64,000 bases of DNA, taken from positions 4,154,001-4,218,000 of the forward strand of contig NZ_CP072600.1 of NCBI RefSeq assembly GCF_019891175.1, written 5' to 3'. Numbering within the stretch: position 1 is the first letter of the stretch; each line of letters starts with the position of its first letter. Below are positions 1 to 64,000 of the stretch, piece after piece. The translations under genes were made by a program, and so were the position numbers. This stretch comes from Leptothermofonsia sichuanensis E412 (lineage in GTDB: Bacteria; Cyanobacteriota; Cyanobacteriia; Leptolyngbyales; Leptolyngbyaceae). The notes beneath the pieces are model-generated. The model did no database searches. It was not told the DNA's origin and saw only the letters and a list, made by a program, of their open reading frames with translations.

Positions 1-205
1 CATAGAGAGCCTGTCGGTTATCGGGTAAAGACTCCTGGAACAGTCCGTCTCGAATCGTTTGGTGGAGTCTTTCCAGGGTTCTCAAGAGTGCCAAAAGGGC
101 CAGACTATCTCCTCGCCGCGCCTCTGCCAGTTCTTGAATGGTTTCAGCGAGCACTTGTAGTTGGGGTTCCAGTGGTTGGGTGTTTAAGCGATCGCGTTCA
201 CTCAT
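1..205 (-). CDS. Conserved cyanobacterial hypothetical protein, 3' part beyond the window edge
   Basis: An open frame of 68 codons runs off the left edge. It begins at an ATG (203-205) with the sequence MSERDRLNTQPLEPQ and continues as a mostly helical, charged, leucine-rich segment with no stop before the edge. A HIP1 octamer (GCGATCGC, 188-195) lies inside codons 3-6. I recognise the style of a small cyanobacterial hypothetical protein but can assign no function. The overlapping forward frame at 88-453 looks like a shadow because its composition is not protein-like. Only the N-terminal part is visible, so total length and domains are unknown. Confidence 0.6.
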   Translation of the reverse strand, partial: MSERDRLNTQPLEPQLQVLAETIQELAEARRGDSLALLALLRTLERLHQTIRDGLFQESLPDNRQALY

Positions 206-953
206 CTGGAAAGTCCTTGACAATACTTAAACTTAATGTAAAAGAAGACCGTATTCTGCCGGATTGTCTTCACAATAAAATCCCAAAGTTTTTACATCAA
301 TGGCTTTCCGCGCCCTTACCTTACAACATAGCCGACTCAGTTGGCGAGGAATCTACCTGTTATGGCAAGCCAGGTGGAAAGCCGGAACTGCAAGGCGAAA
401 CTTTACGTTTAATCATAATTACACAGGGCTTTAACTGGAAGAATGGAGATTAGCCGAATGGCACTGACATCAGGAGTTAAAGATCTCCAACTTCTTCGAG
501 AAGTTGGAGATCTGAGCGATCGCATTTGGCTTAATTCAGTGACATTCGAGATTAGCCCCCTAACTTTCTGAGAAAAGGAAGGCAAATGATTTAACATTTT
601 GATACCTTTCCAGGCATTCTGTTAAGGTTGTTCCCGCTTCAAAAGAGGTCAATTTCTCACTCAAAACAAGGGAATGGCAACATTGCCATGTAGAATGCTT
701 TATGAAACGTTTGTTAAATCATTCCGGGAATCACAAGAAAACTTAGTCAGGTGTGGGACGCGGTTTAATGGGTCTTTCGTCTATGCGCTGCTGATATGAT
801 TCAACTCGCGTTGGGGTCTATATTACAGCTTCTCCATGAGATTTTTCTTTTGTTGAGGGGTAACTTGGATCCCATCATGTCGGAAGACTGTTGAAGCCCG
901 GCTCCTGATTGCACTGGCAGAAAATTACTTAGCGTTGATATTTGAGGTTGTTC
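206..953. other. Intergenic region upstream of psbO
   Basis: About 750 bases without a convincing gene. It holds the divergent start regions of the gene to the left and of psbO, plus a perfect 33-base palindrome at 481-513 (listed separately). No tRNA or terminator with a T-run was found. The photosystem II gene downstream makes a strong promoter likely, but no -35/-10 pair stands out clearly enough to call. Confidence 0.5.
481..513. repeat. Perfect 15-bp-arm palindrome, REP-like
   Basis: Arms AGATCTCCAACTTCT (481-495) and AGAAGTTGGAGATCT (499-513) are exact reverse complements around a TCG loop. There is no T-run on either strand, so it is not a standard intrinsic terminator. Short perfect palindromes of this kind are dispersed in filamentous cyanobacterial genomes, and I infer that this is one. 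The AGATCTCC core recurs in the structured element at 44541-44624. Confidence 0.7.
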
Positions 954-1865
954 ATGAGGTACCGTGCTCTTATCGTTGCACTTCTGGCATTTTGCTTCAG
1001 CTTTTTAACTGCCTGCGCTGAGAGTCCAGCTTTAAGCAGGGAGTCGATTACCAGTTATGACCAGATACGAGGGACTGGCTTAGCCAATACCTGTATTCAA
1101 TTGGACGAAACGGCCCGCGGATCGATCCCTATTGATCCTAATAAGTCTTATGCCATCACCAATCTTTGTTTACAGCCAACCAGTTACTTTATCAAGGAAG
1201 AGGCTGAGAACAAGCGGCAGAAGGCGGAATTTGTTCCAGGAAAACTGATGACCCGCTATACTTCCACAATTGAAGGGGTATCAGGCACGCTAAAAGTAAA
1301 CCCAGACAAGAGTTTAACGTTTGTTGAAGAAGATGGTCTGGACTTCCAGCCTGTTACTGTTCAACTCCCCGGCGGCGAGCGAGTTCCCTTTCTGTTTACG
1401 ATCAAGAGCCTGGTGGCTACAACCCAGCCTGGTCTGACCAGTATCAATGGTTCGACTGATTTTGAAGGAGAGTTTAAAGTTCCTTCTTACCGGACTTCTA
1501 ACTTCCTTGATCCTAAGGGGCGCGGTTTGACGGCGGGCTATGACAATGCAGTTGCGCTTCCTCCCATGGCAGACAGTGAAGAGCTGACCAAGGAAAACAT
1601 TAAGCGCTTTCAACTGGACAAAGGCAAAATCTCATTACAGGTTGCCAAGGTTGATCCTGCAACCGGAGAAATTGCCGGAACATTTGAAAGTCTCCAGCCT
1701 TCTGAAACTGACATGGGTTCTCACCCCGCCAAAGATGTGAAGGTTCGAGGAATTTTCTATGCCCAGGTAGTGTCTAAGGCAAACTCTGGGGCCAAAGCTG
1801 TGAAATCATCGCCTGCAAAAGTCTCAGAGCCTGTCGAAACTGAACAGTTCTCCTTTGAGGAATAG
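954..1865 (+). CDS. psbO: Photosystem II manganese-stabilizing protein PsbO
   Basis: Extrinsic 33-kDa subunit of photosystem II, which stabilises the Mn4CaO5 cluster on the lumenal side of the thylakoid. The 303-residue product starts with a signal peptide (MRYRALIVALLAFCF) ending in LTACAES, which also resembles a lipobox. The mature part has family hallmarks: RGTGLANTC, NLCLQPTSY (two cysteines for the disulfide), FVEEDGLDFQPVTVQ, PGGERVPF and PSYRTSNFLDPKGRG. The ATG at 954 is preferred over an in-frame TTG at 942 because it has GAGG just upstream and gives a standard signal peptide. The C-terminus carries a short polar tail rich in Lys, Ser and Glu. A hairpin terminator follows, so the gene is probably monocistronic. 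Confidence 0.97.
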   Translation: MRYRALIVALLAFCFSFLTACAESPALSRESITSYDQIRGTGLANTCIQLDETARGSIPIDPNKSYAITNLCLQPTSYFIKEEAENKRQKAEFVPGKLMTRYTSTIEGVSGTLKVNPDKSLTFVEEDGLDFQPVTVQLPGGERVPFLFTIKSLVATTQPGLTSINGSTDFEGEFKVPSYRTSNFLDPKGRGLTAGYDNAVALPPMADSEELTKENIKRFQLDKGKISLQVAKVDPATGEIAGTFESLQPSETDMGSHPAKDVKVRGIFYAQVVSKANSGAKAVKSSPAKVSEPVETEQFSFEE

Positions 1866-1904
1866 ACTCTAAATTGTGGCGGTTGAAATACTAAATCTTT
1901 TGGC

Positions 1905-1928
1905 AAAGGGGCTGAATGCCCCTTTTTT
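1905..1928 (+). terminator. Intrinsic terminator of psbO
   Basis: AAAGGGGC (1905-1912) pairs with GCCCCTTT (1918-1925) around a TGAAT loop, and the T-run extends to 1928. It lies about 40 bases after the psbO stop. Confidence 0.9.
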
Positions 1929-2494
1929 AATGTGATTATTTGATGCTCCTACCTGGATCAACGGTACAAGTAGTGCTTTTGAGCCGAAAATTCCGCCCTT
2001 AAAGCACTATTAATAGAGGGTTCCAGAAATTAGTCTAAACTCCAATTTATTTAGACTTCCCAACATGTCTCAGTAGAATCAGGGAGGTCACAAAGCTTCT
2101 TCCAGCTTCATGTGATGCATATATAAAGCATTGATCTTCAAAAAAGCATCTACAATGTGTAAGCTTAGGGTTTAATCGCTTTTAAGCCTCTCTTCAGATT
2201 CCGTAGAAATGCAGTTGTTTAGCGTCTATGTTTGGGAATAAGTTTGACTTGCAACGGTAGGGAACTACTCATAGTCAAACGTTTGTCAGGGTGTCTGCAT
2301 CTAGATTTATGCTGGTTCAGTACTTCTTCTCCTGTGTTTCATTTCGACACCTATAATTATTTCTGGCAAGGTTCCAGTTTTCAAAGGGTTATTGTCTTAC
2401 TACCGTGTTATCTGCGAACGTCCCCTGTTGATTCTTTGCGATAAGACTGAAAGTTTAACTCCCCTGGTCACTGCTCTACCGACTGAAATTCGTC
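1929..2494. other. Intergenic region upstream of the sigma factor gene
   Basis: About 565 AT-rich bases between the psbO terminator and sigF. The forward frame at 2232-2444 has no ribosome-binding site or recognisable composition and I do not count it. The length suggests a regulated leader for the sigma factor, but no specific site was identified. Confidence 0.4.
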
Positions 2495-3271
2495 ATGTCT
2501 ACGACAGCTACTTATGAACTGAAAAGCGAGAGTTTGCAGCTTTTGCGAGAGTACCAAAATTCGCCTGCACCTCAACTTCGCAACCGCCTGGTAGAACTGA
2601 ATTATGGATTAGTGAGAAAGGAAGCTCATCACTGGATGAACCAGTGTACCGAGAGCTATGAGGATTTGCTGCAAGTTGGATGCATTGGACTGATCCGCGC
2701 CATCGAGCGATTTGATATGTCAAAGGGACACGCCTTTAGTTCCTTTGCCATCCCCTACATCCGGGGAGAAATTCAACACTATTTGCGCGATAAAAGTCCT
2801 TCAGTCCGGATTCCTCGTCGCTGGCAAGCTTTACAGCGTCAGGCAGCCTGGGAAATTCGCAAACTTCAGGTTGACCTGAATCGACACCCCACTGACCTGG
2901 AGGTTGCGGCTGCGCTGGAAATCAGCGTATCCGAGTGGCAGGAAATCAAACTCGCCTGTCAGAATCGAGCCTTGCTGAGCCTGGATGCTCCCATCAGAGA
3001 TGAAGAGACTGGAGCTTCCTCTTTAGGAGAACTGGTACCTGACAACCGTTATCGCAGTTTCCAGTTGGCACAGGAAGATCAGATTCGGTTGCAACAGTCT
3101 TTGATTCAATTGGAGAAGCGGACTCGTGAGATTCTGGAATTTGTTTTTCTCTATGACCTGACCCAGAAGGAAACGGCTGATCGCCTCGGTATCAGTGCTG
3201 TCACTGTTTCTCGACGGGTTAAGAAGGGATTGGAAATGCTCCAAAAGTTGATGGCCGGGACGGAAGATTAG
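2495..3271 (+). CDS. sigF: RNA polymerase sigma factor, group 3, SigF type
   Basis: A 258-residue alternative sigma factor of the sigma-70 family, directing RNA polymerase to a subset of promoters. Region 2 is visible as ESYEDLLQVGCIGLIRAIERFD with FSSFAIPYIRGEIQHYLRDK (residues about 54-105). Region 3 lies around 107-160. Region 4 has the helix-turn-helix LTQKETADRLGISAVTVSRR near the C-terminus (about 225-244). Region 1.1 is absent, and the length matches cyanobacterial SigF, which in Synechocystis is needed for pilus formation and motility. Assignment to SigF rather than another group 3 factor rests on length and overall character, not on an alignment. Confidence 0.85.
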   Translation: MSTTATYELKSESLQLLREYQNSPAPQLRNRLVELNYGLVRKEAHHWMNQCTESYEDLLQVGCIGLIRAIERFDMSKGHAFSSFAIPYIRGEIQHYLRDKSPSVRIPRRWQALQRQAAWEIRKLQVDLNRHPTDLEVAAALEISVSEWQEIKLACQNRALLSLDAPIRDEETGASSLGELVPDNRYRSFQLAQEDQIRLQQSLIQLEKRTREILEFVFLYDLTQKETADRLGISAVTVSRRVKKGLEMLQKLMAGTED

Positions 3272-3313
3272 GTTGAGTTAAAGCCGGGGATTGGCAGGCT
3301 GTGGCAGTACCTG

Positions 3314-4531
3314 TCAGGTTTGCATCAATTTCCAGCATTCCTGGGCGATCGCCCAATCTTCCTGAGTATGCACAACGACCACCCGGATGGCTGAGTCTGT
3401 TGTGGCAATATCCTGGTCAATGGGTCGTTGCTGGTTTTTTTCTGCATCTAGCTTCAACCCAAGGAAAGCAAATGCTTCACAGGCTGCTGCCCGAATTAAG
3501 GCGGAATTTTCCCCAACTCCGGCAGTAAAGACGAGGGCATCCAGTCCTCCCAGGCTGGTGAGCATTGCACCAATTCCTGATCGAAGGCGGTGAATATACA
3601 TATCGAGCGCCAGTTTTGCCCGGTTGTTGCCGGTTGCTGCTGCCTCAGAAACCTGGCGCATGTCGCTGGAGATACCAGAGATACCTTTTAGTCCTGAAGC
3701 CTGGTTGAGCATCTGATCCAACTGGTCAGCCGTATAGGTTTTCTGACGCAGGAGATGGATTAAGATACCAGGGTCTACGGAACCAGAGCGGCTGCCCATC
3801 ATCAGACCATCCAGGGGCGTGAACCCCATTGTGGTGTCGATGCTACGCCCCTGAGAAATGGCTGCCAGAGAGCACCCGTTGCCAAGGTGGCAGGTAATTA
3901 ACTTCAGAGCGGGCAGCGCTTTGCCCAGAATTTGAGCTGTGCGGTTAGCGCAATATTGATGGCTGATACCATGAAATCCATAACGCCGGATCCCCTGTTC
4001 AAACCATTCGTAGGGACCAGGGTACAGGGCGGCTGCCTGGGGCATATGGGAATGGAAGGCGGTATCAAAAACAGCCACCTGGGGCACTGTCGGGAGAACC
4101 GCTTCAATCGCCTCTATTCCTTCCAGGCTGGCAGGATTGTGAGCGGGGGCAAGGGCAGTCAGACGAGCGATCGTTGCTTTTACCGTTGCGGTGATTGGTA
4201 TGCTCTCGCGGTAGGTTTCTCCGCCGTGGACGACCCGGTGCCCCACAACATCAATCTCTGTCAACTTTTCTATCACCCTGTTTTTTTCATCGGTGAGGGT
4301 GTGGAGTAAGTGGGTGATGATGGCAGGGCGAGAATGGGTCTGAATCTCCTCTTGCCAGCCCCTACCCTGCCTGGTTTCAACTTCAACTTTGGCAAACCCC
4401 TGATGGTGTGTCCAATCCACTCTGGCTTCCCACAGGGGTTTGGCAGGCTGCTCTGGTGAAAGGTTTTCTGTCAGGTCATAGAAACAACTCTTTTGGCTAC
4501 TGGAGCCTGCATTCAGTACCAGAATTTTCAT
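3314..4531 (-). CDS. ackA: Acetate kinase
   Basis: Cytosolic acetate kinase (ATP + acetate = ADP + acetyl phosphate), 405 residues, the usual family length. Family signatures are present: MKILVLNAGSSSQKS at the N-terminus (phosphate-binding), GHRVVHGGE, FDTAFH, RRYGFHGISH, HLGNGCS and FTAGVGENS. It is convergent with sigF, with only about 40 bases between the stops. No phosphotransacetylase gene lies next to it. Confidence 0.97.
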   Translation of the reverse strand: MKILVLNAGSSSQKSCFYDLTENLSPEQPAKPLWEARVDWTHHQGFAKVEVETRQGRGWQEEIQTHSRPAIITHLLHTLTDEKNRVIEKLTEIDVVGHRVVHGGETYRESIPITATVKATIARLTALAPAHNPASLEGIEAIEAVLPTVPQVAVFDTAFHSHMPQAAALYPGPYEWFEQGIRRYGFHGISHQYCANRTAQILGKALPALKLITCHLGNGCSLAAISQGRSIDTTMGFTPLDGLMMGSRSGSVDPGILIHLLRQKTYTADQLDQMLNQASGLKGISGISSDMRQVSEAAATGNNRAKLALDMYIHRLRSGIGAMLTSLGGLDALVFTAGVGENSALIRAAACEAFAFLGLKLDAEKNQQRPIDQDIATTDSAIRVVVVHTQEDWAIAQECWKLMQT

Positions 4532-4667
4532 AGTGTTGCTGGGTTCACAGGAGGAATTGAGGGGAGTAATGTTAACTATTGCTGCAATCTATGTCGGTTG
4601 CATACCCTTCTCTGGTAAATATTGGCCTAAAGATTTTAAACATTCTTGAGACTGAGGAGATAGTCAA

Positions 4668-4928
4668 TTGTTTACTTCTACTTTGCTTGCGGTAGCTGCC
4701 CGCTCTTCTGATTGGAGTCCAGCCGTTGGATTTTTCATGATCTTGGCTAACGTTATAGCAATTGCGATTGCGAGACAAACTATTCAGAAACCGAATGTGG
4801 GTCCTGAAATGCCATCTTCAAACTTGTTTGGGGGATTCAGTGCTCCTGCGGTTGCGGGCACTCTTTGCTTCGGGCATATTCTTGGGGCAGGTATCATTCT
4901 GGGTTTGACCAATCTGGGTGTTTTATAA
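4668..4928 (+). CDS. psaK: Photosystem I reaction centre subunit PsaK
   Basis: Small two-helix peripheral subunit of photosystem I in the thylakoid membrane, 86 residues. Helix 1 is about WSPAVGFFMILANVIAIAIA, then a loop with RQTIQ, then helix 2 around FGHILGAGIILGLTNLGVL. The start is a TTG at 4668: GAGGAG at 4654-4659 lies 8 bases upstream, the resulting N-terminus (FTSTLLAVAA) matches the family, and the next Met lies inside helix 1. An intrinsic terminator follows. Confidence 0.93.
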   Translation: MFTSTLLAVAARSSDWSPAVGFFMILANVIAIAIARQTIQKPNVGPEMPSSNLFGGFSAPAVAGTLCFGHILGAGIILGLTNLGVL

Positions 4929-4977
4929 GTTCTTCTCTCAGGAAGCTTTGCTTCTTGACCCTTTGCTTGAACCAATT

Positions 4978-5003
4978 GCCAGGGATACATCCCTGGCTTT
5001 TTT
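4978..5003 (+). terminator. Intrinsic terminator of psaK
   Basis: GCCAGGGA (4978-4985) and TCCCTGGC (4990-4997) form an 8-bp GC-rich stem with loop TACA, followed by six T (4998-5003). Confidence 0.92.
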
Positions 5004-5106
5004 GTCGGGTGTTGCTGCCTGGGTGGACTTTCGGTTGACCGGCTTCAAAGAGTACCTCACTGGCTGAGAAGTCTTCAAGTTCAGATTCCCTTGAGTATTT
5101 CTGGTT

Positions 5107-5745
5107 TTAAGTGCCTGGACGGGAGCGTAGCGTATCATCCAGGTAGGAGCGATCGCCCAGACGTTGCAGCAAGGGTCCATGAACGTCAAATTTAACGATG
5201 CTGAGAGCGGCAGCAGGACAATCGATGCGATCGCGATAACGTCCCAGGTCAATTCCCAGGAGATTGCAGAGGATGATTCGGATCGTGGCTTTGTGGGAGA
5301 CAACCAGCACATTGCCAGCGTTGTATTTTTCTTCAATTTCAGCAATGACCAGAGAAGCCCGACTGGCAATTTGAATGGCAGTTTCACCACCTGTGGGGGC
5401 GTTCCACGCAGGTTCGGTCATCCAGCGAATGTAGTCTTCCAGATGGTTTTGTTTGACATATTCCTGGGTTTGCCCTTCCCATTTGCCATAACGAATTTCT
5501 TTAAGCCCATCCCGTAGTTGCATTTCAATTCCTAAAGCATCACAGAGGGGCTGGGCTGTAGCCATTGTCCGCTTCATGGGACTGACATAGATGGCAGTCC
5601 AGGGGATAGATTGGTGAGCTTTGGCAAAAGCCTCAGCCATCAGCACTCCTTCCGGGGTCAGGTCGGGATCGAGGTCGCCACAGTAGCCTCCGGTTTGGCT
5701 GTATATTGTTTCCCCGTGACGCAGAAAATATAGATGTAAGCTCAT
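5107..5745 (-). CDS. Histidine phosphatase family protein (phosphoglycerate mutase-like)
   Basis: A 212-residue member of the histidine phosphatase superfamily. The N-terminal FLRHGET carries the catalytic His. SPMKRTMATAQ supplies a second phosphate-binding Arg, EIRYGKWEGQ the acid/base Glu region, and VVSHKATIRIIL the second catalytic His. The substrate cannot be told from sequence: cyanobacterial members include phosphoserine phosphatase and sugar-phosphate phosphatases. It is upstream of no obvious partner and is separated from glgP by a terminator. Confidence 0.88.
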   Translation of the reverse strand: MSLHLYFLRHGETIYSQTGGYCGDLDPDLTPEGVLMAEAFAKAHQSIPWTAIYVSPMKRTMATAQPLCDALGIEMQLRDGLKEIRYGKWEGQTQEYVKQNHLEDYIRWMTEPAWNAPTGGETAIQIASRASLVIAEIEEKYNAGNVLVVSHKATIRIILCNLLGIDLGRYRDRIDCPAAALSIVKFDVHGPLLQRLGDRSYLDDTLRSRPGT

Positions 5746-5850
5746 GGGTTTAAGAGGAAGAAGTTAGTGAAAGACACGGTGCCGCGCACTCCCGTAACTT
5801 ACTCAATTGAGAAGCCCTATAGAAAGTAAGGGGAGGAAAAGGGAGGAAAG

Positions 5851-5896
5851 GAATAAAAATGCTGGTTGAATAGGTTTTCGTTTTCATTCAACCAGC
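5851..5896 (-). terminator. Terminator of glgP
   Basis: GCTGGTTGAAT (5861-5871) and ATTCAACCAGC (5886-5896) are perfect 11-bp arms. Read on the minus strand, the stem is followed by ATTTTTATTC (5860-5851), fitting termination about 30 bases after the glgP stop. Confidence 0.8.
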
Positions 5897-5926
5897 CTTT
5901 CAATCATGGTTTTCCCAGGGGGTGTC

Positions 5927-8464
5927 CTAAACTTTTAGCATCATGGCATTCACCTGAGAATATTCTTCCAGCGCAATCTGGACGGGATTGACTTTCCAGA
6001 TATCCTGGCAGTAATCGCGGATGGAGCGATCGCTGGAGAACTTGCCCATACGCGCCACATTCAGTATGGACATGCGGGTCCAGTTGTCCTGATCCCGATA
6101 AGCCTGTCCGACCCTGTCCTGACACTCAACATAAGATTGATAGTCTGCCAGAAGCAGGTACTCGTCCCGGTACAGGAGATTATCGATCAACGGTTTGAAC
6201 AGGTTGGGATTACCGTGGGAGAAAAAGCCAGAGGCAATTCGGTCGATTGCCAGTTTTAGCTCAGGATTGGCCTGGTAGTAGTCCCAGGGATTGTATCCTT
6301 TTGCTTTCAAGGCGTAGACTTCTTCAGTGGTCAACCCAAACAGAAAGAAGTTTTCGGCTCCCACTTCTTCACGGATCTCAACATTAGCCCCATCCAGGGT
6401 GCCAATGGTGAGTGCCCCATTCATGGCAAACTTCATGTTGCCGGTTCCAGAGGCTTCTTTACCGGCGGTGGATATTTGCTCAGATAGATCAGCCGCCGGG
6501 TAGACCCGTTGGGCAAACTTAACGTTGTAGTCCTTCAGGAAGAGAACCTTTAAGCGATCTCTCATATCTGGATCACGGTTAACAACTTCCGCGATGGAGT
6601 TAATCAGTTTGATGATCAATTTCGCAATGTAGTAACCAGGTGCCGCTTTACCACCAAACAGGAAGGTGCGGGGAGAGATATCCAGATCGGGATTAGCTTT
6701 GATGCGGTTATAGAGCGTCACAATATAGAGGGCGTTCAGGTGCTGGCGCTTATATTCGTGAATCCGCTTTGCCTGGATATCGAACAGTGAGTCAGGGTTG
6801 ACTGCCAGATTATAATTCTGCCAGATGTAATCTGCCAGGTCTTTTTTGATCGCACGCTTAATTTCCCGAAAGCGCTGGCAAAACTCTGGATCGTTGACAA
6901 ATGCTTCCAGCTTATGAAGCTCATCCAGATTTTTGATCCAGCCATCCCCAATCCTGTCACAGATTAAATGGCAGAGGCGAGGATTACTCAACACCATAAA
7001 GCGACGGGGAGTCACGCCATTTGTCTTGTTGTTAAATTTCTCCGGGAACACCTCATAGAAATCGTGCAAAACATCTTTTTTCAGCAGTTCTGTATGGAGA
7101 GCGGCAACCCCATTGATGGCAAAACTGCCCACACAGGCTAGATTTGCCATGCGGATATATCTTTCGCCGGTCTCGTCAATCAAGGACATCCGCTGGATAC
7201 GAGCCGGGTCATCGGGATACCGAATACGCACGTCATCCAGAAACCGCTGGTTAATCTCATAGATAATCTCCAGGTGGCGGGGCAGAAGATCGCCAAACAG
7301 ATTCAGGGGCCAGCGTTCCAGTGCTTCTGGCAAGAGGGTGTGGTTTGTATAGGCAAAGGTATGGGTAGTGATGTGCCAGGCTTTGTCCCACTCCATTGAG
7401 TATTCGTCAAGCAACAACCGCATTAGTTCGGCCACAGCGATGGATGGGTGAGTGTCATTTAACTGAATTGAAAATTTTTCGTGGAATCGTTCCAGCGGGA
7501 GTTGCTGGCGTAACAGAATTCGGATCATGTCTTGCAATGAGCAGGAGACAAAGAAAAATTGTTGCTCCAGGCGTAGTAACTTGCCCTGGGTCAGGTTGTC
7601 ATTGGGGTAGAGGACTTTGGAAATGTTTTCCGAAATCATCTTCTGGTGGACGGCACCAGAATAGTCCCCGGAGTTAAACGCCTCAAAGTTAAACGACTCT
7701 GGAGCTTCAGAAGTCCATAATCTGAGGGTATTACAGGTATTGACTTGATACCCAAGAATGGGAGTGTCGTAGGGAATACCCTTCACCACTTTGTAGGGAA
7801 CCCAGCGTACCCGGTAGTGACCATGATCGTCTGTGTAGGTTTCTGTGTGCCCACCAAATTTAACTTCGACTGCCCATTCGGGGCGAGCAACCTCCCAGGG
7901 ATTGCCATACCTCAGCCACTTATCGGTAATTTCGACCTGCCAACCATCTCGAATATCCTGATCAAAGATGCCAAATTCGTAGCGAATGCCGTAGCCGATC
8001 GCTGGAATTTCCAGGGTTGCCAGAGAGTCGAGGTAGCAGGCCGCCAATCGTCCTAAGCCGCCGTTGCCCAAACCCGGTTCTTCTTCCTGTTCCAGCAATT
8101 CCTGGAAGTTAAGCCCCAGTTCTTCAATTGCCTGCTTTACCTGGTCATAAATTCCTAAATTGATCAGGTTATTGCCCAGATGGGGACCCAAAAGAAATTC
8201 TGCTGAGAGGTAGCAAACTGTCCGTGCTCCATTCCTGGTGTAAGCTTCCGCCGTGGCTATCCAGCGCTGGAACAGACGATCGCGCACGGTGTATGCCAGT
8301 GCCATGTAGTAGTCATTCTTAGTGGCGATCGCTGGAAATTTACCCTGAATGTAGTACAGATTATCCAGAAAGGCTCGTTTCAGCGTGTCAATATTCAATC
8401 CGGTGCGATCATCTTCGACGGCAACTGCCGGACAGCCAGGGGGAACATTTGGTAAGGTTTGCAT
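5927..8464 (-). CDS. glgP: Glycogen/alpha-glucan phosphorylase
   Basis: PLP-dependent enzyme releasing glucose 1-phosphate from glycogen, 845 residues, standard for the family. Recognisable blocks are YYLSAEF-like CYLSAEFLLGPHL near residue 85, GLGNGGLGRLAACYLDS near 130, and the PLP-lysine region SGTGNMKFAMNGA near 680, with FGGKAAPGY and RIHEYKRQHLNALY before it. It lies in the same orientation as the transaldolase and RuBisCO activase upstream, a group of carbon-metabolism genes. Long spacers suggest separate transcripts. Confidence 0.97.
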   Translation of the reverse strand: MQTLPNVPPGCPAVAVEDDRTGLNIDTLKRAFLDNLYYIQGKFPAIATKNDYYMALAYTVRDRLFQRWIATAEAYTRNGARTVCYLSAEFLLGPHLGNNLINLGIYDQVKQAIEELGLNFQELLEQEEEPGLGNGGLGRLAACYLDSLATLEIPAIGYGIRYEFGIFDQDIRDGWQVEITDKWLRYGNPWEVARPEWAVEVKFGGHTETYTDDHGHYRVRWVPYKVVKGIPYDTPILGYQVNTCNTLRLWTSEAPESFNFEAFNSGDYSGAVHQKMISENISKVLYPNDNLTQGKLLRLEQQFFFVSCSLQDMIRILLRQQLPLERFHEKFSIQLNDTHPSIAVAELMRLLLDEYSMEWDKAWHITTHTFAYTNHTLLPEALERWPLNLFGDLLPRHLEIIYEINQRFLDDVRIRYPDDPARIQRMSLIDETGERYIRMANLACVGSFAINGVAALHTELLKKDVLHDFYEVFPEKFNNKTNGVTPRRFMVLSNPRLCHLICDRIGDGWIKNLDELHKLEAFVNDPEFCQRFREIKRAIKKDLADYIWQNYNLAVNPDSLFDIQAKRIHEYKRQHLNALYIVTLYNRIKANPDLDISPRTFLFGGKAAPGYYIAKLIIKLINSIAEVVNRDPDMRDRLKVLFLKDYNVKFAQRVYPAADLSEQISTAGKEASGTGNMKFAMNGALTIGTLDGANVEIREEVGAENFFLFGLTTEEVYALKAKGYNPWDYYQANPELKLAIDRIASGFFSHGNPNLFKPLIDNLLYRDEYLLLADYQSYVECQDRVGQAYRDQDNWTRMSILNVARMGKFSSDRSIRDYCQDIWKVNPVQIALEEYSQVNAMMLKV

Positions 8465-8534
8465 AGGTGGTTTTCCGGTGGTAAGTGGTAAGGCGGCGGG
8501 TCAGTCAGGGGAAAGGAGAGGCAAAGAGGAGGGA

Positions 8535-8642
8535 GGGGTTGTGAGTTGTTAGTGGTTAGAAGGAGGGGGTAAGGAGGGAGGAGGGTTGTGTTGGTTGTGA
8601 GTTGTTAGCTGTTAGCTGTTAGTTGTTAGTGTGGGTTGTGAG
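8535..8642. repeat. Intergenic GTTAGT/GTTGTGAG low-complexity repeat
   Basis: The spacer between glgP and tal contains degenerate repeats of GTTGTGAGTTGTTAG and GTTAGCT units. Similar tracts occupy several other spacers in this window (12528-12575, 18747-18980, 25798-25876, 32831-32884, 58517-58670). Confidence 0.7.
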
Positions 8643-8762
8643 AAAAGATTCAAGAAGGCAGAAGGCTATCCGGTGGAGATTCCGAACCTGACTCCTGAAC
8701 TTTTAATGCTCAACTCTCAACTCTTCGCTCCTGCCGGCAAGAACGCCAACGGTGAACACTGC

Positions 8763-9941
8763 TTATACCTCTGCCAGGTGGAAGGCGGCTCCCAGTCCAG
8801 CCCCCATTTCTTCGGGAGTAATTTTGCCATCCTTATTAACATCAAGCGCATCAAAGACGGCATCGGCTCCCATCCACTCTTCACGGGTGATGAAGCCATC
8901 GCCATCCAGGTCATAGACACGAAACAGGTTGCCAGCCGCATGGCTGATGGTGGATTCCCCTTCCAGATAAGCCAGTCGTTTTGCCAGCAGTTTTTCCAGG
9001 GCAATCAGAGCTTTGGTGAAGCCCTGAATGCCCTCTGCCAGTTTTTCCGATGCCATGCGATCGCTGTGGTGCATCTGGTCGAAGGTTTCTTTGTCCATTG
9101 AGATTTTGTCAATCTCCAGGGAGGCGGCTTTCTGAGGATCAAGCTTGCGGAGCAGTTCGCCCGTACTGGACTTCAGTTCGCCCAACAGGTTGGGTGAGAT
9201 GGTCAGCAGGTCACAACCTGCCAGTTCAATGATTTCGTCGATATTGCGGAAGCTGGCACCCATTACCTCGGTTGGATAGCCAAACTTTTTGTAATAGTTG
9301 TAAATTTTAGTAACAGACAGAACTCCTGGATCTTCAGCGGCGGGGTAACTGTCGCGCCCGGTTTCTTTTTTGTACCAGTCAAGGATCCGTCCAACGAAGG
9401 GGGAGATCAGGGTCACGCCTGCTTCGGCACAGGCGATCGCCTGATGTAGCCCAAACAACAGGGTCAGATTACAGTGAATTCCTTCTTTTTCCAGAACCTC
9501 AGCGGCTTTGATGCCTTCCCAGGTAGACGCAATTTTGATCAGGATGCGATCGCGAGCAATCCCGGCAGCTTCGTATTCTGAGATTAGATAACGTGCTTTC
9601 TCGATTGTGGCCTGGGTGTCATAGGAGAGCCTGGCATCCACTTCCGTAGAGACACGTCCGGGGATAATTTGTAAAATTCGCTTACCAAAGGCAACCGCAA
9701 GGCGATCAAACGCCAGGGTTAATATTGTCTGAACCGCTGCCCCCGAACCTGAATCTAGTTTTGCCTGCTTCAGGGTTTCATCGACAATTTCCTGATACTG
9801 AGGCATCTGGGCAGCAGCCGTAATCAATGAGGGATTAGTGGTGGCATCCCGTGGCTTATATTGTTCAATTGCTTGAATGTCGCCCGTGTCAGCAACGACG
9901 ATAGTCATTTCGCGCAGTTGCTCTAGCAGGTCTTTAGCCAT
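8763..9941 (-). CDS. tal: Transaldolase with C-terminal EF-hand pair
   Basis: Pentose phosphate pathway enzyme transferring a dihydroxyacetone unit between sugar phosphates. The 392-residue chain has the TalB-type barrel: ATTNPSLI near residue 34, the Schiff-base lysine in [12 protein letters not shown] near 134, and [10 protein letters not shown] and [12 protein letters not shown] after it. The last about 60 residues carry two EF-hand loops, [13 protein letters not shown] and [13 protein letters not shown], with the usual acidic ligand spacing. This fusion is known in cyanobacterial transaldolases and suggests Ca2+ responsiveness, which is not proven here. GGAGA lies before the ATG. Confidence 0.96.
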
Positions 9942-10161
9942 CGTTTTCTCCGAGGTGGTAGCAGATAAGTTGGATTGGGTCGGGCCTCAACCGTTTTGCT
10001 GTTCAGTATGAACGAACAAGTTTAAGGCGATGTTGTCAAAAAATTGAGTTTCTCAAAGAGCATCGTAACTGGGGTTTTTTCCGATAGCAGGCTACCATCG
10101 GAAAGCTTTAATCTATTGTTTCGTTGGCTACGGACTGCCTTTTTACAGCAGGAGAGCGCTA

Positions 10162-11583
10162 TCAGGGACGGTGAATAATGGTTTCTACCATTCTGCGGCG
10201 GTCTTTGGGGTTCACGCTAACCAGCCGCACATAATCATTGGCATGATCTGAAAGACAGGCTTCGAGGGCTGCGATCGCTGCCGCACCATTGCCTTCGTAG
10301 GTGCCGTAGGAAGTCCAGGACCCAGTACGAAAGCGGCGACCATCGACAAATTCAATTCCTAAGCGATGTCCCTGGTTCAGGATACGGTTGACCTCCATCA
10401 CCATTTCAGGGGTGAGGGTTGTGCTGGAGGGTTGGCCGGGATAGCTGGTAGAGGGGGTGGAGGGGGTGGAGGATGTCGGAGGAGAGGGGCGATCGCTGGT
10501 TTGCCCATTGGGAAATGCGGATTCATAGGAACGGAAGAACTCACGCGGAGGCACCTTTGCTGTGGTGCTTCCTGCCCCTGCCATTGCTCCACTGCCCGGT
10601 GCCCGGTATCCTTCAGCGGAGTGCTCATGTCGAAGCCCGGTGCCCGATACCTGCCCTGGTGCCGGTTGATTCACTGCCATCTCCCCCAGTTTGCGACTCC
10701 TGAACAGCGACTTGTTGTATTCCTCAGATAGGCGCAGTTCCTGGATACGCTGTTGTTCACGCACCATTTGTTCCCCCACCTCGATCAGATGGGACAGGCT
10801 AAAGTCTGGCTTGCGGAACTCTGGCAGGGGGTCTTTGGGGTTAACAACGCGGTTAGAAATGCGTTCCAGCCCAACATCCTGAATAAAGTTGCGCACTTGT
10901 TCGTCATAAAGGCGCGATCGCAGGGCGCTGTAAAAATCAATTGCCTGATCAGGAAAGGTTTCCACCAGGCGAATGATGTCATCCCGGTTCACATCATCCA
11001 CTTCAAAAATGCCGCTGACAATACCAATGCGATCGTTCTGATCCGGTTCCCAGAAAAACTTTTCCATCCGACCATCACGGATCATAGGGGCATAAAGCGT
11101 GGAAAAATCATTTCCAGTAACGATAATAGGGATTCGTCGGAGGGGGGTATCGTCGTAGCTGCCAGGCAACTGGACATTGGTTGGATTGTCTGCAATGTTC
11201 ATGAGCGTGGCATTTACCAGTTGGGTATTGACGGTGTATTGGGTGTATTCATCGACCCGTCCGGCTCCAGCATCAATATCATTAATCATGATGGCGGCCA
11301 TCTTGCCCCGCACTTTGGTCACCTCATTGGCTTCCCGGTAACGCAGGCGAAGCAATCGCGCCGGATCTCCGGCATCTGGACTTTCCAGTTCACCCGCAGA
11401 GATGTGAATCACCTCCACACCCATCCGTTCAAACACCAGTTCACACTGAAAAGTTTTACCTTCTCCCTTGCGCCCATGGATGCCCAGAATTAGTGGCACT
11501 TTTACATTTGGTAAGTTCAGGTAGTTTTTAGTGATGTGGACTGAAAGTTTGTCGAGAAACCGGGGGGAGATATAGTAACCCAT
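10162..11583 (-). CDS. rca: RuBisCO activase with RuBisCO small-subunit-like (SSUL) domain
   Basis: AAA+ ATPase of cyanobacterial activase type. In related proteins it remodels inhibited RuBisCO, and the SSUL tail recruits it into carboxysomes. MGYYISPRFLDKL is the expected N-terminus. The Walker A region is GIHGRKGEGKT, Walker B is MINDID, and GNDF with DGRMEKFFW follows. A Pro/Ser/Thr-rich linker (about residues 330-390) leads to one SSUL module with LNQGHRLGIEFVDGRRFRTGSW. The ATG at 11583 is preferred over the in-frame GTG at 11694, because the extra 37 residues are not family-like. The gene is not next to rbcL or rbcS in this window. Confidence 0.93.
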   Translation of the reverse strand: MGYYISPRFLDKLSVHITKNYLNLPNVKVPLILGIHGRKGEGKTFQCELVFERMGVEVIHISAGELESPDAGDPARLLRLRYREANEVTKVRGKMAAIMINDIDAGAGRVDEYTQYTVNTQLVNATLMNIADNPTNVQLPGSYDDTPLRRIPIIVTGNDFSTLYAPMIRDGRMEKFFWEPDQNDRIGIVSGIFEVDDVNRDDIIRLVETFPDQAIDFYSALRSRLYDEQVRNFIQDVGLERISNRVVNPKDPLPEFRKPDFSLSHLIEVGEQMVREQQRIQELRLSEEYNKSLFRSRKLGEMAVNQPAPGQVSGTGLRHEHSAEGYRAPGSGAMAGAGSTTAKVPPREFFRSYESAFPNGQTSDRPSPPTSSTPSTPSTSYPGQPSSTTLTPEMVMEVNRILNQGHRLGIEFVDGRRFRTGSWTSYGTYEGNGAAAIAALEACLSDHANDYVRLVSVNPKDRRRMVETIIHRP

Positions 11584-11719
11584 GTTGGCAAATTCTGTAG
11601 CAATAGCTTCAGTCCTATTATGGATTAGGCGGGTTAGTGGGAACTTGCTGATAGCAGAATCCAATGGGTACCGCAAATTTTGCTTATACCCCACAAGGGT
11701 TGCTGAAAGAAGGCTGGCT

Positions 11720-12493
11720 TCAAAACATTTCTGGGGCTACAACAGTGGGTATCTGGGCCGTCGGTAGATCTGCCGTAGCAATTTGGAGTAGGGTGTGGTC
11801 AGGTTCATAGAGGTTTGTAATTGACTGTTGAAGCAATTTCTGAACGGGAAGACTGTGGTACAGGGGTGAGCCTTCCAGGGAATGGAGGGTATCAATCACC
11901 TGTTGCCAATTTCCCGCTTTTTGGGCCGCGATCGCCTGCCTCAGCACCATTGCCTGTTGTTTCCAGTGTTGCTTCAACTCAGTCACGCGATCGCCCAACT
12001 GACTACCTGCCGGAATCTGATTCAGCGTTGCAATAGCCACTTGTATCTGTGCCTGTTGCCACTGATTGGTTGCCTGGCGTAACAGTTCCCGCGACCAGTC
12101 TGCTTGAAGTTGTTGGGCCGTTTCGTAGTGGCGGCTGTTCCTGGGGATGCCTGCGATCGCAGAAATTGCCTTAGCAAATTGTTCACGACTTGCCGCCTCT
12201 TGCGCCTGATTGAGCAGATCAGCATACATGGCTTCCATCCTGGTGGGGAGTTTATTGGGTTTGCGATCGCCCCATTGCAGATTGAACACTGCTTCAGGGG
12301 GATGGAGAATGGGTGCGATCGCCTTTTGTTTAAGACAATGGTTTTCTGATTCCCTGACCTGATTGGGAGGTGCTGTTTTAGCCGATTGATTTCCACAGTC
12401 ATCAGTCAGTTCTGAAACCAGTGATTGTCCCCAACCAGACACCAGTATCGCAGAGCAAACCACTGTCCCACTTTTTAGTACCTGTGGATTCAT
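11720..12493 (-). CDS. Predicted exported helical-repeat protein, unknown function
   Basis: I do not recognise the family. From the ATG at 12493 (MNPQVLKSGTVVCSAILV) the 257-residue product begins with a signal-peptide-like segment. The rest is Gln/Ala-rich helical repeats, for example EAASREQFAKAISAIAGIP, WQQAQIQVAIATLNQIP and AAQKAGNWQQVIDTLHSLEG. Their period of roughly 35-40 residues resembles TPR or SEL1-like solenoids. A longer open frame starts at 12715, but its extra N-terminus is translated from intergenic Ser/His-coding repeats (12528-12575), so I reject it. It is transcribed toward rca with about 135 bases between. Confidence 0.6.
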   Translation of the reverse strand: MNPQVLKSGTVVCSAILVSGWGQSLVSELTDDCGNQSAKTAPPNQVRESENHCLKQKAIAPILHPPEAVFNLQWGDRKPNKLPTRMEAMYADLLNQAQEAASREQFAKAISAIAGIPRNSRHYETAQQLQADWSRELLRQATNQWQQAQIQVAIATLNQIPAGSQLGDRVTELKQHWKQQAMVLRQAIAAQKAGNWQQVIDTLHSLEGSPLYHSLPVQKLLQQSITNLYEPDHTLLQIATADLPTAQIPTVVAPEMF

Positions 12494-12527
12494 AACCAGA
12501 ATGACTTGTTGAGAGGAATGAGAAGGT

Positions 12528-12575
12528 GAGGAGTGATGGGATGAGGAGTGATGGGATGAGGAGTGAGGAGTGAGG
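12528..12575. repeat. Short tandem repeat GAGGAGTGATGGGAT / GAGGAGT
   Basis: Two exact copies of a 15-base unit (12528-12542, 12543-12557) are followed by two copies of GAGGAGT and a partial one. It is one of the window's low-complexity spacer tracts. Confidence 0.8.
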
Positions 12576-12891
12576 GGCAAGTTTATGAGTGGGCAGCGGG
12601 CAATGGGGAATAGGAGATGGATGAAGGCCATTAAGGATACATGGTTTCCCTGTTCCCAAAGGGTAGGATGAAAGCTGAAAGTTAACAGTAAATTGCCAAA
12701 ACGAGTAACCAACAACTAACAACCACTTCTCACTCCTCGCTCACGCCATATGCAATTTGGGAGCCAAGATTCCGGTGTCTCGTGGACTTCAATCGAATTG
12801 ACTGACTAACCTCCCCAGACACTGAAGATCTGAAGATTGTCGCACTTCGTGTCCCTTCTTACTTCTTACTCCTCACTCCTCACTTCTTACT

Positions 12892-13000
12892 CTAGTGTTC
12901 CGTCAGGAAAATTTTGACGGGTCGCAGACCCTCAAAATTTAACTTCAATCAGCCTTTCAGTATTCAGTTACCTGTCAAATTCAATTTGACAGACCACTAG
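12892..13000. mobile_element. MITE-like element, 109 bp, long terminal inverted repeats
   Basis: The left end CTAGTGTTCCGTCAGGAAAA pairs with the reverse complement of the right end, CTAGTGGTCTGTCAAATTGA. The similarity continues inward (ATTTTGACGGGT against AATTTGACAGGT), so about 30 bases at each end are inverted repeats. Both tips contain TA (12893-12894 and 12998-12999), as expected for Tc1/IS630-type elements. The interior is too short to code. The right end abuts the stop codon of the RTX gene at 13001-13003. The right-end palindrome CTGTCAAATT C AATTTGACAG (12972-12992) could act as a 3' hairpin for that gene. Confidence 0.7.
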
Positions 13001-13897
13001 CTAAATCAGGGCAAAGTCAGCGCCGGAAAAAGCGGGTAAACTCGCCAGTCCAGCCTCTCCCCGTTGATTGTTTAGATTGGCGAGGACACTGATGTCACCG
13101 CCATTGGCAAGGTCTTTGGAGTAAACCAGGCGATTGATTCCTAGCGTAGAGTTGAAGTAAACAAACACTCCAGCACCGGATGTGATGGTGTCGTTATTGG
13201 CGATCGCACGAGCGGCGGCTCCGGCGGCAGGGAATGGGTCAAGCAGGGCGATCGCATTACCATCCGCAGCAATTTGGGAAGATATTCCCTGCTGAAATAC
13301 GAGACTGTCAAGCCCCAAATCTAATCGATCAAAGACAAACTGATCTTCACCAATGATGTAGTCTGCAATAATATCAGGTTGGTTCAACACATTGATACCC
13401 GTTTGTCCAGCAGGAGCCGGAATTCCATTCGCAAACATATCACCTTCATAGATGAACTGATCTCGTCCTGGACCGCCAATCATGAAATCAACCCCATCTC
13501 CACCAATTAATTGATCATCTCCAAAGCCACCGTCTAACAGATCGTTCCCTGTTCCTCCAGCCAGGAAATCGTTTCCAGCACCGCCAAACAGTTGATCATC
13601 TCCTGCTTCACCAAAGAGTACATCATTTCCTCCATCGTCTTTCAACACACCGGAGCCAAACGCCCCAAATAAAATGTCATTGCCAGTTCCAGCAAAGATT
13701 GCATCATCGCCTCTGCCACCCACCAGAGTGTTATCTCCATCATCTCCAATTAACAAATTATTGGGAACGGCTGGTGCAGTGTTGCCAATTCTACCGGTCG
13801 CTTTAGGTGCTCGACTGGTAGTCGCGGATACTACTTCAGAACTGTTCTGTAAAAGATTTAGAATGGTTTCCAGTCCTTTCTGGGCGCTAATGCTCAT
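13001..13897 (-). CDS. RTX (hemolysin-type calcium-binding repeat) protein, probable type I secretion substrate
   Basis: A 298-residue protein with nonapeptide glycine/aspartate repeats over about residues 50-150: IGDDGDNTLVGGRGDDAIF, GGNDVLFGEAGDDQLFGG, GNDFLAGGTGNDLLDGG and GDDQLIGG. In the family these bind Ca2+ after export. There is no Sec signal peptide, consistent with C-terminal type I secretion. The C-terminal half (about 150-298) resembles the tail common to cyanobacterial RTX proteins (FIYEGDMF, NQPDIIADYIIGEDQFVFD). GAGGAA lies before the ATG. It is divergent from the foldase and exporter genes that follow, which makes it the obvious local substrate. The function of the exported protein is unknown. 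Confidence 0.88.
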   Translation of the reverse strand: MSISAQKGLETILNLLQNSSEVVSATTSRAPKATGRIGNTAPAVPNNLLIGDDGDNTLVGGRGDDAIFAGTGNDILFGAFGSGVLKDDGGNDVLFGEAGDDQLFGGAGNDFLAGGTGNDLLDGGFGDDQLIGGDGVDFMIGGPGRDQFIYEGDMFANGIPAPAGQTGINVLNQPDIIADYIIGEDQFVFDRLDLGLDSLVFQQGISSQIAADGNAIALLDPFPAAGAAARAIANNDTITSGAGVFVYFNSTLGINRLVYSKDLANGGDISVLANLNNQRGEAGLASLPAFSGADFALI

Positions 13898-14935
13898 AGT
13901 GATTCCTCACAATTTGTGAACTAAGTTGATACGGATTAACTCAGTCGTTTAAAGTCTGTCTCACTCTGCGTCAGATCGCGTTCAGAAGCCAGGAGAATAG
14001 AAAATTCTGGTTTCTGAACCGAAATGGTTTAACCAAATATCTCGCTTTGGACTATCTCTCTTTGCTCGTTACCAGGCTCCAACCTGGTAAGGGAATCCTC
14101 AAAATCTATACGTTTGAGGCGTGATTAAAAAAGGTTAGGAGATGCGTTGACAGTGCAAAAAGTGCTGTAGAGAACTCAAGGAGCGACTTGCACCCATAAT
14201 GCCAGGCTAAATGCAATCTAGCTAGACACCAAAGTAACGCAATAAAAGCATTTAGCCAACCTGAAAATCTCCGATATTTCTTAAGGCTGTCCTGACTCTG
14301 CTATACAGGGAGAATCAGATTTGAAAATTCAACTTGATTTTAAGCGAAACGCTTTCCCGTAAAAGCATCCAGGCTTTGGTGCTGGAGCATTTATTTTCAA
14401 TCAATGGCCAATATACAAGGGGATCAGTGTTACTTTTTTTACTCGAACCCAATTTTAGATAATTAGAACTCTTTTTGGGGTCGGTTCTAATTAATTTTTC
14501 TTCAGACTCCGGATTCCGTAGCAATTTAATGAATACTAGGTTAGGAGATGTAGCAGGTGTCAGGTGTCAGGCAAGGGTGAACAAATCTGAATGAGGCTCA
14601 GATTTATGGTTTCTTGGTTCACGATTAGCATGGTTAAATAACTTACAGCGATTTTCAAATGGGTTAACCATAATTTTGGGCACTGGGTACCGGGTATCGG
14701 GAGTGACAAACCCAACTGGTAAGAGCTGTGATTCAAAAGCCAGAGATCTGGCAGATAATCGAACTGGAACAGTTCAAAAACTGGTTCTAATTAAACAAAC
14801 GCTCAAGGGATCGTGTTATTCTCTACTCACTTCCCCATCTTTTCACTTCTCCATCTACCATTGATGCGTCATGGCTGTGCCTGGCCTATCTACCCATGAT
14901 TCTGCAATTCCGATTGAGAGATCAGAAACACTGCC
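13898..14935. other. Long intergenic region in the type I secretion locus
   Basis: About 1 kb between the divergent RTX and PpiC genes. Small frames here (14315-14524 minus, 14676-14864 plus) lack ribosome-binding sites and protein-like composition. Short direct repeats occur (GGTGTCA twice near 14557-14570). It probably holds both promoters; nothing else could be supported. Confidence 0.45.
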
Positions 14936-15715
14936 GTGAGTAACTGTTTGAAAGTTGGCCATCGTCTATTGAATGGTGACCAGATTATTTCTGCTTTAGT
15001 GCAATACAAGCTTCTAGAGTCACTGGTAGGACAACTCCTGCTGGATGAAGCGATTAAAGAAGTAACCTTAACTAAACAGGAGGTATTTCATATCCTGGCT
15101 GGAGTCAGGGATGTTCCCTTGCCAGATGATTTTGAAGGCTTTGTTGCCCAGTGGTGCCAGTACAAACAAGTCACTCCAGAATATTTCAATCAAGTCGTTT
15201 TGCGAGAGCTACGAGTGGAGAAATTCAAACAACTCTATTTTGCAAATCAGGTTGAATCAGAGTTTTTACGCATTAAATCAGATCTGGATCAGGTTGAGTA
15301 TTCGCTGATTCAACTGCATGATCTGCCACTGGCACAGGAGTTATATTTTCAACTTCGAGATGATGGGGCAGATTTTGCCCAACTGGCACGACAGTATTCA
15401 TCAGGTAGTGAGCGGGAAGTGGGAGGACGAATGGGGCCGGTTTCTCTGTCATCGCTACCGGATGAAATCGCGACATTATTTTGTAGCGCACAGGTTGGTG
15501 CCCTTTATGGTCCAGTACCGATCGCCGATATCTTCTGGATAGTGCGCCTGGAGCAGTTTACCAGTGCCCGGTTGACTGAGGCAACTCGTGCCAATCTGAT
15601 TCATCGCATGTATCACCAGTGGTTACAAACTCAGGTCAGAAAAGTGCTGAATACACCGGGAATGATTGCAGTACAGCCGGAGGAGGAATGTGGAGGGAAA
15701 GATGATGCATTTTGA
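14936..15715 (+). CDS. PpiC-type peptidylprolyl isomerase of a type I secretion locus
   Basis: A 259-residue parvulin-like protein. An N-terminal helical region resembling SurA/PrsA chaperone segments (residues 1-120) is followed by a rotamase domain: AQELYFQLRDDGADFAQLARQYSSG and GGRMGPVSLSSLPDEIATLF (about 140-185). There is no signal peptide, so it probably acts in the cytoplasm or at the membrane. The start is a GTG at 14936. The gene overlaps the exporter gene by 11 bases, which implies translational coupling and a role as dedicated foldase or holdase for the exported RTX protein. That role is inferred from context. Confidence 0.82.
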   Translation: MSNCLKVGHRLLNGDQIISALVQYKLLESLVGQLLLDEAIKEVTLTKQEVFHILAGVRDVPLPDDFEGFVAQWCQYKQVTPEYFNQVVLRELRVEKFKQLYFANQVESEFLRIKSDLDQVEYSLIQLHDLPLAQELYFQLRDDGADFAQLARQYSSGSEREVGGRMGPVSLSSLPDEIATLFCSAQVGALYGPVPIADIFWIVRLEQFTSARLTEATRANLIHRMYHQWLQTQVRKVLNTPGMIAVQPEEECGGKDDAF

Positions 15716-18700
15716 TACTCCTATGCATTCGTTTCTAACCGATTTTTTCGCTGCCTGGCCCTTCAATGCGCTGCCAGTTAATTTACGAGAGCGGGTTGCA
15801 TCCCAGTTGCGATTGTGTTGCTTCCAACCGGGTGAGCTAATTTATCACCCCAGGGAGTTACCTTCAGCCGTTCACTGCATTGTCCAGGAGCGCGTTCGAA
15901 TTCTGGGTCCAACGTCGTTTCAAAGCCCGACCTTAGCTGTGGTGGGTAAGGGGGCTGTGGTAGGGTGGGATAGCCTGATTCGGCGAGTGACCGCAGGGTC
16001 GGTCCGGGCGGCGATGGGTGCTTCAGGACGTGCCGCAAAGGAAGATGGGGATGTGTTGACCCTGGCATTACCAGCGGACGAGTTTGAGGCGATCGCCCTG
16101 GAGCATCTGTTGCCGGTCCTGACTGAGCGGGTGGGGGTGCTGGAGGTGTTTGACACGCTGTTCCAGTGCCTGTCGAATATGCCCGGTTGTCCACCGGATC
16201 TGAATTTGAAGGAGATTGCTCACTATATTGACCAGGAGCAACTGGCCGTCGTCAAACACTGGCATGGTGGGGAACCGGAGGAGTTAGAACTATCACCGGA
16301 TTACATCTGGCTGGTCAGTGGTGGAGAGTTTCTCAATTTGCCGATTGGGACACCGATTAAACGGGTCAACCAGTTGGCACAGTCCCGCCCTTCCCGGTTT
16401 CCAGTTCGCCTGCTGGGAATTGACCGTTCCTGTATGGCATCGACGCTGCTAAGCCATACCCTTCCCGGTTCGGTAGAACATCCTGGCGAACAACTTGCCG
16501 TTGCAGAACCCTTTGATCCGGAGTCTCCGGTCAGGTTCTTTGCCCCGCCCGAATCTCCCCCTGCTAACCCTGCCTATCCCATCTGGCTGGCGCTTTCCCC
16601 TGACCCAATTGAAGACGTGGTGGCGTGTTTTGGTATGGTCTGCGATCGCCTCCAGGTTCCCTTCCGTCCTGATTCACTCCGGCGATCGCTGAAGCAGCCC
16701 TCAGCCAGAACCATTGAACCATTGGATCTATATGTTCGCATTGCCCAGGCAATTGGCTTAAGTGCTCTAGTAGTACGTTATACACCTACCCCAGGTGGCA
16801 TTAACCGACTGGCGACTCCAGCATTGATCCAGTGCGGTGATGTTTTTACTGTCCTGCATGATGTAACTCCAACTAAGGTTGTGCTGGGGTCCCCCCGCAC
16901 TGGTCTGTTGCATCTGGATCCGACTGATCTGGCAGAACGGCTGCACCATGCTTCCAGTGCTCCTGAACTGGCATCGTGTCCAGCGATCGTGCTGGAGCGG
17001 CTACCAACCACCCCCAAGAAGCGGTTCGGTTTCCACTGGTTTTTGCCAATGGTACTGAAGCAGCGGGGCATTTTAATCCAGGTGCTGTTGGCTTCAATGG
17101 TGATTCAACTATTGGGGCTGGCCAATCCCTTACTAGTTCAGCAGGTTATTGATAATGTCATTGTCAGTGCCAATGCCAGCGCTATGACAGTGTTTGGGGT
17201 CTTGATGATTTTGTTTGCCCTGCTGGAAGGTGCTCTCACTATTCTGCGAACCTATTTATTGATCAGCACCACCAACCGGATCGATCTGCATCTGGGAGTT
17301 GAAATTGTCCGGCATTTACTCCATTTACCGCTGAACTTTTTTGAGAAACGTCCAGTGGGAGAACTGTCGTCACGCCTGCTGGAACTGGAAAATATTCGCC
17401 AGTTTATGACCGATACAGCCATTACGACGGTGATGGATGTGGCATTTTCTCTCTTTTATATCGGGGTGATGTTTCTCTATAGCGTTCGCTTAACCAGTTG
17501 TGTGCTGCTGACAGTTCCAATTGTGATTGTTTCCATGCTGGTGATGTCCAGTATTCAGCAAAAGCTAATTCGCGTCAAAGCCGAGCAGGGAGCAAAGGTG
17601 CAGTCCTATCTGGTGGAGGTACTGGGCGGCATTTCTTCCGTTAAGTCTCAGCATATGGAATCCCTGGTAGAAGCAACCTGGCGCGATCGCTATGTGCAAT
17701 ACCTCACCAGCGGTTTCACCACTTCAACCGTCAACACCATCTTCTATTCCTACAGTCAGTTTCTGAACACTATCAGCAGTTTGTTAGTTCTGTGGATTGG
17801 GGCAGACCTGGTGTTGCAAGGGGACCTCACCCTGGGCGGGCTGATTGCCTTTCGGATCTTAACGGGCTATGTAACAGGTCCTCTGTTGCGGCTGGCGCGG
17901 CTGTGGCAACGGTTTCAGGAAACTTCCCTGTCGATGGAACTACTGGCAGATATTGCCGATTCCCCTGCTGAAGAAGAAATTTCCACTGAGAAGGTGAAGT
18001 TGCAAATGCCTGTAATTGCAGGTCATGTGCAGTATCACAGCATCAGCTTTGGCTTTAAGCCTGGACAACTTCAACTTACCAATGTAGATCTGGACATTGC
18101 TCCCGGTACCTTTGTCGGCATCGTTGGCCAGAGCGGTTCCGGCAAAAGTACTCTGATGAAGCTACTCCCCCGCCTTTATGTGCCCCAGACAGGGAGCATT
18201 ACCATTGATGGTTACGACATCAGCAAAGTAGATTTAAATTCCCTGCGATCGCAGGTTGGCATTGTATCCCAGGATGCAGTTCTGTTCCAGGGAACCATCC
18301 GAGATAACATTTCCCTGTTTGAGAATCTGCCCGACGAAGAAATCATCGCCGCTGCCCAGATTGCTGAAGCGCACGATTTCATCATGCAGCTACCCGATGG
18401 TTACAATACCCAGGTTGGAGAGCGGGGGAGTAACCTCTCCGGTGGACAACGCCAACGAATTGCGATCGCCCGCGTCGTGATTCGCAACCCCCGTCTGCTC
18501 ATTTTTGACGAAGCCACCAGTGCCCTCGACTACGAAACTGAACGCAAAGTCTGCACCAACCTGATGCAACGATTTCACGATCGCACCTGCTTTTTCATCA
18601 CCCACCGTCTCAATACTATTGCCCGCGCCGACTGGATTCTGTTTATGCAATCCGGCATCATCGTCGAGCAAGGAACCCACCCAGACCTGATGACACGCCG

Positions 18701-18746
18701 CCAGCTTTACTACTGCCTGTACTCCCAGCAGTCAAGAGAAGCATGA
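15705..18746 (+). CDS. Type I secretion ABC exporter with cNMP-binding-like N-terminus (HlyB-like)
   Basis: Inner-membrane transporter-ATPase of about 1013 residues from the ATG at 15705, which has GAGGG 7 bases upstream. An N-terminal Crp/cNMP-binding-like fold (LRLCCFQPGELIYHPRELPS) covers about residues 20-140. A degenerate C39-peptidase-like domain lies near 300-430 without the Q-x4-(D/E)CG motif, so it should not cleave leader peptides. Six membrane segments span about 440-710. The ATPase has Walker A GQSGSGKST, signature LSGGQRQR and Walker B LLIFDEATSALD. The domain order matches the Synechocystis HlyB-like exporter. HlyD follows; an outer-membrane TolC partner is not in the window. 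Confidence 0.92.
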   Translation: MHFDTPMHSFLTDFFAAWPFNALPVNLRERVASQLRLCCFQPGELIYHPRELPSAVHCIVQERVRILGPTSFQSPTLAVVGKGAVVGWDSLIRRVTAGSVRAAMGASGRAAKEDGDVLTLALPADEFEAIALEHLLPVLTERVGVLEVFDTLFQCLSNMPGCPPDLNLKEIAHYIDQEQLAVVKHWHGGEPEELELSPDYIWLVSGGEFLNLPIGTPIKRVNQLAQSRPSRFPVRLLGIDRSCMASTLLSHTLPGSVEHPGEQLAVAEPFDPESPVRFFAPPESPPANPAYPIWLALSPDPIEDVVACFGMVCDRLQVPFRPDSLRRSLKQPSARTIEPLDLYVRIAQAIGLSALVVRYTPTPGGINRLATPALIQCGDVFTVLHDVTPTKVVLGSPRTGLLHLDPTDLAERLHHASSAPELASCPAIVLERLPTTPKKRFGFHWFLPMVLKQRGILIQVLLASMVIQLLGLANPLLVQQVIDNVIVSANASAMTVFGVLMILFALLEGALTILRTYLLISTTNRIDLHLGVEIVRHLLHLPLNFFEKRPVGELSSRLLELENIRQFMTDTAITTVMDVAFSLFYIGVMFLYSVRLTSCVLLTVPIVIVSMLVMSSIQQKLIRVKAEQGAKVQSYLVEVLGGISSVKSQHMESLVEATWRDRYVQYLTSGFTTSTVNTIFYSYSQFLNTISSLLVLWIGADLVLQGDLTLGGLIAFRILTGYVTGPLLRLARLWQRFQETSLSMELLADIADSPAEEEISTEKVKLQMPVIAGHVQYHSISFGFKPGQLQLTNVDLDIAPGTFVGIVGQSGSGKSTLMKLLPRLYVPQTGSITIDGYDISKVDLNSLRSQVGIVSQDAVLFQGTIRDNISLFENLPDEEIIAAAQIAEAHDFIMQLPDGYNTQVGERGSNLSGGQRQRIAIARVVIRNPRLLIFDEATSALDYETERKVCTNLMQRFHDRTCFFITHRLNTIARADWILFMQSGIIVEQGTHPDLMTRRQLYYCLYSQQSREA

Positions 18747-18980
18747 GGACGAGTTGTTAGTTGTCAGTTGCTAGTTGTCAGTTGTTAGTTGTCAGTTACT
18801 GATCCTTGCTCATCAGTGATTAATTATCCAAACTCCTGACTCTCTACTTCAACTTTCAACTTTCAACTCTTTTCCCCTCACTAAAAACAGCAGCCAACAA
18901 CCCTCTTCACTTCTCACTTCTCACTCCTCACTCCTCACTCCTCACTCCTCACTCCTCACCCCTCACTCCTCACTAAAACT
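18747..18980. repeat. Low-complexity repeats between exporter and HlyD genes
   Basis: GTTAGTTGTCA-type units (about 18752-18797) are followed by a run of CTCACTC/CTCACTT units (18908-18975) that ends three bases before the HlyD ATG. The C/T-rich run occupies the place where a ribosome-binding site would lie, so the start of hlyD has no clear Shine-Dalgarno sequence. Confidence 0.8.
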
Positions 18981-18983
18981 CCT

Positions 18984-20459
18984 ATGAAACCCCATCACTT
19001 TCTACTATCACCCCTGAGAGCACTGCGATCGCGCTATCGCCGCATGTTAGATCAGGTCGAAGTTGATCTGGAAACGAAGTCAATTGGTTTACCTTCAGCC
19101 GCTGGCTGGACAAAACGAATGACTCAGATCATTCTGATTGGAATTACTGCTAGCGTTGGCTGGTCAGTCCTGGCGCGGGTAGATGTGGTGATTAATGCCA
19201 GTGGCAAGCTAGAGCCACTGTCTCAGTCTCAGGTGATTCAGTCCAGGGTAGGCGGAACGGTGACGGCTGTACTGGTGCGGGAGGGAGACGTGGTGAAACA
19301 GGGACAACTCCTGATGCAACTGGACAAAACCGCTCTCTATAACCAGATGCAAGCCCTGCTGGTACAGCGAGAGCAGTTGGTGAATGAAACTGCCGTGTTA
19401 CGGATGGCTCACCAGGGTAAGCCAATGGAGGCTCTACATAAAAGCAAAGCAAAAATTCCACCTGAACTGATGAATCGAGTGCAAACCCGGTTACTATTAG
19501 TCGCTCAAATTACGGGAGATCCCAGCCATTTGTCACCAGAACAACGGCAGCGGTTTGAACTATTTCAACGGCAATTGCAAGATCTGCGATCGCTATCCCG
19601 CTTACAGGAAACAAACATCCAGTCCCAAATTGCGGAAGCAGAAGCCCAACTTGCCCAGACTGGATTCCAACTACAAACGGAACAGGAACTTTTAGGACGG
19701 CTAACCCCCTTAGCTGAACAGGGAGCCATCTCCCGTGTTAACTTGCTTCAACGCCGGGTAAGTGTGAGTGAACTGCAAAAACAGATGATTCAAAACAGTT
19801 TGCAGAAGCATCAGCTACAGGTAAACCAGTTACGGACAAAAGTGGAGGAAGGAAAGTTACTTAATGAAACCCAACAGGACTTGCAACGCCGATTGGCAGA
19901 ACTGGATACTGAATTTGATGCCACAATCAAACAAAACCAGCGGCAGCTGGTTTTGGTGGCTTCTCAACTGAATCAAGTCAAACTGGATTTAAAAAATCAG
20001 GACTTAAAGGCTCCTGTGGATGGAGTGGTATTTAACCTGGGACCCAAACTTCCTGGTGTAGTCGCCCAGGCTGGACAAACCCTGCTGCAAATTGTTCCTG
20101 ACGAGTCTCTGACAGCACGAGTTCAGGTTGCCAATGCAGATATTGCCAATATTCGAGTTGGTATGCCTGTAGATGTCCGGATTGATGCTTATCCATTTAC
20201 CGAATATGGCTCGATTAAAGGGGTTGTTTCTAAAGTAGGCAGTGAGGCCGTCAAAATCAGCGAAACAACCCCTGGACCTACTGTTTTTCCAGTGGAAGTC
20301 CGCCTCGATCGCCAGTTTTTAGACCGTAAATCTGAGCGATTTTCCATCACGCCTGGCATGAGTGTAGTTGCCATGATTAAAGTACGTCAGCGTGCCCCCA
20401 TCAGCTATGTAACTGAAGAAATTACCAAAGCCTTTGATGGTATTAAATCAGTTCGTTAA
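18984..20459 (+). CDS. HlyD-family periplasmic adaptor of the type I secretion system
   Basis: Membrane fusion protein of 491 residues linking the ABC exporter to an outer-membrane channel. One membrane segment lies near residues 48-66 (MTQIILIGITASVGWSVLA). The first half of the lipoyl domain follows (GGTVTAVLVREGDVVKQGQ). A long coiled coil runs over about 110-340, rich in Gln and Leu. The second lipoyl half is LKAPVDGVVFNLGP, and a beta-barrel region with ADIANIRVGMPVDVRIDAYPF completes the fold. It lies in the same direction as the PpiC and exporter genes, separated only by the repeat tract. Confidence 0.92.
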   Translation: MKPHHFLLSPLRALRSRYRRMLDQVEVDLETKSIGLPSAAGWTKRMTQIILIGITASVGWSVLARVDVVINASGKLEPLSQSQVIQSRVGGTVTAVLVREGDVVKQGQLLMQLDKTALYNQMQALLVQREQLVNETAVLRMAHQGKPMEALHKSKAKIPPELMNRVQTRLLLVAQITGDPSHLSPEQRQRFELFQRQLQDLRSLSRLQETNIQSQIAEAEAQLAQTGFQLQTEQELLGRLTPLAEQGAISRVNLLQRRVSVSELQKQMIQNSLQKHQLQVNQLRTKVEEGKLLNETQQDLQRRLAELDTEFDATIKQNQRQLVLVASQLNQVKLDLKNQDLKAPVDGVVFNLGPKLPGVVAQAGQTLLQIVPDESLTARVQVANADIANIRVGMPVDVRIDAYPFTEYGSIKGVVSKVGSEAVKISETTPGPTVFPVEVRLDRQFLDRKSERFSITPGMSVVAMIKVRQRAPISYVTEEITKAFDGIKSVR

Positions 20460-20656
20460 TTTTGAAGACGCCTCAAAGCAAATCAGATCGTTTTTCTATT
20501 GACCACCGAACACTTTTCAAACACCCTCTGAGACAGGGGATCAGTTTTTCTGGATGCTGTTATAGCCCCTATCAAAGATGTGAGGTAAAGTGAGGGTGCA
20601 GAGCAACCCACTGTGCCTCACACTCCCGTACTGCACTCAATTGAGAGACGCTGTAG

Positions 20657-23600
20657 TTAATTGCAAATACGGCGATCGCGCTCCTCCAGATTTGGATTAG
20701 TCTGCACATAGTCACGCACCCAGTCACAACCCTTTTTCACAAGGGCTTGCAAATCCAGATTCCAAAGGATGACCCCTTTATCGAAGCTGCCAACTGCTAC
20801 AGCTTTGCTATCAGGACTAAGGGCAACAATTCCCAACACCGTATTAGGACTCTGAAAGGATGCAAGCTCTGTACCATCTCGATTCCAAAGCTTAACAGTG
20901 CCATCCTTACCTCCACTGGAAGCAACAACAGTGCCATCGTGATTGAAACTTACACTAAACACTCCACGAGTATGTCCCTGAAGGGTTTTGAGTAATTCAC
21001 CATCTCGACTCCACAATTTAATGGTTGTGTCGTTACTGGCAGAAGCGATTATTTGACCATCTGGACTGAAACGGACACCGTAAACCTGATCACTATGCCC
21101 TTTCAAGGTTTTCAATAATGTTCCATTTCGGTTCCAAAGTTTGATGGTTCTATCTAAACTGGCGGATGCGATCGTTTGACCATCAGGGCTGAAGCTAACG
21201 CTGTAAATTTGATCCGTGTGTCCTGCTAAGGTTCTTAATAAAGCACCATTGCGGTTCCAGAGCCTGATGGTCTTATCTGCGCTAGCAGAAGCAATCGTCT
21301 GGCTATCTGGACTGAAGGTGACTTCAAAAACATCATCTGTATGACCTTTCAGGGTTTTAAGCAAGCCCCCATCACGACTCCAGAGACTGATAGCTCTACC
21401 ATTATTTGTGTTGCTAGCGACAAGTACTTGACCATCTGGACTAAAACTAACCGATCCTCGTAATCCCTGGTATCTAAACAGTCTTTTTATCAGCTTACCT
21501 TCCCGATTCCACAAATAAATAGCACCGTCCTCATAATCAACCGCCGCAATCATTTCACCATCTGGACTAAAACTGATTCCAGGAGAGCTACCACTGGAGG
21601 TTCGCATTGTAGGTAACTCACTGTTGTTCAATTTCCACAGGCGCACGGAGTTGTCGAACCCAGCGGATGCAAGCTCCTGACCATCGGGACTGAAGCTGAC
21701 ACTGTATACCAGACCGCTATGCCCCAGAAGGGTTTTGGCAAGAGAACCATCTAAATTCCACAACTTGACTGTTCCATCATAATTTGCTGAGGCAATGGTT
21801 TTGCCATTGTGGTTGAATGCCAGACTCATGACAGCATCTGAGCCTGAGGATGGGGATCGGAATCTGGCGCGTTTTAGAGAAAGAACGAAGTCCTCCTCAC
21901 CTGAACGGGCAATTTTTACAGAAACCTTTGTTCCAACCACACCTCGAAGTTGTTTAATGGATGAACCTTGAGTCATTTGATTAGTAGCGATGCCATTGAT
22001 CGCAATGATGCGATCGTCCACTTTCAGCCCTGCTTCCATTGCTGGGGCATTCTGAAACACTTCCACAATCTTCAAGCTTTTGGTTTCTCCATCCCAATCA
22101 GTGCGAACTCCAATTCCTGAAAATTCTTCGTAAGTTGGGGTTGCAACCTCCATTGTGGTTAAAAGCTGCCCTGAACGATTCCAGACTCGAATAGTACCGT
22201 CCTGAGAGCCAGTTGCAATTTTGCTCCCATCTGGACTGAACTTAACATCGTTGATGCCAGATGGATGCTTGAGAGTTTGAATTAAAGCACCATCCTGGCT
22301 CCAAAGTTTTACCGTATTAATATCTCGTTCAGAAGTTGCCAGTATTTGCCCGTCTGGGCTAAAAGCCACACTTGTGAGATAGTTCGTGAAACCTTGAATC
22401 GTGTTGAGTAAATTACCTTTCAAATCCCAAATCGTTACTGTTTTATTATCATTTCCAGTTGCAATCTGCTTGCCATCTGGACTGAATGCAACAGCATTGA
22501 TCCCAGAGCTATTTTTCAGTGTGTGTAAAAGTTCTCCTTTCTGGTTCCAAAGTTTACAAGTTTTATCTGAGCTAACAGTCGCAAGAATGTCACCCTTAGG
22601 GTTAAAGGTAAGGCTATCGACAAAATTGGTATGTCCTGCCAAACGTTTAACCAGCCTACCATTGCGTTCCCATAGAATAGCCGTGTAATCCTGGCTCACA
22701 GAAGCAATCAATTTTCCATCAGGACTAAATGCTACACCTTGTAAACGACTGGTGTGTCCTTCTAAACGATTGCGCTCTTGCACACCATAGACCGCTTGCT
22801 GAAGTGCAACAATAGCCTTAATACGAATGCCATTATCCTGCCAAGTCGCATGGTTAACTAATTGTCCTGCTTTCAAAGCTTGCATGAGTGCATCCAGCCT
22901 TTTGTTCAAGCTAAACAGAGCTTCTGAAGATGCAGCCAGAGCGATTACCTCACTCTTTTCTGAAAACATTCGGCGTTGTTCAGCCTGTTGATATTGACTA
23001 AATGCAAGGAAAGCCGAGCCGATCGCAACGACAGAAACCGTTGCAACGGCACCTAACCACAGTCGTTGCCGTTTAATTTGAATCCGCTGTTGTTGAATTT
23101 CGGCTTCCTGGCGATCGCTCTCTGCCTGGCGGCTCTCATTGATGTAATCCCGCTGGATTTGAGTCGATCTCGGTTCCTTCTCAGCATTCTGCGTTAGCCA
23201 ATGAATTACGGCTTCCAACTCACTCCCGCGTAGCAACAAGTCGGGATTGCGATTCTTATTTTCCCACTCGATCGCCCTCACCAGAATCCGGGTATGCTGC
23301 TTCACATGATCGAGGTCCGTGTCGATGGCTTCCAGTAATTGTTGAAAAGTGAGATCGAAATCATCGCGTTCCCGGAAAAACAGCCAGTTGTGCTTTGCCA
23401 GAGCAGGATGGACCAGATTCATCTCCAGATCATCCCGTCGCACCACCGGAATTAACCGTTTGTGGTACTGAACAGCGTGGTCAATCTCCTGATTGCACAC
23501 TTTCGAGGCAATGGAATCCGGGCTGATTACAAAAATAAACGTATTCGCGGCTTCAATTCCCCGTTCAATTTCCTGCCACCAATCGGCGGTGAGGGGAATG

Positions 23601-23707
23601 TCCTGCCAATCAACCCAGGCTTCACGGCTATGCTCTACCAGTGCCCCATGTAGGGCTTTCACAAAGTCCTTATCTTTACGCGAGTAGGAGATGAAAACAT
23701 CAGTCAT
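20657..23707 (-). CDS. TIR domain - transmembrane - WD40 protein with inserted PDZ domain
   Basis: A 1016-residue multidomain protein. Residues 1-140 are a TIR domain (MTDVFISYSRKDKDFVK, then SPDSIASKVCNQEIDHA, where Glu74 sits at the position of the NADase glutamate). A coiled coil and a single membrane segment follow (about 225-250, WLGAVATVSVVAIGSAFLAF). Fourteen WD40 repeats come next, enough for two seven-bladed propellers. After the fifth repeat, residues about 515-615 form a PDZ domain (GIGVRTDW, VFQNAPAMEAGLKVDDRIIA, IKQLRGVVGTKVSVKI). The protein ends with a Cys-containing tail (CDWVRDYVQTNP) typical of cyanobacterial WD40 signalling proteins. TIR-WD40 proteins are known in cyanobacteria. 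A conflict or defence role is inference, supported only by the neighbouring Rpn-type nuclease. Confidence 0.9.
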   Translation of the reverse strand: MTDVFISYSRKDKDFVKALHGALVEHSREAWVDWQDIPLTADWWQEIERGIEAANTFIFVISPDSIASKVCNQEIDHAVQYHKRLIPVVRRDDLEMNLVHPALAKHNWLFFRERDDFDLTFQQLLEAIDTDLDHVKQHTRILVRAIEWENKNRNPDLLLRGSELEAVIHWLTQNAEKEPRSTQIQRDYINESRQAESDRQEAEIQQQRIQIKRQRLWLGAVATVSVVAIGSAFLAFSQYQQAEQRRMFSEKSEVIALAASSEALFSLNKRLDALMQALKAGQLVNHATWQDNGIRIKAIVALQQAVYGVQERNRLEGHTSRLQGVAFSPDGKLIASVSQDYTAILWERNGRLVKRLAGHTNFVDSLTFNPKGDILATVSSDKTCKLWNQKGELLHTLKNSSGINAVAFSPDGKQIATGNDNKTVTIWDLKGNLLNTIQGFTNYLTSVAFSPDGQILATSERDINTVKLWSQDGALIQTLKHPSGINDVKFSPDGSKIATGSQDGTIRVWNRSGQLLTTMEVATPTYEEFSGIGVRTDWDGETKSLKIVEVFQNAPAMEAGLKVDDRIIAINGIATNQMTQGSSIKQLRGVVGTKVSVKIARSGEEDFVLSLKRARFRSPSSGSDAVMSLAFNHNGKTIASANYDGTVKLWNLDGSLAKTLLGHSGLVYSVSFSPDGQELASAGFDNSVRLWKLNNSELPTMRTSSGSSPGISFSPDGEMIAAVDYEDGAIYLWNREGKLIKRLFRYQGLRGSVSFSPDGQVLVASNTNNGRAISLWSRDGGLLKTLKGHTDDVFEVTFSPDSQTIASASADKTIRLWNRNGALLRTLAGHTDQIYSVSFSPDGQTIASASLDRTIKLWNRNGTLLKTLKGHSDQVYGVRFSPDGQIIASASNDTTIKLWSRDGELLKTLQGHTRGVFSVSFNHDGTVVASSGGKDGTVKLWNRDGTELASFQSPNTVLGIVALSPDSKAVAVGSFDKGVILWNLDLQALVKKGCDWVRDYVQTNPNLEERDRRICN

Positions 23708-23872
23708 GGCGGGCTGCTGGCAGGAGAATATTCTCTATTTCAGCCTATCAGGTCTGTCAGCAGACGAAACAACCTGTTGGGGTTAGTGAATAGATTTGGT
23801 TAATCCGACGCGATCGCATCATATACGTTCAGGCGTACTAAAATGATGCCACTGCCGTCTTTTCGACCCATG

Positions 23873-24763
23873 TCCTTTGACAATCTCTGTAAGCTGTTGT
23901 CAGAAAAATACCCGGATCGCTTTGTGAACTGGCTGTTAGGAGAAACCCCTCAAACGGTGACAGTTCTGAAGACTGAACTGAGCATTGAACCGATTCGAGC
24001 TGATTCCGTTACCTTTTTGCAAACCGACCAGCGGATTGTTCATCTGGAATTTCAAACCCGAATTGAGTCCAATCCCCCCCTGCCCCTCCGGATGCTGGAT
24101 TACTGGGTACGACTACACCGGCTTTACAGGTTACCCGTTACCCAGGTTGTGATTCTGCTGTTGCCGCCAGCCAATGCAACCGAAATTGAAACGGCCTTTA
24201 GCCTGGAATCAACCCGCCATGCATATCAGGTCATCAGGTTATGGGAGCAAGATCCTGCCATCTTTTTGCATGACCCCGCCTTACTCCCCTTTGCTTCCCT
24301 GGCAGCCACCTCCGATCCTGCCCAGCTACTCCATCAGGTCGCCCAGGTGATCCGTGGAATACAATCCACTCAACAACGGCAGGAAGTTTCGGGCTATGCT
24401 CAACTACTGGCAGGGTTAAAATTTAGTCAGCCGTTGATTCGACAAGCTTTTATGGAGGGGGTTATGCGAGAGTCGGTCATCTATCAAGAAATTTTTCAGG
24501 AAGGCAGACAGGAGGGCAGACAGGAGGGCAGACAGGAAGGCAGACAGGAAGGCAGACAGGAAGGCAGACAGGAAGGCAGGCGAGAAGAAGGTTTGGCCCT
24601 GGTCCTGCTGTTGCTGGAACAGCGGGTTGGGCAGTTGCCGGATGAGTTGCGCGATCGCCTCTCCACCCTCGACTTAGCCCAACTGGAAGCCCTGGCAGTG
24701 GCGTTACTCAATTTCTCGCAGCTTTCAGATCTGCTGGACTGGTTCAAGCAAAAACACCTGTAA
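23873..24763 (+). CDS. Rpn-family recombination-promoting nuclease/putative transposase with DUF4351-like tail
   Basis: A protein of about 296 residues of the PD-(D/E)XK Rpn/YhgA-like group. The N-terminus MSFDNLCKLLSEKYPDRFVNWLLGE and the core segment ADSVTFLQTDQRIVHLEFQTRI contain the expected acidic residues of the nuclease fold (D in ADSVTF, E and Q in HLEFQ). The C-terminal part after residue about 230 is a leucine-rich helical domain like DUF4351. Between them lies a Gly-Arg-Gln-Glu tandem repeat encoded by seven 12-base units. An alternative ATG at 23843 adds ten residues; neither start has a clear ribosome-binding site. Such genes are numerous and variable in cyanobacteria. Confidence 0.8.
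   Translation, partial: SFDNLCKLLSEKYPDRFVNWLLGETPQTVTVLKTELSIEPIRADSVTFLQTDQRIVHLEFQTRIESNPPLPLRMLDYWVRLHRLYRLPVTQVVILLLPPANATEIETAFSLESTRHAYQVIRLWEQDPAIFLHDPALLPFASLAATSDPAQLLHQVAQVIRGIQSTQQRQEVSGYAQLLAGLKFSQPLIRQAFMEGVMRESVIYQEIFQEGRQEGRQEGRQEGRQEGRQEGRQEGRREEGLALVLLLLEQRVGQLPDELRDRLSTLDLAQLEALAVALLNFSQLSDLLDWFKQKHL
24503..24586 (+). repeat. 12-bp in-frame tandem repeat coding GRQE
   Basis: Seven units of GGCAGACAGGAR (the last degenerate) lie in frame within the Rpn-family gene. Copy-number change in steps of 12 bases would add or remove GRQE without shifting the frame. Confidence 0.9.
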
Positions 24764-24811
24764 GCGATAACAAATCATTCAGATTAATTCAAGCCTTCCC
24801 CATCAATCCGA

Positions 24812-25687
24812 CTACTCCAGCGGATAATTTTTATCAATCTCTGCCAGAATTCGGGTTGTCTCATCACAAAGCCAGGAATGGCAGGGACCATTACTGGCAA
24901 TCACCCCACCCCACTGGCTCACCTCCGCCTGGTTGTATTTCAGTGGAGAGCCATCAAAATGGGTGAACTGTCCGCCTGCCTCCGTCAGAACCAGTTCAGG
25001 AGCCGCCAGATCCCAGTCCTTTGGGGCTGACTTACCAGGCAGAGAAAGGTAAACATCCGCAGTATGTTCTAAAATAGCAGCAATCTTGCCACCTACACTT
25101 CCTACTGATCGCTGATGCTGAATCGGGAAGCGATTCAATAACTGGTTAAACCGTTCATCTCGATGGCTGCGGCTGGCAACCATCGTCAGGTCTTCAATCC
25201 GATTGCGTTGGGACACCTGAACCCGTTGAGGTAATTGATTGCGTTTTTCAACAAAGGTGCCGCCATTCAGGGTCGCAAAGTAGAGCCTTTCCACTGCCGG
25301 GCACGCCACCACAGCCAGCACAGGACGGTCCTTCTGCAATAAGGCAATGTGGATTGCATACTCTCCCGTGCCCTTGATATAGTCCCTGGTGCCATCCAGT
25401 GGGTCAATCACCCAGACACAGGGTTGGGGAATCGGTTCGCCCGATGCCTGGATCTTATAGGTTTCTTCGCTGAGATAGCCAAAGTTTCTGGTGCCGCAGG
25501 TCGCCTGCAAATTCTCCAGAATATAGTGGTTTGCTGCCATATCTGCCGCTGTCACCGGACCATCGCCTGAATCCTGCACATTCAGGTCAGAGGGTTTCAT
25601 CGCCAGCAAAATATCTGCTGCTCCCCAACCCACCGAGGTCGCGATCGCCACCAATTCTTGCAGTTCATCAGCTTTTAATGCGTCCAA
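24812..25687 (-). CDS. cysQ: Inositol monophosphatase family protein, CysQ-like 3'(2'),5'-bisphosphate nucleotidase
   Basis: Mg2+-dependent, Li+-sensitive-type phosphatase, 292 residues from the preferred start. The metal motifs are present: LSEE, WVIDPLDGTRDY and, near the C-terminus, KDWDLAAPELVLTEAGG. CysQ-type enzymes hydrolyse 3'-phosphoadenosine 5'-phosphate made in sulfate assimilation. Specificity here is inferred, since inositol phosphatases share these motifs. I prefer the TTG at 25687: AGGAG lies 7 bases upstream and the protein then begins near the usual first helix. The ATG at 25762 would add 25 residues that are not family-like. Confidence 0.8.
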   Translation of the reverse strand: MDALKADELQELVAIATSVGWGAADILLAMKPSDLNVQDSGDGPVTAADMAANHYILENLQATCGTRNFGYLSEETYKIQASGEPIPQPCVWVIDPLDGTRDYIKGTGEYAIHIALLQKDRPVLAVVACPAVERLYFATLNGGTFVEKRNQLPQRVQVSQRNRIEDLTMVASRSHRDERFNQLLNRFPIQHQRSVGSVGGKIAAILEHTADVYLSLPGKSAPKDWDLAAPELVLTEAGGQFTHFDGSPLKYNQAEVSQWGGVIASNGPCHSWLCDETTRILAEIDKNYPLE

Positions 25688-25797
25688 ACTCAATCTCCTG
25701 AAAAATTTGTACCTGTTTGGTCGAAGGGGAGCATCAGCGGGAGAGGTCGGCAAAAGCTTCATCCTCTAGCCTTTTGCTTTCAACTTCAAAACCCTTC

Positions 25798-25876
25798 CCA
25801 CTTCTTACCTCTCACTTCTCATTTCTCACTTCTCACTTCTCACCTCTCACTTCTCACTTCTCACTTCTCACCCTCT
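25798..25876. repeat. CTTCTCACTTCTCAC tandem repeats overlapping a gene end
   Basis: About ten imperfect copies of TTCTCAC/TCTCACT. The tract runs into the 3' end of the PfkB gene and supplies its last codons and stop (minus-strand reading GTGAGAAGTGAGAAGTGA). Confidence 0.85.
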
Positions 25877-26726
25877 CTTCCATCCACTGCCGGGTTCCAA
25901 AAAACTGACAGGAACGGGCTGCAATTCTGCTAGCTTCTACCAGTGCCTCGACAAACTCCTGTTGCAAAATAGCATGGCAGAATGCCCCATGAAAAATGTC
26001 ACCTGCACCCAGGGTATCTACTGCCTTCACGGGTGGCACTGCAATCGAACCCGTTTGCCCATTACTCCAGTATTGAATGGGGTGTTCTCCGTGGGTGATG
26101 GCAATGTGAGCAATGCTCAACGACTTTAGATATTCGATCACTGCCTGATCACTCTCACAGTCTGGTGGGCGAAAATTGGCAGAACAGATGACATAGTCTG
26201 CGTAGGGTAGAACTCTATCAAACCCTGGCTTCCAGCTTCCGCCATCAATCACGACTGGAATCAATTGTGCTTTTGCCTGCTGGGCGATCGCCTCTCCCAC
26301 TGCCATCTGATGTCCATCTATCAGCACAATTGCAACATCCTGGAGGCATTTAGCAGGAATCTGATCAGCCATAACCTGAGTTTTAACTGCATTAATTGAG
26401 ACTACCGCCCTCTCCCCCGTTGCTTCCGTCACCAGGACAGAAGAAACAGGCGGCGGCTCAGTACGCTTCGGAGTCAGGTCAACCATAGTCACGCCATACT
26501 GTTGCAAATCTGCCCGAATCAGATGGGTAACAGGATGAACACCTACACCCCCCATCACCATCGCCTGATGATTCAGATAACTAAACGCAACAGCCGCATT
26601 GGTTGCTGGCCCCCCCGCAAATACCCCATAATCAGATGCCACCAACTTCTGATTTGTCCCTGGCAGATGCTCCACCCGGTAAATTAGATCCAGAGTCACC
26701 AACCCCACAAATACCCCTCGCTGCAT
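25854..26726 (-). CDS. PfkB/ribokinase family carbohydrate kinase
   Basis: A sugar kinase of about 290 residues. The N-terminal FVGLVTLDLIYRVEHLPG and AGGPATNAAVAFSYLN belong to the PfkB substrate-binding region. The C-terminal signature VDTLGAGDIFHGAFCHA contains the catalytic Asp and anion hole. The substrate is not deducible; ribose, fructose or a nucleoside are all possible. Start ATG 26726 is chosen over the GTG at 26735. The last codons and stop are derived from a spacer repeat tract, so the native C-terminus may have been replaced. It is transcribed toward the CysQ-like gene. Confidence 0.85.
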   Translation of the reverse strand: MQRGVFVGLVTLDLIYRVEHLPGTNQKLVASDYGVFAGGPATNAAVAFSYLNHQAMVMGGVGVHPVTHLIRADLQQYGVTMVDLTPKRTEPPPVSSVLVTEATGERAVVSINAVKTQVMADQIPAKCLQDVAIVLIDGHQMAVGEAIAQQAKAQLIPVVIDGGSWKPGFDRVLPYADYVICSANFRPPDCESDQAVIEYLKSLSIAHIAITHGEHPIQYWSNGQTGSIAVPPVKAVDTLGAGDIFHGAFCHAILQQEFVEALVEASRIAARSCQFFGTRQWMEERVRSEK

Positions 26727-26836
26727 CACCCCCACCCCCTTTCCCTCTCTTTAACAATTAACAACTGATAATTCCCCTCTCGAATAGCTCTCCACTACCC
26801 ACTCCCTCCCTTCTCACCGCTTTTCTCTCCCCTCCC

Positions 26837-27688
26837 ATGCCTTCCGATCCCAAACCCGGCACACTTTACCTGGTCAGCACACCTATCGGCAACCTGGAGG
26901 ATATGTCTTTCCGGGCAGTGCGAATTTTGCAGTCAGTAGACCTGATTGCCGCAGAAGACACCCGCCATACAGGAAAACTGCTGCATCACTTTCAGATTAC
27001 TACTCCACAACTCAGTTACCACGACCACAACCGCCAATCTCGCACATCAGAACTGCTGGAACGTTTACAACAGGGAAAAGCGATCGCCCTTGTTACCGAT
27101 GCTGGAACACCAGGAATCTCTGATCCAGGGTATGAGCTGACAAAAGCCTGTGCTGAGGCAGGTATTCCTGTAGTGCCCATTCCTGGACCCAGTGCCGCAA
27201 TTGCAGCCTTAGCCGCCTCTGGGCTTGCCAGTGATCGCTTTGTGTTTGAAGGCTTTCTACCGGCCAAAGCCCAGGCACGTCGTGCTCACTTGGAAACCTT
27301 GAAACCAGAAACCCGCACCCTCATTTTTTACGAAGCGCCCCATCGTCTGCGGGCAACTCTACAGGATTTGCAGATTCTGGGAACCGAGCGGCAACTTGTG
27401 CTAGCACGAGAATTAACAAAGCTGCATGAAGAATTGTGGCGGGGTACGGTGGGGGAAGCTACGGTGCTGTATAGCGATCGGGAACCCCAGGGTGAATTTA
27501 CCCTTGTGGTGGCTGGCGCTCCTCTGAATCAAGCCACCCTATCTGAAGCCGCGATTATAACCGAACTCCAAAGCCTGCTGAAACAGGGGCTTTCCCGCTC
27601 TGCTGCCAGCCGCCAGCTTGCCCAGGAAACGGATCTCCCCCGCCGTCAGATCTACCAGCTAGCCCTATCGTTACCAGAGGAATTTTGA
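26837..27688 (+). CDS. rsmI: 16S rRNA (cytidine(1402)-2'-O)-methyltransferase
   Basis: A 283-residue SAM-dependent enzyme of the tetrapyrrole-methylase fold, methylating the 2'-O of C1402 in 16S rRNA. Signatures are LYLVSTPIGNLEDMSFRAV at the N-terminus, AAEDTRHTGKLL, LVTDAGTPGISDPGYEL, IPGPSAAIAALAASGL and FYEAPHRL. The length is standard. It begins about 110 bases from the divergent PfkB gene across a repeat-containing spacer. Confidence 0.96.
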   Translation: MPSDPKPGTLYLVSTPIGNLEDMSFRAVRILQSVDLIAAEDTRHTGKLLHHFQITTPQLSYHDHNRQSRTSELLERLQQGKAIALVTDAGTPGISDPGYELTKACAEAGIPVVPIPGPSAAIAALAASGLASDRFVFEGFLPAKAQARRAHLETLKPETRTLIFYEAPHRLRATLQDLQILGTERQLVLARELTKLHEELWRGTVGEATVLYSDREPQGEFTLVVAGAPLNQATLSEAAIITELQSLLKQGLSRSAASRQLAQETDLPRRQIYQLALSLPEEF

Positions 27689-27862
27689 AGCTTCATCCGA
27701 AATTGGAGAGATACCGCATGATGTTTTTAACAACAGGGAATCCTAGTACTAGACAGAGCTGATTCTAGAGATGACTATAGAGACTGGATGAATTAACGCT
27801 TTTCAATCCATCCTGCTATTTAGCAACCCCCACAACTGAGTTCCAAAATAAACGTAACACCA

Positions 27863-28195
27863 ATGGGTAGACTAATTGGCTTTCTGCTGTTGCTTACCGG
27901 CATTTATTTTCTGGGTCAAAACATCGTATTCTCGACCTTCTACTCTCCTTTCTTCTGGCGCAACCTGCCCGCTATGGGTTCTGTACTTTGTATCATGGGC
28001 GGTGTCACTTCTCTCATCGTATTTCCCAGACAGACTGGTAGTTGGGGCTGGGTCTTACTAATTCTGGGAATTGTGCTGGTTTTCCTGAGCGGTGGTGTGC
28101 GTTTGAAGCCCACCAGCCTGTGGAACTTTATGATTGCCTTTGCTGCGCTGATCAGTGGCTATCGACTAATGACTGAGGGACGACTGCGGTTTTAA
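27863..28195 (+). CDS. Small membrane protein, unknown function
   Basis: A 110-residue very hydrophobic protein with about four membrane segments: LIGFLLLLTGIYFLGQNIVF, the region around GSVLCIMGGVTSLIVF, WGWVLLILGIVLVFLSGG, and LWNFMIAFAALISGY. There are no catalytic motifs and I do not recognise a family. Composition and unbroken hydrophobic pattern make it a credible gene. It stands alone, about 175 bases after rsmI. Confidence 0.65.
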   Translation: MGRLIGFLLLLTGIYFLGQNIVFSTFYSPFFWRNLPAMGSVLCIMGGVTSLIVFPRQTGSWGWVLLILGIVLVFLSGGVRLKPTSLWNFMIAFAALISGYRLMTEGRLRF

Positions 28196-28681
28196 TGCCA
28201 TTAGTTTGAATCATCTTTGTTATAGCGGTAGCCATCCAGGTCAGGACAAATTGGAACGCTCAGCCTGATCCCGTCATCCTTCTCCCTCTGTCCTCCGTTC
28301 CCTGTCTCCTCATAAAGCCTATCCGAAAAGCCCCAACCCAGACTGAGAAAGTTTTCGGATAGCCTCTTGAGAAATCTAAACATACGGTTAACCTTCGCCT
28401 GCCCTTTGCCGTCTTCTTCCTGGACTCACTTTACTTCCCTCTGTCCTTACCTGACCTTTCCTCTTCGCCGATTTCTTCATCTTTTGCCGTCCATCAGTAC
28501 AATAATTGAACGTTCACTTGATGCTTTGATGCAGAATTGAGGTAGCTACCAGGTAGCCTCATCCTGAATTGCCTGTATCCACTGTCGCCCAAATGACTAC
28601 CCATGCGGGTGAGTGTATTGAGCAGGGGGTATAAGGCACACTCTATATCAGGGCGTTTAGAACGGACAGGATGACAACCTC
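28196..28681. other. Intergenic region with dispersed-repeat copy and an inverted repeat
   Basis: 28219-28248 matches 62205-62234 at about 26 of 30 positions (core GTAGCCATCCAGGTCAGGACA). An inverted repeat has arms CTATCCGAAAA (28319-28329) and TTTTCGGATAG (28352-28362). The remainder is C/T-rich with CTGTCC/CTCCG units. No gene is supported. Confidence 0.6.
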
Positions 28682-29629
28682 ATGGTGTTGGCTAAAGACA
28701 TGGGATTGGCTGAGGAGATTGCAAATGAGTGGCGATCGCGGCTGGAAACAGAACTGCCCGGTCAAAGTCCGGCTGCCCGCGAAAGTATTATTCGCTGGCT
28801 AATTGGGGAAGACGAGTCCCGGTTTGAGGATCTTACTCCCAGCCTGCGCCAGATTGCCGAACAGGCGATGGACTACCGCTATCGCATCCTGCGCCAGCGA
28901 TACCTGGATGTTTCACCAGAACGGTCCTACCGACTGCTCATCCAGCGTTTGAGCAGTCTATTTTTAATCCGTAACAAAATTCGGACCTGGATTGCCCTCT
29001 CCCGCGATCGCCAGCGTACTGTGGTTGATGTCCTGGAAGAAGTGATCCAGGAACTGCTCCAAAACGATACCTATATGCAGCAGCAAATCCGCTGGATTGC
29101 AAAATGCACAAGGGACAATCGGCTCCGCAATGCTTTGATGCTGGCAAGCACTGAAGAATACTGCCTGCGTCCAATTCGGAGTCAGCCGCTGCTTTCCTAT
29201 CGATTTGTGAACTACCTGCGTCGTTCCCAACGAGGTGGTATGACCCAGGTGCCCGCTAAAGACTTCATCCGCCTGGTTTCAGAGGAAATTGCACCGGACG
29301 ATTCAGATGGGGCAATTAGCCTGCTGGATACTCAAGCCGTCAGCCAGTACCAGGATGCCCAGGCCGCCGAGGAACAGCAAGAGCTACGGGATGCGGTCAG
29401 GCGTCAATTTGAAACCTATCTGACTGAAAAGGTGGGTCCAGTGGCAGCACAATGGCTCAACCTCTATCTGCAAGGGCGTTCTCAAGAAGCGATCGCCGAG
29501 ACCCTGAATCTGCCCATTAAACAGGTCTATCGTCTGCGAGAGAAAATCAACTATCACGCTGTTCGCGTCTTTGCGGCAAAGAACCAGCGAGAGCTGGTAA
29601 TAAGCTGGCTGGGAAATTCTATTAAATAG
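28682..29629 (+). CDS. HetZ-related protein
   Basis: A 315-residue cyanobacterial protein resembling the HetZ-related group. Recognisable parts are AEQAMDYRYRILRQRYLDV, LIRNKIRTWIALSRDRQ, SYRFVNYLRRSQRGGMTQVP, and a C-terminal helical segment (QGRSQEAIAETLNLPIKQVY, then YHAVRVFAAKNQRELVISWL). The last reads like a sigma-4/helix-turn-helix region. HetZ itself acts early in heterocyst development, but related paralogues occur in cyanobacteria without heterocysts, so no developmental role can be claimed. It ends about 250 bases before the MshEN-domain gene in the same direction. Confidence 0.65.
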   Translation: MVLAKDMGLAEEIANEWRSRLETELPGQSPAARESIIRWLIGEDESRFEDLTPSLRQIAEQAMDYRYRILRQRYLDVSPERSYRLLIQRLSSLFLIRNKIRTWIALSRDRQRTVVDVLEEVIQELLQNDTYMQQQIRWIAKCTRDNRLRNALMLASTEEYCLRPIRSQPLLSYRFVNYLRRSQRGGMTQVPAKDFIRLVSEEIAPDDSDGAISLLDTQAVSQYQDAQAAEEQQELRDAVRRQFETYLTEKVGPVAAQWLNLYLQGRSQEAIAETLNLPIKQVYRLREKINYHAVRVFAAKNQRELVISWLGNSIK

Positions 29630-29877
29630 AGAATAAATCCTGATTCCCTATCAAAACTTTAATTTGTGGATGGAATATTGTTTACAGGGTCCAGGAAGCG
29701 AGAAGAACGGCAATCCGCTATATGTAGCCCACAAAGCACGGTTCATCAGTAAGCCCTTGTAAGATGAAGAAACAGCCAGAGGGTGACCATTTCCTTTGAA
29801 ATAGGCTAAATTCAATACATCATGGGTCAGTAGGGGTGCCACATCCCAACATTACAGAATAAATTCAGTTAACCCCT

Positions 29878-31305
29878 ATGGTGTCTTTCTCTGGCGATCA
29901 GTCCAATTTATCAGCCAACAAGCAACTTGAGCCTATCAATGGGGCAAGACCTAAATCAGATTGGGCTGATTACCTTGATGCAGAACAGATATTCCGGTTG
30001 ATTGACAGCATTCTGCCGTTTGAAGCCTGTCTTTACCATCAAATCCTCCCGCTGGGACTGGAAGGAAGCCGCCTTAGGCTGGGCATGGTTAACCTGGAAG
30101 ACACAGCCGCCCTCGATTATGTGCGGAAAATTCTCGCCTATATGAATTGCTCTCTGGTGCCCCAGACCATTGCCTCCGATATTCATCATGCAGTACTTTC
30201 AGCCTATCTGAACCATACGGGCACTCAGAAACAACCTGTTAGCCCTCACGCTAATTCTTCATCTCAGTCCATTGCTAAACGGATTGAGCAGAAGCTTACT
30301 CAGGAGGCTGCGAAGAAAGCCATAGTTGCCTCTGCAAATGATGAAAAGAACCTGCGCCCAAATCTCCCAGATCCGCATTCAAATCCCACCCTGCTGGTAG
30401 ACAGCCCTGAAAACTTAAATTTTCAGGACTTTGATGGGGTTGACTCGCCAATCCTCCTGACAGGGGAAGAGTCCGGTACGGTGATCGCGGGTGCCGTTGA
30501 TTCTGGTGCGGGGAATTCAGATGCCGTTGGTTTAGACTCGGCTGATTCTGCCGCTCAATCAGAAGTGGCTTCTAGCTACCATAACGGACAGCAGGCTACG
30601 TTTATCTTGAGAACCGAACCACCCCCTGTTGAAGCACCCCCTGAGTCCTCACCTGGGGATTCTTTACCCGTTTTGGATATTAACGCCAGATATCTTTCTG
30701 CTCCAGCCGATGTTTTGGCAGCTTTACCCCCTTCCGAACTACTCCAGGAACTGTTGGGGAGGGTTCTGGTTGCAGGAATTGGACGGCTCTATTTGGAACG
30801 TCAACCCAATAATGCGCGCATCCTTTGGAGCCAGAATGGAGTACTGCAATCTGTTCTGGACGAATTATCTGTGGAAACCCTGCAAGGAGTGATTAATGAG
30901 TTAAAAATGTTAACCCGGCTTCCCCTGCTCCCAGTTCAGCAACCAAAGCAGGTTGAAATTGAGCGGCTTTACCAGCGCCACCGTCTGCTGTTAAGGTTGC
31001 GGGTCATGCCAGGTAATCATGGGGAGGAGGCTACGGTACAGGTGTTGCGAGGAGCGGCACTCAAGTTTTATCAGCAGCAACAGCTAGCTAATCTCAGTCG
31101 GGATGCACTCACTATCGCTCAAGAGCTTCAACAAAAAGTCAATGAGATTCGTGTTCGCACCCGGTTTTACCCCATGCTGACAGCAGAGCAACTCAGTGTT
31201 TTGCCCGCTCTGGACAATGTTTTGAAGAGTGTAGAGCAGCAACTAGAGGCATTGAAGAAGCTGCAACTTGCTGAAGTCTCAGGGGAGGAAGAATCTCAGT
31301 TGTAG
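29878..31305 (+). CDS. Protein with N-terminal MshEN/T2SSE-N-like domain, no ATPase core
   Basis: 475 residues. Positions about 30-115 (LDAEQIFRLIDSILPFEACLYHQILPLGLEG, split by GSRLRLGMVNLEDTAALDYV) resemble the N-terminal domain of type IV pilus and type II secretion ATPases, which can bind c-di-GMP. A low-complexity acidic linker follows (about 120-260). The C-terminal part (260-440) resembles the N2/early region of GspE/PilB (ELLQELLGRVLVAGIGRLYLE). No Walker A motif is present, so it is not a working PilB ATPase. A regulatory role in pili or secretion is possible but inferred. Confidence 0.55.
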   Translation: MVSFSGDQSNLSANKQLEPINGARPKSDWADYLDAEQIFRLIDSILPFEACLYHQILPLGLEGSRLRLGMVNLEDTAALDYVRKILAYMNCSLVPQTIASDIHHAVLSAYLNHTGTQKQPVSPHANSSSQSIAKRIEQKLTQEAAKKAIVASANDEKNLRPNLPDPHSNPTLLVDSPENLNFQDFDGVDSPILLTGEESGTVIAGAVDSGAGNSDAVGLDSADSAAQSEVASSYHNGQQATFILRTEPPPVEAPPESSPGDSLPVLDINARYLSAPADVLAALPPSELLQELLGRVLVAGIGRLYLERQPNNARILWSQNGVLQSVLDELSVETLQGVINELKMLTRLPLLPVQQPKQVEIERLYQRHRLLLRLRVMPGNHGEEATVQVLRGAALKFYQQQQLANLSRDALTIAQELQQKVNEIRVRTRFYPMLTAEQLSVLPALDNVLKSVEQQLEALKKLQLAEVSGEEESQL

Positions 31306-31361
31306 CAATCTCACCTGACAATCCAACCTGGCTTCAAAGGACTCCTGCCAACTGCTCAGGA

Positions 31362-31390
31362 TTTGCTCTGTGTTCTCTGTGCCTCTGTGG
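31362..31390 (+). repeat. Dispersed CTCTGTG-type repeat, copy 1
   Basis: TTTGCTCTGTGTTCTCTGTG followed by CCTCTGTGG. The reverse-complement copy at 62145-62172 differs at only two or three positions. It lies in the short spacer between two convergent genes. Confidence 0.8.
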
Positions 31391-31402
31391 TTGTACTCTA
31401 TC

Positions 31403-32665
31403 TCAAAAGAAGTCCCAGCAGAAGGGTGGCTCTGCTTGCCATGCCCTATCTAGCTGGCTGAGCAGGGTCAACTCTCCTTCGTACTCGATTTCACCTGTCC
31501 ACAGCAGGTCCGTAGCCCGACGGACGCCACAGAATAGTTCTGTTAGATGCGCTATGGAAGTATAAATCACAGTAGAAGTGGGTTGCTTCAGGCTGGTCAT
31601 GCGTTGATTGGAAAATTCTGCTGCGATCGCCCGGTTGCCCAATACCGGATCGGTTACCTGAAACGTCAGAGCAAAGGATTCTCCGGATCTAATTGGACGC
31701 AATGCAAACGCCTGTTTCAGGTCAACCAGGCGCCACATGAAGCCACCTCCAATTGCTCCAAATGGATGGACTAACCCAAATTCAAACGAGGTAGATGCCA
31801 GCCCTGGATCTTGCCGCTGTTCCTGGAGCAGGTGGGGGAATGGATCTGCTGGATAGGTGTTCCAGACAATCGTCGAAACCTGGTCACGCAGGGATGCCAG
31901 AAACCCCAAAATTCCCCGATATGCCTCAGCAGATAACGCGACCCACTCCTGCACAACCACCGATAAAGCAACCTGGGAAGGCAGATGGGTAAATTGCAGG
32001 ATCACATAGCCAGTTAGCTCTGTGCCATGACCATAGCAATAAATTTCCCGTCCTTTTGCCGGTTTCAATCGACTTTCCCACTGCCAGGATTGCCGTTGGA
32101 ACCAGCCATTGTGGTGAGAAGCTGCCTGGTCATAAACAGACTGGAGCGATGATTGATGATCAGGGTGGTAGGGGAAGATTTGCGATCGCTCCCGAAACCC
32201 TGGAATATAACGAGCCGACACACGGTACTGGTGCATTTGCTCAACCCATGCCCAACCCAACTTGCGATAGAATCCATGCTGAAAGGGATAGAGGGCAATC
32301 AGAGGAAGATTTTGCTCTTGCCCCATTGTCAGCGCGTGTTCCAGCATCAACCGGGCAATTCGCTGTCCCCGCCGATGGGGAGCCACCGCCACGGCTGCAA
32401 TTCCCATTGCAGGAAATGCCTGTTGCTCAAACCAGATCCTTAAATCCAGTTGGGCATAGCCACCCACACCCTCCCCAGTTTCAGTTTCAATCGCCAGGAA
32501 AAATTTTCGACCGGGAAGACTGATGCCATCAGCAAACCACTCCTGCTTAATTTCCTCATCCGAGCTTAAGGGAGCAAAGGAGAGTCTATCCAGGTTAACA
32601 ACCTGGGTCAAATCGCTATCCTGAGCTGATCGCACAGTGAATTTTGGGAACTCAGCCATAGGCAT
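31403..32665 (-). CDS. Eis-like GNAT family N-acetyltransferase
   Basis: A protein of about 420 residues with tandem GNAT architecture like Eis. The first GNAT domain shows VAVAPHRRGQRIARLMLEHAL (acetyl-CoA pyrophosphate loop, about residues 90-110) and LYPFQHGFYRKLGWAW. A second, degenerate GNAT and a sterol-carrier-like C-terminal domain follow, ending in CWDFF. A free C-terminal carboxylate acts in catalysis in Eis. Substrates of cyanobacterial members are unknown. The longest frame starts at a TTG (32677); ATG 32665 is a simple alternative, and no ribosome-binding site decides between them. Confidence 0.8.
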   Translation of the reverse strand: MPMAEFPKFTVRSAQDSDLTQVVNLDRLSFAPLSSDEEIKQEWFADGISLPGRKFFLAIETETGEGVGGYAQLDLRIWFEQQAFPAMGIAAVAVAPHRRGQRIARLMLEHALTMGQEQNLPLIALYPFQHGFYRKLGWAWVEQMHQYRVSARYIPGFRERSQIFPYHPDHQSSLQSVYDQAASHHNGWFQRQSWQWESRLKPAKGREIYCYGHGTELTGYVILQFTHLPSQVALSVVVQEWVALSAEAYRGILGFLASLRDQVSTIVWNTYPADPFPHLLQEQRQDPGLASTSFEFGLVHPFGAIGGGFMWRLVDLKQAFALRPIRSGESFALTFQVTDPVLGNRAIAAEFSNQRMTSLKQPTSTVIYTSIAHLTELFCGVRRATDLLWTGEIEYEGELTLLSQLDRAWQAEPPFCWDFF

Positions 32666-32830
32666 AGTTATGGTCAAAGTTTGAGATTTTATGCAGATGG
32701 GGCGACCTTATTGGAGGGCGAGAGAATATTGTTTTGGATTGTACTGATATGGCTATCCAGCAACACCCCTAAAGTGGTGATCAGGGTCAGGTAATCAGGG
32801 TTATTCCCACAGGTATCTATCAATTATCCC

Positions 32831-32884
32831 CCTCACTCCTCATTCCTCACTCCTCACTCCTCACTCCTCACAACCAACAACCAC
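32831..32884. repeat. CTCACTCCTCACTCCT spacer repeats
   Basis: Five or six CTCACTCCT-type units are followed by CACAACCAACAACCACT, just downstream of the comB stop. It is the same tract type as the other spacer repeats. Confidence 0.8.
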
Positions 32885-32897
32885 TCTCTCCAGTCCC

Positions 32898-33653
32898 CTA
32901 CCCGATTGGCACCAACGATTTGCTATTGATCAATACGCCCGGTTCCCGTTGCATAGGCAAAACATCCAGTACATCTGTTTGGGAGCAGTATTTCAGGTCT
33001 TCATCGCAGCCAAGCCGCAGGAGCCGTTTACCGTGACTGGCATGGTGCATCAGGTCAAGCAAGTTGTCTTGCCACTGCTGGTAGAGCGCGATCGCTCCTA
33101 CCACTTCGTCGTTCTCCGCCAATTCTTCAAGCGAGCAACCCAGTTTCGTTTGTAGCTGATGAGCGATTGCTCCAGCACAGACCGTATCTTCCAGAGAAAA
33201 GCTGCCTTCCCAACCAGACCCGACAATCCATACAGTTTCGGGTTGATGTTGCAGCAAATGCTGCACAACCGCTTCCCGGTTAATCAGGGCAGCCGCTAAC
33301 ACCGTAGGTGCAGTCTGAACACACTGCAATGCCCGTGTGCCATTAGTAGTACTGATAAACAGACGCTTGCCACCTACCCGCTCTGGTGTGCAGTCCAGAG
33401 GAGAGTTCCCAAAATCAAATCCCTCTACTTTGGAGCCGCCCCGCTCTCCTGCTCGAATCCGTTTAGCCGATGACCAATCCTCGCTAACTTTTAACAGCTT
33501 ATCAAGATCGCTAAAAACCTGGACGGCTTCAGCCCCAGAGGACAGGGCAGTAACAATAGTACTGGTAGCACGCAGCACATCAACGGCGATCGCGCAATCT
33601 GCCAGCGTAGTTTCTGGAGTGAGTTCGGGGGTATAAAAGACGGACAACTTCAT
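32898..33653 (-). CDS. comB: 2-phosphosulfolactate phosphatase
   Basis: A ComB-family Mg2+-dependent phosphatase of about 251 residues. ComB dephosphorylates 2-phosphosulfolactate in archaeal coenzyme M synthesis. Many cyanobacteria carry homologues whose physiological substrate is unclear, since they do not make coenzyme M. Recognisable blocks are [44 protein letters not shown] and [19 protein letters not shown]. Start ATG 33653 ([11 protein letters not shown]) is preferred over the upstream in-frame start at 33671. Confidence 0.88.
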
Positions 33654-33968
33654 AAGATAGAAGGGGTGCAAAAAGTCAATTGTGAACTATGTGCAGGAAC
33701 GCGGCGATGCAAAATATTCTGCAAACGCTTAACATTACTGAATCATACTTGAGAGCCTTGACCAATTTCTTGACCAGGCAGAATCCTGACCGAGTAATCG
33801 TCGATTCCGCATCCATACCAGCTTTGCAGCCGGTAACGAGTTGCTTTGAGATTGCTTTCCCTTCCTGTTCCTTCCTAAAATACTCCAATTAGGAGTCTAT
33901 TCATAGTCAAAATATTTGGTATCACTAACCATATTTGGTATCACAAACCTGTCCGCCTCGGAGGATCC
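33654..33968. other. Divergent spacer between comB and the phosphoribulokinase-like gene
   Basis: About 315 bases. Two overlapping small frames on opposite strands (33676-33888 minus, 33689-33892 plus) lack ribosome-binding sites and I do not accept either. The right part contains the paired direct repeat listed at 33912-33944. Confidence 0.5.
33912..33944 (+). promoter_or_regulatory. Paired 14-bp direct repeat ATATTTGGTATCAC, candidate operator
   Basis: Exact copies at 33912-33925 and 33931-33944, a 19-base period of nearly two helical turns. The second copy ends 24 bases before the start codon of the phosphoribulokinase-like gene. The arrangement suggests binding by a dimeric or paired regulator; no known factor is matched. 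Confidence 0.45.
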
Positions 33969-34910
33969 ATGACCCATCGCCCTATCATACTTGGTATCGT
34001 TGGCGACAGCGCTGCCGGTAAAACTACGCTTACAAAGGGAATCGCCCAATTTCTAGGGCCAGAGAATGTCACGGTTATCTGTACGGATGATTACCATCGC
34101 TACGATCGCAAGCAACGCGCCGAATTGGGGATTACTGCACTCCACCCGGACTGCAACCATCTGGATATTATGCAGCAACATTTATCCCTGCTGCGCACCG
34201 GGCAGCCCATTCTGAAACCAATCTATAGCCATAAAAGCGGAACTTTCGAGGCTCCAGAATATATTAAACCCAGTCAATTTGTGATTGTTGAAGGGCTATT
34301 AGGTTACTCTACCCGCGCCGCCCGTGATTGCTACGACGTAAAGGTGTATCTGGCTCCCCCTGAATCCTTGAGGGCAAAGTGGAAGATCAAGCGCGATACC
34401 CAAAAACGCGGGTATACCGAAGAACAGGTTCTGGCAGAAATGGCCAGGCGTGAACCCGACTCCGAAAAATTCATCCGTCCTCAACGGCAGTGGGCAGACC
34501 TGGTGGTGTCCTTTTATCCACCAGAGGACGCGGCAGATGAAACCAACAGTCATTTGAATGTCCGCCTCATTCTCAGACCAAATATTCCCCACCCTGATTT
34601 GACCCAGGTAGTCAGTCCCGATTCCCAATACTCCAATGCGGCCATCCGGCTAGGACTGGCTCGCGATATGGGCAAACCTGTAGATGTTCTGGAAATTGAC
34701 GGTCATGCGACCAGTGAACAGGTCTCTGAACTGGAGCACTTTATCTGCGGTGACATTCCCCACCTGCTAAATGTCTGCAATCGGGAAATGAATCCGGAGC
34801 TGGGCAAGGTCACTGGTACCACTGGTGAAACGCTCCAGAGTTACCCCCTGGCACTCACCCAGCTTCTAGTAGCATTTCACATGCTCAAAGCAATGCATGG
34901 GCACGTTTGA
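33969..34910 (+). CDS. Phosphoribulokinase-family protein, paralogue without the P-loop cysteine
   Basis: A 313-residue kinase of the phosphoribulokinase/uridine kinase family. The P-loop is GIVGDSAAGKTTL (about residues 9-21), followed by VICTDDYHRYDRKQR, GITALHPDCNHLD, PIYSHKSGTFEAPEY and IVEGLLGYSTRAARD, all close to Calvin-cycle PRK. The canonical cyanobacterial PRK has Cys in the P-loop (GDSGCGKST), which forms the regulatory disulfide; here that residue is Ala, while the second Cys (ICTDDY) remains. It therefore cannot be switched off by that disulfide. The expected main PRK is not in the window. The substrate may still be ribulose 5-phosphate, but this is not certain. Confidence 0.85.
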   Translation: MTHRPIILGIVGDSAAGKTTLTKGIAQFLGPENVTVICTDDYHRYDRKQRAELGITALHPDCNHLDIMQQHLSLLRTGQPILKPIYSHKSGTFEAPEYIKPSQFVIVEGLLGYSTRAARDCYDVKVYLAPPESLRAKWKIKRDTQKRGYTEEQVLAEMARREPDSEKFIRPQRQWADLVVSFYPPEDAADETNSHLNVRLILRPNIPHPDLTQVVSPDSQYSNAAIRLGLARDMGKPVDVLEIDGHATSEQVSELEHFICGDIPHLLNVCNREMNPELGKVTGTTGETLQSYPLALTQLLVAFHMLKAMHGHV

Positions 34911-34920
34911 GCGTACAGAA

Positions 34921-35916
34921 TTATTCAAACAAATTGACAACACGGTATCCACGAGTATATAAAGGCACGGGACCCCCTGCGTTCCGTCGTGCTCTGGCTT
35001 CCTCCATGGTTTCATCGAATACAACCAGTTTCTCGGAGCCAACTTTTAGCCACTCTTGATAGGGAATGCAATTGTCTTCCTCAACACCACCTGTACTGGG
35101 AGGCACCATTGACCGATACAGATCGTTGAATTTCCGACGGAATCGGAAGTCAATTGAGATCCGAACTCCTTCAGATTTTCGCCTGACAGTCTGGTGCAGC
35201 CCTCGCGCATCATTAAAATACATAGTGCCATGCTGGAGCTTTGCGTCCTGATAAGAGACAACCATCGGAATGTCGCGTCCCTCATCAAAATCAGACATGA
35301 CTCTCATTGCCCCAAGTTCCATTTCACGGGGCATCTCTCCTGCCTCAATCGTGATATGGTCAATATCCCCAAATAAGGGTAATACAACCACGGTTGCGTC
35401 GGCTGGAACCCCTGCCCATACGTCACTATGAAGTTTTGAGCTGGTAAAGGGTAAGCGTAACTTCTCCGGATCAGTCTTACCATAAACCATCCGCAAGTTG
35501 ACAGGTAAATCAACTGCATCAATCAGATCATTGGCACCCAGTTGAGAGAATGCCGTAGCAACACTCTTCTGGAGGAGATTAAATTCCAGGGCATGTTCCC
35601 GCTTGGGCATCAGCAATCCAGTCCCTGTATAGTTGGGCAAGGTTCCTCTGGCTTCCAGCAATCGCTCTAGCATCTCATCCTCTGAGAGGATGATAGGGCT
35701 ACCCAGACAGGCTGAAATGTAGTCCGCTGCTGCAATTTTGATCTGTTGAAATAGCTCAGGCTTGAGTTTATGTTCAAACAGAAGGCGATACTTATGCTCT
35801 GTGGCAATTCTTTCAGCAAGCTCATCGAAAAGCTGGTCACCCAAACGAGAGAATACCATTGCATCGTCATAACTAAATTGAACAGGTGATAGGGATCTGG
35901 CTAGCAATCCTTCCAA
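34921..35916 (-). CDS. Putative Fe(II)/2-oxoglutarate-type dioxygenase
   Basis: A protein of about 331 residues that looks like a double-stranded beta-helix oxygenase. An H-x-D motif (KLHSDVW) is followed about 70 residues later by a distal His (ARGLHQTVRR) and then an Arg in EGVRISIDFRF, the spacing used to bind Fe(II) and 2-oxoglutarate. I do not recognise the precise family. Start TTG 35916 has AGGAGG (35924-35929) 7 bases upstream; the longer frame begins with GTG at 35949 and includes that ribosome-binding site. It is divergent across 740 bases from a methyltransferase and a diiron oxidase, which suggests a small specialised pathway. Confidence 0.65.
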   Translation of the reverse strand: MEGLLARSLSPVQFSYDDAMVFSRLGDQLFDELAERIATEHKYRLLFEHKLKPELFQQIKIAAADYISACLGSPIILSEDEMLERLLEARGTLPNYTGTGLLMPKREHALEFNLLQKSVATAFSQLGANDLIDAVDLPVNLRMVYGKTDPEKLRLPFTSSKLHSDVWAGVPADATVVVLPLFGDIDHITIEAGEMPREMELGAMRVMSDFDEGRDIPMVVSYQDAKLQHGTMYFNDARGLHQTVRRKSEGVRISIDFRFRRKFNDLYRSMVPPSTGGVEEDNCIPYQEWLKVGSEKLVVFDETMEEARARRNAGGPVPLYTRGYRVVNLFE

Positions 35917-36656
35917 AATGTTTCCTCCTGTGATGTCTCTAAAGATCACGTAATTCCGAAAGCTGAGGGGGGATGCTTCACTAAAAACTCAGATAAATTT
36001 TGAAGCCCCCACTTTATTGGAGATAGTTCGGGCAGTCCAATAGCCTGCATTCCCTTTTCCTGCCCTACCTGGCAGTAGTAGCCAATGTTGATTCAAAAGA
36101 CTGATTGGTCAACGAGAATAGTAGAAAGGTTTCACAATCAGAATTGTTAACAATGGAAATTCATCCCCCATTTCAACGCTAACAAATTTAGCCTGAGTGA
36201 ACTCCGCTAGATAGCTTAATCAGCGTCAGCAATCCTGGTGATATATGTTTTTTCGATCTCCGAATAAATACTTAAGTCTTGAATGAAATTAGATTGTTCC
36301 CCCCTGAAGAAATGATTGACCGAGGAAACTTGTGCAGGGACAATTATTATTTTCGAAGCAGCAAAAATATGCTGGACAGGGAATTCCAGTATGTGTGGAA
36401 TTACATCTGAACTGATTTAGATGGATGGAAAAATCAGTGATTTCAACAATTGTGAAAGGAGAAAAATCCCTGCTACAAAGAAGTTACTTAAGTGTTAATC
36501 ACATGCTTGATACAGGCAATAATGCGGAATCATCGTAGTTTGTAGAAAGTTTTCATTAGGGAAGAATTGAGAACCCTGTTGGAGTGATTGGCTCTTTACT
36601 AAGGTCTTGTTCAAAGCCTATCCAATGATGTCAATGTCCTGGATTCAGTTCCAGGT
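35917..36656. other. Long divergent promoter region of the putative biosynthetic group
   Basis: About 740 AT-rich bases between the dioxygenase and methyltransferase genes. The dioxygenase ribosome-binding site lies at 35924-35929. No RNA gene, repeat family or small gene with a ribosome-binding site was identified. Its length is notable for so compact a gene group and suggests regulated divergent promoters or a leader RNA. Confidence 0.45.
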
Positions 36657-37514
36657 TTGAACAATGAAGATCTGCTGGATAGGTTTTTAAGCATCTACGG
36701 TGTGAGACCCGATTCTGGATCTGGATTTAATGTATTGGTTGAAATGGTAATGTTAGACAACCCAACCTCAACAAGAAGTTTGTATAACTGCACGGCCTCC
36801 AACTGGGTTCGAGGAGAACCCAGTTCTTTATCAGATTTCACGGCTCGCCCAATCGTCCTGGGGCTGTGTGAACCCGTTTCGGACTTGCGCGTGCTTGACC
36901 TGGGTTGTGGTGAAGGCTATTGCAGTCGTGAGTTACGGCGGCGGGGAGCCAGCGAGGTTATTGGCATTGATTTGTCTGAGAAGATGATTGAGGCTGCCTG
37001 CTTGCAGGAGCAGGTGGATCCATTAGGGATCCGCTACGAAGTCGGATGTGCAACCAATCTGAGCCAATTTGGCGATCGCACGTTTGATCTGGTAGTGGCT
37101 GTTTTCCTCTTCAATTACCTGACGACGGCCCAAACCCAGGAATGTATGGCAGAGGTCGCCCGCATTCTCCGTCCAGGTGGGCGATTCGTTTTCAGCGTTC
37201 CCCATCCTTCTTTTCCCTACATGCGGGAAGCCAGGTATCCGTTCTACTTTCGAGTTGAAGGAAGTGGCTATTTTAGTAGCCGCGATCATAAATTTGCGGG
37301 TCAAATCTGGAAGCGAGATGGGTCATGGCTCGATGTTCAGCTTGTCCACAAGACGTTTGAGGATTACTTTGATGCTCTGAGTAGTGCTGGTTTCAAGACT
37401 CTACCAGTTCTGCGTGAACTCCGTGTTACACCAGAGCATGTTTCCCTGGATGAGGCATTTTTTGGTCCGTTGATTGATGTTCCACTTCATGTTGCTATGC
37501 AGGTATCGCGATGA
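36657..37514 (+). CDS. Class I SAM-dependent methyltransferase
   Basis: A 285-residue Rossmann-fold methyltransferase. Motif I is LRVLDLGCGEGYCSRELRRRG (about residues 77-97), with the acidic residue in VIGIDLSEKMIEAA. Motif II/III is FDLVVAVFLFNYL, and RILRPGGRFVFSVPHPSF is the motif usual in small-molecule methyltransferases. The target may be O, N or C of a small molecule. The frame opens with TTG at 36657; an internal ATG at 36744 is possible and neither has a strong ribosome-binding site. The stop overlaps the next gene's ATG (ATGA), so translation is coupled to the diiron oxidase. Confidence 0.85.
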   Translation: MNNEDLLDRFLSIYGVRPDSGSGFNVLVEMVMLDNPTSTRSLYNCTASNWVRGEPSSLSDFTARPIVLGLCEPVSDLRVLDLGCGEGYCSRELRRRGASEVIGIDLSEKMIEAACLQEQVDPLGIRYEVGCATNLSQFGDRTFDLVVAVFLFNYLTTAQTQECMAEVARILRPGGRFVFSVPHPSFPYMREARYPFYFRVEGSGYFSSRDHKFAGQIWKRDGSWLDVQLVHKTFEDYFDALSSAGFKTLPVLRELRVTPEHVSLDEAFFGPLIDVPLHVAMQVSR

Positions 37515-38239
37515 ACCCATTATCTTCTTCTGTGATGCAATCTTTCCGTGAGCTAACGGGCATTCATCCTCTATGGAATCACCCATTTCTGGTGCGGTGT
37601 CGGACTGAACAACTAACTTTCACGGAAGTCCAGATCCTTGCCGTTCAGATGTACAAGTTTTCTAAGGAGTTCAATCGCATCCTGGGGGGTATTCTATCCT
37701 GTTGCCCGGATGAAAGTGCCCAGCTTGTTATCCTGGATAACTTGTTTGATGAAATGGGTCGAGGGAATCCAGACTATGCCCATGCCGAATTGTTTCGCCG
37801 ATTTACCCGGTCTTTGGGCATCCAGGACGAAATGCTGGCAGCAATCCCTCCATCCCCTGAGACGGAAGCACTGGTTGAAACGTATTTGAAATTACCCCAC
37901 CAGTATGGTTATCTGGCAGCTCTGGGTGCGGTTTGTTTTGCCTCGGAAGGGATCGTGAGTACACTCTACAGTCAACTCTATCGAGGAATTGTCTGTGCTA
38001 CCCCCTTATCCCAGGATGCGTTAGCTTTTTTTGAAGTCCACATTGATGTGGATGATGGTCATGCGGCAAATCTGGCAGCCATTCTGGAGCATCGAATCGC
38101 AACGAATGAAGAGGCAATTGAAGTGAATCGGGCAATTCTTGAAGCCATGGATGCTCGAGTTCAATTCTTTGATGGCATTCAGCGTCAGGTAATGGAGGCT
38201 CAGTCCTCAATGGAACCACTGTTGCTTGCCAGCGTATAG
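37511..38239 (+). CDS. Haem-oxygenase-like diiron oxidase (HDO superfamily)
   Basis: A 242-residue all-helical protein of the TenA/PqqC/CADD-like fold. Candidate ligands follow the HDO pattern: Glu53 (FSKEFNRIL), Glu81 and His91 (FDEMGRGNPDYAHAELF), Glu146 (FASEGIVSTLY), and the H-x3-D-x2-H motif His177-Asp181-His184 (VHIDVDDGHAAN). HDO enzymes such as SznF, UndA and BesC carry out unusual oxidations in natural-product pathways. The start ATG overlaps the methyltransferase stop. With the divergent dioxygenase, two iron oxygenases and one methyltransferase act in one locus. The product is unknown. Confidence 0.78.
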   Translation: MNPLSSSVMQSFRELTGIHPLWNHPFLVRCRTEQLTFTEVQILAVQMYKFSKEFNRILGGILSCCPDESAQLVILDNLFDEMGRGNPDYAHAELFRRFTRSLGIQDEMLAAIPPSPETEALVETYLKLPHQYGYLAALGAVCFASEGIVSTLYSQLYRGIVCATPLSQDALAFFEVHIDVDDGHAANLAAILEHRIATNEEAIEVNRAILEAMDARVQFFDGIQRQVMEAQSSMEPLLLASV

Positions 38240-38248
38240 TCTCCAGCA

Positions 38249-38352
38249 GTGAGATTGATTTAGAGGTTTGTGCAGATTTTGCCAGATCCGGTTGATTTTG
38301 GATTTTAGCTGGCTTCCATAAGCTGAAATCCAAAATCTAAAATAAATCTCAC
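38249..38352. repeat. Palindromic 104-bp element with inner hairpin, MITE- or terminator-like
   Basis: The outer arms GTGAGATTGATTT (38249-38261) and AAATAAATCTCAC (38340-38352) pair with one mismatch. The inner arms GATTTTGGATTTTAGCT (38294-38310) and AGCTGAAATCCAAAATC (38321-38337) also pair with one mismatch. It starts 9 bases after the diiron oxidase stop and ends 42 bases before the HNOBA gene, so it may also serve as a transcription boundary. Confidence 0.65.
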
Positions 38353-38394
38353 TCGCTTACCACATTAACTCGCTGATCAGCGATTGGAGTTAGG

Positions 38395-41196
38395 GTGTCT
38401 ACTGAAACCACTTCTCAACCAGTCCCCAAGCCAGTAGATCTAGCCAGTGTTTCCCCTGGCTTTAGCCTGCCGCCCCAACAATTTGCAGCAGTATTTCCAT
38501 TCCATATCGTCTTTAACCGAAAGCTTGAAATCCTTCAAATAGGCAATGGTTTGCAACAGGTTTATCCCAGCCTATCGATAGGAGCACCGTTTGGGCAGCA
38601 TTTTCAAATTAACCGTCCTGGAATTCAGACCACATTTGAATCGATTCAACAGCATACGCGATCGCTGTTTATGCTGGAATCGTTGCAGAATGGGATGCAA
38701 CTTAAAGGGCAAATGGTGTATGTCTGTGAGCCTGAGGTGATTGTTTTTTTAGGATCTCCCTGGATCACTCAAATTGCATCTCTAAAGGCATTCGGACTAT
38801 CACTGAAAGACTTTGCGATTCACGATCCGATTGCAGACTTTCTGTTTTTGCTTCAGGCTCAAAACACAGCCCTGGCCGATGCCAAAAAATTGACTGATCA
38901 ACTGACGCAGCAACGATCAGAACTACGCAAAACTAATCAAAAACTGGCTGCGCAGTATGCAGTTACCCATATCCTTGCAGAAGCATCCTGCTTTAATCAG
39001 GCAATTGTAAAGATCCTGGAGGCAATTGGTCATGCCCTGGATTGGCAATTAGGCGCACTGTGGGTAGTAGACGGGGGTAACCGTTCCCTCCAATGTCAGG
39101 AACTATGGCAGGCTAACCCAGAGCAATACGTTGAATTTACACGCATAAATCGTCAAGTTCAATTTGCTTCCGGTGTGGGATTACCAGGGCAGGTCTGGCA
39201 ATCTGGGGAGGCTGTTTGGGTCGAAGACCTTTGTATGGAGCATGCCTCACCCCGCAGTGCAGCAGCACATGCTGATGGAGTTCATGGTGGATTTGCTCTG
39301 CCAATCAAGCATGGTAGTCAAGTGATTGGGGTCATGGAGTTTTTCAGCCATAAGACCTGCCAGCCAGACGACGGATTGCTTGAAATGATGGCTGACATCG
39401 GGATTAAAATTGGTCAGTTTGTTCAGCGCAAACAAACCGAAGAAGCACTGCTAAAGCAGATAGAAATCTCTGCTGGATTGAAATCAATTCTTGACAGTAT
39501 GGGAGATGCTGTTCTGGTTGCGGACGAAAATGAAAAGTTCTTAGTATTTAATCCAGCCGCAGAACGCATGTTTGGAAGTCGGGCAGTCAATTTGAAGCAG
39601 TGGTTTCAAGAGTTAGGGCTTTGTCTACCAAATTGTCCGACCCCCTGGGATATGGATCATTTTCCCCTCAAACGGTCTATCCGGGGCGAGGATGTCAACG
39701 ATGTGGAGATGTTAATTCATCATCCCAACGCTCCAGATGGGCTTTGGATTACGGTGACTGGCAGACCACTCAGAGACCAGCATGGAAATCTGAAAGGGGG
39801 GGTGATTGTGTGCCGGGATATTACCGAACGGAAACAGGTAGAAGAAAAATTGCTGCACGATGCCTACCATGACGGATTAACCGGGTTAGCCAACCGGGCA
39901 CTCTTTATGGAGCGCCTGCAGCGGGCGATCGCCTCAACAAAACAACATAAAAATCATATGTTTTCGGTCCTGTTTCTGGATCTGGATCGCTTTAAGGTCA
40001 TTAATGATAGTCTGGGTCATATTGTGGGCGATCAACTTCTGATTGCGATTTCCCGCCGACTGGAAGCTTGCTTGAGACCCAGAGATACCATTGCCCGTCT
40101 GGGTGGTGATGAATTTGCCATCTTGCTTGAAAATCTACACGACAGTTCAGATGCTATTCAGATAGCGGAACGATTACAAAAGGCGCTTGTGCAGCCATTT
40201 GATCTGAATGGAATTGAAATATTTGCCAGCATCAGCATTGGTATTGCCAGCAGCACCATTCACTATGACCATCCCCAGGAGCTTTTGCGAGATGCGGATA
40301 CCGCGATGTATCACGCGAAGGCGCTGGGCAAATCCCGTTACCAGATCTTTGACAAAACGATGCACACCCGGGCAGTCACCCTGTTACAGATAGAAACTGA
40401 CCTGCGGCGCGCGATTGAGCGGCAAGAGTTTCGCTTACACTATCAACCAATTGTAAACCTGCACACCCATCAGATTATGGGGTTTGAGGCGTTAATTCGC
40501 TGGCATCATCCAGAGCGAGGACTTATTTCGCCAGCAGAATTTATTCCCATTGCTGAAGAGACGGGGTTGATCATTCCGATCGATCTGTGGTTATTGCGAG
40601 AAGCCTGTCACCAAATGCGGCACTGGCAAATGCAACTTCCTCAGGCAACCCATTTCACCATCAGTGTCAATATTTCCGGCAAGCAGTTTTCACAGCCGAA
40701 TTTGATTGAGCAGGTAAAGCATATTTTACGAGAAACAGGCCTGGATGCCTGCTGTTTAAAGCTGGAGATTACTGAGAGCGTTTTAGTGGCAAATGCAGAT
40801 ATTGCAATCCGCATGCTTCAGCAGTTGCAGGCTTTAGGTATTCAACTATCAATTGATGATTTTGGAACCGGATATTCGTCCCTCAGCTATCTGCATCGAT
40901 TTCCAATGAATACCTTGAAAATTGATCGATCGTTTACAAAGAGTATTGGTGCTGATCCGAAAAAGTTGGGGATTATAAAGACAGTAGTATCCCTTGCCCA
41001 AAATCTGGGCATGGATGTGATTGCTGAAGGCGTGGAAACATCAGAGCAGGTATCTCAACTGAAAGTATTGAACTGCACATCAGCTCAGGGTTTTTTCTTT
41101 TCTAAACCATTGGATGAGAAAACAGCCCAGGGTTTGATCTCCAAAGAGCCTCAAATAGAAGTCTCTACCCCGGTCAACGGATTGGTGAATGCTTAG
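38395..41196 (+). CDS. HNOBA - GAF - PAS - GGDEF - EAL protein
   Basis: A 933-residue signalling protein for cyclic di-GMP turnover. The N-terminal about 170 residues are an HNOBA (haem-NO-binding associated) domain (FPFHIVFNRKLEILQIGNGL, LFMLESLQNGMQLKGQMVYV, FAIHDPIADFLFLLQ). A short coiled coil, a GAF domain (about 190-350) and a PAS domain (about 360-480) follow. The GGDEF domain has LGGDEFAIL intact, and the EAL domain has FEALIRWHHPERG and DDFGTGYSSLSYL, so both synthase and phosphodiesterase activities are possible. The start is GTG at 38395 with GGAG upstream. The H-NOX gene follows after 47 bases, so NO sensing is likely to act on this enzyme. Confidence 0.92.
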   Translation: MSTETTSQPVPKPVDLASVSPGFSLPPQQFAAVFPFHIVFNRKLEILQIGNGLQQVYPSLSIGAPFGQHFQINRPGIQTTFESIQQHTRSLFMLESLQNGMQLKGQMVYVCEPEVIVFLGSPWITQIASLKAFGLSLKDFAIHDPIADFLFLLQAQNTALADAKKLTDQLTQQRSELRKTNQKLAAQYAVTHILAEASCFNQAIVKILEAIGHALDWQLGALWVVDGGNRSLQCQELWQANPEQYVEFTRINRQVQFASGVGLPGQVWQSGEAVWVEDLCMEHASPRSAAAHADGVHGGFALPIKHGSQVIGVMEFFSHKTCQPDDGLLEMMADIGIKIGQFVQRKQTEEALLKQIEISAGLKSILDSMGDAVLVADENEKFLVFNPAAERMFGSRAVNLKQWFQELGLCLPNCPTPWDMDHFPLKRSIRGEDVNDVEMLIHHPNAPDGLWITVTGRPLRDQHGNLKGGVIVCRDITERKQVEEKLLHDAYHDGLTGLANRALFMERLQRAIASTKQHKNHMFSVLFLDLDRFKVINDSLGHIVGDQLLIAISRRLEACLRPRDTIARLGGDEFAILLENLHDSSDAIQIAERLQKALVQPFDLNGIEIFASISIGIASSTIHYDHPQELLRDADTAMYHAKALGKSRYQIFDKTMHTRAVTLLQIETDLRRAIERQEFRLHYQPIVNLHTHQIMGFEALIRWHHPERGLISPAEFIPIAEETGLIIPIDLWLLREACHQMRHWQMQLPQATHFTISVNISGKQFSQPNLIEQVKHILRETGLDACCLKLEITESVLVANADIAIRMLQQLQALGIQLSIDDFGTGYSSLSYLHRFPMNTLKIDRSFTKSIGADPKKLGIIKTVVSLAQNLGMDVIAEGVETSEQVSQLKVLNCTSAQGFFFSKPLDEKTAQGLISKEPQIEVSTPVNGLVNA

Positions 41197-41243
41197 TCTA
41201 TCGAAGTGCCCTTTAATGCCCTCTAAAGAGTCAGGAGATTTTT

Positions 41244-41810
41244 ATGTACGGATTGGTCAACAAAGCAATTGAAGACATGGTTTGTAGTCATTTTGGTGAA
41301 GAAACCTGGCAAACCATTAAACAGCAGGCTGAAATTGAAAGTGATACGTTCATCAGTATGGAAGCCTATCCTGATGATATCACCCATCGACTGGTGAAAG
41401 CCGCAAGTCAGGTTCTGGGGCTATCTTCTTCAGAAATTATGCAGGCATTTGGAGAATACTGGGTTCAGTATACGGCTCAGGAAGGCTATGGTGAAATGCT
41501 GGAGATGAGTGGAGATAATTTGCCGGAGTTTCTGCAAAACCTGGATAATCTCCATGCTCGCGTAGGTGTGAGTTTTCCCCAGCTTAAACCGCCTTCATTT
41601 GAATGCACGGATTTGGAGGATGAATCTCTGAGTCTGCACTACCGCTCCATGCGAGAGGGGCTGGCTCCTATGGTGATTGGTCTGGTGAAAGGATTGGGAG
41701 CCCGGTTTGATACAGAAGTTGATGTGACTCAAATGGAGAAACGGTCTGAGGGAGCGGAGCATGACACATTTTTAGTCAAATACAAACCGAACGAAAGTAC
41801 ACCTGCTTAG
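41244..41810 (+). CDS. H-NOX haem nitric oxide/oxygen sensor
   Basis: Stand-alone H-NOX domain protein, 188 residues. [13 protein letters not shown] at the N-terminus, the proximal haem ligand His104 in [15 protein letters not shown], and the haem-propionate motif Y-x-S-x-R (Tyr133, Ser135, Arg137 in HYRSMREGL) are all present. The sequence is very like the structurally characterised Nostoc H-NOX. It has AGGAG before the ATG. Soluble H-NOX proteins bind NO and regulate HNOBA-type partners; one lies on each side of this gene. Confidence 0.96.
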
Positions 41811-42310
41811 TGGTTTTGGGGTGGTGCTACATCACAGGATGAATTGGAAGTGTTCAATTCATCCAATGCCAAATTCATCCCCAAAACCAGCAATGTTATT
41901 ATCTACCTGTTGATGATCAGAAACTTTGCGAACCAGTTTTCAGAATTGTGGATTCAGTTTCACTAGCTGTATAGGCCGGTTTAATGGCGTACTCATCAGT
42001 CTTATGGCGACATTGATGGGTTGGTGCATCTGTATAGTGATCCTATTTGGGTTGTGAGAAAGCATTCCTGAGGAATCCTTTCTCACAAAGCCTCTCACTC
42101 TCACAACTGATTTTAGGACCGCTATATAACCTGATTGAGTTAATAATTCTGCTTTAACAAAGCAGGAATGCCCTGGAGGGCTGTCAAGAGCTATTTTGTG
42201 GGTTGAAAACCCCAAAATAGTAACCCTTTCCTGATCCTGGACTCACAATTTCAGGATTGACAAGCCGCTGGTGCTGGCATTCGTCTGCTGAACTCGTTTG
42301 AGAATTTACC
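41811..42310. other. Intergenic region between H-NOX and HNOBA kinase genes, with a hairpin
   Basis: About 500 bases. 42191-42220 forms a strong imperfect hairpin (CTATTTTGTGGGTT paired with AACCCCAAAATAG), 90 bases before the kinase start. It has no T-run, so it may be a leader structure rather than a terminator. Nothing codes here. Confidence 0.5.
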
Positions 42311-43810
42311 ATGGTCACTGCTCATCTCAGCCTTCCTCCCCATTTATTTGCGAAGGCGTTTCCATTCCATTTTGTGTTTAACAGTAATCGAGAGATTATT
42401 CAGGCGGGCGATGTTTTGCAACGCCTCAGCCCTGAACCAATGATAAACAGTGTACTGGAGCACCATTTTCAGATTACTCGTCCAAATATACCATTAGATT
42501 TTGAAGCCATTAAAAAACAGTCGCGATCGCTGTTTATGCTTGAGTCCCTGCATAATGGAATGCAGCTTAAAGGGCAAATGATGTATGTCGAGAACCAGGA
42601 CACCATTTTCTTTCTTGGCTCTCCCTGGGTCACTGACACTGCCAGTCTGGGAACTTTTGGTGTCAAGCTTAAAGATTTTGCGATTCACGATCCGATTGTT
42701 GATTTCCTGTTTCTGCTGCAAACAAAAAATACTGCTCTGGCTGATGCCAAGAAACTGACAGACGAATTAACTCAGCAGCGAGCGCAGTTGCGAAGTGCGT
42801 TACAACTCAAGGAAAGTCTGGCAAATATTGCTGAAGCTCAGGCTCAGAAACTGGAGCAGGCTCTGAAAGAACTTCAGCAGACTCAGACTCAGTTAATTCA
42901 GACTGAGAAAATGTCCAGTCTGGGGCAACTGGTTGCAGGAATTGCCCATGAGATTAATAATCCGGTCAACTTCATTCACGGTAATTTGAAACATGTGGAT
43001 GACTACGCTAAAGATCTGCTGGAGCTTCTGAAGCTTTATCAAAAGTACTATGCCCAACCTGTTCCAGCGATTCAAGAACACATGGATGAAGTTGATCTGG
43101 AATTTCTGCTGGAGGATTTTCCTAAAATCCTGACTTCAATGAAGATAGGGTGTGACCGGATTCGTCAAATTGTGCTGTCCCTGCGCAATTTCTCTCGTTT
43201 AGACGAGGCAGAAATGAAGCAGGTGGATATCCATGAGGGAATTGATAGTACGTTGCTAATTTTGCAGCACCGACTTAAGCCTAGAGGGGAATATCCTGAG
43301 ATCCAGGTAGTGAAGAATTATGGAAATTTGCCCCTGGTAGAATGTTCTGCCAGTCAAATCAACCAGGTGTTTATGAATCTAATTAGCAATGCGATCGATG
43401 CTCTGGAAACTTACAATAGCCAGCGATCGCTTGCTGATCTGAATAGGAATCCCAGCCAGATTACAATTACGACCGAAGTTTTGAAGCCAAATCGAGTCAC
43501 TATCCGAATTGCAGACAATGGACCAGGAATGCCAGAATCAGTCCGGGAACGGTTGTTTGAACCCTTTTTTACAACCAAGCCCATTGGCAAGGGAACAGGG
43601 CTGGGACTATCCATCAGCTATCAAATTGTGGTCGAGAAGCATGGAGGCTCCATCTGGTGCGTATCTCAACCGGGATGTGGATCCGAGTTCTGGATTGAAA
43701 TCCCTATATTTTTTGAATGCCAGATTCCTAACTATGCCATAGCCTGTGAGTCAAACCTCCTGGTTGTAGCCAGGGATACGGAGGCGGAATCTAGCTTGCA
43801 GGTCAATTAA
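42311..43810 (+). CDS. HNOBA-domain sensor histidine kinase
   Basis: A 499-residue kinase. The N-terminal HNOBA domain (FPFHFVFNSNREII, LFMLESLHNGMQLKGQMMYV, FAIHDPIVDFLFLLQ) is a clear paralogue of the one in the GGDEF-EAL protein. A coiled coil (about 150-200) leads to a HisKA region with phospho-acceptor His in GIAHEINNPVNFIHG. The ATPase domain has N-box NLISNAIDALE, ADNGPGMPE, FEPFFTTKPIGKGTGLGLSI and a final GSEFWIEIP. No response regulator lies next to it. It is inferred to be regulated by the H-NOX upstream. Confidence 0.92.
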   Translation: MVTAHLSLPPHLFAKAFPFHFVFNSNREIIQAGDVLQRLSPEPMINSVLEHHFQITRPNIPLDFEAIKKQSRSLFMLESLHNGMQLKGQMMYVENQDTIFFLGSPWVTDTASLGTFGVKLKDFAIHDPIVDFLFLLQTKNTALADAKKLTDELTQQRAQLRSALQLKESLANIAEAQAQKLEQALKELQQTQTQLIQTEKMSSLGQLVAGIAHEINNPVNFIHGNLKHVDDYAKDLLELLKLYQKYYAQPVPAIQEHMDEVDLEFLLEDFPKILTSMKIGCDRIRQIVLSLRNFSRLDEAEMKQVDIHEGIDSTLLILQHRLKPRGEYPEIQVVKNYGNLPLVECSASQINQVFMNLISNAIDALETYNSQRSLADLNRNPSQITITTEVLKPNRVTIRIADNGPGMPESVRERLFEPFFTTKPIGKGTGLGLSISYQIVVEKHGGSIWCVSQPGCGSEFWIEIPIFFECQIPNYAIACESNLLVVARDTEAESSLQVN

Positions 43811-44055
43811 AGAGTCCTGATGCCACCGATTCAAAAAAAGCAATCTGACAATTGAGCGATCGCAACGCGGTCAACCACGCACTTTCATTCAAAATACCAT
43901 TACATCTCTTTACCACGAACACATTGATGAAACCGCAACCTGCACCTTCTATCAGGCGTTTGATTGAGCTATGAGTAATGGTTAAATTCACTGAATGAGT
44001 AGAGCTGATGTTCTGAAGCGATCGCTCCTGTGCATTCAACTATTCACTTAAAACT

Positions 44056-44247
44056 TTATTTCAAGAGCCTGGTTACCCTGACATCGTATTCAGTGCATCG
44101 AGGGTGTTCATTTCTAGCCAGGTGTCGGGCAGTATCATTAGCAATTTTTCTAGATTCTGCGTCGATTTCGTAGCGGGTTGTTTCGCAGTGAGAAGCGGTG
44201 TCTGTCTGCTCAAGAATATCGACAAACACCTCATAAGTGTGAACCAT
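44056..44247 (-). CDS. Small soluble protein, unknown function
   Basis: 63 residues beginning MVHTYEVFVDILEQTDTASH, with an alternating charged pattern (ESRKIANDTARHLARNEHP) and ending DVRVTRLLK. The ribosome-binding site is excellent: AGGAGG ends 6 bases before the ATG, and no other frame in the region has one. It resembles no family I can name. Predicted as a compact alpha/beta protein. It stands alone between the histidine kinase and plsC. Confidence 0.65.
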   Translation of the reverse strand: MVHTYEVFVDILEQTDTASHCETTRYEIDAESRKIANDTARHLARNEHPRCTEYDVRVTRLLK

Positions 44248-44540
44248 GTTAAGCCTCCTCGTGCATTATGCAAACGATTGAGAATGGCATTAGTATAAGA
44301 AGTTGCCCAGGTGCATGTCTTCAGCAGACACAATTCTTTAGCTCCTGTTAACTAAATTAGAAATCCCTCTTAATATGAATTTAACTTTGAAGTGATTTGT
44401 AATATTTTTTCTTAATCCCATTCTCGAAACGGATAAACTCTAAGTCTAAGAACATCTCCTTCCCAGAGACTTGCCTGGAAAGGACACTTGGGCGGTTCTG
44501 CTCCTTTGTTTTCACAGCGGATCATAAATTGCTATATATT
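44248..44540. other. Spacer upstream of the structured element and plsC
   Basis: About 290 bases between the small protein's start and the structured element. It is AT-rich around 44340-44420 and probably carries promoters in both directions. No gene is supported. Confidence 0.4.
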
Positions 44541-44624
44541 CGGTGTGCGATAATCTCCAGATCTCCGGCATCTGTGAGATTTACTATACCAATCACGCAC
44601 CGCTCAACGAAATGCCGGAGATCT
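44541..44624 (+). ncRNA. Candidate structured RNA or palindromic element with pseudoknot topology
   Basis: The outer stem CGGTGTGCGAT (44541-44551) pairs with ATCACGCACCG (44592-44602) with one wobble and one mismatch. Nested inside, AATCTC-CAGAT pairs with ATCTG-T-GAGATT, leaving loop CTCCGGC. That loop is complementary to GCCGGAG (44614-44620) beyond the outer stem, which would form a pseudoknot. An alternative, mutually exclusive pairing is AGATCTCCGGCAT (44559-44571) with ATGCCGGAGATCT (44612-44624), 13 perfect pairs. It lies 63 bases before the plsC ATG. It may be a leader RNA or a relic of a transposon end; transcription is not shown. Confidence 0.4.
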
Positions 44625-44687
44625 TGGCTACCAGGTTGCACATCATGTTATATGGTTTGTTTGGGCTTACACAATCTGAAAACGTTT

Positions 44688-45326
44688 ATGAATAGAAATC
44701 GTGAGCCATTGGCAAGCTTAGTCCTTTACCACCTGTTCAAATGGTCAGTTGTAAGCCCTGTGCTGCATGTTTATTTGCGCGGACGTATTTACGGCGCAGA
44801 AAATGTGCCAAAAGATGGACCTCTAGTGATCGTCAGCAATCATGCCAGTGATTTTGACCCGCCCATCCTGTCCTGCTGTGTCCGTCGCCCGGTGGCATAT
44901 ATGGCGAAGGAAGAATTGTTTCGAGTGCCTGTACTGAAGCAGGCGATCGCGCTTTATGGGGCATATCCAGTCAAGAGAGGTTCTGCCGATCGCAGTGCCA
45001 TTCGAGCTGCCCTGGATTCTCTCAAACAAGGATGGGCTGCCGGGGTGTTTATTACAGGGACTCGCACGCCCGATGGACGAGTTATTGACCCTAAACTGGG
45101 AGCCGCTCTGATCGCCGCAAAAGCGCAGGTTCCGTTATTACCAGTCAGCCTGTGGGGAACTCATGCGATTTTTCAAAAAGGCTCTGCGGTTCCCCATCCT
45201 GCTCCTGTCACAGTGAGGATTGGCACTTTGATTTCCCCCCCTGAGTCAACTGATCGGGATGTATTAGAAACGGTGACCCAACAGTGTGCAGATAGGATCA
45301 ACGCATTACATGCCCTGGGCAGGTAA
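44688..45326 (+). CDS. plsC: 1-acyl-sn-glycerol-3-phosphate acyltransferase family protein
   Basis: A 212-residue membrane-associated acyltransferase of phospholipid synthesis, PlsC/LPLAT type. The HX4D catalytic motif is in IVSNHASDFDPPIL. GAYPVKRGSADRSAIRAAL and GVFITGTRTPDGRV match the second and third motifs, although the usual Glu of the EGTR block is Thr here. VPLLPVSLWGTH is the fourth. ATG 44688 is preferred: the longer frame from 44529 would translate the upstream structured element. Acyl acceptor specificity is inferred from family membership. Confidence 0.85.
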   Translation: MNRNREPLASLVLYHLFKWSVVSPVLHVYLRGRIYGAENVPKDGPLVIVSNHASDFDPPILSCCVRRPVAYMAKEELFRVPVLKQAIALYGAYPVKRGSADRSAIRAALDSLKQGWAAGVFITGTRTPDGRVIDPKLGAALIAAKAQVPLLPVSLWGTHAIFQKGSAVPHPAPVTVRIGTLISPPESTDRDVLETVTQQCADRINALHALGR

Positions 45327-45409
45327 ACAGGCTCAAGGCCAGACTTGAACTGAAGGTAGACTGCACTTTTAGTGGAAAGTTGGGCGTTGTAAAGGGGGGC
45401 AGGCACAAC

Positions 45410-45438
45410 CTACGAGAGTGATTCTCGCAACATGGCTA
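45410..45438 (-). pseudogene. arsR: Detached 3' end of arsR
   Basis: When the IS630-type element (45439-47718) and one TA copy are removed, the arsR frame continues from LPEKL into AMLRESLS and a TAG stop at 45412-45410. This is a natural-looking ArsR C-terminus, and it places the original gene end here, 2.3 kb from the rest. Confidence 0.75.
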
Positions 45439-45469
45439 TACCTTGTCAGGGTATAGTTTTTATACCAAT

Positions 45470-46063
45470 TTAAATGGGGTTCAGGGCAGATAGGGCATTC
45501 AGGATGAAGGAATATCCTGTGATCGAAGCAATAACTTCTGGAGTCAATTGAGCCAGGAGTTGATCGACCTTCGCTTGGAGTTGCTCTAGCGTTTTGAACG
45601 AAGCCCACTTCAAATCTGCCTTGAGGTATTCCCACAACCTTTCAATCGGATTTAACTCTGGGCAGTAAGCAGGTTGAAACAATAAAATCACATTCTCTGG
45701 CACCACTAAATCTTTACTGCTGTGAAAACGCCCGTTATCCACTTGTAGAATGTTGAGACTATCGGGGTAGGCTTTGGAGAACTCCTCGAGGAACGCTTGA
45801 TAGCAAGCAGTATCCACATGGGAGAATTGCAAGAAAAACGACTCTCCGGTTGCTGGTTCGACGGCCCCATAGAGCCAAAACGCTTTGAACAACCATAGCC
45901 ATTGCCCAATCGGTTTGATACCACAAGCAGTAATCAAGCGCCCAATCAGGGTTTTGAGTCCAAAGCGACTTTCATCCTGAGCAAAATAACGGATAGGACG
46001 CTCCTCCTGGATGACTTGCCGAGCATACTGGCTCAACAACTCCAGGTCATCTGCAAGGTTTTT
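45470..46063 (-). CDS. Element B transposase, DDE part (orfB)
   Basis: The catalytic half of an IS630-family transposase: FAQDESRFGLKT (first Asp), ILQVDNGRFHSS (second Asp), and PAYCPELNPIERLWEYLK with the Glu. This frame is entered from the upstream orfA through a -1 shift at a run of seven A (46065-46059, minus strand), because no good start codon or ribosome-binding site is present. The first possible start is a TTG at 46039. The stop lies inside the inverted repeat. All catalytic residues appear intact. Confidence 0.85.
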   Translation of the reverse strand, partial: KNLADDLELLSQYARQVIQEERPIRYFAQDESRFGLKTLIGRLITACGIKPIGQWLWLFKAFWLYGAVEPATGESFFLQFSHVDTACYQAFLEEFSKAYPDSLNILQVDNGRFHSSKDLVVPENVILLFQPAYCPELNPIERLWEYLKADLKWASFKTLEQLQAKVDQLLAQLTPEVIASITGYSFILNALSALNPI

Positions 46064-46545
46064 TTAAATGATTCGCGCCGTTCACAATCCTGCTTGATAT
46101 TTTGCGGACGAGCCACTTTCAGCTTCGCTTGGAGGCGATAGCGCGTCATTTGGTATACCGCATGATACTCCGCTTCGACACCCAACTCCTCCGCTAACCA
46201 CTGTTGCACAGCTCCATAACTGGCAAATCCATGTTCCGAGTTCTTTAATCGCTTAGCCAGTGCCTCTTCCGCCCATTGTGGAATCTTGCGGACACCGCCA
46301 GACGACACTTTACGTTCCAGCATGGCACTCACCCCACCTTCCCGATACTGCAATAACCATCTCCCTACTGTATTGCGATGTTTCCCGATCGCCTTGGCAA
46401 TCGCACCAATGCTGGGTGGCTTTTCCTGTTTGAGCCAGTACAGCACTTGCAGGCGTTCCTTGTCCTTTGGTGTTTCCACTTGTTGCAATTGTTGGACTAG
46501 CTCATCGAGACTTTCTTTGACTTTAACCGAGGTGACTCCAGCCAT
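46033..46545 (-). CDS. Element B transposase, helix-turn-helix part (orfA)
   Basis: 170 residues with helix-turn-helix DNA-binding features of IS630 transposases: LKQEKPPSIGAIAKAIGKHRNTVGRWLLQYREGG is the recognisable span (residues about 33-66), followed by a second winged-helix region (EEALAKRLKNSEHGFASYGAV). It ends shortly after an A7 run, overlapping orfB. A -1 slip there would fuse the two into a full-length transposase of about 357 residues. Confidence 0.85.
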   Translation of the reverse strand: MAGVTSVKVKESLDELVQQLQQVETPKDKERLQVLYWLKQEKPPSIGAIAKAIGKHRNTVGRWLLQYREGGVSAMLERKVSSGGVRKIPQWAEEALAKRLKNSEHGFASYGAVQQWLAEELGVEAEYHAVYQMTRYRLQAKLKVARPQNIKQDCERRESFKKTLQMTWSC

Positions 46546-46600
46546 TGCAGAGGGAATCTAAACTACCCTCTCAGTCTACTCTATTTGCCCTATATCCAAT

Positions 46601-47080
46601 TTAAATCGGTATTACTTGTTTAAAGGACTGAAAACGCAAGGTTAACAGTGAATCTAACTCAGGTTTATACGTCGTATGACACTGGTTGAGACAAGCAGTA
46701 ATCGCCTCCTTAAATGCAGAGAAGTCAGCATAATAAATCGAATATAAGCATTGCTTCTTGACAAACTTCCACAAGCGCTCAATCAAGTTGAGATTGGGAG
46801 AATAGACCGTTAGATACAACAACTCAATGTTCAATGATTGAGCCAACTCCATCACAACCGCACACTTCTGATACCGAGCGTTATCCAACACAAGCGTAAT
46901 CGGAATGTCTAATCCCAGAGCTGCCAGTTTGTGCAGTAATTCACAGACACTTTGAGCGTTGATATAAGTCTCATTGGTGACGGTGATTAACGCATGAGTC
47001 ACGGCGTTGAGGGCCCCTAAGACATTGAACCGTTGCCTTCCTGCCCCCGACTTGATAAACAAGCGTTCAAAGCACCACAA
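46601..47080 (-). CDS. Element A transposase, DDE part (orfB)
   Basis: IS630-type catalytic half. ITLVLDNARYQKCAV carries the second Asp and VYSPNLNLIERLWKFVKK the Glu. The first Asp (FVDAAHF) lies upstream of 47080 in the same frame, which is open back to an A7 run at 47174-47180. The last three residues (after FKQV) come from the inverted repeat of nested element B; without it the protein ends FKQVI. Apart from that tail and the frameshift it looks complete. Confidence 0.82.
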   Translation of the reverse strand: MWCFERLFIKSGAGRQRFNVLGALNAVTHALITVTNETYINAQSVCELLHKLAALGLDIPITLVLDNARYQKCAVVMELAQSLNIELLYLTVYSPNLNLIERLWKFVKKQCLYSIYYADFSAFKEAITACLNQCHTTYKPELDSLLTLRFQSFKQVIPI

Positions 47081-47636
47081 AAACCCTAAGTAGGCCCCCA
47101 GAACAAAATGGGCAGCATCGACAAAGAAGACGGCTCTCTGACCTGCTTTTGCCTCTTGCAGTCGTGGGTCTAGTTTTTTTGACGAACTCCTCCTGCGCTT
47201 CTACATCAGCTTTGGCGGGCAACATCCCCACTCGCCGACAACGCATCCCCATCGATTTGAGAAACACCCTCACTTGCTCCCGACTACGGACAATACCAGT
47301 CAGTTCTTCGATCTTGGCGCAAGCCTGCGCTAGGGTCTTTGGAGGATTTGCCCGGAAGTATGCTTCCAAAGTCTGTTGATGTTGTTTCAGTTCACTCTGG
47401 GGTCGATAAAAGGTCAATTCTTTGAGATTGCCGATCCCCCCAGTTTCATAATCTCGCAGATAGCTCAACAACGTTGGTTTTGTCACCCGAAGCAACCGGG
47501 TAATTTCCTGATGCGAGTATCCTTGACTTTTGAGATACAACGCTTCCATTTTTTGTTGCACACGCGGATGTGGATGGTGAAAGCGTTCGTAATGTAGTTG
47601 CTCAATCTCTTCGGCACTAAAGCTCAGTTGGATCAT
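47067..47636 (-). CDS. Element A transposase, helix-turn-helix part (orfA)
   Basis: 189 residues with IS630-type DNA-binding features: YSHQEITRLLRVTKPTLLSYL and GIVRSREQVRVFLKSMGMRC. After EEFVKK the frame departs from the expected LDPRLQEAKAG sequence, which is found in the +1 frame directly after the A7 run (47180-47174). Loss of one A by polymerase slippage, or a +1 ribosomal shift, would restore a full-length transposase. A -1 shift would hit TAG at once. It may therefore be a programmed slip or a true frameshift mutation. Confidence 0.8.
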   Translation of the reverse strand: MIQLSFSAEEIEQLHYERFHHPHPRVQQKMEALYLKSQGYSHQEITRLLRVTKPTLLSYLRDYETGGIGNLKELTFYRPQSELKQHQQTLEAYFRANPPKTLAQACAKIEELTGIVRSREQVRVFLKSMGMRCRRVGMLPAKADVEAQEEFVKKTRPTTARGKSRSESRLLCRCCPFCSGGLLRVFVVL

Positions 47637-47718
47637 TGGGAGGCACCGTGCTCAACACTCAACGGTCTACCTCATTTCTACTTTATCTAGAGGGTAAAAT
47701 CTATACCCCGGCAAAGTA

Positions 47719-48021
47719 TAACTTCTCTGGCAGAATCCGGTAGTAAATCCACGTGCCCCGGCGCTCCCGCTCCAGCAAACCTGCTTCATGCATCACCTTG
47801 AGATGATGACTCACGGTTGGCTGTGAAAGCCCTAACGGTGCCGCCAATTCACAGGCACAGACCTCTTTACTGGGCTGGGCTGCAATCAGGTTTAGCATTT
47901 GCAATCGTACGGGTTCGCCTAACACCCGAAAAGTCGCAGCCAGATGCGTCGCCTCATCTGGTGTCAGGCGACCTGTCAGCAAGGAGGAGCAGCAAGATCT
48001 AGCAGGTTTAGATAATTTCAT
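47719..48021 (-). pseudogene. arsR: ArsR-family metalloregulator, 3' end displaced by an insertion sequence
   Basis: Winged-helix repressor of arsenic resistance genes. From ATG 48021: MKLSKPARSCCSSLL, then LAATFRVLGEPVRLQMLNLI, the metal-site-like EVCACELA on the first recognition-region helix (compare the ELCVCDL of As(III)-sensing ArsR), and LGLSQPTVSHHLKVM. The chain runs to LPEKL and then into the IS end, which supplies YFAGV and a stop at 47701. Only about eight native residues are lost (see 45410-45438), so DNA binding and metal sensing could survive. It is divergent from arsI/cadI. Confidence 0.82.
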
Positions 48022-48030
48022 ACTTCTTAT

Positions 48031-48046
48031 ATTGACACATATCAAT
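48031..48046. promoter_or_regulatory. Candidate ArsR operator 1
   Basis: ATTGACACATATCAAT, a 5-6-5 dyad (ATTGA-N6-TCAAT), lies 10 bases upstream of the arsR ATG. It matches the second site at 48078-48093 in both half-sites. ArsR proteins bind dyads of this kind. Confidence 0.6.
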
Positions 48047-48077
48047 ATTGCTTGCCATAATATCGACATACTTCAAT

Positions 48078-48093
48078 ATTGATGTATATCAAT
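48078..48093. promoter_or_regulatory. Candidate ArsR operator 2
   Basis: ATTGATGTATATCAAT has the same ATTGA-N6-TCAAT form as site 1. A degenerate third copy (ATCGACATACTTCAAT, 48062-48077) abuts it. AAGGAGG at 48107-48113 is the ribosome-binding site of the arsI/cadI start downstream. Confidence 0.6.
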
Positions 48094-48133
48094 ATTGTCA
48101 ATATTAAGGAGGATTGAATGATGTCTCGTATTC

Positions 48134-49298
48134 CTCAGTACAGGACAAAACTTGTCAATTGAGGCACACAGAGGGTTGAAAACTTAGGCGGGAAGGGGTT
48201 TCCTAGGAATAACAACAAACCAACGAGACCCCCATGCAACAGATTACCGAATTTCGCCAAGTTTTGCAGCCCCTCCTCGGTTGGCATGGTGCGCGGCTGG
48301 CATTTGTGGCTCAATTTCTGATCGCCCTGCTACGAACCCGTACGGTGAATCTGAGCGAATTGGCTGCTAGCTTTTGTGGTTCCGCCCAAATTCCGTCGAA
48401 CTACAAGCGTCTCCAGCGCTTCTTTAGCGACTTTGATCTCGATTATGCGGCGATTGCCCGTGCCGTGGTCTGCCTGATGGGGATCCCGCAGCCTTGGGTG
48501 CTCGCCATAGACCGCACCGAATGGAGCTTTGGCGGTAGCGTTTTCAACATTCTCACCCTGGGCATTTGCCATCAGGGTATTTCCTTTCCGGTGGTGTTTC
48601 TGATGCTGGACAACCGCGGCAATTCCAACACCCAAGAGCGCATCGATTTGCTCAACGAATTCTTCACGATTTTTGGCGAGGATGTCCGCCTGCGGTGCCT
48701 GACGAGCGACCGCGAATTTGTTGGGCGGGAGTGGATTGGCTATTTGCTCGAAGATGAGCCAATCCCGTTTCGGGGGCGGATTCGCGAAACTGAAACGCTC
48801 AGTGATGGCAGCAAAGCCCTGAATGGCCGCGTCCTCTTTGCCGATCTCAAAGCGGGTGAAACCAAGATTTTACGCAAACGCCGTCAAGTGTGGGGACATT
48901 GGGTGTATGTCGTTGGTCTGCGGCTTGACACCCAGGAATTACTGATTTTGGTCACCAACCATTCACCCCATTCAGCCCTCAAAGATTACGCCCTGCGGTG
49001 GAATTTAGAAACCCTGTTCGGTGCGTTCAAAACTCGGGGCTTCTGCCTCGAAGCGACCCATTTTATTGATGACTACCGAGTCCGCAAGCTCTTTGCGCTC
49101 CTCACATTGGCGTTATGTTGGGTGATGCGAACGGGGGTGTGGCGGCAGGCGCACAAAACGATTCAACTCAAGTCCCATGGGCGCAAAGCCCAGAGTCTAT
49201 TCCGATATGGCTTAGATTACTTGCACAACCTACTCGTTAATCTTGACCATAAATTAGATGAGTTCTTGGACAATCTCAAACTTTTGTCCTGTACTTAG
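48134..49298 (+). mobile_element. IS4-type insertion sequence, 1165 bp, with 9-bp target duplication
   Basis: The ends CTCAGTACAGGACAAAAC (left) and CTAAGTACAGGACAAAAG (right, reverse complement) match at 16 of 18. CTCGTATTC occurs directly before (48125-48133) and after (49299-49307) the element, an exact 9-bp duplication. It interrupts arsI/cadI after codon 4. The exact duplication and intact transposase suggest a recent insertion. Confidence 0.93.
48234..49298 (+). CDS. IS4-family transposase
   Basis: A 354-residue DDE transposase. The first Asp is in VLAIDRTEWSFGG, the second in CLTSDREFVGREW, and the Glu region is YALRWNLETLFGAFKTRGFCLE with the K/R spacing of IS4 proteins. The ATG lies about 100 bases inside the left end and the stop is formed within the right inverted repeat. 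No frameshift or internal stop is seen, so it should be active. Confidence 0.93.
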   Translation: MQQITEFRQVLQPLLGWHGARLAFVAQFLIALLRTRTVNLSELAASFCGSAQIPSNYKRLQRFFSDFDLDYAAIARAVVCLMGIPQPWVLAIDRTEWSFGGSVFNILTLGICHQGISFPVVFLMLDNRGNSNTQERIDLLNEFFTIFGEDVRLRCLTSDREFVGREWIGYLLEDEPIPFRGRIRETETLSDGSKALNGRVLFADLKAGETKILRKRRQVWGHWVYVVGLRLDTQELLILVTNHSPHSALKDYALRWNLETLFGAFKTRGFCLEATHFIDDYRVRKLFALLTLALCWVMRTGVWRQAHKTIQLKSHGRKAQSLFRYGLDYLHNLLVNLDHKLDEFLDNLKLLSCT

Positions 49299-49708
49299 CT
49301 CGTATTCAATTGGCTCTCAACGTTAGCGATATAGACTCCGCTGTTGATTTCTACAGCAAATTATTTGCGACTGAGCCAGCAAAACGTCGTCCGGGCTATG
49401 CGAACTTTGCTGTCGCGGAGCCTCCCTTGAAACTGGTGCTGATTGAAAACCCTGGAGCAGCAGGCAAGTTAAATCACCTGGGAATTGAGGTGGAGTCATC
49501 TGAGGAGGTCGTACAAGCCAGCGATCGCCTTCAGCAAATTGACTTAACTGTAACCCCTAGAACTCAATCTACTTGCTGCTATGCTCTGCAAGACAAAGTT
49601 TGGGTGAAAGACCCAGATGGTACTGACTGGGAGGTTTATGTGGTTTTAGAGGATTCGGCAACCTTTGGGGTATCCCAGAAAACTACATCTCCTGTTTGTT
49701 GCTCATAG

Positions 49709-50317
49709 TTTGCTGATTGTGTGGTTTGGAGTGCATCTTTGCACAGAGTTAAGTGCCTTACAGATAACCTTCAAACCACTGTCCAGATATTGAGTTGTAA
49801 CACTTCATACGTCAAATCAGAATACAAAGCATCACAAGAACTAGTAGGATTTTTGTGGTGCTTTGAACGCCTGTTTGTCAAAACCGGGTCAGGGTGGCAA
49901 CGGTTCAATGTTCTCGGTGCGCTCAATGCAGTGACCCATGAGTTGATCCATGAGTTGCTCAGGGTGAGCAATGAAACCTGCATCAATGATCAAAGTGTCT
50001 GCGATTTATTGCACAAGATTGCTGCCCAGGGATTGAGTTTACCGATAACGTTGGTATTGGACAAGGCTCGTTATCAGAAATGTGTAATGGTCATGGAGTT
50101 TAGAAGGTTAAATCATTCGATAAAATAAACCTTAGCCAGACAAAGCAGAGAGGCATTTCCCTACGGTGCTATGGGTTTAGGATAATGCGATTGCTTTTTC
50201 ACCCTTTATACACGGGTTCGACATATTCAATTCTTATCCTGATGCATAGATCGAAATCATGATATTTCTGGATATCGAGCGATCCGGATGAATCATGTTT
50301 GAAAAAGAAGGTCAGTG
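49709..50317. other. Degenerate region between arsI/cadI and a broken hlyD gene
   Basis: About 600 bases. It holds the IS630 transposase remnant (49841-50100) and otherwise non-coding sequence. The ars locus may once have continued here, but no further resistance gene can be recognised. Confidence 0.5.
49841..50100 (+). pseudogene. Remnant of an IS630-type transposase related to element A
   Basis: The translated segment FLWCFERLFVKTGSGWQRFN continues as VLGALNAVTHEL and ITLVLDKARYQKCVMVME. It aligns with element A (WCFERLFIKSGAGRQRFN; ITLVLDNARYQK). The conserved Asn after the second Asp is Lys here, a short duplication (ELIHELLRVSN) is present, and both ends of the gene are missing. No inverted repeats were found. 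Confidence 0.82.
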
Positions 50318-50848
50318 ATGCAGTCCAAAGATGATTCCGCGTTCAATCAGCAGACCAGTTTGAATGGAAAATCTACTCCAGGGAAAACAACTGCCACTTC
50401 AGAACAGTTGTCTGCGCTAGGCACCGAATCTACTCCTGAACTGGTGGAATTGGAGACTCCAGACTCAGCCACAGAAGCAGGGGCAACGTCAGAACCCTGG
50501 TATAAAAAGCCGTCTAAATGGATATTAGGCATATTTGTGGTAGGTGCGATCGTTGCTGGTGGTTGGGGGTTGCGCTGGTGGCACTATGCCTCCACCCGAT
50601 GTTGTTACATGAAAGTGGAAGACGGCAAATTTTTGTATGAATCGAAACTCCGTTCCAATTCATACGGCTATCCAGCAACGCCAGTTGAGTGTCACGCTAC
50701 CGGTGGTTTCCAAAGACAAAGCGATCCATGTGGTGGTGGATTCAACCAGAGGGAAAGTATACAGGGAGGGGGAATGGAAGATCCATCAGCACGGGGTGAG
50801 TCAGCAAAGTTGAAGACTAATTCACCAACGCATGGTGGAGGCAACTGA
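50318..50848 (+). pseudogene. Broken HlyD/EmrA-type membrane fusion protein gene, N-terminal part
   Basis: The reading frame starts at ATG 50318 with a polar Ser/Thr/Glu-rich head. A membrane segment (KWILGIFVVGAIVAGGWGLR) and RWWHYAST follow, the start of the periplasmic part in cyanobacterial EmrA-like adaptors. After about residue 94 the translation no longer resembles HlyD and overlaps an IS5-like remnant read in another frame. The lipoyl and barrel domains are absent, so the gene is truncated and presumably dead, though the frame stays open to 50848. Confidence 0.6.
50661..50813 (+). pseudogene. IS5-like transposase remnant
   Basis: Read from CAT at 50661, the frame gives HTAIQQRQLSVTLPVVSKDK, then AIHVVVDSTRGKVYREGEWK and IHQHGVSQQS before TGA. 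This corresponds to the first DDE motif region (VVVDSTG-x-KVYGEGEW) of IS5/IS1182-type transposases. The usual Gly after DST is Arg and both ends are missing. It overlaps the tail of the broken hlyD frame. Confidence 0.65.
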
Positions 50849-51083
50849 CTTTTCCTCATTTATGCAACAAAGCCCTTTGTATGCAGCATCAATGTTTCAG
50901 AAGGTTTTAAGACAGACTATAGTACATTCGTTTTGCATACCCAAATGATACCTCCCAAATACCCAAACTGGTCTAACAGTGACCTTAATTTCGCGAATTT
51001 CGGAACAGGTGTACTTCAGGGCGAATGAATTTAGCATAAGCAGAAAGTCCAGAAACTCTATGCTTTCCGGCTATTTGCTTTTA

Positions 51084-51155
51084 AGCCGATGGCGGGATTT
51101 GAACCCGCGACCGCTCGATTACGAATCGAGTGCTCTACCACTGAGCCACATCGGC
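51084..51155 (-). tRNA. tRNA-Thr (anticodon CGT)
   Basis: A complete cloverleaf on the minus strand. The acceptor stem GCCGATG pairs with CATCGGC, the D arm is GCTCAGTGGTAGAGC, the anticodon stem is CTCGA/TCGAG with loop TTCGTAA (anticodon CGT, reading ACG), and the T arm is GCGGGTTCAAATCCCGC. The discriminator base is T at 51084; CCA is not encoded. Confidence 0.95.
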
Positions 51156-51202
51156 GTATCAGTCTATTAGTATAACAGGCTTGCAGGGACCATTAGAAGG
51201 AG

Positions 51203-51571
51203 TTAGACCAAATCTCGTCCGAATGGCAGCAGGGCGAGAACCATCAACTTGAAATGTTGTTTGGCGAATGGTATGCCAACGATCGTAATTGCCAGGACCA
51301 CCCCCCAAATCAGGTGGTTAAGAGCAATCTCCCAGCCAAACAACACAATCCAGATGACATTAAAAATCATAGTAAAAAGACTATCTGCGTCGGGCTTTTC
51401 CACGATTTCCCGACCAAATGGGGTAAAGGTTGCCATTCCTAACTGAATTGCCTTAATTCCAAAGGGAATGCCAATGATGGTCAGGCAAAGTCCAATGCCG
51501 CCGATGATGTAGCCAACTCCACTGAGTAAGCCCCCGAATACTAACCAGATGATGTTCCCCAACAGGCTCAT
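51203..51571 (-). CDS. YccF-domain membrane protein
   Basis: 122 residues with two copies of the YccF motif: an N-terminal unit around NIIWLVFGGLLSGVGYIIGG with LTIIGIPFGIKAIQL, and a second around NVIWIVLFGWEIALNHLIWG with ITIVGIPFAKQHFKL. Four membrane segments are predicted. The biochemical role of YccF proteins is unknown. It is divergent from the DUF3493 gene. Confidence 0.9.
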   Translation of the reverse strand: MSLLGNIIWLVFGGLLSGVGYIIGGIGLCLTIIGIPFGIKAIQLGMATFTPFGREIVEKPDADSLFTMIFNVIWIVLFGWEIALNHLIWGVVLAITIVGIPFAKQHFKLMVLALLPFGRDLV

Positions 51572-51668
51572 GCAGTCTCTCCCAAAACTACGTCAGACAA
51601 CGATAAGATCACAGCAACGCTATGGCATACCGATAATAGCGCCCATTATAAAGTCTCAATCAAGTCCC

Positions 51669-51986
51669 ATGACTGAACCTGCATCCGGCGATCGCCCCCC
51701 TGTCCCCACCTCCCAAAGGCCAGACAAACGCTCAGACCATGAAATGTATGCTCGTCTGAAAGCGGAAGCGGCTGCCCCCTATCGGGGGTTACGAAAATTC
51801 ATCTATGTGGCGTTTGGTGCATCTGGACTCATCGGTGCGTTCATCTTTCTGGCTCAGGCTCTGGCAGGGCGTGAAGTTGATGCAGCCTTACCCAATCTCG
51901 CACTCCAGCTTGGACTGGTTGCCCTGATGGTGTGGCTATTTCGGATTGATGGACGCAATAGCGTCAGCCGTAACAAGCATCGATAG
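51669..51986 (+). CDS. DUF3493-domain membrane protein
   Basis: 105 residues from ATG 51669. A polar Pro-rich head leads to MYARLKAEAAAPYRGLRKF, then two membrane segments (IYVAFGASGLIGAFIFLAQA and LALQLGLVALMVWLFRI), and a basic tail (SVSRNKHR). The pattern matches the DUF3493 domain, which also forms part of the photosystem II assembly factor LPA1/REP27. A link with photosystem biogenesis is inference. The longer frame from 51549 would overlap the divergent yccF start and is not preferred. Confidence 0.78.
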   Translation: MTEPASGDRPPVPTSQRPDKRSDHEMYARLKAEAAAPYRGLRKFIYVAFGASGLIGAFIFLAQALAGREVDAALPNLALQLGLVALMVWLFRIDGRNSVSRNKHR

Positions 51987-52088
51987 CTGAGTCAAAGGGC
52001 TGTCATTTTCTGTTCACATTTACACTGGAGCCTGGAATCGGGGTAAAGTCTTCAAGTGAAGACAGCAGTGAATCTTGGGGGGATAAGG

Positions 52089-53462
52089 ATGACTTCACAG
52101 ACGGATTCTCGGCAGGAGTTTCAAGAACAAAGCAGGCAGCAATTAAAATCTCTATTGGAAGAGAAGGAATTCGATGCAGCTAAGGCAATGCTTATCCCTA
52201 TGCAGCCTGCGGACATTGCAGATGTGATTGAGGGACTCCCAGAAGCGATGCAGGCGATCGCCTTTCGGTTGCTGCTCAAGAACGAGGCGATTGAAGTCTA
52301 TGAATATCTCCAACCGAAAGTACAGCAGGCATTGCTGGAAGACTTTAAGCATCCAGAGGTGCTGGAAATTGTAGACCAGATGTCACCGGATGACCGGGTA
52401 CGCCTGTTTGATGAACTGCCCGCTAAGGTAGTCCGACAGTTGTTTCTTCGCCTCAGTTCTACCGAACGGGACGCCACTGCGCTGCTGTTGGGATATGCGC
52501 CGGGCACCGCCGGGCGTATCATGACTTCGGAGTTTGTGACCCTGCGGGAAACCCTCACAGTCAGCCAGGCGCTGGAGCACATCCGGCGGCTTGCGAACGC
52601 CGCTGAAACGATCTATACGCTTTATGTGGTGGATGATTCCCGCCATCTAATTGGTACTCTTTCCCTGCGTAATCTGGTCACCGCTTCTCCTGATCAAACC
52701 ATTCAGGAGTTGATGGATCGGGATGTTATTTTCGTGTATACCAATACGGATCAGGAAGAAGTTGCCCAACTTATCCAGCACTATGACTTTCTGGCAGTTC
52801 CGGTCGTTGATACCGAACAACGGCTGGTAGGGATTGTCACGGTTGATGATGTGTTAGACGTGATTGAGGAGGAAACCACTGAAGACATTTATACCGCGGG
52901 TGGGGTGCAGAGCGTTGGCGATGACTATTTCCAGACCAACCTGTTGACTGTAGCGCGCAAGCGGGTGTTCTGGCTGCTGATTCTGTTGTTGACGAACACG
53001 GGCACAACTGCTGTGATTCGGAATCAGGAAGATATTCTGGAGCAGGTCGTTGCACTGGCGTTTTTCATTCCCTTATTGATTGACGCAGGGGGCAACGTGG
53101 GAGCACAGTCCTCCACTGTGGTTATCCGGGGGTTGAATACGAACGAAGTCCGTCTGAGTAAGTCATTTGGTATTGTGGGGCGGGAAGCCCTTGCCGGCTC
53201 CCTGTTGGGGATTATGCTCGGCCTGGTTGTGACACTCTGGGCTTACTTCCTGCAAAGAGATTGGGGGGTTGCGCTTTCAGTTGGGACCAGTCTGGTTGCC
53301 ATCTCCATTCTGGCATCGGTGGCAGGGGCAGGATTACCGTTTCTGTTTAAGGCCATGAAGTTTGACCCCGCCCTCATGTCTGCGCCCTTTATTACAACGG
53401 CTGTGGATGTTCTGGGGGTTTTCATTTACCTTACGGTAGCAAGGGCAATCTTGCAGTTGTAA
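52089..53462 (+). CDS. mgtE: Magnesium transporter MgtE
   Basis: A 457-residue MgtE-family Mg2+ channel. An N-terminal helical domain (about 20-130, with PADIADVIEGLPEAMQ and LPAKVVRQLFLRLSSTE) is followed by a CBS pair (MTSEFVTLRETLTVSQALEH; VPVVDTEQRLVGIVTVDDVLD). Five membrane helices complete the protein, with FFIPLLIDAGGNVGAQSSTVVIRGL forming the pore region and PFITTAVDVLGVFIYLTVA the last helix. The amino-terminal and CBS domains close the channel when Mg2+ is high. ATG 52089 has GGATAAGG upstream. Confidence 0.96.
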   Translation: MTSQTDSRQEFQEQSRQQLKSLLEEKEFDAAKAMLIPMQPADIADVIEGLPEAMQAIAFRLLLKNEAIEVYEYLQPKVQQALLEDFKHPEVLEIVDQMSPDDRVRLFDELPAKVVRQLFLRLSSTERDATALLLGYAPGTAGRIMTSEFVTLRETLTVSQALEHIRRLANAAETIYTLYVVDDSRHLIGTLSLRNLVTASPDQTIQELMDRDVIFVYTNTDQEEVAQLIQHYDFLAVPVVDTEQRLVGIVTVDDVLDVIEEETTEDIYTAGGVQSVGDDYFQTNLLTVARKRVFWLLILLLTNTGTTAVIRNQEDILEQVVALAFFIPLLIDAGGNVGAQSSTVVIRGLNTNEVRLSKSFGIVGREALAGSLLGIMLGLVVTLWAYFLQRDWGVALSVGTSLVAISILASVAGAGLPFLFKAMKFDPALMSAPFITTAVDVLGVFIYLTVARAILQL

Positions 53463-53500
53463 AGATGCCAATGTAGAGATTCAAAGGGGATGATCAGGCT

Positions 53501-53561
53501 CTCCGGTTTCCGGCTCACTCTCTTTTAGTTCAACCCAACCGCCTTTTCAGAAACCGGAGAA
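53501..53561. terminator. Hairpin between convergent mgtE and recG
   Basis: TCTCCGGTTTC (53501-53511) and GAAACCGGAGA (53551-53561) are perfect 11-bp arms with a 39-base loop. It lies between two gene ends, so it may be a bidirectional transcription boundary. There is no T-run adjoining the stem, and a palindromic repeat is the alternative. Confidence 0.4.
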
Positions 53562-53581
53562 CTGGGGCGATCTCACACCCA

Positions 53582-56161
53582 TTACGTCAAAATTGTGCCG
53601 CCCATTAATTTCTGGTAACGATATTCCAGTTCCTCTTTCATCAACTCCCAACGACTTAAGGTTTCATCCCTGGCAATTACTTTTTCTGCGGCCTGTCGTG
53701 CCTGTTCCAGAACCTCCTGGTCTTCCACCAGACTTGCCAGGGCAAAGTCTGGTAATCCCGACTGGCGGGTACCCAGTACTTCTCCGGGACCTCGAAAGCG
53801 CAGATCCATTTCTGAGATAAAGAAGCCATCCTGGGACTGCTCCAGAACCTTCAACCGCTGGCGAGCGGCTTCGGTTTTTGAACTGTTCATTAGCAAACAG
53901 AAGGACTGGGAGCCTCCCCGCCCTACCCGCCCGCGCAACTGGTGCAGTTGGGACAGCCCAAACCGCTCGGCGTGTTCAATTAACATCACCGTGGCATTTG
54001 GCACATCCACCCCCACTTCCACCACCGTTGTAGACACCAGAATTTGCGTCTGGTTCTGGCGAAAACGGTTGATCGCATCCTCCTTTTCAGCGGAGGTCAT
54101 GCGTCCGTGTAACAAACCCACCTCAAATTCGGGAAACACCCGTTCTTTCAGTTCCTCATACTCCTCGATCGCCGACTTCAGATCCAGCTTTTCTGACTCT
54201 TCCACGAGGGGCAACACCACATACACCTGCCGCCCCTGGGCAATTTCCCGCCGGATCAGATCGTACGCCTGCATCCGCTCCCGTCCCTGTAACAGGGTGG
54301 TTTGAATCGGTTTGCGTCCGGGGGGCAGTTCATCAATCTGACTCACGTCCAGGTCGCCGTGGAGGGTAAGCGCCAGGGTGCGGGGAATGGGAGTTGCGGT
54401 CATTGTCAGCACATGGGGATTCTGCCCTTTCTGCTGGAGCCGTGCCCGCTGCTGCACTCCAAACCGATGCTGTTCGTCAATGACAACCAGTCCCAACCGC
54501 TGAAAGTTGACCGAATCCTGAATCAGAGCATGGGTGCCTATCAGCAAGGGCAGTTCCCCTGTTTCAAGCTGGGCATGGATTTCTCGCCGTTTCGCGGCTC
54601 TGGTGGAGCCAGTCAGCAATTCCACAGGCAGGTGCAGCAGGTTAAACCACGGCACCATTTTGCGGTAGTGCTGTTCCGCCAAAACTTCCGTAGGTGCCAT
54701 CAGGGCAGTCTGGTAACCGGCCTGAATTGCTGCCAGACAGGCAATCACCGCCACAATAGTTTTTCCAGAACCCACATCTCCCTGCACCAGGCGATTCATG
54801 GGGGTTGGTTTTTGTAAATCACTGAGGATGTCATTGACCACCCGCTCCTGGGCATTGGTGAGGCGGAAGGGGAGGATGGCATAAAACTGGTCAATCAATT
54901 TGCCGGTGGGAGCCAGCACTGCACTTGCCTGGATCTGCTGCTGGGTCTTGCGGCGTTTGAGTAAACCCAGTTGCAGGTAGAAGAACTCATCAAACACCAG
55001 ACGATGGCGGGCAGTTGCCAGGGCATGGGCATCGGGGGGAAAGTGGATGTGGGCGATCGCCTCCTGAATCCCCACCAGTCCGTATTGCGCCCGCAGGCGA
55101 TCAGGCAGGGGTTCCCGAATTTGCTGTACCGCAGGCAGGGCAGAAGTCACCGCCCGCCTGACCAGATCGGCTGGGACATCTGCCGCCAGGGGATAGATAG
55201 GCACTACCCGCCCCACTTTGAGGGACTCGATCGAGTCCTCTTCGTGTTCCAGTACCTCGATTTCCGGGTCTTCCAGGGTGACACCATACTTACTGCGCTT
55301 GACCAGCCCGGAGGCGGCGATCGTCGCTCCCGGTAGATAAATGCGCCGTTGCTGCTCCTGCCATGCCCGATTACTGTAGCGATTTCCGCCATAGAAGCGG
55401 CTCAGTTTAATCTGTCCTGTATGGTCCCGAATCACCAGTTCCAGGATGGTCAGGTTGGGGTTGCGGGGACTGGTGAAACAGTTGCAGCGTTTGACTTTGG
55501 CAATCAGAGTCACGCTTTCCCCTTCCACCAGGCTTTGAATATCCACCTGACGGGCATAGTCAATATGGTCGCGGGGATAGTAAAAGAGTAAGTCTCGCAC
55601 CGTCAAAAGCCCCAGTTTTGCCAGCCGTTCCGAGTTTTTGGGACCAATTTTGGGTAAGTAGGTGAGGGGCTGGTCGAGCGCAGGAAGAGAGGCGTGAGGG
55701 GAAAGAGGAGAGGAGTGGGGAGTGTTCGCCTTTGGCGTCCCCCCAGGGTGGGGTAAGGGATGGGAGGTGAGGGGAGCAGTTTTTGGGGTTTTTGAAGGAG
55801 AGGGATTCTTCCCATCTCCCTGTCTCCCTGTTCTGCTACTCTCCCACACGCGCTTCATTTCATGCAAAAAGCGGCGAGTGTCGGCAACCAGATGCTGGCG
55901 CTCGGCGAAGGTAAGTTCGGAGTAGGTGGTGAACCGGGTGCTGAGGGACTGCCAGTGATGCTGATCCTGGGTGGAAAGCTGTTGGGGAGGCTGGCTGAGG
56001 GAAAGGCTGAGAAATTCGCTGAAGCGATGCTGGTTGCCTTCCAGGTCGTTAAAGCCCCGCTCGGCTTCTTTAGAGAGTGCTTTTTGCAGACGAATCCAGT
56101 CCGGCGGGGAGGAAACGTCGGATATTGGGTGTTGGGTATCGGGTGAGGGAGGTGGTTGCAC
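53582..56161 (-). CDS. recG: ATP-dependent DNA helicase RecG
   Basis: Branch-migrating helicase for stalled forks and recombination, about 860 residues, longer than the roughly 690 of E. coli. The wedge/OB region has LTYLPKIGPKNSERLAKLGL, TVRDLLFYYPRDHIDY and AKVKRCNCF. The motor has MNRLVQGDVGSGKT, LMAPTEVLAEQHY, VIDEQHRFGVQQR, TMTATPIPRT and LHQLRGRVGRG. The cyanobacterial N-terminal extension includes a Pro/Ser/His-rich linker (about residues 104-160). Start GTG 56161 is preferred over TTG 56188 because AAAGGAGG lies 5 bases before it. The upstream hypothetical gene ends just 11 bases away, so the two are co-transcribed. Confidence 0.95.
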   Translation of the reverse strand: MQPPPSPDTQHPISDVSSPPDWIRLQKALSKEAERGFNDLEGNQHRFSEFLSLSLSQPPQQLSTQDQHHWQSLSTRFTTYSELTFAERQHLVADTRRFLHEMKRVWESSRTGRQGDGKNPSPSKTPKTAPLTSHPLPHPGGTPKANTPHSSPLSPHASLPALDQPLTYLPKIGPKNSERLAKLGLLTVRDLLFYYPRDHIDYARQVDIQSLVEGESVTLIAKVKRCNCFTSPRNPNLTILELVIRDHTGQIKLSRFYGGNRYSNRAWQEQQRRIYLPGATIAASGLVKRSKYGVTLEDPEIEVLEHEEDSIESLKVGRVVPIYPLAADVPADLVRRAVTSALPAVQQIREPLPDRLRAQYGLVGIQEAIAHIHFPPDAHALATARHRLVFDEFFYLQLGLLKRRKTQQQIQASAVLAPTGKLIDQFYAILPFRLTNAQERVVNDILSDLQKPTPMNRLVQGDVGSGKTIVAVIACLAAIQAGYQTALMAPTEVLAEQHYRKMVPWFNLLHLPVELLTGSTRAAKRREIHAQLETGELPLLIGTHALIQDSVNFQRLGLVVIDEQHRFGVQQRARLQQKGQNPHVLTMTATPIPRTLALTLHGDLDVSQIDELPPGRKPIQTTLLQGRERMQAYDLIRREIAQGRQVYVVLPLVEESEKLDLKSAIEEYEELKERVFPEFEVGLLHGRMTSAEKEDAINRFRQNQTQILVSTTVVEVGVDVPNATVMLIEHAERFGLSQLHQLRGRVGRGGSQSFCLLMNSSKTEAARQRLKVLEQSQDGFFISEMDLRFRGPGEVLGTRQSGLPDFALASLVEDQEVLEQARQAAEKVIARDETLSRWELMKEELEYRYQKLMGGTILT

Positions 56162-56172
56162 GCGCCCCTCCT

Positions 56173-57048
56173 TTACTCCTCGGTCCAACTGGCGCGCCAG
56201 GCTGCCTGAGCTTCTGCGATCGCCCGATTATGTTGTTTTTTCTGGTATTCCCGTCCCAGGTTTTTGAGTTGGGCTAACAGGCTCCGAATCCGGGTGCGGG
56301 CAGAGTTCACAGCGGGGTCGGCAAATTCGATTTCGGCAAGGCGCAGATGGATTGCCACGATATGAATGACCGTGTGCCCTTTCTGGTCGTTATCGTCTTT
56401 CTCTGTCGGCTCATTGCGCACTGCCTCAACCAGCAGATTCATCAGGTTGGGGGTACGTCCTCCAACCTCAGACATATCTGCTCTGGCAGCGGCTTCCAGA
56501 ATCGGTTCCGGTAGTTTTGGGGGCAGAATGTTTGCCTGTTGTAATAATCGGTTTGCCGCATGGGAGGCTGTTCGTAATTCCTGGGCGATCGCCTCTTCCA
56601 GGTCTTGCTGCCACTGAGCCAGATGGGCGGGGGTCAGTTGAGGTTTCTCTGATTTGTCCGATGAGGGACTGGATGGAATCAGAGTCAGGCTGTCTGTGAG
56701 CGATGGTGTCGTCTCTCCAGAGAACTCCGATGAACCGGATGGTGACAGTTCGGCTGGAACCACCGGAGGATGCAGTTGAGCCAGTAGCTCTTCCTGAGTC
56801 TGGTATGCCAGTCTGCGCAGGGTCTGTTGCAGTTCATAGCGCTGGTTATAAGGCAGGCGCAAGAAACGCTCAGGGTAACCCTGAGTGCAGACATGGTAGC
56901 AGGCAAGAATTAATTGCTGGCGCACTGCCTGCCCCAGAAGTGTCAGGTACTCCGAATAGGCTTTGTGAAACTCATTGGCGAGATCTGCAATTGCCTCGTG
57001 CATTGCTGCCAAATCTTTCTCTATGCGCTCCACCGTGATCCTATCCAT
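56173..57048 (-). CDS. Conserved cyanobacterial hypothetical protein, helical
   Basis: 291 residues, mostly alpha-helical with coiled-coil character. An N-terminal helical domain (ITVERIEKDLAAMHEAIADL, LILACYHVCTQGYPERFLRL, YELQQTLRRLAYQTQEELLA) is followed by a Ser/Pro/Thr-rich linker (about 100-135). A second helical domain has EEAIAQELRTASHAANRLLQ and HIVAIHLRLAEIEFADPAVN. I recognise no catalytic motif. It lies immediately upstream of recG in the same direction, 11 bases apart, which suggests joint expression. Function unknown. Confidence 0.75.
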   Translation of the reverse strand: MDRITVERIEKDLAAMHEAIADLANEFHKAYSEYLTLLGQAVRQQLILACYHVCTQGYPERFLRLPYNQRYELQQTLRRLAYQTQEELLAQLHPPVVPAELSPSGSSEFSGETTPSLTDSLTLIPSSPSSDKSEKPQLTPAHLAQWQQDLEEAIAQELRTASHAANRLLQQANILPPKLPEPILEAAARADMSEVGGRTPNLMNLLVEAVRNEPTEKDDNDQKGHTVIHIVAIHLRLAEIEFADPAVNSARTRIRSLLAQLKNLGREYQKKQHNRAIAEAQAAWRASWTEE

Positions 57049-57106
57049 GCTTCAATCGATTGCCAGACACGATTCTATCCTCAGGATAGCGGTTTAGAGA
57101 CTGGGG

Positions 57107-57970
57107 CTATTCCCAACCTAAATGCTGACGCAGCGATCGCCGCATGACATCAATGGGAACTTCCTGCTGGAGCCAGATACGCAGGGCAGCCGCTCCCTGT
57201 TGAACGAGCATTTCCAGCCCATCCAGCGCGATCGCCCCTTTCCCCTGCGCCTGTTGCAGAAACAGGGTTGGGTTGGGCGTGTAGATCAGGTCATAGGCAA
57301 TCAGGTTGGATGGGAGCAAATCAACTTCAGCGGGGCTGAGGGGCGATCGCGCACTGTGGGGTGCCATGCCAACAGGGGTTGTATTCACTAACAAATCTGC
57401 ACCGGGCAGCAATTCTGCCAGATTACTCCAGGTATGAACTTTTAAATTCACATTCAGAGGAGAGTGCATCCAGCTCTTCAAAAATTTCTCCAGTTTCTCA
57501 CTATCCCGACCAACCACATGAATTTCAGCACAACCCAATTGATGACATCCAGCAACCACCGCCCTGGAAGCACCTCCATTCCCCAGGATGACCGCAACCA
57601 CCTGGGACCAATCCCGTGCCAATGACTTGAGAGGAGCGAGAAAGCCTTCTACATCCGTATTGGTACCACTCCACCCCTGCTGGCTGTGCCAGACCGTATT
57701 AACAGCTCCCACCGCCTGAGCAATTTCTGTAACGCTGGCCAGCAGGGGCAAGATTGCCTGTTTATGGGGAATGGTAATACTGAATCCCTGCACCCCGATC
57801 GCATCAAACCCGGCAATTGCTGGCTCTAACTTTGCTGGCGGGATAGGAAATGGCAGGTAAGCGTAATCAAGCCCCAGATGGGCGATCGCCGCATTGTGCA
57901 TGATGGGAGACAGCGAGTGCTCAATCGGATAGCCGATGACGCCCAGAAGCTTTGTTTTACCGGTAATCAC
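57107..57970 (-). CDS. aroE: Shikimate dehydrogenase
   Basis: NADP-dependent enzyme of aromatic amino acid synthesis (3-dehydroshikimate to shikimate), 287 residues. It shows LLGVIGYPIEHSLSPIMHNA (shikimate-binding Ser residues), VQGFSITIPHKQAIL with catalytic Lys, AVGAVNTVW, GTNTDVEGF, the nucleotide site VILGNGGASRAVV, and LVNTTPVGMAPHS. The C-terminus has GLEMLVQQGAAALRIW. All expected residues are present. Confidence 0.96.
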   Translation of the reverse strand: MITGKTKLLGVIGYPIEHSLSPIMHNAAIAHLGLDYAYLPFPIPPAKLEPAIAGFDAIGVQGFSITIPHKQAILPLLASVTEIAQAVGAVNTVWHSQQGWSGTNTDVEGFLAPLKSLARDWSQVVAVILGNGGASRAVVAGCHQLGCAEIHVVGRDSEKLEKFLKSWMHSPLNVNLKVHTWSNLAELLPGADLLVNTTPVGMAPHSARSPLSPAEVDLLPSNLIAYDLIYTPNPTLFLQQAQGKGAIALDGLEMLVQQGAAALRIWLQQEVPIDVMRRSLRQHLGWE

Positions 57971-58045
57971 AGGAAAAGCAGTGAAGGATGTAGAGGACGA
58001 GGTACAGGAAAGGGGCCAGTTGAGGAACCACTACTTGATGAACCA

Positions 58046-58504
58046 CTACTCAAAAGGGAGCGATTCCGATTGAGACGGATTGGGAGCAACACCACCAGAC
58101 TCTACCTCCCCGCACCCGGCTGCCTCAATTTCAGGGGACTTATTTTCTAAATCGGGTTCAAATTCCAGGGGGGCAAGATCCAGTGAGAGATCGATGACTG
58201 AAGGTTCTGGTTCAGGGAAACTGATATCCACGGGTTCTAGTCTGGCATGAACCCGACGAATGGGTAAATTGGCAATTAATGCCGTTGCGCGCTGATTGCT
58301 TTCCAGGGAAAACTCCATTGCCTCAGTATCCAGTTCCACATAACGAGAAACCACTGCTAGAATTTCCCTCCGCATCGCATCCAGAGCCTCCGGCGCAATA
58401 TCTGTGCGATCGTGTGCCAGAACCAGCTTGAGACGGTTTTTCACCTGCTGGCGGCTGTGATCTTCGGAGCGGAAAAACAGGCGTTCAAGGAAATCAAGCA
58501 ACAT
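58046..58504 (-). CDS. minE: Cell division topological specificity factor MinE, extended C-terminus
   Basis: Stimulates MinD ATPase and drives Min oscillation so that the Z-ring forms at midcell. The conserved part is the first about 95 residues: MLLDFLERLFFR (membrane-targeting helix), SRQQVKNRLKLVLAHDRTDI (MinD-binding), and LDAMRREILAVVSRYVELD. The chain is 152 residues against about 90-100 in many bacteria. The extra tail is acidic and Pro/Ser-rich (PEPEPSVIDLSLDLAPLEF onward). It is downstream of minD across a repeat-filled spacer of 166 bases. Confidence 0.93.
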   Translation of the reverse strand: MLLDFLERLFFRSEDHSRQQVKNRLKLVLAHDRTDIAPEALDAMRREILAVVSRYVELDTEAMEFSLESNQRATALIANLPIRRVHARLEPVDISFPEPEPSVIDLSLDLAPLEFEPDLENKSPEIEAAGCGEVESGGVAPNPSQSESLPFE

Positions 58505-58516
58505 GGGGCAGGGGAA

Positions 58517-58670
58517 TGAAGAGTGAGGAATGAGGAATGAGGAATGAAGAATGAGGAGTGAGGGGTGAGAAATGAAAAGTGAAGGAGGAGTTGTTGGTTA
58601 TTGGTTGTTAGGAAGGGGTAAGTTTTTTTATCTTTCATCCTTCATCCCTCATCTTTCATCCCTCATCCTT
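58517..58670. repeat. GAGGAATGAAGAATGAGGAGT-type repeats between minD and minE
   Basis: Imperfect units of GAATGAGGAATGA and, further on, TTTCATCC/CCCTCATC fill almost the whole spacer between the two min genes, leaving little room for regulatory sequence. Confidence 0.8.
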
Positions 58671-59477
58671 CTAAAACAGCTTGGTATTCAGCACTTTTTT
58701 AAGTTTTGAAAAGAAGCCATCATTGGTTGGGGTGAGGTCGAGAAAGTCTACCTTCTCTCCTTCAAGGCGACGGGCAATATTGTTCAAAGCGGTCCCTGCC
58801 ATTGAAGGAGTTTCGGCAATGACCAGGGGTTCACCTTTGTTGGTCGAGACGATCACTTTCTCATCGTCAGGCACTACCCCAATCAGGGGAACGGCTAAAA
58901 TTTCCTTCACATCTTCAATCGACATCATGTCGTTTGCCTGCACCATAGCCGGACGGATGCGATTGACAATTAGATGAATTTTTCGGATGCCATTTGCTTC
59001 CAGCAACCCGATGACGCGATCAGCATCTCGTACAGCCGCAATTTCAGGGGTGGTGACAATCAGGGCTTCTTGGGCGGCGGCGATCGCGTTCTGAAACCCG
59101 GACTCAATTCCCGCTGGACAATCTACCAGAACATACTCATAAACCTTAGTCAGCGCCATTGCCAGCTTTTTCATCTGGTCTGGTTTGACAGCATCCTTGG
59201 TGCGGTTTTGGGCGGCAGGCAACAAGACCAGGTTGGGATGGCGCTTATCTTTAACCAGTGCCTGCTCTAACCGACACTGGCCTGCCAGCACATCTACTGC
59301 GGTGTAAACCACCCGGTTTTCCAGACCCAGCAGCAGATCCAGGTTACGCAGACCAAAATCTGCATCGATCACAGCTACCTTGTGATGGCGCTTTGCCAGA
59401 GCCATACCCAGGTTGGCTGTCGTGGTGGTCTTACCCACCCCTCCTTTTCCAGAGGTGATGACAATAATCCGACTCAT
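58671..59477 (-). CDS. minD: Septum site-determining protein MinD
   Basis: A ParA/MinD-family ATPase of 268 residues that recruits MinC to the membrane. It has the deviant Walker A GKGGVGKTTTTANLG, AVIDADFGLRNLD, YVLVDCPAGIESGF and VTTPEIAAVRDADRVIG. The C-terminal amphipathic helix (FFSKLKKVLNTKLF) is the membrane-targeting sequence. It begins 26 bases after minC, so minC and minD form an operon. Confidence 0.97.
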   Translation of the reverse strand: MSRIIVITSGKGGVGKTTTTANLGMALAKRHHKVAVIDADFGLRNLDLLLGLENRVVYTAVDVLAGQCRLEQALVKDKRHPNLVLLPAAQNRTKDAVKPDQMKKLAMALTKVYEYVLVDCPAGIESGFQNAIAAAQEALIVTTPEIAAVRDADRVIGLLEANGIRKIHLIVNRIRPAMVQANDMMSIEDVKEILAVPLIGVVPDDEKVIVSTNKGEPLVIAETPSMAGTALNNIARRLEGEKVDFLDLTPTNDGFFSKLKKVLNTKLF

Positions 59478-59503
59478 GTAATGGGGGATGAATAACTCGT
59501 TGA

Positions 59504-60298
59504 TTAATGGTACCTCGATCGCGAGAAATCATACGCTCTGACAATTTGAATGGCACCCTGAGAAGTTACATAAGCCACTTCAGGGTAATAATCTGTCAAT
59601 GTTGACTCTGGCGCTCTGGCAACGAAATCAGCAATCCGCAGTTGGGTCGGTTCCATCTGGAGCGCCATGATCAGACAGCGGGGGTTCCCTTTACTGCCGG
59701 CATGTGCCACGCCCCGCAACCGTCCCCAGACAAGAATGTCCCCTTCAGCCGTAATCGTGCCACCGGGGTTCACATCGCCCAGCACAACTACGGTGCCGTT
59801 ATGCTGAATATCGGCACCAGAGCGGAGAGTGGTTTCCACATAGAGAGGATCGGCCATCACCTGCCCGGACTCTGGGGAAGACTGGGTCAGGTGACTGATA
59901 GAAGATTGCTGTTCAACGGAGTAGCCCGCTGTTGCGGCGGCAACAGCGGTCTGACGGCGGCTGGTGTAAACCCGCTTAAGCTGAAGTTGGGAGTCCGTCA
60001 GGGCATCGGCGATCGCCTGCAACTGGCGTCCATCCAGGAGCCGATCTCTGGCGATTAAATGAACGGTTGTATCGGGTTGCCAGAAGCGTTCCCCCGCATC
60101 CAACCGTTGTTTGAGCTGCTGCCAGATCTCTTCCCAGTTAAAAATCGCAGCAGGATTGTCTTCGCCACCCTCGCCTTCAGGTGGCAGCAACAACAATAAT
60201 TTTCCTCCCTCACTTTTTAACCGAACCTGCTGGCTCCGGTCGCTATCAGATGAATCCTGGGAAACAATGGGTATGGAGGGTGACGACGCATCAGTCAT
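59504..60298 (-). CDS. minC: Septum site-determining protein MinC
   Basis: Inhibitor of FtsZ polymerisation, 264 residues. The N-terminal FtsZ-interacting domain (about 25-115) is divergent. The C-terminal beta-helix domain is clear: YVETTLRSGADIQHNGTVVV, LGDVNPGGTITAEGDILVWG and RLRGVAHAGSKGNPRC, followed by MEPTQLRIADFVAR. It is first in the minC-minD(-minE) order, as usual in cyanobacteria. Confidence 0.94.
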   Translation of the reverse strand: MTDASSPSIPIVSQDSSDSDRSQQVRLKSEGGKLLLLLPPEGEGGEDNPAAIFNWEEIWQQLKQRLDAGERFWQPDTTVHLIARDRLLDGRQLQAIADALTDSQLQLKRVYTSRRQTAVAAATAGYSVEQQSSISHLTQSSPESGQVMADPLYVETTLRSGADIQHNGTVVVLGDVNPGGTITAEGDILVWGRLRGVAHAGSKGNPRCLIMALQMEPTQLRIADFVARAPESTLTDYYPEVAYVTSQGAIQIVRAYDFSRSRYH

Positions 60299-60396
60299 GG
60301 GAAAACTTAAACCCGAAACTCGAACGGATTCACTATAAGCCGAAAATCAACGAATGGATCAGGTAGAGGTTGCCAGGACTGATGCATTCGCCATTA

Positions 60397-61050
60397 CTAA
60401 ACAGCCACAGGCTGTAACAACGCTATCTTTGAGAAAGAAAATTCGGTAGTGGTTGGCTTGCTATCGGTTTCGGTTTTAATTAACCGGCGAGTCATGATCC
60501 AGTAACCATCTATCTGCTCGTAGCTGTCTTCAAACTCCTGACGCCCTCCCTTTGGTTCCCCTGTTTTGGCATCGTGATAGACCGAGTCATAGGTGTGGGA
60601 GAGGTAGCCTGCGCCAGTGTCGATCGTGCTGAAGGTGTTAATGGTAACAACAACACCATGAATGTGGCGGTGAACCAGACACACTTCGTTGTTCCGTACC
60701 TTATAGCGATCGCCCTCTGCCTTACCCCCTACCAGAATCTCAACAGCACCCGTTGCATCGGTTTCCCCATACTCAAACGTGTTTTTGCCGTGGGTTTCCT
60801 CAAACGGACGCCGGACCCGGTGTACCGCAATTTCCCAGACCTGACCGTGAATCGCTTTTTTCGCTTCCTCATCCGCCACATCCATGACATCAAAGCTTAA
60901 GTCAGCATTGATCCGAATCTTGCCTGTGTAGACGTTATCACCCGTCCTGAGTTGAACGTTTGCGGTGTAGCCGGGGAAGTTTTTATCCCAGGTGTAGCGA
61001 TTTTCGTAAGCAGCCCGAAACAGATCGCGAGCAGACAGGTTGGCTGTCAT
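60397..61050 (-). CDS. DUF3386-family protein
   Basis: 217 residues from ATG 61050, with AGGAGAG four bases upstream; the longer frame to 61275 is rejected. The sequence reads MTANLSARDLFRAAYENRYTWD, then FPGYTANVQLRTGDNVYTGK, EIAVHRVRRPFEETHG and SYEQIDGYWIMTRRLIKTE. It looks like a soluble beta-rich protein of the cyanobacterial and plastid DUF3386 family. Function unknown. It is divergent from rpmF. Confidence 0.85.
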   Translation of the reverse strand: MTANLSARDLFRAAYENRYTWDKNFPGYTANVQLRTGDNVYTGKIRINADLSFDVMDVADEEAKKAIHGQVWEIAVHRVRRPFEETHGKNTFEYGETDATGAVEILVGGKAEGDRYKVRNNEVCLVHRHIHGVVVTINTFSTIDTGAGYLSHTYDSVYHDAKTGEPKGGRQEFEDSYEQIDGYWIMTRRLIKTETDSKPTTTEFSFSKIALLQPVAV

Positions 61051-61284
61051 GAAACTCTCCTTGTTGATAGTCTCCTCTAGTTTAGGACGATTAACGGGAT
61101 GTGCAACCTGGTAGCCCAGATCCCCGGTCTCTCGTTGCTCTGAGTGTAATTGGCTAAAATCAATTTCCAGAGGCTGGAGATCTGGGTATTGTCCCCCCCA
61201 CCGAATGATTAGTGGAGCAGTGGGATCTGAGAACAATGCTCTACAATGGAAAAGTTGTCGAGCAATATCCACCAATCCACCACA

Positions 61285-61458
61285 ATGGCAGTTCCTAAGA
61301 AGAAAACCTCAAAGTCCAAACGTGATATGCGTAAGGCAACCTGGAAACGGAAAGCCAATCTCCAGGCTCAAAAAGCACTCTCTCTGGGCAAATCGATCCT
61401 GACCGGGCGGGCTGAAGGCTTCATTTACCCTCAAGATGAAGATGAAGACGAAGAGTAA
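61285..61458 (+). CDS. rpmF: 50S ribosomal protein L32
   Basis: 57 residues. [20 protein letters not shown] is the L32 N-terminus, and the C-terminus is an acidic cyanobacterial-style tail ([10 protein letters not shown]). The usual zinc-finger cysteines are absent, as in many cyanobacterial L32 proteins. Start ATG 61285 is used because a longer in-frame extension to 61246 is not L32-like. The stop TAA shares its last A with the start of the next gene. Confidence 0.95.
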
Positions 61459-62057
61459 TGCCGGGTAAGTTTTTTCAAAAGCCAGGGGATGAGTTGCGCG
61501 ATCGCGTTCCCCCTGGTCAGCATCTGGCAAAGGGATTTCCTGTCCTGACCTATGGCGATACGCCTCAGGTCGCACAGTCGGATTGGCAATTCAAAGTCTG
61601 GGGACTGGTCCAGGAGGAAAAAACCTTTACCTGGGATGACTTGATGGCAATGCCCCAGACCCATTTCACCGCTGACTTTCACTGCGTCACGACATGGTCA
61701 AAGCTCGATGTGCAGTGGACAGGGGTTCGTGTGACTGATTTTGTGCGCACTCTGGAAATCGATCCCCGGGCCGTGCATGTGATGGAGCACTGCTATGGGG
61801 GTTACACTACCAACATTGCCCTGGATGACTTCCTCCGGGAGGAAAACTTTTTTGCCCATACGCTGTTTGGGGACCCCCTACCTGTGGAGCACGGTGGTCC
61901 TCTGCGTCTGGTTGTCCCCCATCTCTATGCCTGGAAGAGCGCCAAATGGATTAACGGGTTGGAGTTTCTCAGCCAGATGGAACTGGGGTTTTGGGAGCGG
62001 AACGGCTATCACCACCGGGGTGAACCTTGGGCTGAAGAGCGCTACAGCATTCTGTGA
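61458..62057 (+). CDS. Sulfite oxidase-like molybdopterin oxidoreductase
   Basis: 199 residues of the sulfite oxidase/MsrP-type molybdopterin fold. DFHCVTTWSKLDVQWTGVR contains the Cys that would ligate molybdenum. HCYGGYTTNIALDDFL, GDPLPVEHGGPLRLVVPHLY and YAWKSAKWINGLEFLSQME follow. There is no Tat signal and no haem domain, so it is a small cytosolic type of unknown substrate. It overlaps rpmF as TAATG, so it is co-translated with a ribosomal protein gene, an odd pairing. Confidence 0.88.
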   Translation: MPGKFFQKPGDELRDRVPPGQHLAKGFPVLTYGDTPQVAQSDWQFKVWGLVQEEKTFTWDDLMAMPQTHFTADFHCVTTWSKLDVQWTGVRVTDFVRTLEIDPRAVHVMEHCYGGYTTNIALDDFLREENFFAHTLFGDPLPVEHGGPLRLVVPHLYAWKSAKWINGLEFLSQMELGFWERNGYHHRGEPWAEERYSIL

Positions 62058-62126
62058 CAGGACATAGGACGGTGAATCTGTGCTCTATTACAATGTCTAT
62101 ACATAGCAATTACCCGAATGAGGATT

Positions 62127-62211
62127 TTATAACCTGAAACGTCACCACAGAAGCACAGAAAACACAGAGCAATTCCTTTCTGTCCTTTGTGGTGACGTTT
62201 CCAGATTATAA
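62127..62211. mobile_element. Small palindromic element (85 bp), MITE-like
   Basis: The left end TTATAACCTGAAACGTCACC and the reverse complement of the right end, TTATAATCTGGAAACGTCACC without its extra G, match over about 27 bases (through ACGTCACCACA). The interior holds a copy of the CTCTGTG dispersed repeat (62145-62172). It lies between convergent genes. Confidence 0.6.
62145..62172 (-). repeat. Dispersed CTCTGTG-type repeat, copy 2
   Basis: On the minus strand it reads TTGCTCTGTGTTTTCTGTGC then TTCTGTGG, nearly identical to 31362-31390. It lies inside the 85-bp palindromic element. Confidence 0.8.
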
Positions 62212-62234
62212 AAGTAGCTATCCAGGTCAGGACA
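62205..62234 (+). repeat. Dispersed repeat GTAGCTATCCAGGTCAGGACA, second copy
   Basis: It matches 28219-28248 at about 26 of 30 positions, with a 21-base core differing once. It overlaps the right end of the 85-bp element. Confidence 0.75.
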
Positions 62235-62248
62235 GCTATCGTTTGGCG

Positions 62249-63607
62249 TTATCGGCATCTTCCCTTTGCCCATTCCCGGTCATAGGCGAGGGAAATTTCA
62301 GTCCCAGGACCAGGATTGCCACCTGATCGATCGATGACGGTAATTTCAGCGGCAGGAAAACCTGTGAGCCGTCCCCGGTAGATGGGTTGTCCCTGCTCTG
62401 TTGCTCCGGCATTACTTAAATAGGCAATGGACCGGTAGCCCGTTTGGCGGTTCCTGAATTCTGCTCGTCTGAACTGGTTGTCACGAGCCAGGACCGTAAA
62501 GGCCGTATCACTAAAAATATTGCCAAAACAACGGGTTTCCCCGGTGTTCCCATTGCCTTTTGAGTAATCGACAAACTCATACAGGGTGCCATTCTGGTTA
62601 ATCCGACAGTAACCCTCTTCGCCAGTATTCGTAGACCAGATGACTTTGTAATTTCGACTGCGTTCGCGTGGGTCCAGGGAAACTTCAATCTGGGCATCGG
62701 GGTATGCCCGTCGAACCCGCTCGCGGCAGCGATCCAGAGCAATCTGCCTGGCTGAAGGCTGGTCATTTTTGATGAACGAGAGCACACTTCCATTGCGGGT
62801 CACCCGACAGAACCCTGACTGCCCTGTAGTTGTCCACCAATTCACTCCAAAGGTGCCATCCCGATAGGCAGAGGCTTCCTGGACATTGACGTCATACAGG
62901 GATAAGCCTAATTCCCGCGCTACCCGATTTTCACATCCCCGCAATGCAGCCGGGGTAATCGAATAGCTGGGTGGACCATCCTGTTCGTAGGTGTTGGCGA
63001 AGGACACCACCCAGCCATTGGCATCGACCGTACAGGTGCCATAAGCACCATTACTGGCCGACCAGTTGATGACATAGCTACCATCCGGGTTGAGCCAGCC
63101 CTGGGACACTTGAATTCGAGTCCCTGGCAGTTCTGCTTCAGCCTGACTGCGGCAGCGACGAAGGGCAGTGTCAGTGTCGATTGGGGTGTTCGTATCGGGC
63201 GCTGGTGTAGAAACACTATCCAGAAATCGGATCAGGGTGCCATAGACCCAGCCCTTTGCATTGGCATCATCAAAGGTAACGTAATACCAGGTTTTGCGAT
63301 TGCTGTCTTGCTGTTGCTGTATAACATGGACGCGATCGCCCACCGTCCCATAGTAGATGACAGCCGCCTGCATGTTTGGCTGGCTGCGAATATTGATTTG
63401 ACTCCCTTCCGATAGCCCAGAAAGAACTGCCGCTCGACCAGCGGGGGAAGGGCTGACCGGGGTAACTGGAGATTCACTAACCCCAGGGGTGGTTCCAGGA
63501 GAAGGGGGCGGCTGAAGATTCCGATCAATGGATCGCAATAATTCACAGCCGCCAGTTGCCAAACTCAAAAAAATGGGGAGGAGCAAACCAGCAATCCTGA
63601 ACTTCAT
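62249..63607 (-). CDS. SH3-domain lipoprotein with three cysteine-containing repeats
   Basis: 452 residues. The signal peptide ends in lipobox LATGGC, so it is a lipoprotein. A Pro/Ser/Thr linker leads to an SH3b domain (about residues 65-125, SQINIRSQPNMQAAVIYYG, WYYVTFDDANAKGWVYG). Three repeated modules of about 70 residues follow, each with A-x2-RC-x3-A near its start and a G-x-CxV/I-x2-NG segment near its end (YGTCTVDANGWVVSF; SGFCRVTRNGSVLSF; EGYCRINQNGTLYEF). A final domain has CFGNIFSDTAFTVL. I know no function; cell-wall or outer-membrane association is plausible. It lies 16 bases after the holin-like gene in the same direction. Confidence 0.78.
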   Translation of the reverse strand: MKFRIAGLLLPIFLSLATGGCELLRSIDRNLQPPPSPGTTPGVSESPVTPVSPSPAGRAAVLSGLSEGSQINIRSQPNMQAAVIYYGTVGDRVHVIQQQQDSNRKTWYYVTFDDANAKGWVYGTLIRFLDSVSTPAPDTNTPIDTDTALRRCRSQAEAELPGTRIQVSQGWLNPDGSYVINWSASNGAYGTCTVDANGWVVSFANTYEQDGPPSYSITPAALRGCENRVARELGLSLYDVNVQEASAYRDGTFGVNWWTTTGQSGFCRVTRNGSVLSFIKNDQPSARQIALDRCRERVRRAYPDAQIEVSLDPRERSRNYKVIWSTNTGEEGYCRINQNGTLYEFVDYSKGNGNTGETRCFGNIFSDTAFTVLARDNQFRRAEFRNRQTGYRSIAYLSNAGATEQGQPIYRGRLTGFPAAEITVIDRSGGNPGPGTEISLAYDREWAKGRCR

Positions 63608-63623
63608 TCAAAACCACACCGGG

Positions 63624-63998
63624 TCAGCTAACCTGGAACAGCCCAACTGCGCCCAGAATCCAGAACAGGAAGCCGTTCACAATACTCAAGGCGATCGCCC
63701 CCAAAACCGCACTCAAGATCCCGTTTCGGAGCCGAAACCCCTCTACGATACGAGCAGAAAGACCAAAGATCAGGGTATTCACAATCAGCCAGAGTATGCC
63801 CAGGGTCAGGACATTAAGAATAAATGAGCCACCAAGCCAGCCCAGCAACCCATTCAAAATTCCGAAAACGATACCAGAGATCAGGGCTTTGCCAGCACTA
63901 TCTACCTCCACGCCCAAAAAGGGGATTTTGGAGATAATCATCAAACTGATCGCTGTCACCACGGCGGTGATCAGAAAGGCAATAAGAAAGCCACCCAT
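63624..63998 (-). CDS. Phage holin family (holin 4_2-like) membrane protein
   Basis: 124 residues with four membrane helices: MGGFLIAFLITAVVTAISLM, LISGIVFGILNGLLGWLGG, ILNVLTLGILWLIVNTLIFG and ILSAVLGAIALSIVNGFLFW. The family is named after phage holins but is common on bacterial chromosomes as an uncharacterised membrane protein. The ATG is at 63998, two bases from the window edge, so a longer N-terminus cannot be excluded. It is probably co-transcribed with the SH3 lipoprotein downstream. Confidence 0.82.
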   Translation of the reverse strand: MGGFLIAFLITAVVTAISLMIISKIPFLGVEVDSAGKALISGIVFGILNGLLGWLGGSFILNVLTLGILWLIVNTLIFGLSARIVEGFRLRNGILSAVLGAIALSIVNGFLFWILGAVGLFQVS

Positions 63999-64000
63999 AC

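What the first reader, a model, noticed from the sequence alone, without database searches (positions are those of the whole stretch)
20657..23707. PDZ domain inserted into a WD40 propeller of a TIR-transmembrane protein
Counting gives 14 WD40 repeats (two propellers). A PDZ-like segment of about 100 residues sits between repeats 5 and 6, inside the first propeller. TIR-WD40 proteins are known, but I do not recall one with an internal PDZ domain. PDZ domains bind C-terminal peptides, so the protein could couple peptide sensing to a TIR effector whose glutamate (Glu74) is present. A membrane segment precedes the propellers.
Basis: partly seen in the sequence, partly recalled or inferred. Interest (0 to 1): 0.75.

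Follow-up and report, generated by a model that had tools for sequence, protein, structure and literature searches.

The report
Membrane TIR receptor with peptide-binding insert
A bacterial, probably cyanobacterial, membrane protein joins a cell-death or immune-type enzyme domain (TIR) inside the cell to a double beta-propeller that very likely lies outside the inner membrane and has a protein-tail-binding (PDZ) domain spliced between two of its blades; the same kind of splice recurs in at least three other membrane receptors, which suggests a reusable sensor for protein ends in the cell envelope.

Summary
ORF 20657-23707(-), 1016 aa, carries a TIR domain (aa 4-125), one TM helix (aa 218-236), fourteen WD40 repeats forming two seven-bladed propellers, and a PDZ domain (aa 523-618) between repeats 5 and 6. 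AlphaFold models PDZ and propellers confidently; propeller 1 still closes normally around a ~100-residue insert. The PDZ is of the type found in S41 carboxy-terminal-processing proteases (CtpB) and keeps the GIGV carboxylate-binding loop. Glu74 aligns with the catalytic Glu208 of AbTIR. New here: (1) topology. Across 31 TM-WD40 proteins, cysteine is 21 times rarer after the TM than before it, a C-terminal cysteine pair is nearly always present, and flanking charges say N-in; so TIR is probably cytosolic, propellers and PDZ extracytoplasmic. (2) Recurrence. Close TIR-TM-WD40 homologues lack the PDZ, but PDZ-in-propeller also occurs in a TPR-nSTAND and two CHAT-nSTAND proteins, each at a different blade junction, all TM-anchored. 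Most likely a receptor in which the PDZ captures exposed protein C-termini in the envelope and clustering turns on the TIR. Ligand, activation and NAD+ cleavage are untested. New variant of a known kind; no description of it was found in the papers searched.

The parts
20657..23707 (-). Whole gene, 1016 aa TIR-TM-WD40(5)-PDZ-WD40(9) protein
23333..23698 (-). TIR domain, aa 4-125
   Evidence: PF13676 TIR_2 E=2e-28; phmmer to Cat1 and AbTIR chains
23486..23488 (-). Codon of Glu74, aligned with catalytic Glu208 of AbTIR
23000..23056 (-). Transmembrane helix, aa 218-236, Kyte-Doolittle mean 2.13; 4 K/R before it, 3 after (within 15 aa)
22154..22765 (-). WD40 repeats 1-5 of propeller 1, aa 315-518
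   Evidence: AlphaFold pLDDT mostly about 90
21854..22141 (-). Inserted PDZ domain of S41/CtpB type, aa 523-618, in the loop between repeat 5 and repeat 6
22106..22117 (-). Carboxylate-binding loop Gly531-Ile532-Gly533-Val534 of the PDZ
   Evidence: alignment with S41 PDZ rows, G531 and G533 invariant; CtpB Gly113-Ile114-Gly115-Ala116 binds peptide C-termini (PMC3808539)
21602..21841 (-). WD40 repeats 6-7, aa 623-702, closing propeller 1
20735..21601 (-). WD40 repeats 8-14, propeller 2, aa 703-991
20663..20728 (-). C-terminal helical hairpin with conserved Cys994...Cys1015 pair (probable disulfide)

Best explanation
It is a single-pass inner-membrane receptor. The TIR domain lies in the cytosol; the two propellers and the PDZ lie outside the inner membrane (periplasm or equivalent). 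The PDZ, of the kind that S41 processing proteases use to hold free C-termini, catches exposed C-terminal tails of envelope proteins (damaged or mis-assembled host proteins, or phage/invader proteins). The propellers carry further ligand contacts and bring receptors together. Clustering brings the cytosolic TIR domains together, which then consume NAD+ or make a nucleotide signal and stop growth or kill the cell. Shown here by computation: domain content and order, insertion point, intact TIR glutamate and PDZ carboxylate loop, hydrophobic TM helix. Strongly inferred: topology. Inferred only: ligand class, clustering, NAD+ cleavage, biological purpose.
For: TIR with aligned Glu74. PDZ at pLDDT about 90-97 inside a propeller that still closes on 7 blades. 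PDZ nearest to CtpB (own-genome CtpB 43% identity), whose PDZ binds C-termini and switches the enzyme (PMC3808539). Topology: 31 TM-WD40 proteins have 82 Cys in 9368 residues before the TM against 9 in 21597 after it up to the last blade (Fisher p=7e-33; related sequences, so p is not exact); C-terminal Cys pair in 28 of 30; K/R higher on the N-side in 26 of 30, lower in none; WD40 proteins without TM have more blade Cys and mostly no such pair. PDZ-in-propeller recurs in L079/G400 (TPR-nSTAND1, repeats 9/10), L192 Gloeothece plasmid (CHAT-nSTAND1, 2/3) and L201/G465 (CHAT-nSTAND1, 13/14), all with TM and Cys pair. DegS is a precedent for a periplasmic PDZ sensing exposed OMP C-termini (PMC11642142).
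Against: No ligand, activity or phenotype is known. The HtrA-type Arg/Lys four residues before GIG is absent (Glu527). No partner or defence gene stands next to it. TIR-PDZ fusion was seen in this one genome only; its homologues work without the PDZ, so the PDZ is not needed for the basic function of the family. The TIR model has low confidence for want of an alignment.
Confidence: 0.5

Rival explanations
1. The PDZ is a tolerated passenger or spacer: a domain captured from a CtpB-like gene that fits in an inter-blade loop and does not bind peptides. The receptor senses through its propellers, as its PDZ-less homologues do.
For: Closest TIR-TM-WD40 homologues (64-66% identity in TIR-TM) have 14 repeats and no PDZ; inter-blade loops tolerate inserts; only one TIR case is known.
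Against: The fold is predicted intact with the carboxylate loop kept; four examples with different effectors and different junctions, always on the probable extracytoplasmic side, are more than a single accident suggests.
Confidence: 0.25
2. The PDZ binds an internal or partner tail (its own C-terminus, a neighbouring receptor or a Ctp protease) and acts as a clamp for autoinhibition or assembly, not as a sensor of foreign tails.
For: In CtpB the PDZ works as an inhibitory gate released by peptide (PMC3808539); in DegS peptide binding relieves autoinhibition (PMC11642142).
Against: No interface between PDZ and the rest could be tested; the protein's own C-terminus lies beside a probable disulfide hairpin (Cys994-Cys1015) and ends in Asn, not in a known PDZ tail.
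Confidence: 0.15
3. The hydrophobic segment is not a true membrane span, and TIR, propellers and PDZ are all cytosolic.
For: Known WD40 STAND/Apaf-1-type sensors are cytosolic; TM was predicted from hydropathy only.
Against: Near absence of Cys after the segment, the conserved Cys pair, the charge bias and the contrast with TM-less WD40 proteins.
Confidence: 0.08
4. The TIR does not cut NAD+ but acts as an assembly or adaptor domain that recruits another effector.
For: Many TIR domains are scaffolds (established knowledge); activity cannot be read from sequence alone.
Against: Glu74 is kept and the nearest solved relatives by sequence include Cat1 and the NAD+ hydrolase AbTIR.
Confidence: 0.15

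Closest known systems
PDZ-less TIR-TM-WD40 proteins of the same family (L132-L151; e.g. G410 C24, G420 C5)
   Same: TIR, TM, juxtamembrane helices, 14-16 WD40 repeats, C-terminal Cys pair; up to 66% identity over TIR-TM
   Different: No PDZ between blades; several carry extra C-terminal segments
PDZ domain of S41 carboxy-terminal processing proteases (CtpB)
   Same: Closest PDZ by profile and by solved structure; GIG carboxylate loop
   Different: No S41 protease domain here; the PDZ sits between propeller blades
nSTAND/WRAP propeller proteins of cyanobacteria (e.g. Npun_R6612; PMC9218822) and Apaf-1
   Same: Double 7-bladed propeller sensor on an immune/death-type effector chain
   Different: No PDZ described there; WRAP proteins use a STAND NTPase, and Apaf-1 is soluble and cytosolic
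DegS (HtrA family) envelope-stress sensor
   Same: Membrane-anchored periplasmic PDZ that reads exposed C-termini and starts a signal (PMC11642142)
   Different: Protease effector on the same side of the membrane; C-terminal PDZ; no propeller
Tricorn protease
   Same: Beta-propellers and a PDZ in one chain, S41 kin (PMC6411480)
   Different: PDZ lies among the protease domains, not inside a propeller; no TIR, no TM
GAP1-N2-type GTPase conflict systems
   Same: PDZ beyond a TM segment in a putative conflict-system protein (PMC7159879)
   Different: GTPase core, no WD40 propeller, no TIR in that chain

Membership tests
PDZ domain (S41/Ctp type) | Significant profile match | tested here: met
   PF00595/PDZ_6/PDZ_2 above cut-off; CtpB profile 3e-23 over aa 523-618
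PDZ domain (S41/Ctp type) | Carboxylate-binding loop Gly-hydrophobic-Gly-hydrophobic | tested here: met
   G531-I-G-V534 aligned with S41 rows; loop known from CtpB
PDZ domain (S41/Ctp type) | Binds C-terminal peptides | not testable with these tools
   Needs a binding assay
HtrA-type PDZ | Arg/Lys-XXX-Gly-hydrophobic-Gly-hydrophobic | tested here: not met
   Residue four before Gly531 is Glu527 (motif from PMC11642142)
S41 Ctp protease | S41 catalytic domain | tested here: not met
   Ctp profiles match only aa 519-618, the PDZ part
TIR domain | Significant profile match | tested here: met
   TIR_2 E=2e-28
TIR NADase | Catalytic glutamate aligned | tested here: met
   Glu74 aligned with AbTIR Glu208
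TIR NADase | NAD+ hydrolysis | not testable with these tools
   Needs an enzyme assay
WD40 double propeller | Fourteen repeats closing as 7+7 | tested here: met
Thoeris / CBASS TIR systems | ThsA, SAVED or cyclase partner gene beside the TIR gene | tested here: not met
   Neighbours are PpiC rotamase, ABC exporter, HlyD, DUF4351, inositol phosphatase and PfkB; PADLOC gives no partner, and the mad3/mad8 matches fall on the exporter's ABC domain
Extracytoplasmic receptor (TM, N-in) | TM helix with positive-inside bias and an oxidising-side cysteine pattern after it | tested here: met
   experimental topology not tested

The most novel reading that the evidence does not exclude
Cyanobacteria own a class of transmembrane immune/death receptors with extracytoplasmic WD40 propellers and cytosolic TIR, CHAT or nSTAND effectors, and a Ctp-type PDZ has repeatedly been plugged between blades as an exchangeable sensor of protein C-termini in the envelope: a bacterial analogue of Toll-like receptors that reads broken or foreign protein tails.
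Probability: 0.3. Interest if true: 0.82.

Novelty: new variant of a known kind. Interest (0 to 1): 0.62.

Why it matters
Most studied bacterial TIR, STAND and CHAT immune proteins sense inside the cell. A TIR effector wired through the membrane to an extracytoplasmic propeller with a peptide-end reader would be a Toll-like layout in bacteria, and it offers a definite ligand class (free C-termini) that can be tested with peptide arrays. The recurrence at four different blade junctions also suggests that propeller loops serve as sockets for sensor domains.

Tried and rejected
Unique one-off fusion: rejected, since PDZ-in-propeller was found in G400 (L079), Gloeothece verrucosa PCC 7822 plasmid Cy782205 (L192) and G465 (L201). 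Ancient feature of the TIR-TM-WD40 family: not supported, since the closest homologues, one in the same genus, lack it. One common origin of the inserted PDZs: not resolved; the tree of 96 columns neither shows nor rejects a single clade (AU p=0.23). Recent insertion mark: GC and GC3 of the PDZ segment (46.2, 38.5%) are like the neighbouring blades; no Rfam match and no promoter-like sites above chance. Known defence operon: nothing at this locus. Viral spread: no relative of the TIR-TM part in viral contigs by that pattern search. Peptide-pattern scan of 84,980 species genomes with the window PDZ found no relative, and with the G400 PDZ gave 18 loci; those examined sit mostly in S41-like frames of about 360-640 aa; this scan finds only near relatives. 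Rarity was not measured well: the genome searches score only 10-94 candidates per genome, and S41 PDZs crowd the lists. The Planctomycetota sample (199 genomes) gave one match, in a 474-aa frame without the WD40 flanks; the 217 genomes of G338's family were empty at a strict cut-off, which shows little. No structure match for the PDZ part alone was obtained, because propellers fill the lists.

Full report
Observation. The ORF 20657..23707 on the minus strand encodes 1016 aa. A TIR domain covers aa 4-125 (TIR_2, E=2e-28). A hydrophobic helix lies at aa 218-236. A model built from the window's own blades finds 14 WD40 repeats from aa 315 to 991 with a single long gap, aa 518-623, between repeats 5 and 6. 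That gap scores as PDZ with three Pfam models above their cut-offs, and with the NCBIfam CtpB profile at 3e-23 over aa 523-618.

Structure. AlphaFold gave confident propellers and PDZ (PDZ pLDDT about 90-97 in the full chain; similar in propeller 1 alone, overall mean 87.7). The TIR part is not usable because no relatives of it could be put in the alignment. The seven-bladed WRAP propeller 7bie aligns with model residues 318-702 over 284 of its 286 residues at 1.2 A, so propeller 1 closes as a normal 7-blade ring while skipping about 100 residues, the PDZ. Propeller 2 is aa 704-985 (278 residues, 1.2 A) (propeller 1 alone). The insert enters after the last strand of repeat 5 and leaves before the first strand of repeat 6, where most WD40 repeats carry the GH pair.

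What the PDZ is. Its best solved relatives are CtpB and related carboxyl-terminal proteases; the own-genome CtpB is 43% identical over the domain. Gly531 and Gly533 are invariant in the alignment with S41 PDZs from other phyla, giving the GIGV carboxylate loop; in B. subtilis CtpB the loop Gly113-Ile114-Gly115-Ala116 anchors the peptide C-terminus, and peptide binding switches the enzyme on (PMC3808539). The protease domain is absent. The HtrA-type basic residue before the loop is absent too (Glu527).

TIR. Glu74 aligns with the E of 'NYELDG' in AbTIR, which is chain position 78 in 7uwg and corresponds to Glu208 if that chain is SNA plus residues 134-267 (the construct is from memory).

Topology. 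In 31 TM-containing WD40 proteins (window, own-genome paralogues, relatives, and three other PDZ-bearing proteins) cysteine occurs at 8.75 per 1000 residues before the TM and 0.42 per 1000 between the TM and the last blade (82/9368 against 9/21597). Of 30 such proteins 28 have a C-terminal pair C-x(17-26)-C; K/R is higher on the N-side in 26 and lower in none. Of eight WD40 proteins scored without the TM in that set, six lack the pair, and blade Cys are much commoner. The two with the pair are a paralogue whose N-terminal part is broken by stops (L152) and one with its TM further upstream (L153). Sequences are related, so p-values overstate the evidence, but the pattern fits a cytosolic TIR and extracytoplasmic propellers plus PDZ. 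This is inference, not an experiment.

Distribution. The closest TIR-TM-WD40 homologues, one in the same genus, have 14-16 repeats and no PDZ. PDZ between WD40 blades was found in three other proteins: L079/G400, TPR-nSTAND1-TM-WD40, between repeats 9 and 10; L192, plasmid Cy782205 of Gloeothece verrucosa PCC 7822 (WP_013325788.1), CHAT-nSTAND1-TM-WD40, between repeats 2 and 3; L201/G465, CHAT-nSTAND1-TM with about 21 repeats, between repeats 13 and 14 as counted by the model. All four PDZs pass Pfam cut-offs; the CHAT call in the G465 fragment is just under its cut-off (23.7 against 24 bits). All four proteins have the TM and the Cys pair. PDZ domains also sit inside TPR arrays of a protein kinase on a Nostoc plasmid (L193) and of a trypsin-like protein (L080, L081). 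In 388 genomes of the class only the window and G400 stood clearly above the S41 background; in 136 genomes searched with a three-row profile, G465 was added. Rare is likely, but the searches are capped and biased, so this is not a frequency. A tree of the inserted PDZs does not settle whether they share one origin.

Mechanism. Best supported: a membrane receptor whose extracytoplasmic PDZ binds free C-termini and whose propellers bind or cluster, activating the cytosolic TIR. DegS is the working precedent for a periplasmic PDZ that reads exposed C-termini (PMC11642142). The claim 'it works like DegS/CtpB sensing' does not make it an HtrA or Ctp protein: both membership tests fail on defining features.

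Prior knowledge. Searches of open papers for TIR, WD40, PDZ and cyanobacteria together returned two domain surveys whose matching passages do not describe this arrangement. [quoted passage not shown] One conflict-system paper notes PDZ beyond a TM in GTPase proteins. Subscription papers, preprints and protein databases could not be searched, so novelty is bounded.

Context. Nothing nearby points to a defence operon.

Noticed in passing
G000:C1:5764288-5766654 (L003, L152): A second TIR-TM-WD40 paralogue in the same genome whose TIR part is broken by two TGA and one TAG while the WD40 part stays open.
   Followed up: no
L080 (G338) and L081 (G278): Trypsin-like proteins with a hydrophobic, probably secretory N-terminus and a PDZ inside a TPR array; the 9-mer RQGRSDFDL is shared exactly with the PDZ inside the WD40 propeller of G400.
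   Followed up: partly
L193 2226-4757 (Nostoc carneum NIES-2107 plasmid3): Protein kinase with a PDZ inside its TPR array, beyond a hydrophobic segment: the same idea with another effector and another repeat.
   Followed up: partly
window 14936-20459: PpiC-type rotamase, a 1026-aa ABC exporter with a long N-terminal region that Pfam does not name, and an HlyD protein in a row: looks like a peptide/type I export set.
   Followed up: no
window 23843-24763: DUF4351 protein with a run of EGRQ repeats, divergent from the TIR gene with about 135 bases between them.
   Followed up: no
L146 and L147 (G421, G420), L161 (own genome): Other TM-WD40 proteins have 85- to 192-residue gaps between recognised blades that do not look like PDZ; degenerate blades or other inserts.
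   Followed up: no
L132-L134, L138-L140, L192: Several TM-WD40 proteins carry an extra C-terminal segment after the Cys hairpin with a further C-x15-C pair.
   Followed up: no

Follow-up and report, generated by a model that had tools for sequence, protein, structure and literature searches.

The window, by which we mean the whole 64,000-nucleotide stretch of DNA analysed here (G000:C1:4154001-4218000), belongs to a cyanobacterial genome of 6.43 Mb held in a single contig. The first-pass annotation had described a compact group of three genes within it, a description that holds for the genes and their linkage and falls short in extent. The three open reading frames were located at 34921-35949 (minus strand), 36657-37514 (plus strand) and 37511-38239 (plus strand); they stand as genes, and it is two of the starts that had to be moved. 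Homology places that of the methyltransferase at ATG 36744, not TTG 36657, while the dioxygenase gene probably begins at TTG 35916, behind an AGGAGG, since its relatives begin at about this position. As a consequence of these corrections the region separating the divergent genes, originally given as 740 bases, becomes about 0.8 kb. The 4-nt overlap (ATGA) between the methyltransferase and oxidase genes is present as annotated and is common to most relatives. Downstream, the conserved block reaches as far as 43810 by way of H-NOX and HNOBA proteins; these nitric oxide (NO)-sensing genes, and with them the likely biological context, had been missed. The features of the block are as follows.

34921 to 35949, minus strand: DOX, predicted PhyH-type Fe(II)/2-oxoglutarate (2OG) dioxygenase of an undescribed family; likely start TTG 35916
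35917 to 36743, no strand: divergent regulatory region, about 0.8 kb
36426 to 36453, plus strand: conserved cis element AAAATCRGTRAWWTYAACAWT, upstream of MT
36744 to 37514, plus strand: MT, class I SAM methyltransferase (Methyltransf_25/11), 256 aa
37511 to 38239, plus strand: HDO, haem-oxygenase-like dimetal oxidase with a 3H/3C ligand set
38395 to 41196, plus strand: HNOBA-GAF-PAS-GGDEF-EAL protein, with c-di-GMP turnover domains
41244 to 41810, plus strand: H-NOX, haem-based sensor of nitric oxide with an HNOB domain, close to Alr2278 of Nostoc PCC 7120
42311 to 43810, plus strand: HNOBA-HisKA-HATPase sensor histidine kinase, the usual partner of H-NOX

Adjoining DOX, at 32898-34910, are genes for a divergent 2-phosphosulpholactate phosphatase (PF04029) and a PRK07429-type phosphoribulokinase-like protein, neither of which is kept beside the cassette (DOX, MT and HDO) at other loci.

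Linkage of the cassette to H-NOX genes

A scan for DOX across 84,980 species genomes, covering all species and detecting near relatives only, returned 42 loci, every one of them cyanobacterial. With the window these make 43, and one (L027) ends at a contig end, leaving 42 that are evaluable. Failure of the three genes to be neighbours in related genomes had been named in advance as a ground for refutation, and they are indeed neighbours: MT, HDO and H-NOX lie in one block with DOX at 41 of the 42, window included. Neighbour clustering identified two further genes, those for H-NOX and the HNOBA histidine kinase, each recurring in 41 loci, and the kinase follows the block wherever the contig reaches. 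The exception is L038, in which a partial deletion has removed MT, HDO, H-NOX and the start of the kinase. Gene order and strand are conserved, typically with DOX divergent from MT-HDO; a collinear DOX-MT-HDO-H-NOX variant occurs in L039, L041 and L044.

In most Nostocales the block occupies a single locus between apcEAB and ftsW, and because this locus is largely vertically inherited many of the copies are not independent. Altogether the block occurs in about ten genomic contexts, those beyond the Nostocales locus being the window, L013, L028/L033, L037 and L039-L044. An even sampling of cyanobacteria, 386 genomes in all, showed intact DOX in eight, and exactly these eight carry a close HDO (E<1e-90). 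The cassette adjoins H-NOX in all of these; H-NOX itself is found in 28 of the 386, and most of the remaining H-NOX genomes carry it with an HNOBA protein and no cassette. Hence, the cassette goes with the sensor, which for its part can do without the cassette. The chance of all eight falling within the 28 is about 3e-10 by simple counting, a figure inflated by shared descent, and the roughly ten distinct contexts are the better argument for linkage. No intact DOX-MT-HDO was seen away from H-NOX in the loci and genomes surveyed.

Losses were also evident within the Nostocales. At the apcEAB-ftsW locus of genome G340 (L127), what remains of HDO and DOX is a fusion of their tails beside an intact H-NOX gene, only the enzyme cassette having been removed. 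In G167 (L142) the last 26 residues of DOX are left between apcAB and ftsW and all five genes are gone; the L038 deletion is a third, different one. In the H-NOX tree, the sampled cassette copies fall inside one starred clade with losses interspersed, and the distance matrices of the five proteins show pairwise correlations of 0.79-0.89, as expected of long co-inheritance. The literature that we covered, with few subscription papers among it, held no description of H-NOX linked to an oxygenase/methyltransferase cassette.

The H-NOX of the window matches PF07700 (HNOB domain) at 1e-58 and aligns closely with Alr2278 of Nostoc PCC 7120, with the proximal His and the Y-x-S-x-R motif kept. Alr2278 serves as a model for human guanylate cyclase, and many of its structures have been solved; we know of no target described for its pathway in cyanobacteria. 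The H-NOX and kinase genes come straight after HDO, usually with 2-24 nt between the two. The gap of 72-414 nt that separates HDO from H-NOX in loci free of an insert means that the sensor pair may be transcribed separately. This distance grows to about 3 kb where a GGDEF-EAL gene intervenes, encoding a protein of about 930 residues; three loci have it at this position, the window, L039 and L041, all of them outside the Nostocales. The window protein has the architecture HNOBA-GAF-PAS-GGDEF-EAL, tying the module to c-di-GMP, and its counterparts are similar in length.

A second conserved block, AAATACGGWTGYA followed by AYTARAATRCAA, lies in the HDO-H-NOX gap of Nostocales (for example in L003, L004, L010, L018 and L026) and is perhaps the H-NOX promoter. 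The AAATACGGWTG block before H-NOX was considered as a SigJ J-box and rejected, there being no match to the J-box sequence GGGaAtacT (PMC6495340).

A recurrent element in the divergent region

Across 18 representative divergent regions, the core AATCAGT/ACTGATT occurs 14 times, against 2.2 in shuffles. A weight matrix resolves it as RTCRGTRAAWTYAACATTA, some 100-135 nt before MT in most loci and 318 nt before it in the window, with ATGTTARAACATA about 17 nt further on. Matches to the matrix are present in nearly all divergent loci, and scores are low at loci lacking the cassette. In the collinear loci, where DOX comes first, a related core (TCTGTATTTTCAAC) lies ahead of that gene. Within its own 6.43-Mb genome the element has exactly one match at up to one mismatch, that at 36426-36453 of the window. 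It looks like a dedicated, albeit putative, control element. A sigma-70 promoter scan of the divergent gap gave no excess over shuffles. The DOX-MT gap contains no small open reading frame common to more than a few near copies, and a RiPP precursor in this gap was rejected on the same ground; the original proposal, that the group lacks NRPS, PKS and RiPP genes and may modify some simple metabolite, is compatible with the evidence.

DOX, MT and HDO

Conservation of the metal ligands in both oxygenases had been set beforehand as a refutation test, and all of them proved invariant in 22 aligned relatives. In DOX these are H174-x-D176 and H252, together with R263, 11 residues past the distal His; this HxD...H...R arrangement constitutes a ligand and 2OG-anchor set and bears out the spacing described at the outset. 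The window DOX is without a family match in Pfam or NCBIfam and without a sequence match in the PDB, and the 22 members gave no relevant family match in Pfam. Its AlphaFold2 (AF2) model reaches a mean pLDDT of 68 and a pTM of 0.76, a moderate level of confidence, and is weak at the active site. Compared with solved structures for the double-stranded beta-helix fold of this enzyme class, it has Fe/2OG enzymes as its top Foldseek matches and in nearly all of the listed VIA rows, with Z at most 8.9; these include FtmOx1, KanJ, AviO1, PtlH and EctD, of the PhyH/EctD/PtlH kind, at modest scores. Taken together, the invariant motif and the structural matches make it likely that DOX is an Fe(II)/2OG dioxygenase of PhyH/EctD type. 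A profile built from the DOX alignment recovered the same eight of the 386 cyanobacterial genomes and two remnants only. Within the databases and genomes searched, DOX is therefore an orphan, an undescribed family confined to this cassette. It is also absent from the plasmid and phage collections searched, on which ground an origin of the cassette from a mobile element or phage was rejected.

MT belongs among the generic class I SAM methyltransferases, and its nearest solved relatives include ToxA and MitM.

The invariant HDO residues are E81, H91, E146, H177, D181 and H184, the last three forming the H-x3-D-x2-H pattern that had been noted. Three His and three carboxylates on core helices make this a 3H/3C site, a ligand set found in most HDOs (PMC13108848). 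The seven-helix haem-oxygenase fold is present in the AF2 model (pLDDT 90), and the sequence matches PF14518, with weak matches to the CADD and BesC models. By sequence and by structure alike, HDO comes nearest to CADD (1rcw/8va9; Z 27.2, 1.8 Å over 213 residues, 25% identity), and further fold matches are HrmI (Z 25), BesC (Z 23.6) and UndA (Z 22). The best NCBIfam family is TIGR04305, yet at 86 bits HDO lies far below its cut-off of 200, and against the BesC chloro-allylglycine synthase equivalog it reaches 54 bits for a cut-off of 500. The E81-x9-H91 loop (DEMGxGxxxxxH) is common to HrmI; in CADD and BesC it is three residues shorter. An SznF-type 3H/4C site was rejected, because the extra Glu is not conserved: the sole nearby acidic residue, E53 (position taken from the sequence), is replaced by N, Q or V in part of the relatives. 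Tyr27 and Lys152 of CADD, its sacrificial residue and its amino donor, respectively, align with Leu27 and Leu156 of the window HDO. The reaction type is not fixed by the HDO residues.

The same genome encodes a second, distant HDO of CADD/BesC-like character (about 29% identity) at G000:C1:360470-361087 (L002), relatives of which are scattered in cyanobacteria.

Discussion

Our analysis agrees with the enzyme classes and co-occurrence first proposed and sets them beside a sensor. On balance, we consider it probable that DOX, MT and HDO form one small-molecule pathway whose expression is coupled to NO sensing by the adjoining H-NOX and HNOBA kinase. A single shared pathway is strongly indicated and NO control of the cassette moderately so; N-oxygenation chemistry and an amino-acid substrate are weakly suggested. 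Amino or fatty acids are the main substrates of the HDOs characterised so far (PMC13108848), and this, together with the known pairs of HDO and Fe/2OG enzymes, favours a three-step tailoring of a small primary metabolite. NO-dependent control is favoured because H-NOX proteins, on sensing NO, commonly adjust the activity of kinases and of c-di-GMP enzymes (PMC8846402). There is no response regulator in the block, and so it is from adjacency that we infer H-NOX control of the cassette.

According to this model, the presence or absence of NO at the haem of H-NOX would change the activity of the kinase. An unlinked response regulator or other factor would then act on the conserved element that precedes the first gene, and the enzymes of the cassette would be made. 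HDO would perform the key O2-dependent step, either an N-oxygenation or an oxidative cleavage or desaturation; DOX would carry out a C-H oxidation or ring closure and MT would cap the product. The outcome would be an oxidised, methylated small molecule, probably with a free amino acid, or a primary metabolite of that sort, as its precursor. In the window, the HNOBA-GGDEF-EAL protein may join the H-NOX and HNOBA kinase in this coupling. The cassette offers a concrete, testable target for the H-NOX pathway in many Nostocales, and the combination of an undescribed dioxygenase family with a diiron oxidase, the two working together on what is probably a simple metabolite, is a promising place to look for new chemistry.

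The cassette may conversely be the input to the sensor and not its output. Here HDO would N-oxygenate an amine or guanidine, MT would N-methylate and DOX would rearrange, making NO itself or else an N-oxygenated compound from which NO or nitrite is released; detection by H-NOX would close a self-signalling loop. We regard this as unlikely, albeit the strongest of the alternatives. It would account for the intact cassette never having been seen apart from H-NOX, N-oxygenating HDOs are established (PMC13108848), and the HDO fold is near that of the N-oxygenase HrmI, with which the DEMGxGxxxxxH loop is common. Against it, HDO has neither an SznF-type cupin domain nor the conserved extra Glu of SznF, its site being 3H/3C, yet so is that of HrmI. 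Furthermore, most H-NOX loci are without the cassette and must there make use of other NO. If the product does release NO, cassette-bearing cyanobacteria would possess an enzymatic source of NO. One may speculate further that orphan Fe/2OG enzyme, methyltransferase and diiron N-oxygenase constitute a self-contained unit, making an NO-releasing or N-N/N-O molecule that is sensed by the adjoining H-NOX. We hold this stricter proposal to be a little less probable still; if true, it would amount to an enzymatic NO-signal source with its own receptor, independent of NO synthase, in cyanobacteria.

Less probable again is a protective function, in which H-NOX would switch the enzymes on under NO, for the oxidation or methylation of some metabolite that NO has damaged. 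The linkage and repeated loss would fit such a role, provided that the losing lineages meet less NO. However, the cassette enzymes bear no known relation to NO-detoxifying enzymes, and two O2-dependent oxygenases with a methyltransferase are more usual in synthesis than in repair. That the linkage is mere positional conservation, with no shared function, could be argued from the one apcEAB-ftsW locus of most Nostocales; we find it very improbable, as about ten further contexts retain the block, among them the rearranged collinear form, and DOX is found nowhere else in the genomes searched. Identity of HDO as a CADD-type self-sacrificing 4-aminobenzoate synthase, with the group serving folate supply, is suggested by its best sequence, structure and family matches and can be rejected almost outright, since the Tyr and Lys are replaced by Leu, and a folate route would leave MT, DOX and H-NOX without a role.

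Comparison with known systems

Among the closest parallels to a coupled pathway of DOX, MT and HDO are BelK/HrmI and BelL/HrmJ, pairs of an HDO and an Fe/2OG enzyme that act sequentially on one free amino acid (PMC10764440). In belactosin and hormaomycin synthesis their route runs from lysine through nitronorleucine to nitrocyclopropylalanine. As there, an HDO and an Fe/2OG enzyme share one cluster here, and HrmI is among the nearest HDO structures, at 18% identity over 224 aligned residues; DOX has no sequence match to solved proteins. Unlike those clusters, the cassette has no adjoining NRPS or ATP-grasp genes, and MT and H-NOX are added.

In streptozotocin synthesis, the methyltransferase SznE performs N-methylation and the HDO SznF N-oxygenation. 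The cassette likewise pairs a methyltransferase with an HDO; however, this HDO lacks the fused cupin and the conserved 3H/4C Glu, and a 2OG dioxygenase is present instead. BesC and BesD of the beta-ethynylserine pathway similarly combine an HDO close to ours with an Fe/2OG enzyme, but the DOX site is HxD, of hydroxylase type, and not the Asp-less site of a halogenase, and no PLP enzyme BesB adjoins. CADD shares the fold and all six metal ligands with HDO and differs in its sacrificial Tyr and Lys.

The sensor genes, for their part, resemble H-NOX/HNOBA-kinase and H-NOX/GGDEF-EAL systems, such as those of Alr2278 and of Shewanella HnoX-HnoK-HnoB, in which a stand-alone H-NOX lies beside a kinase or c-di-GMP protein. 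What sets the present block apart from the bacterial H-NOX systems that we found in the literature is the oxygenase/methyltransferase cassette to which its sensor is linked.
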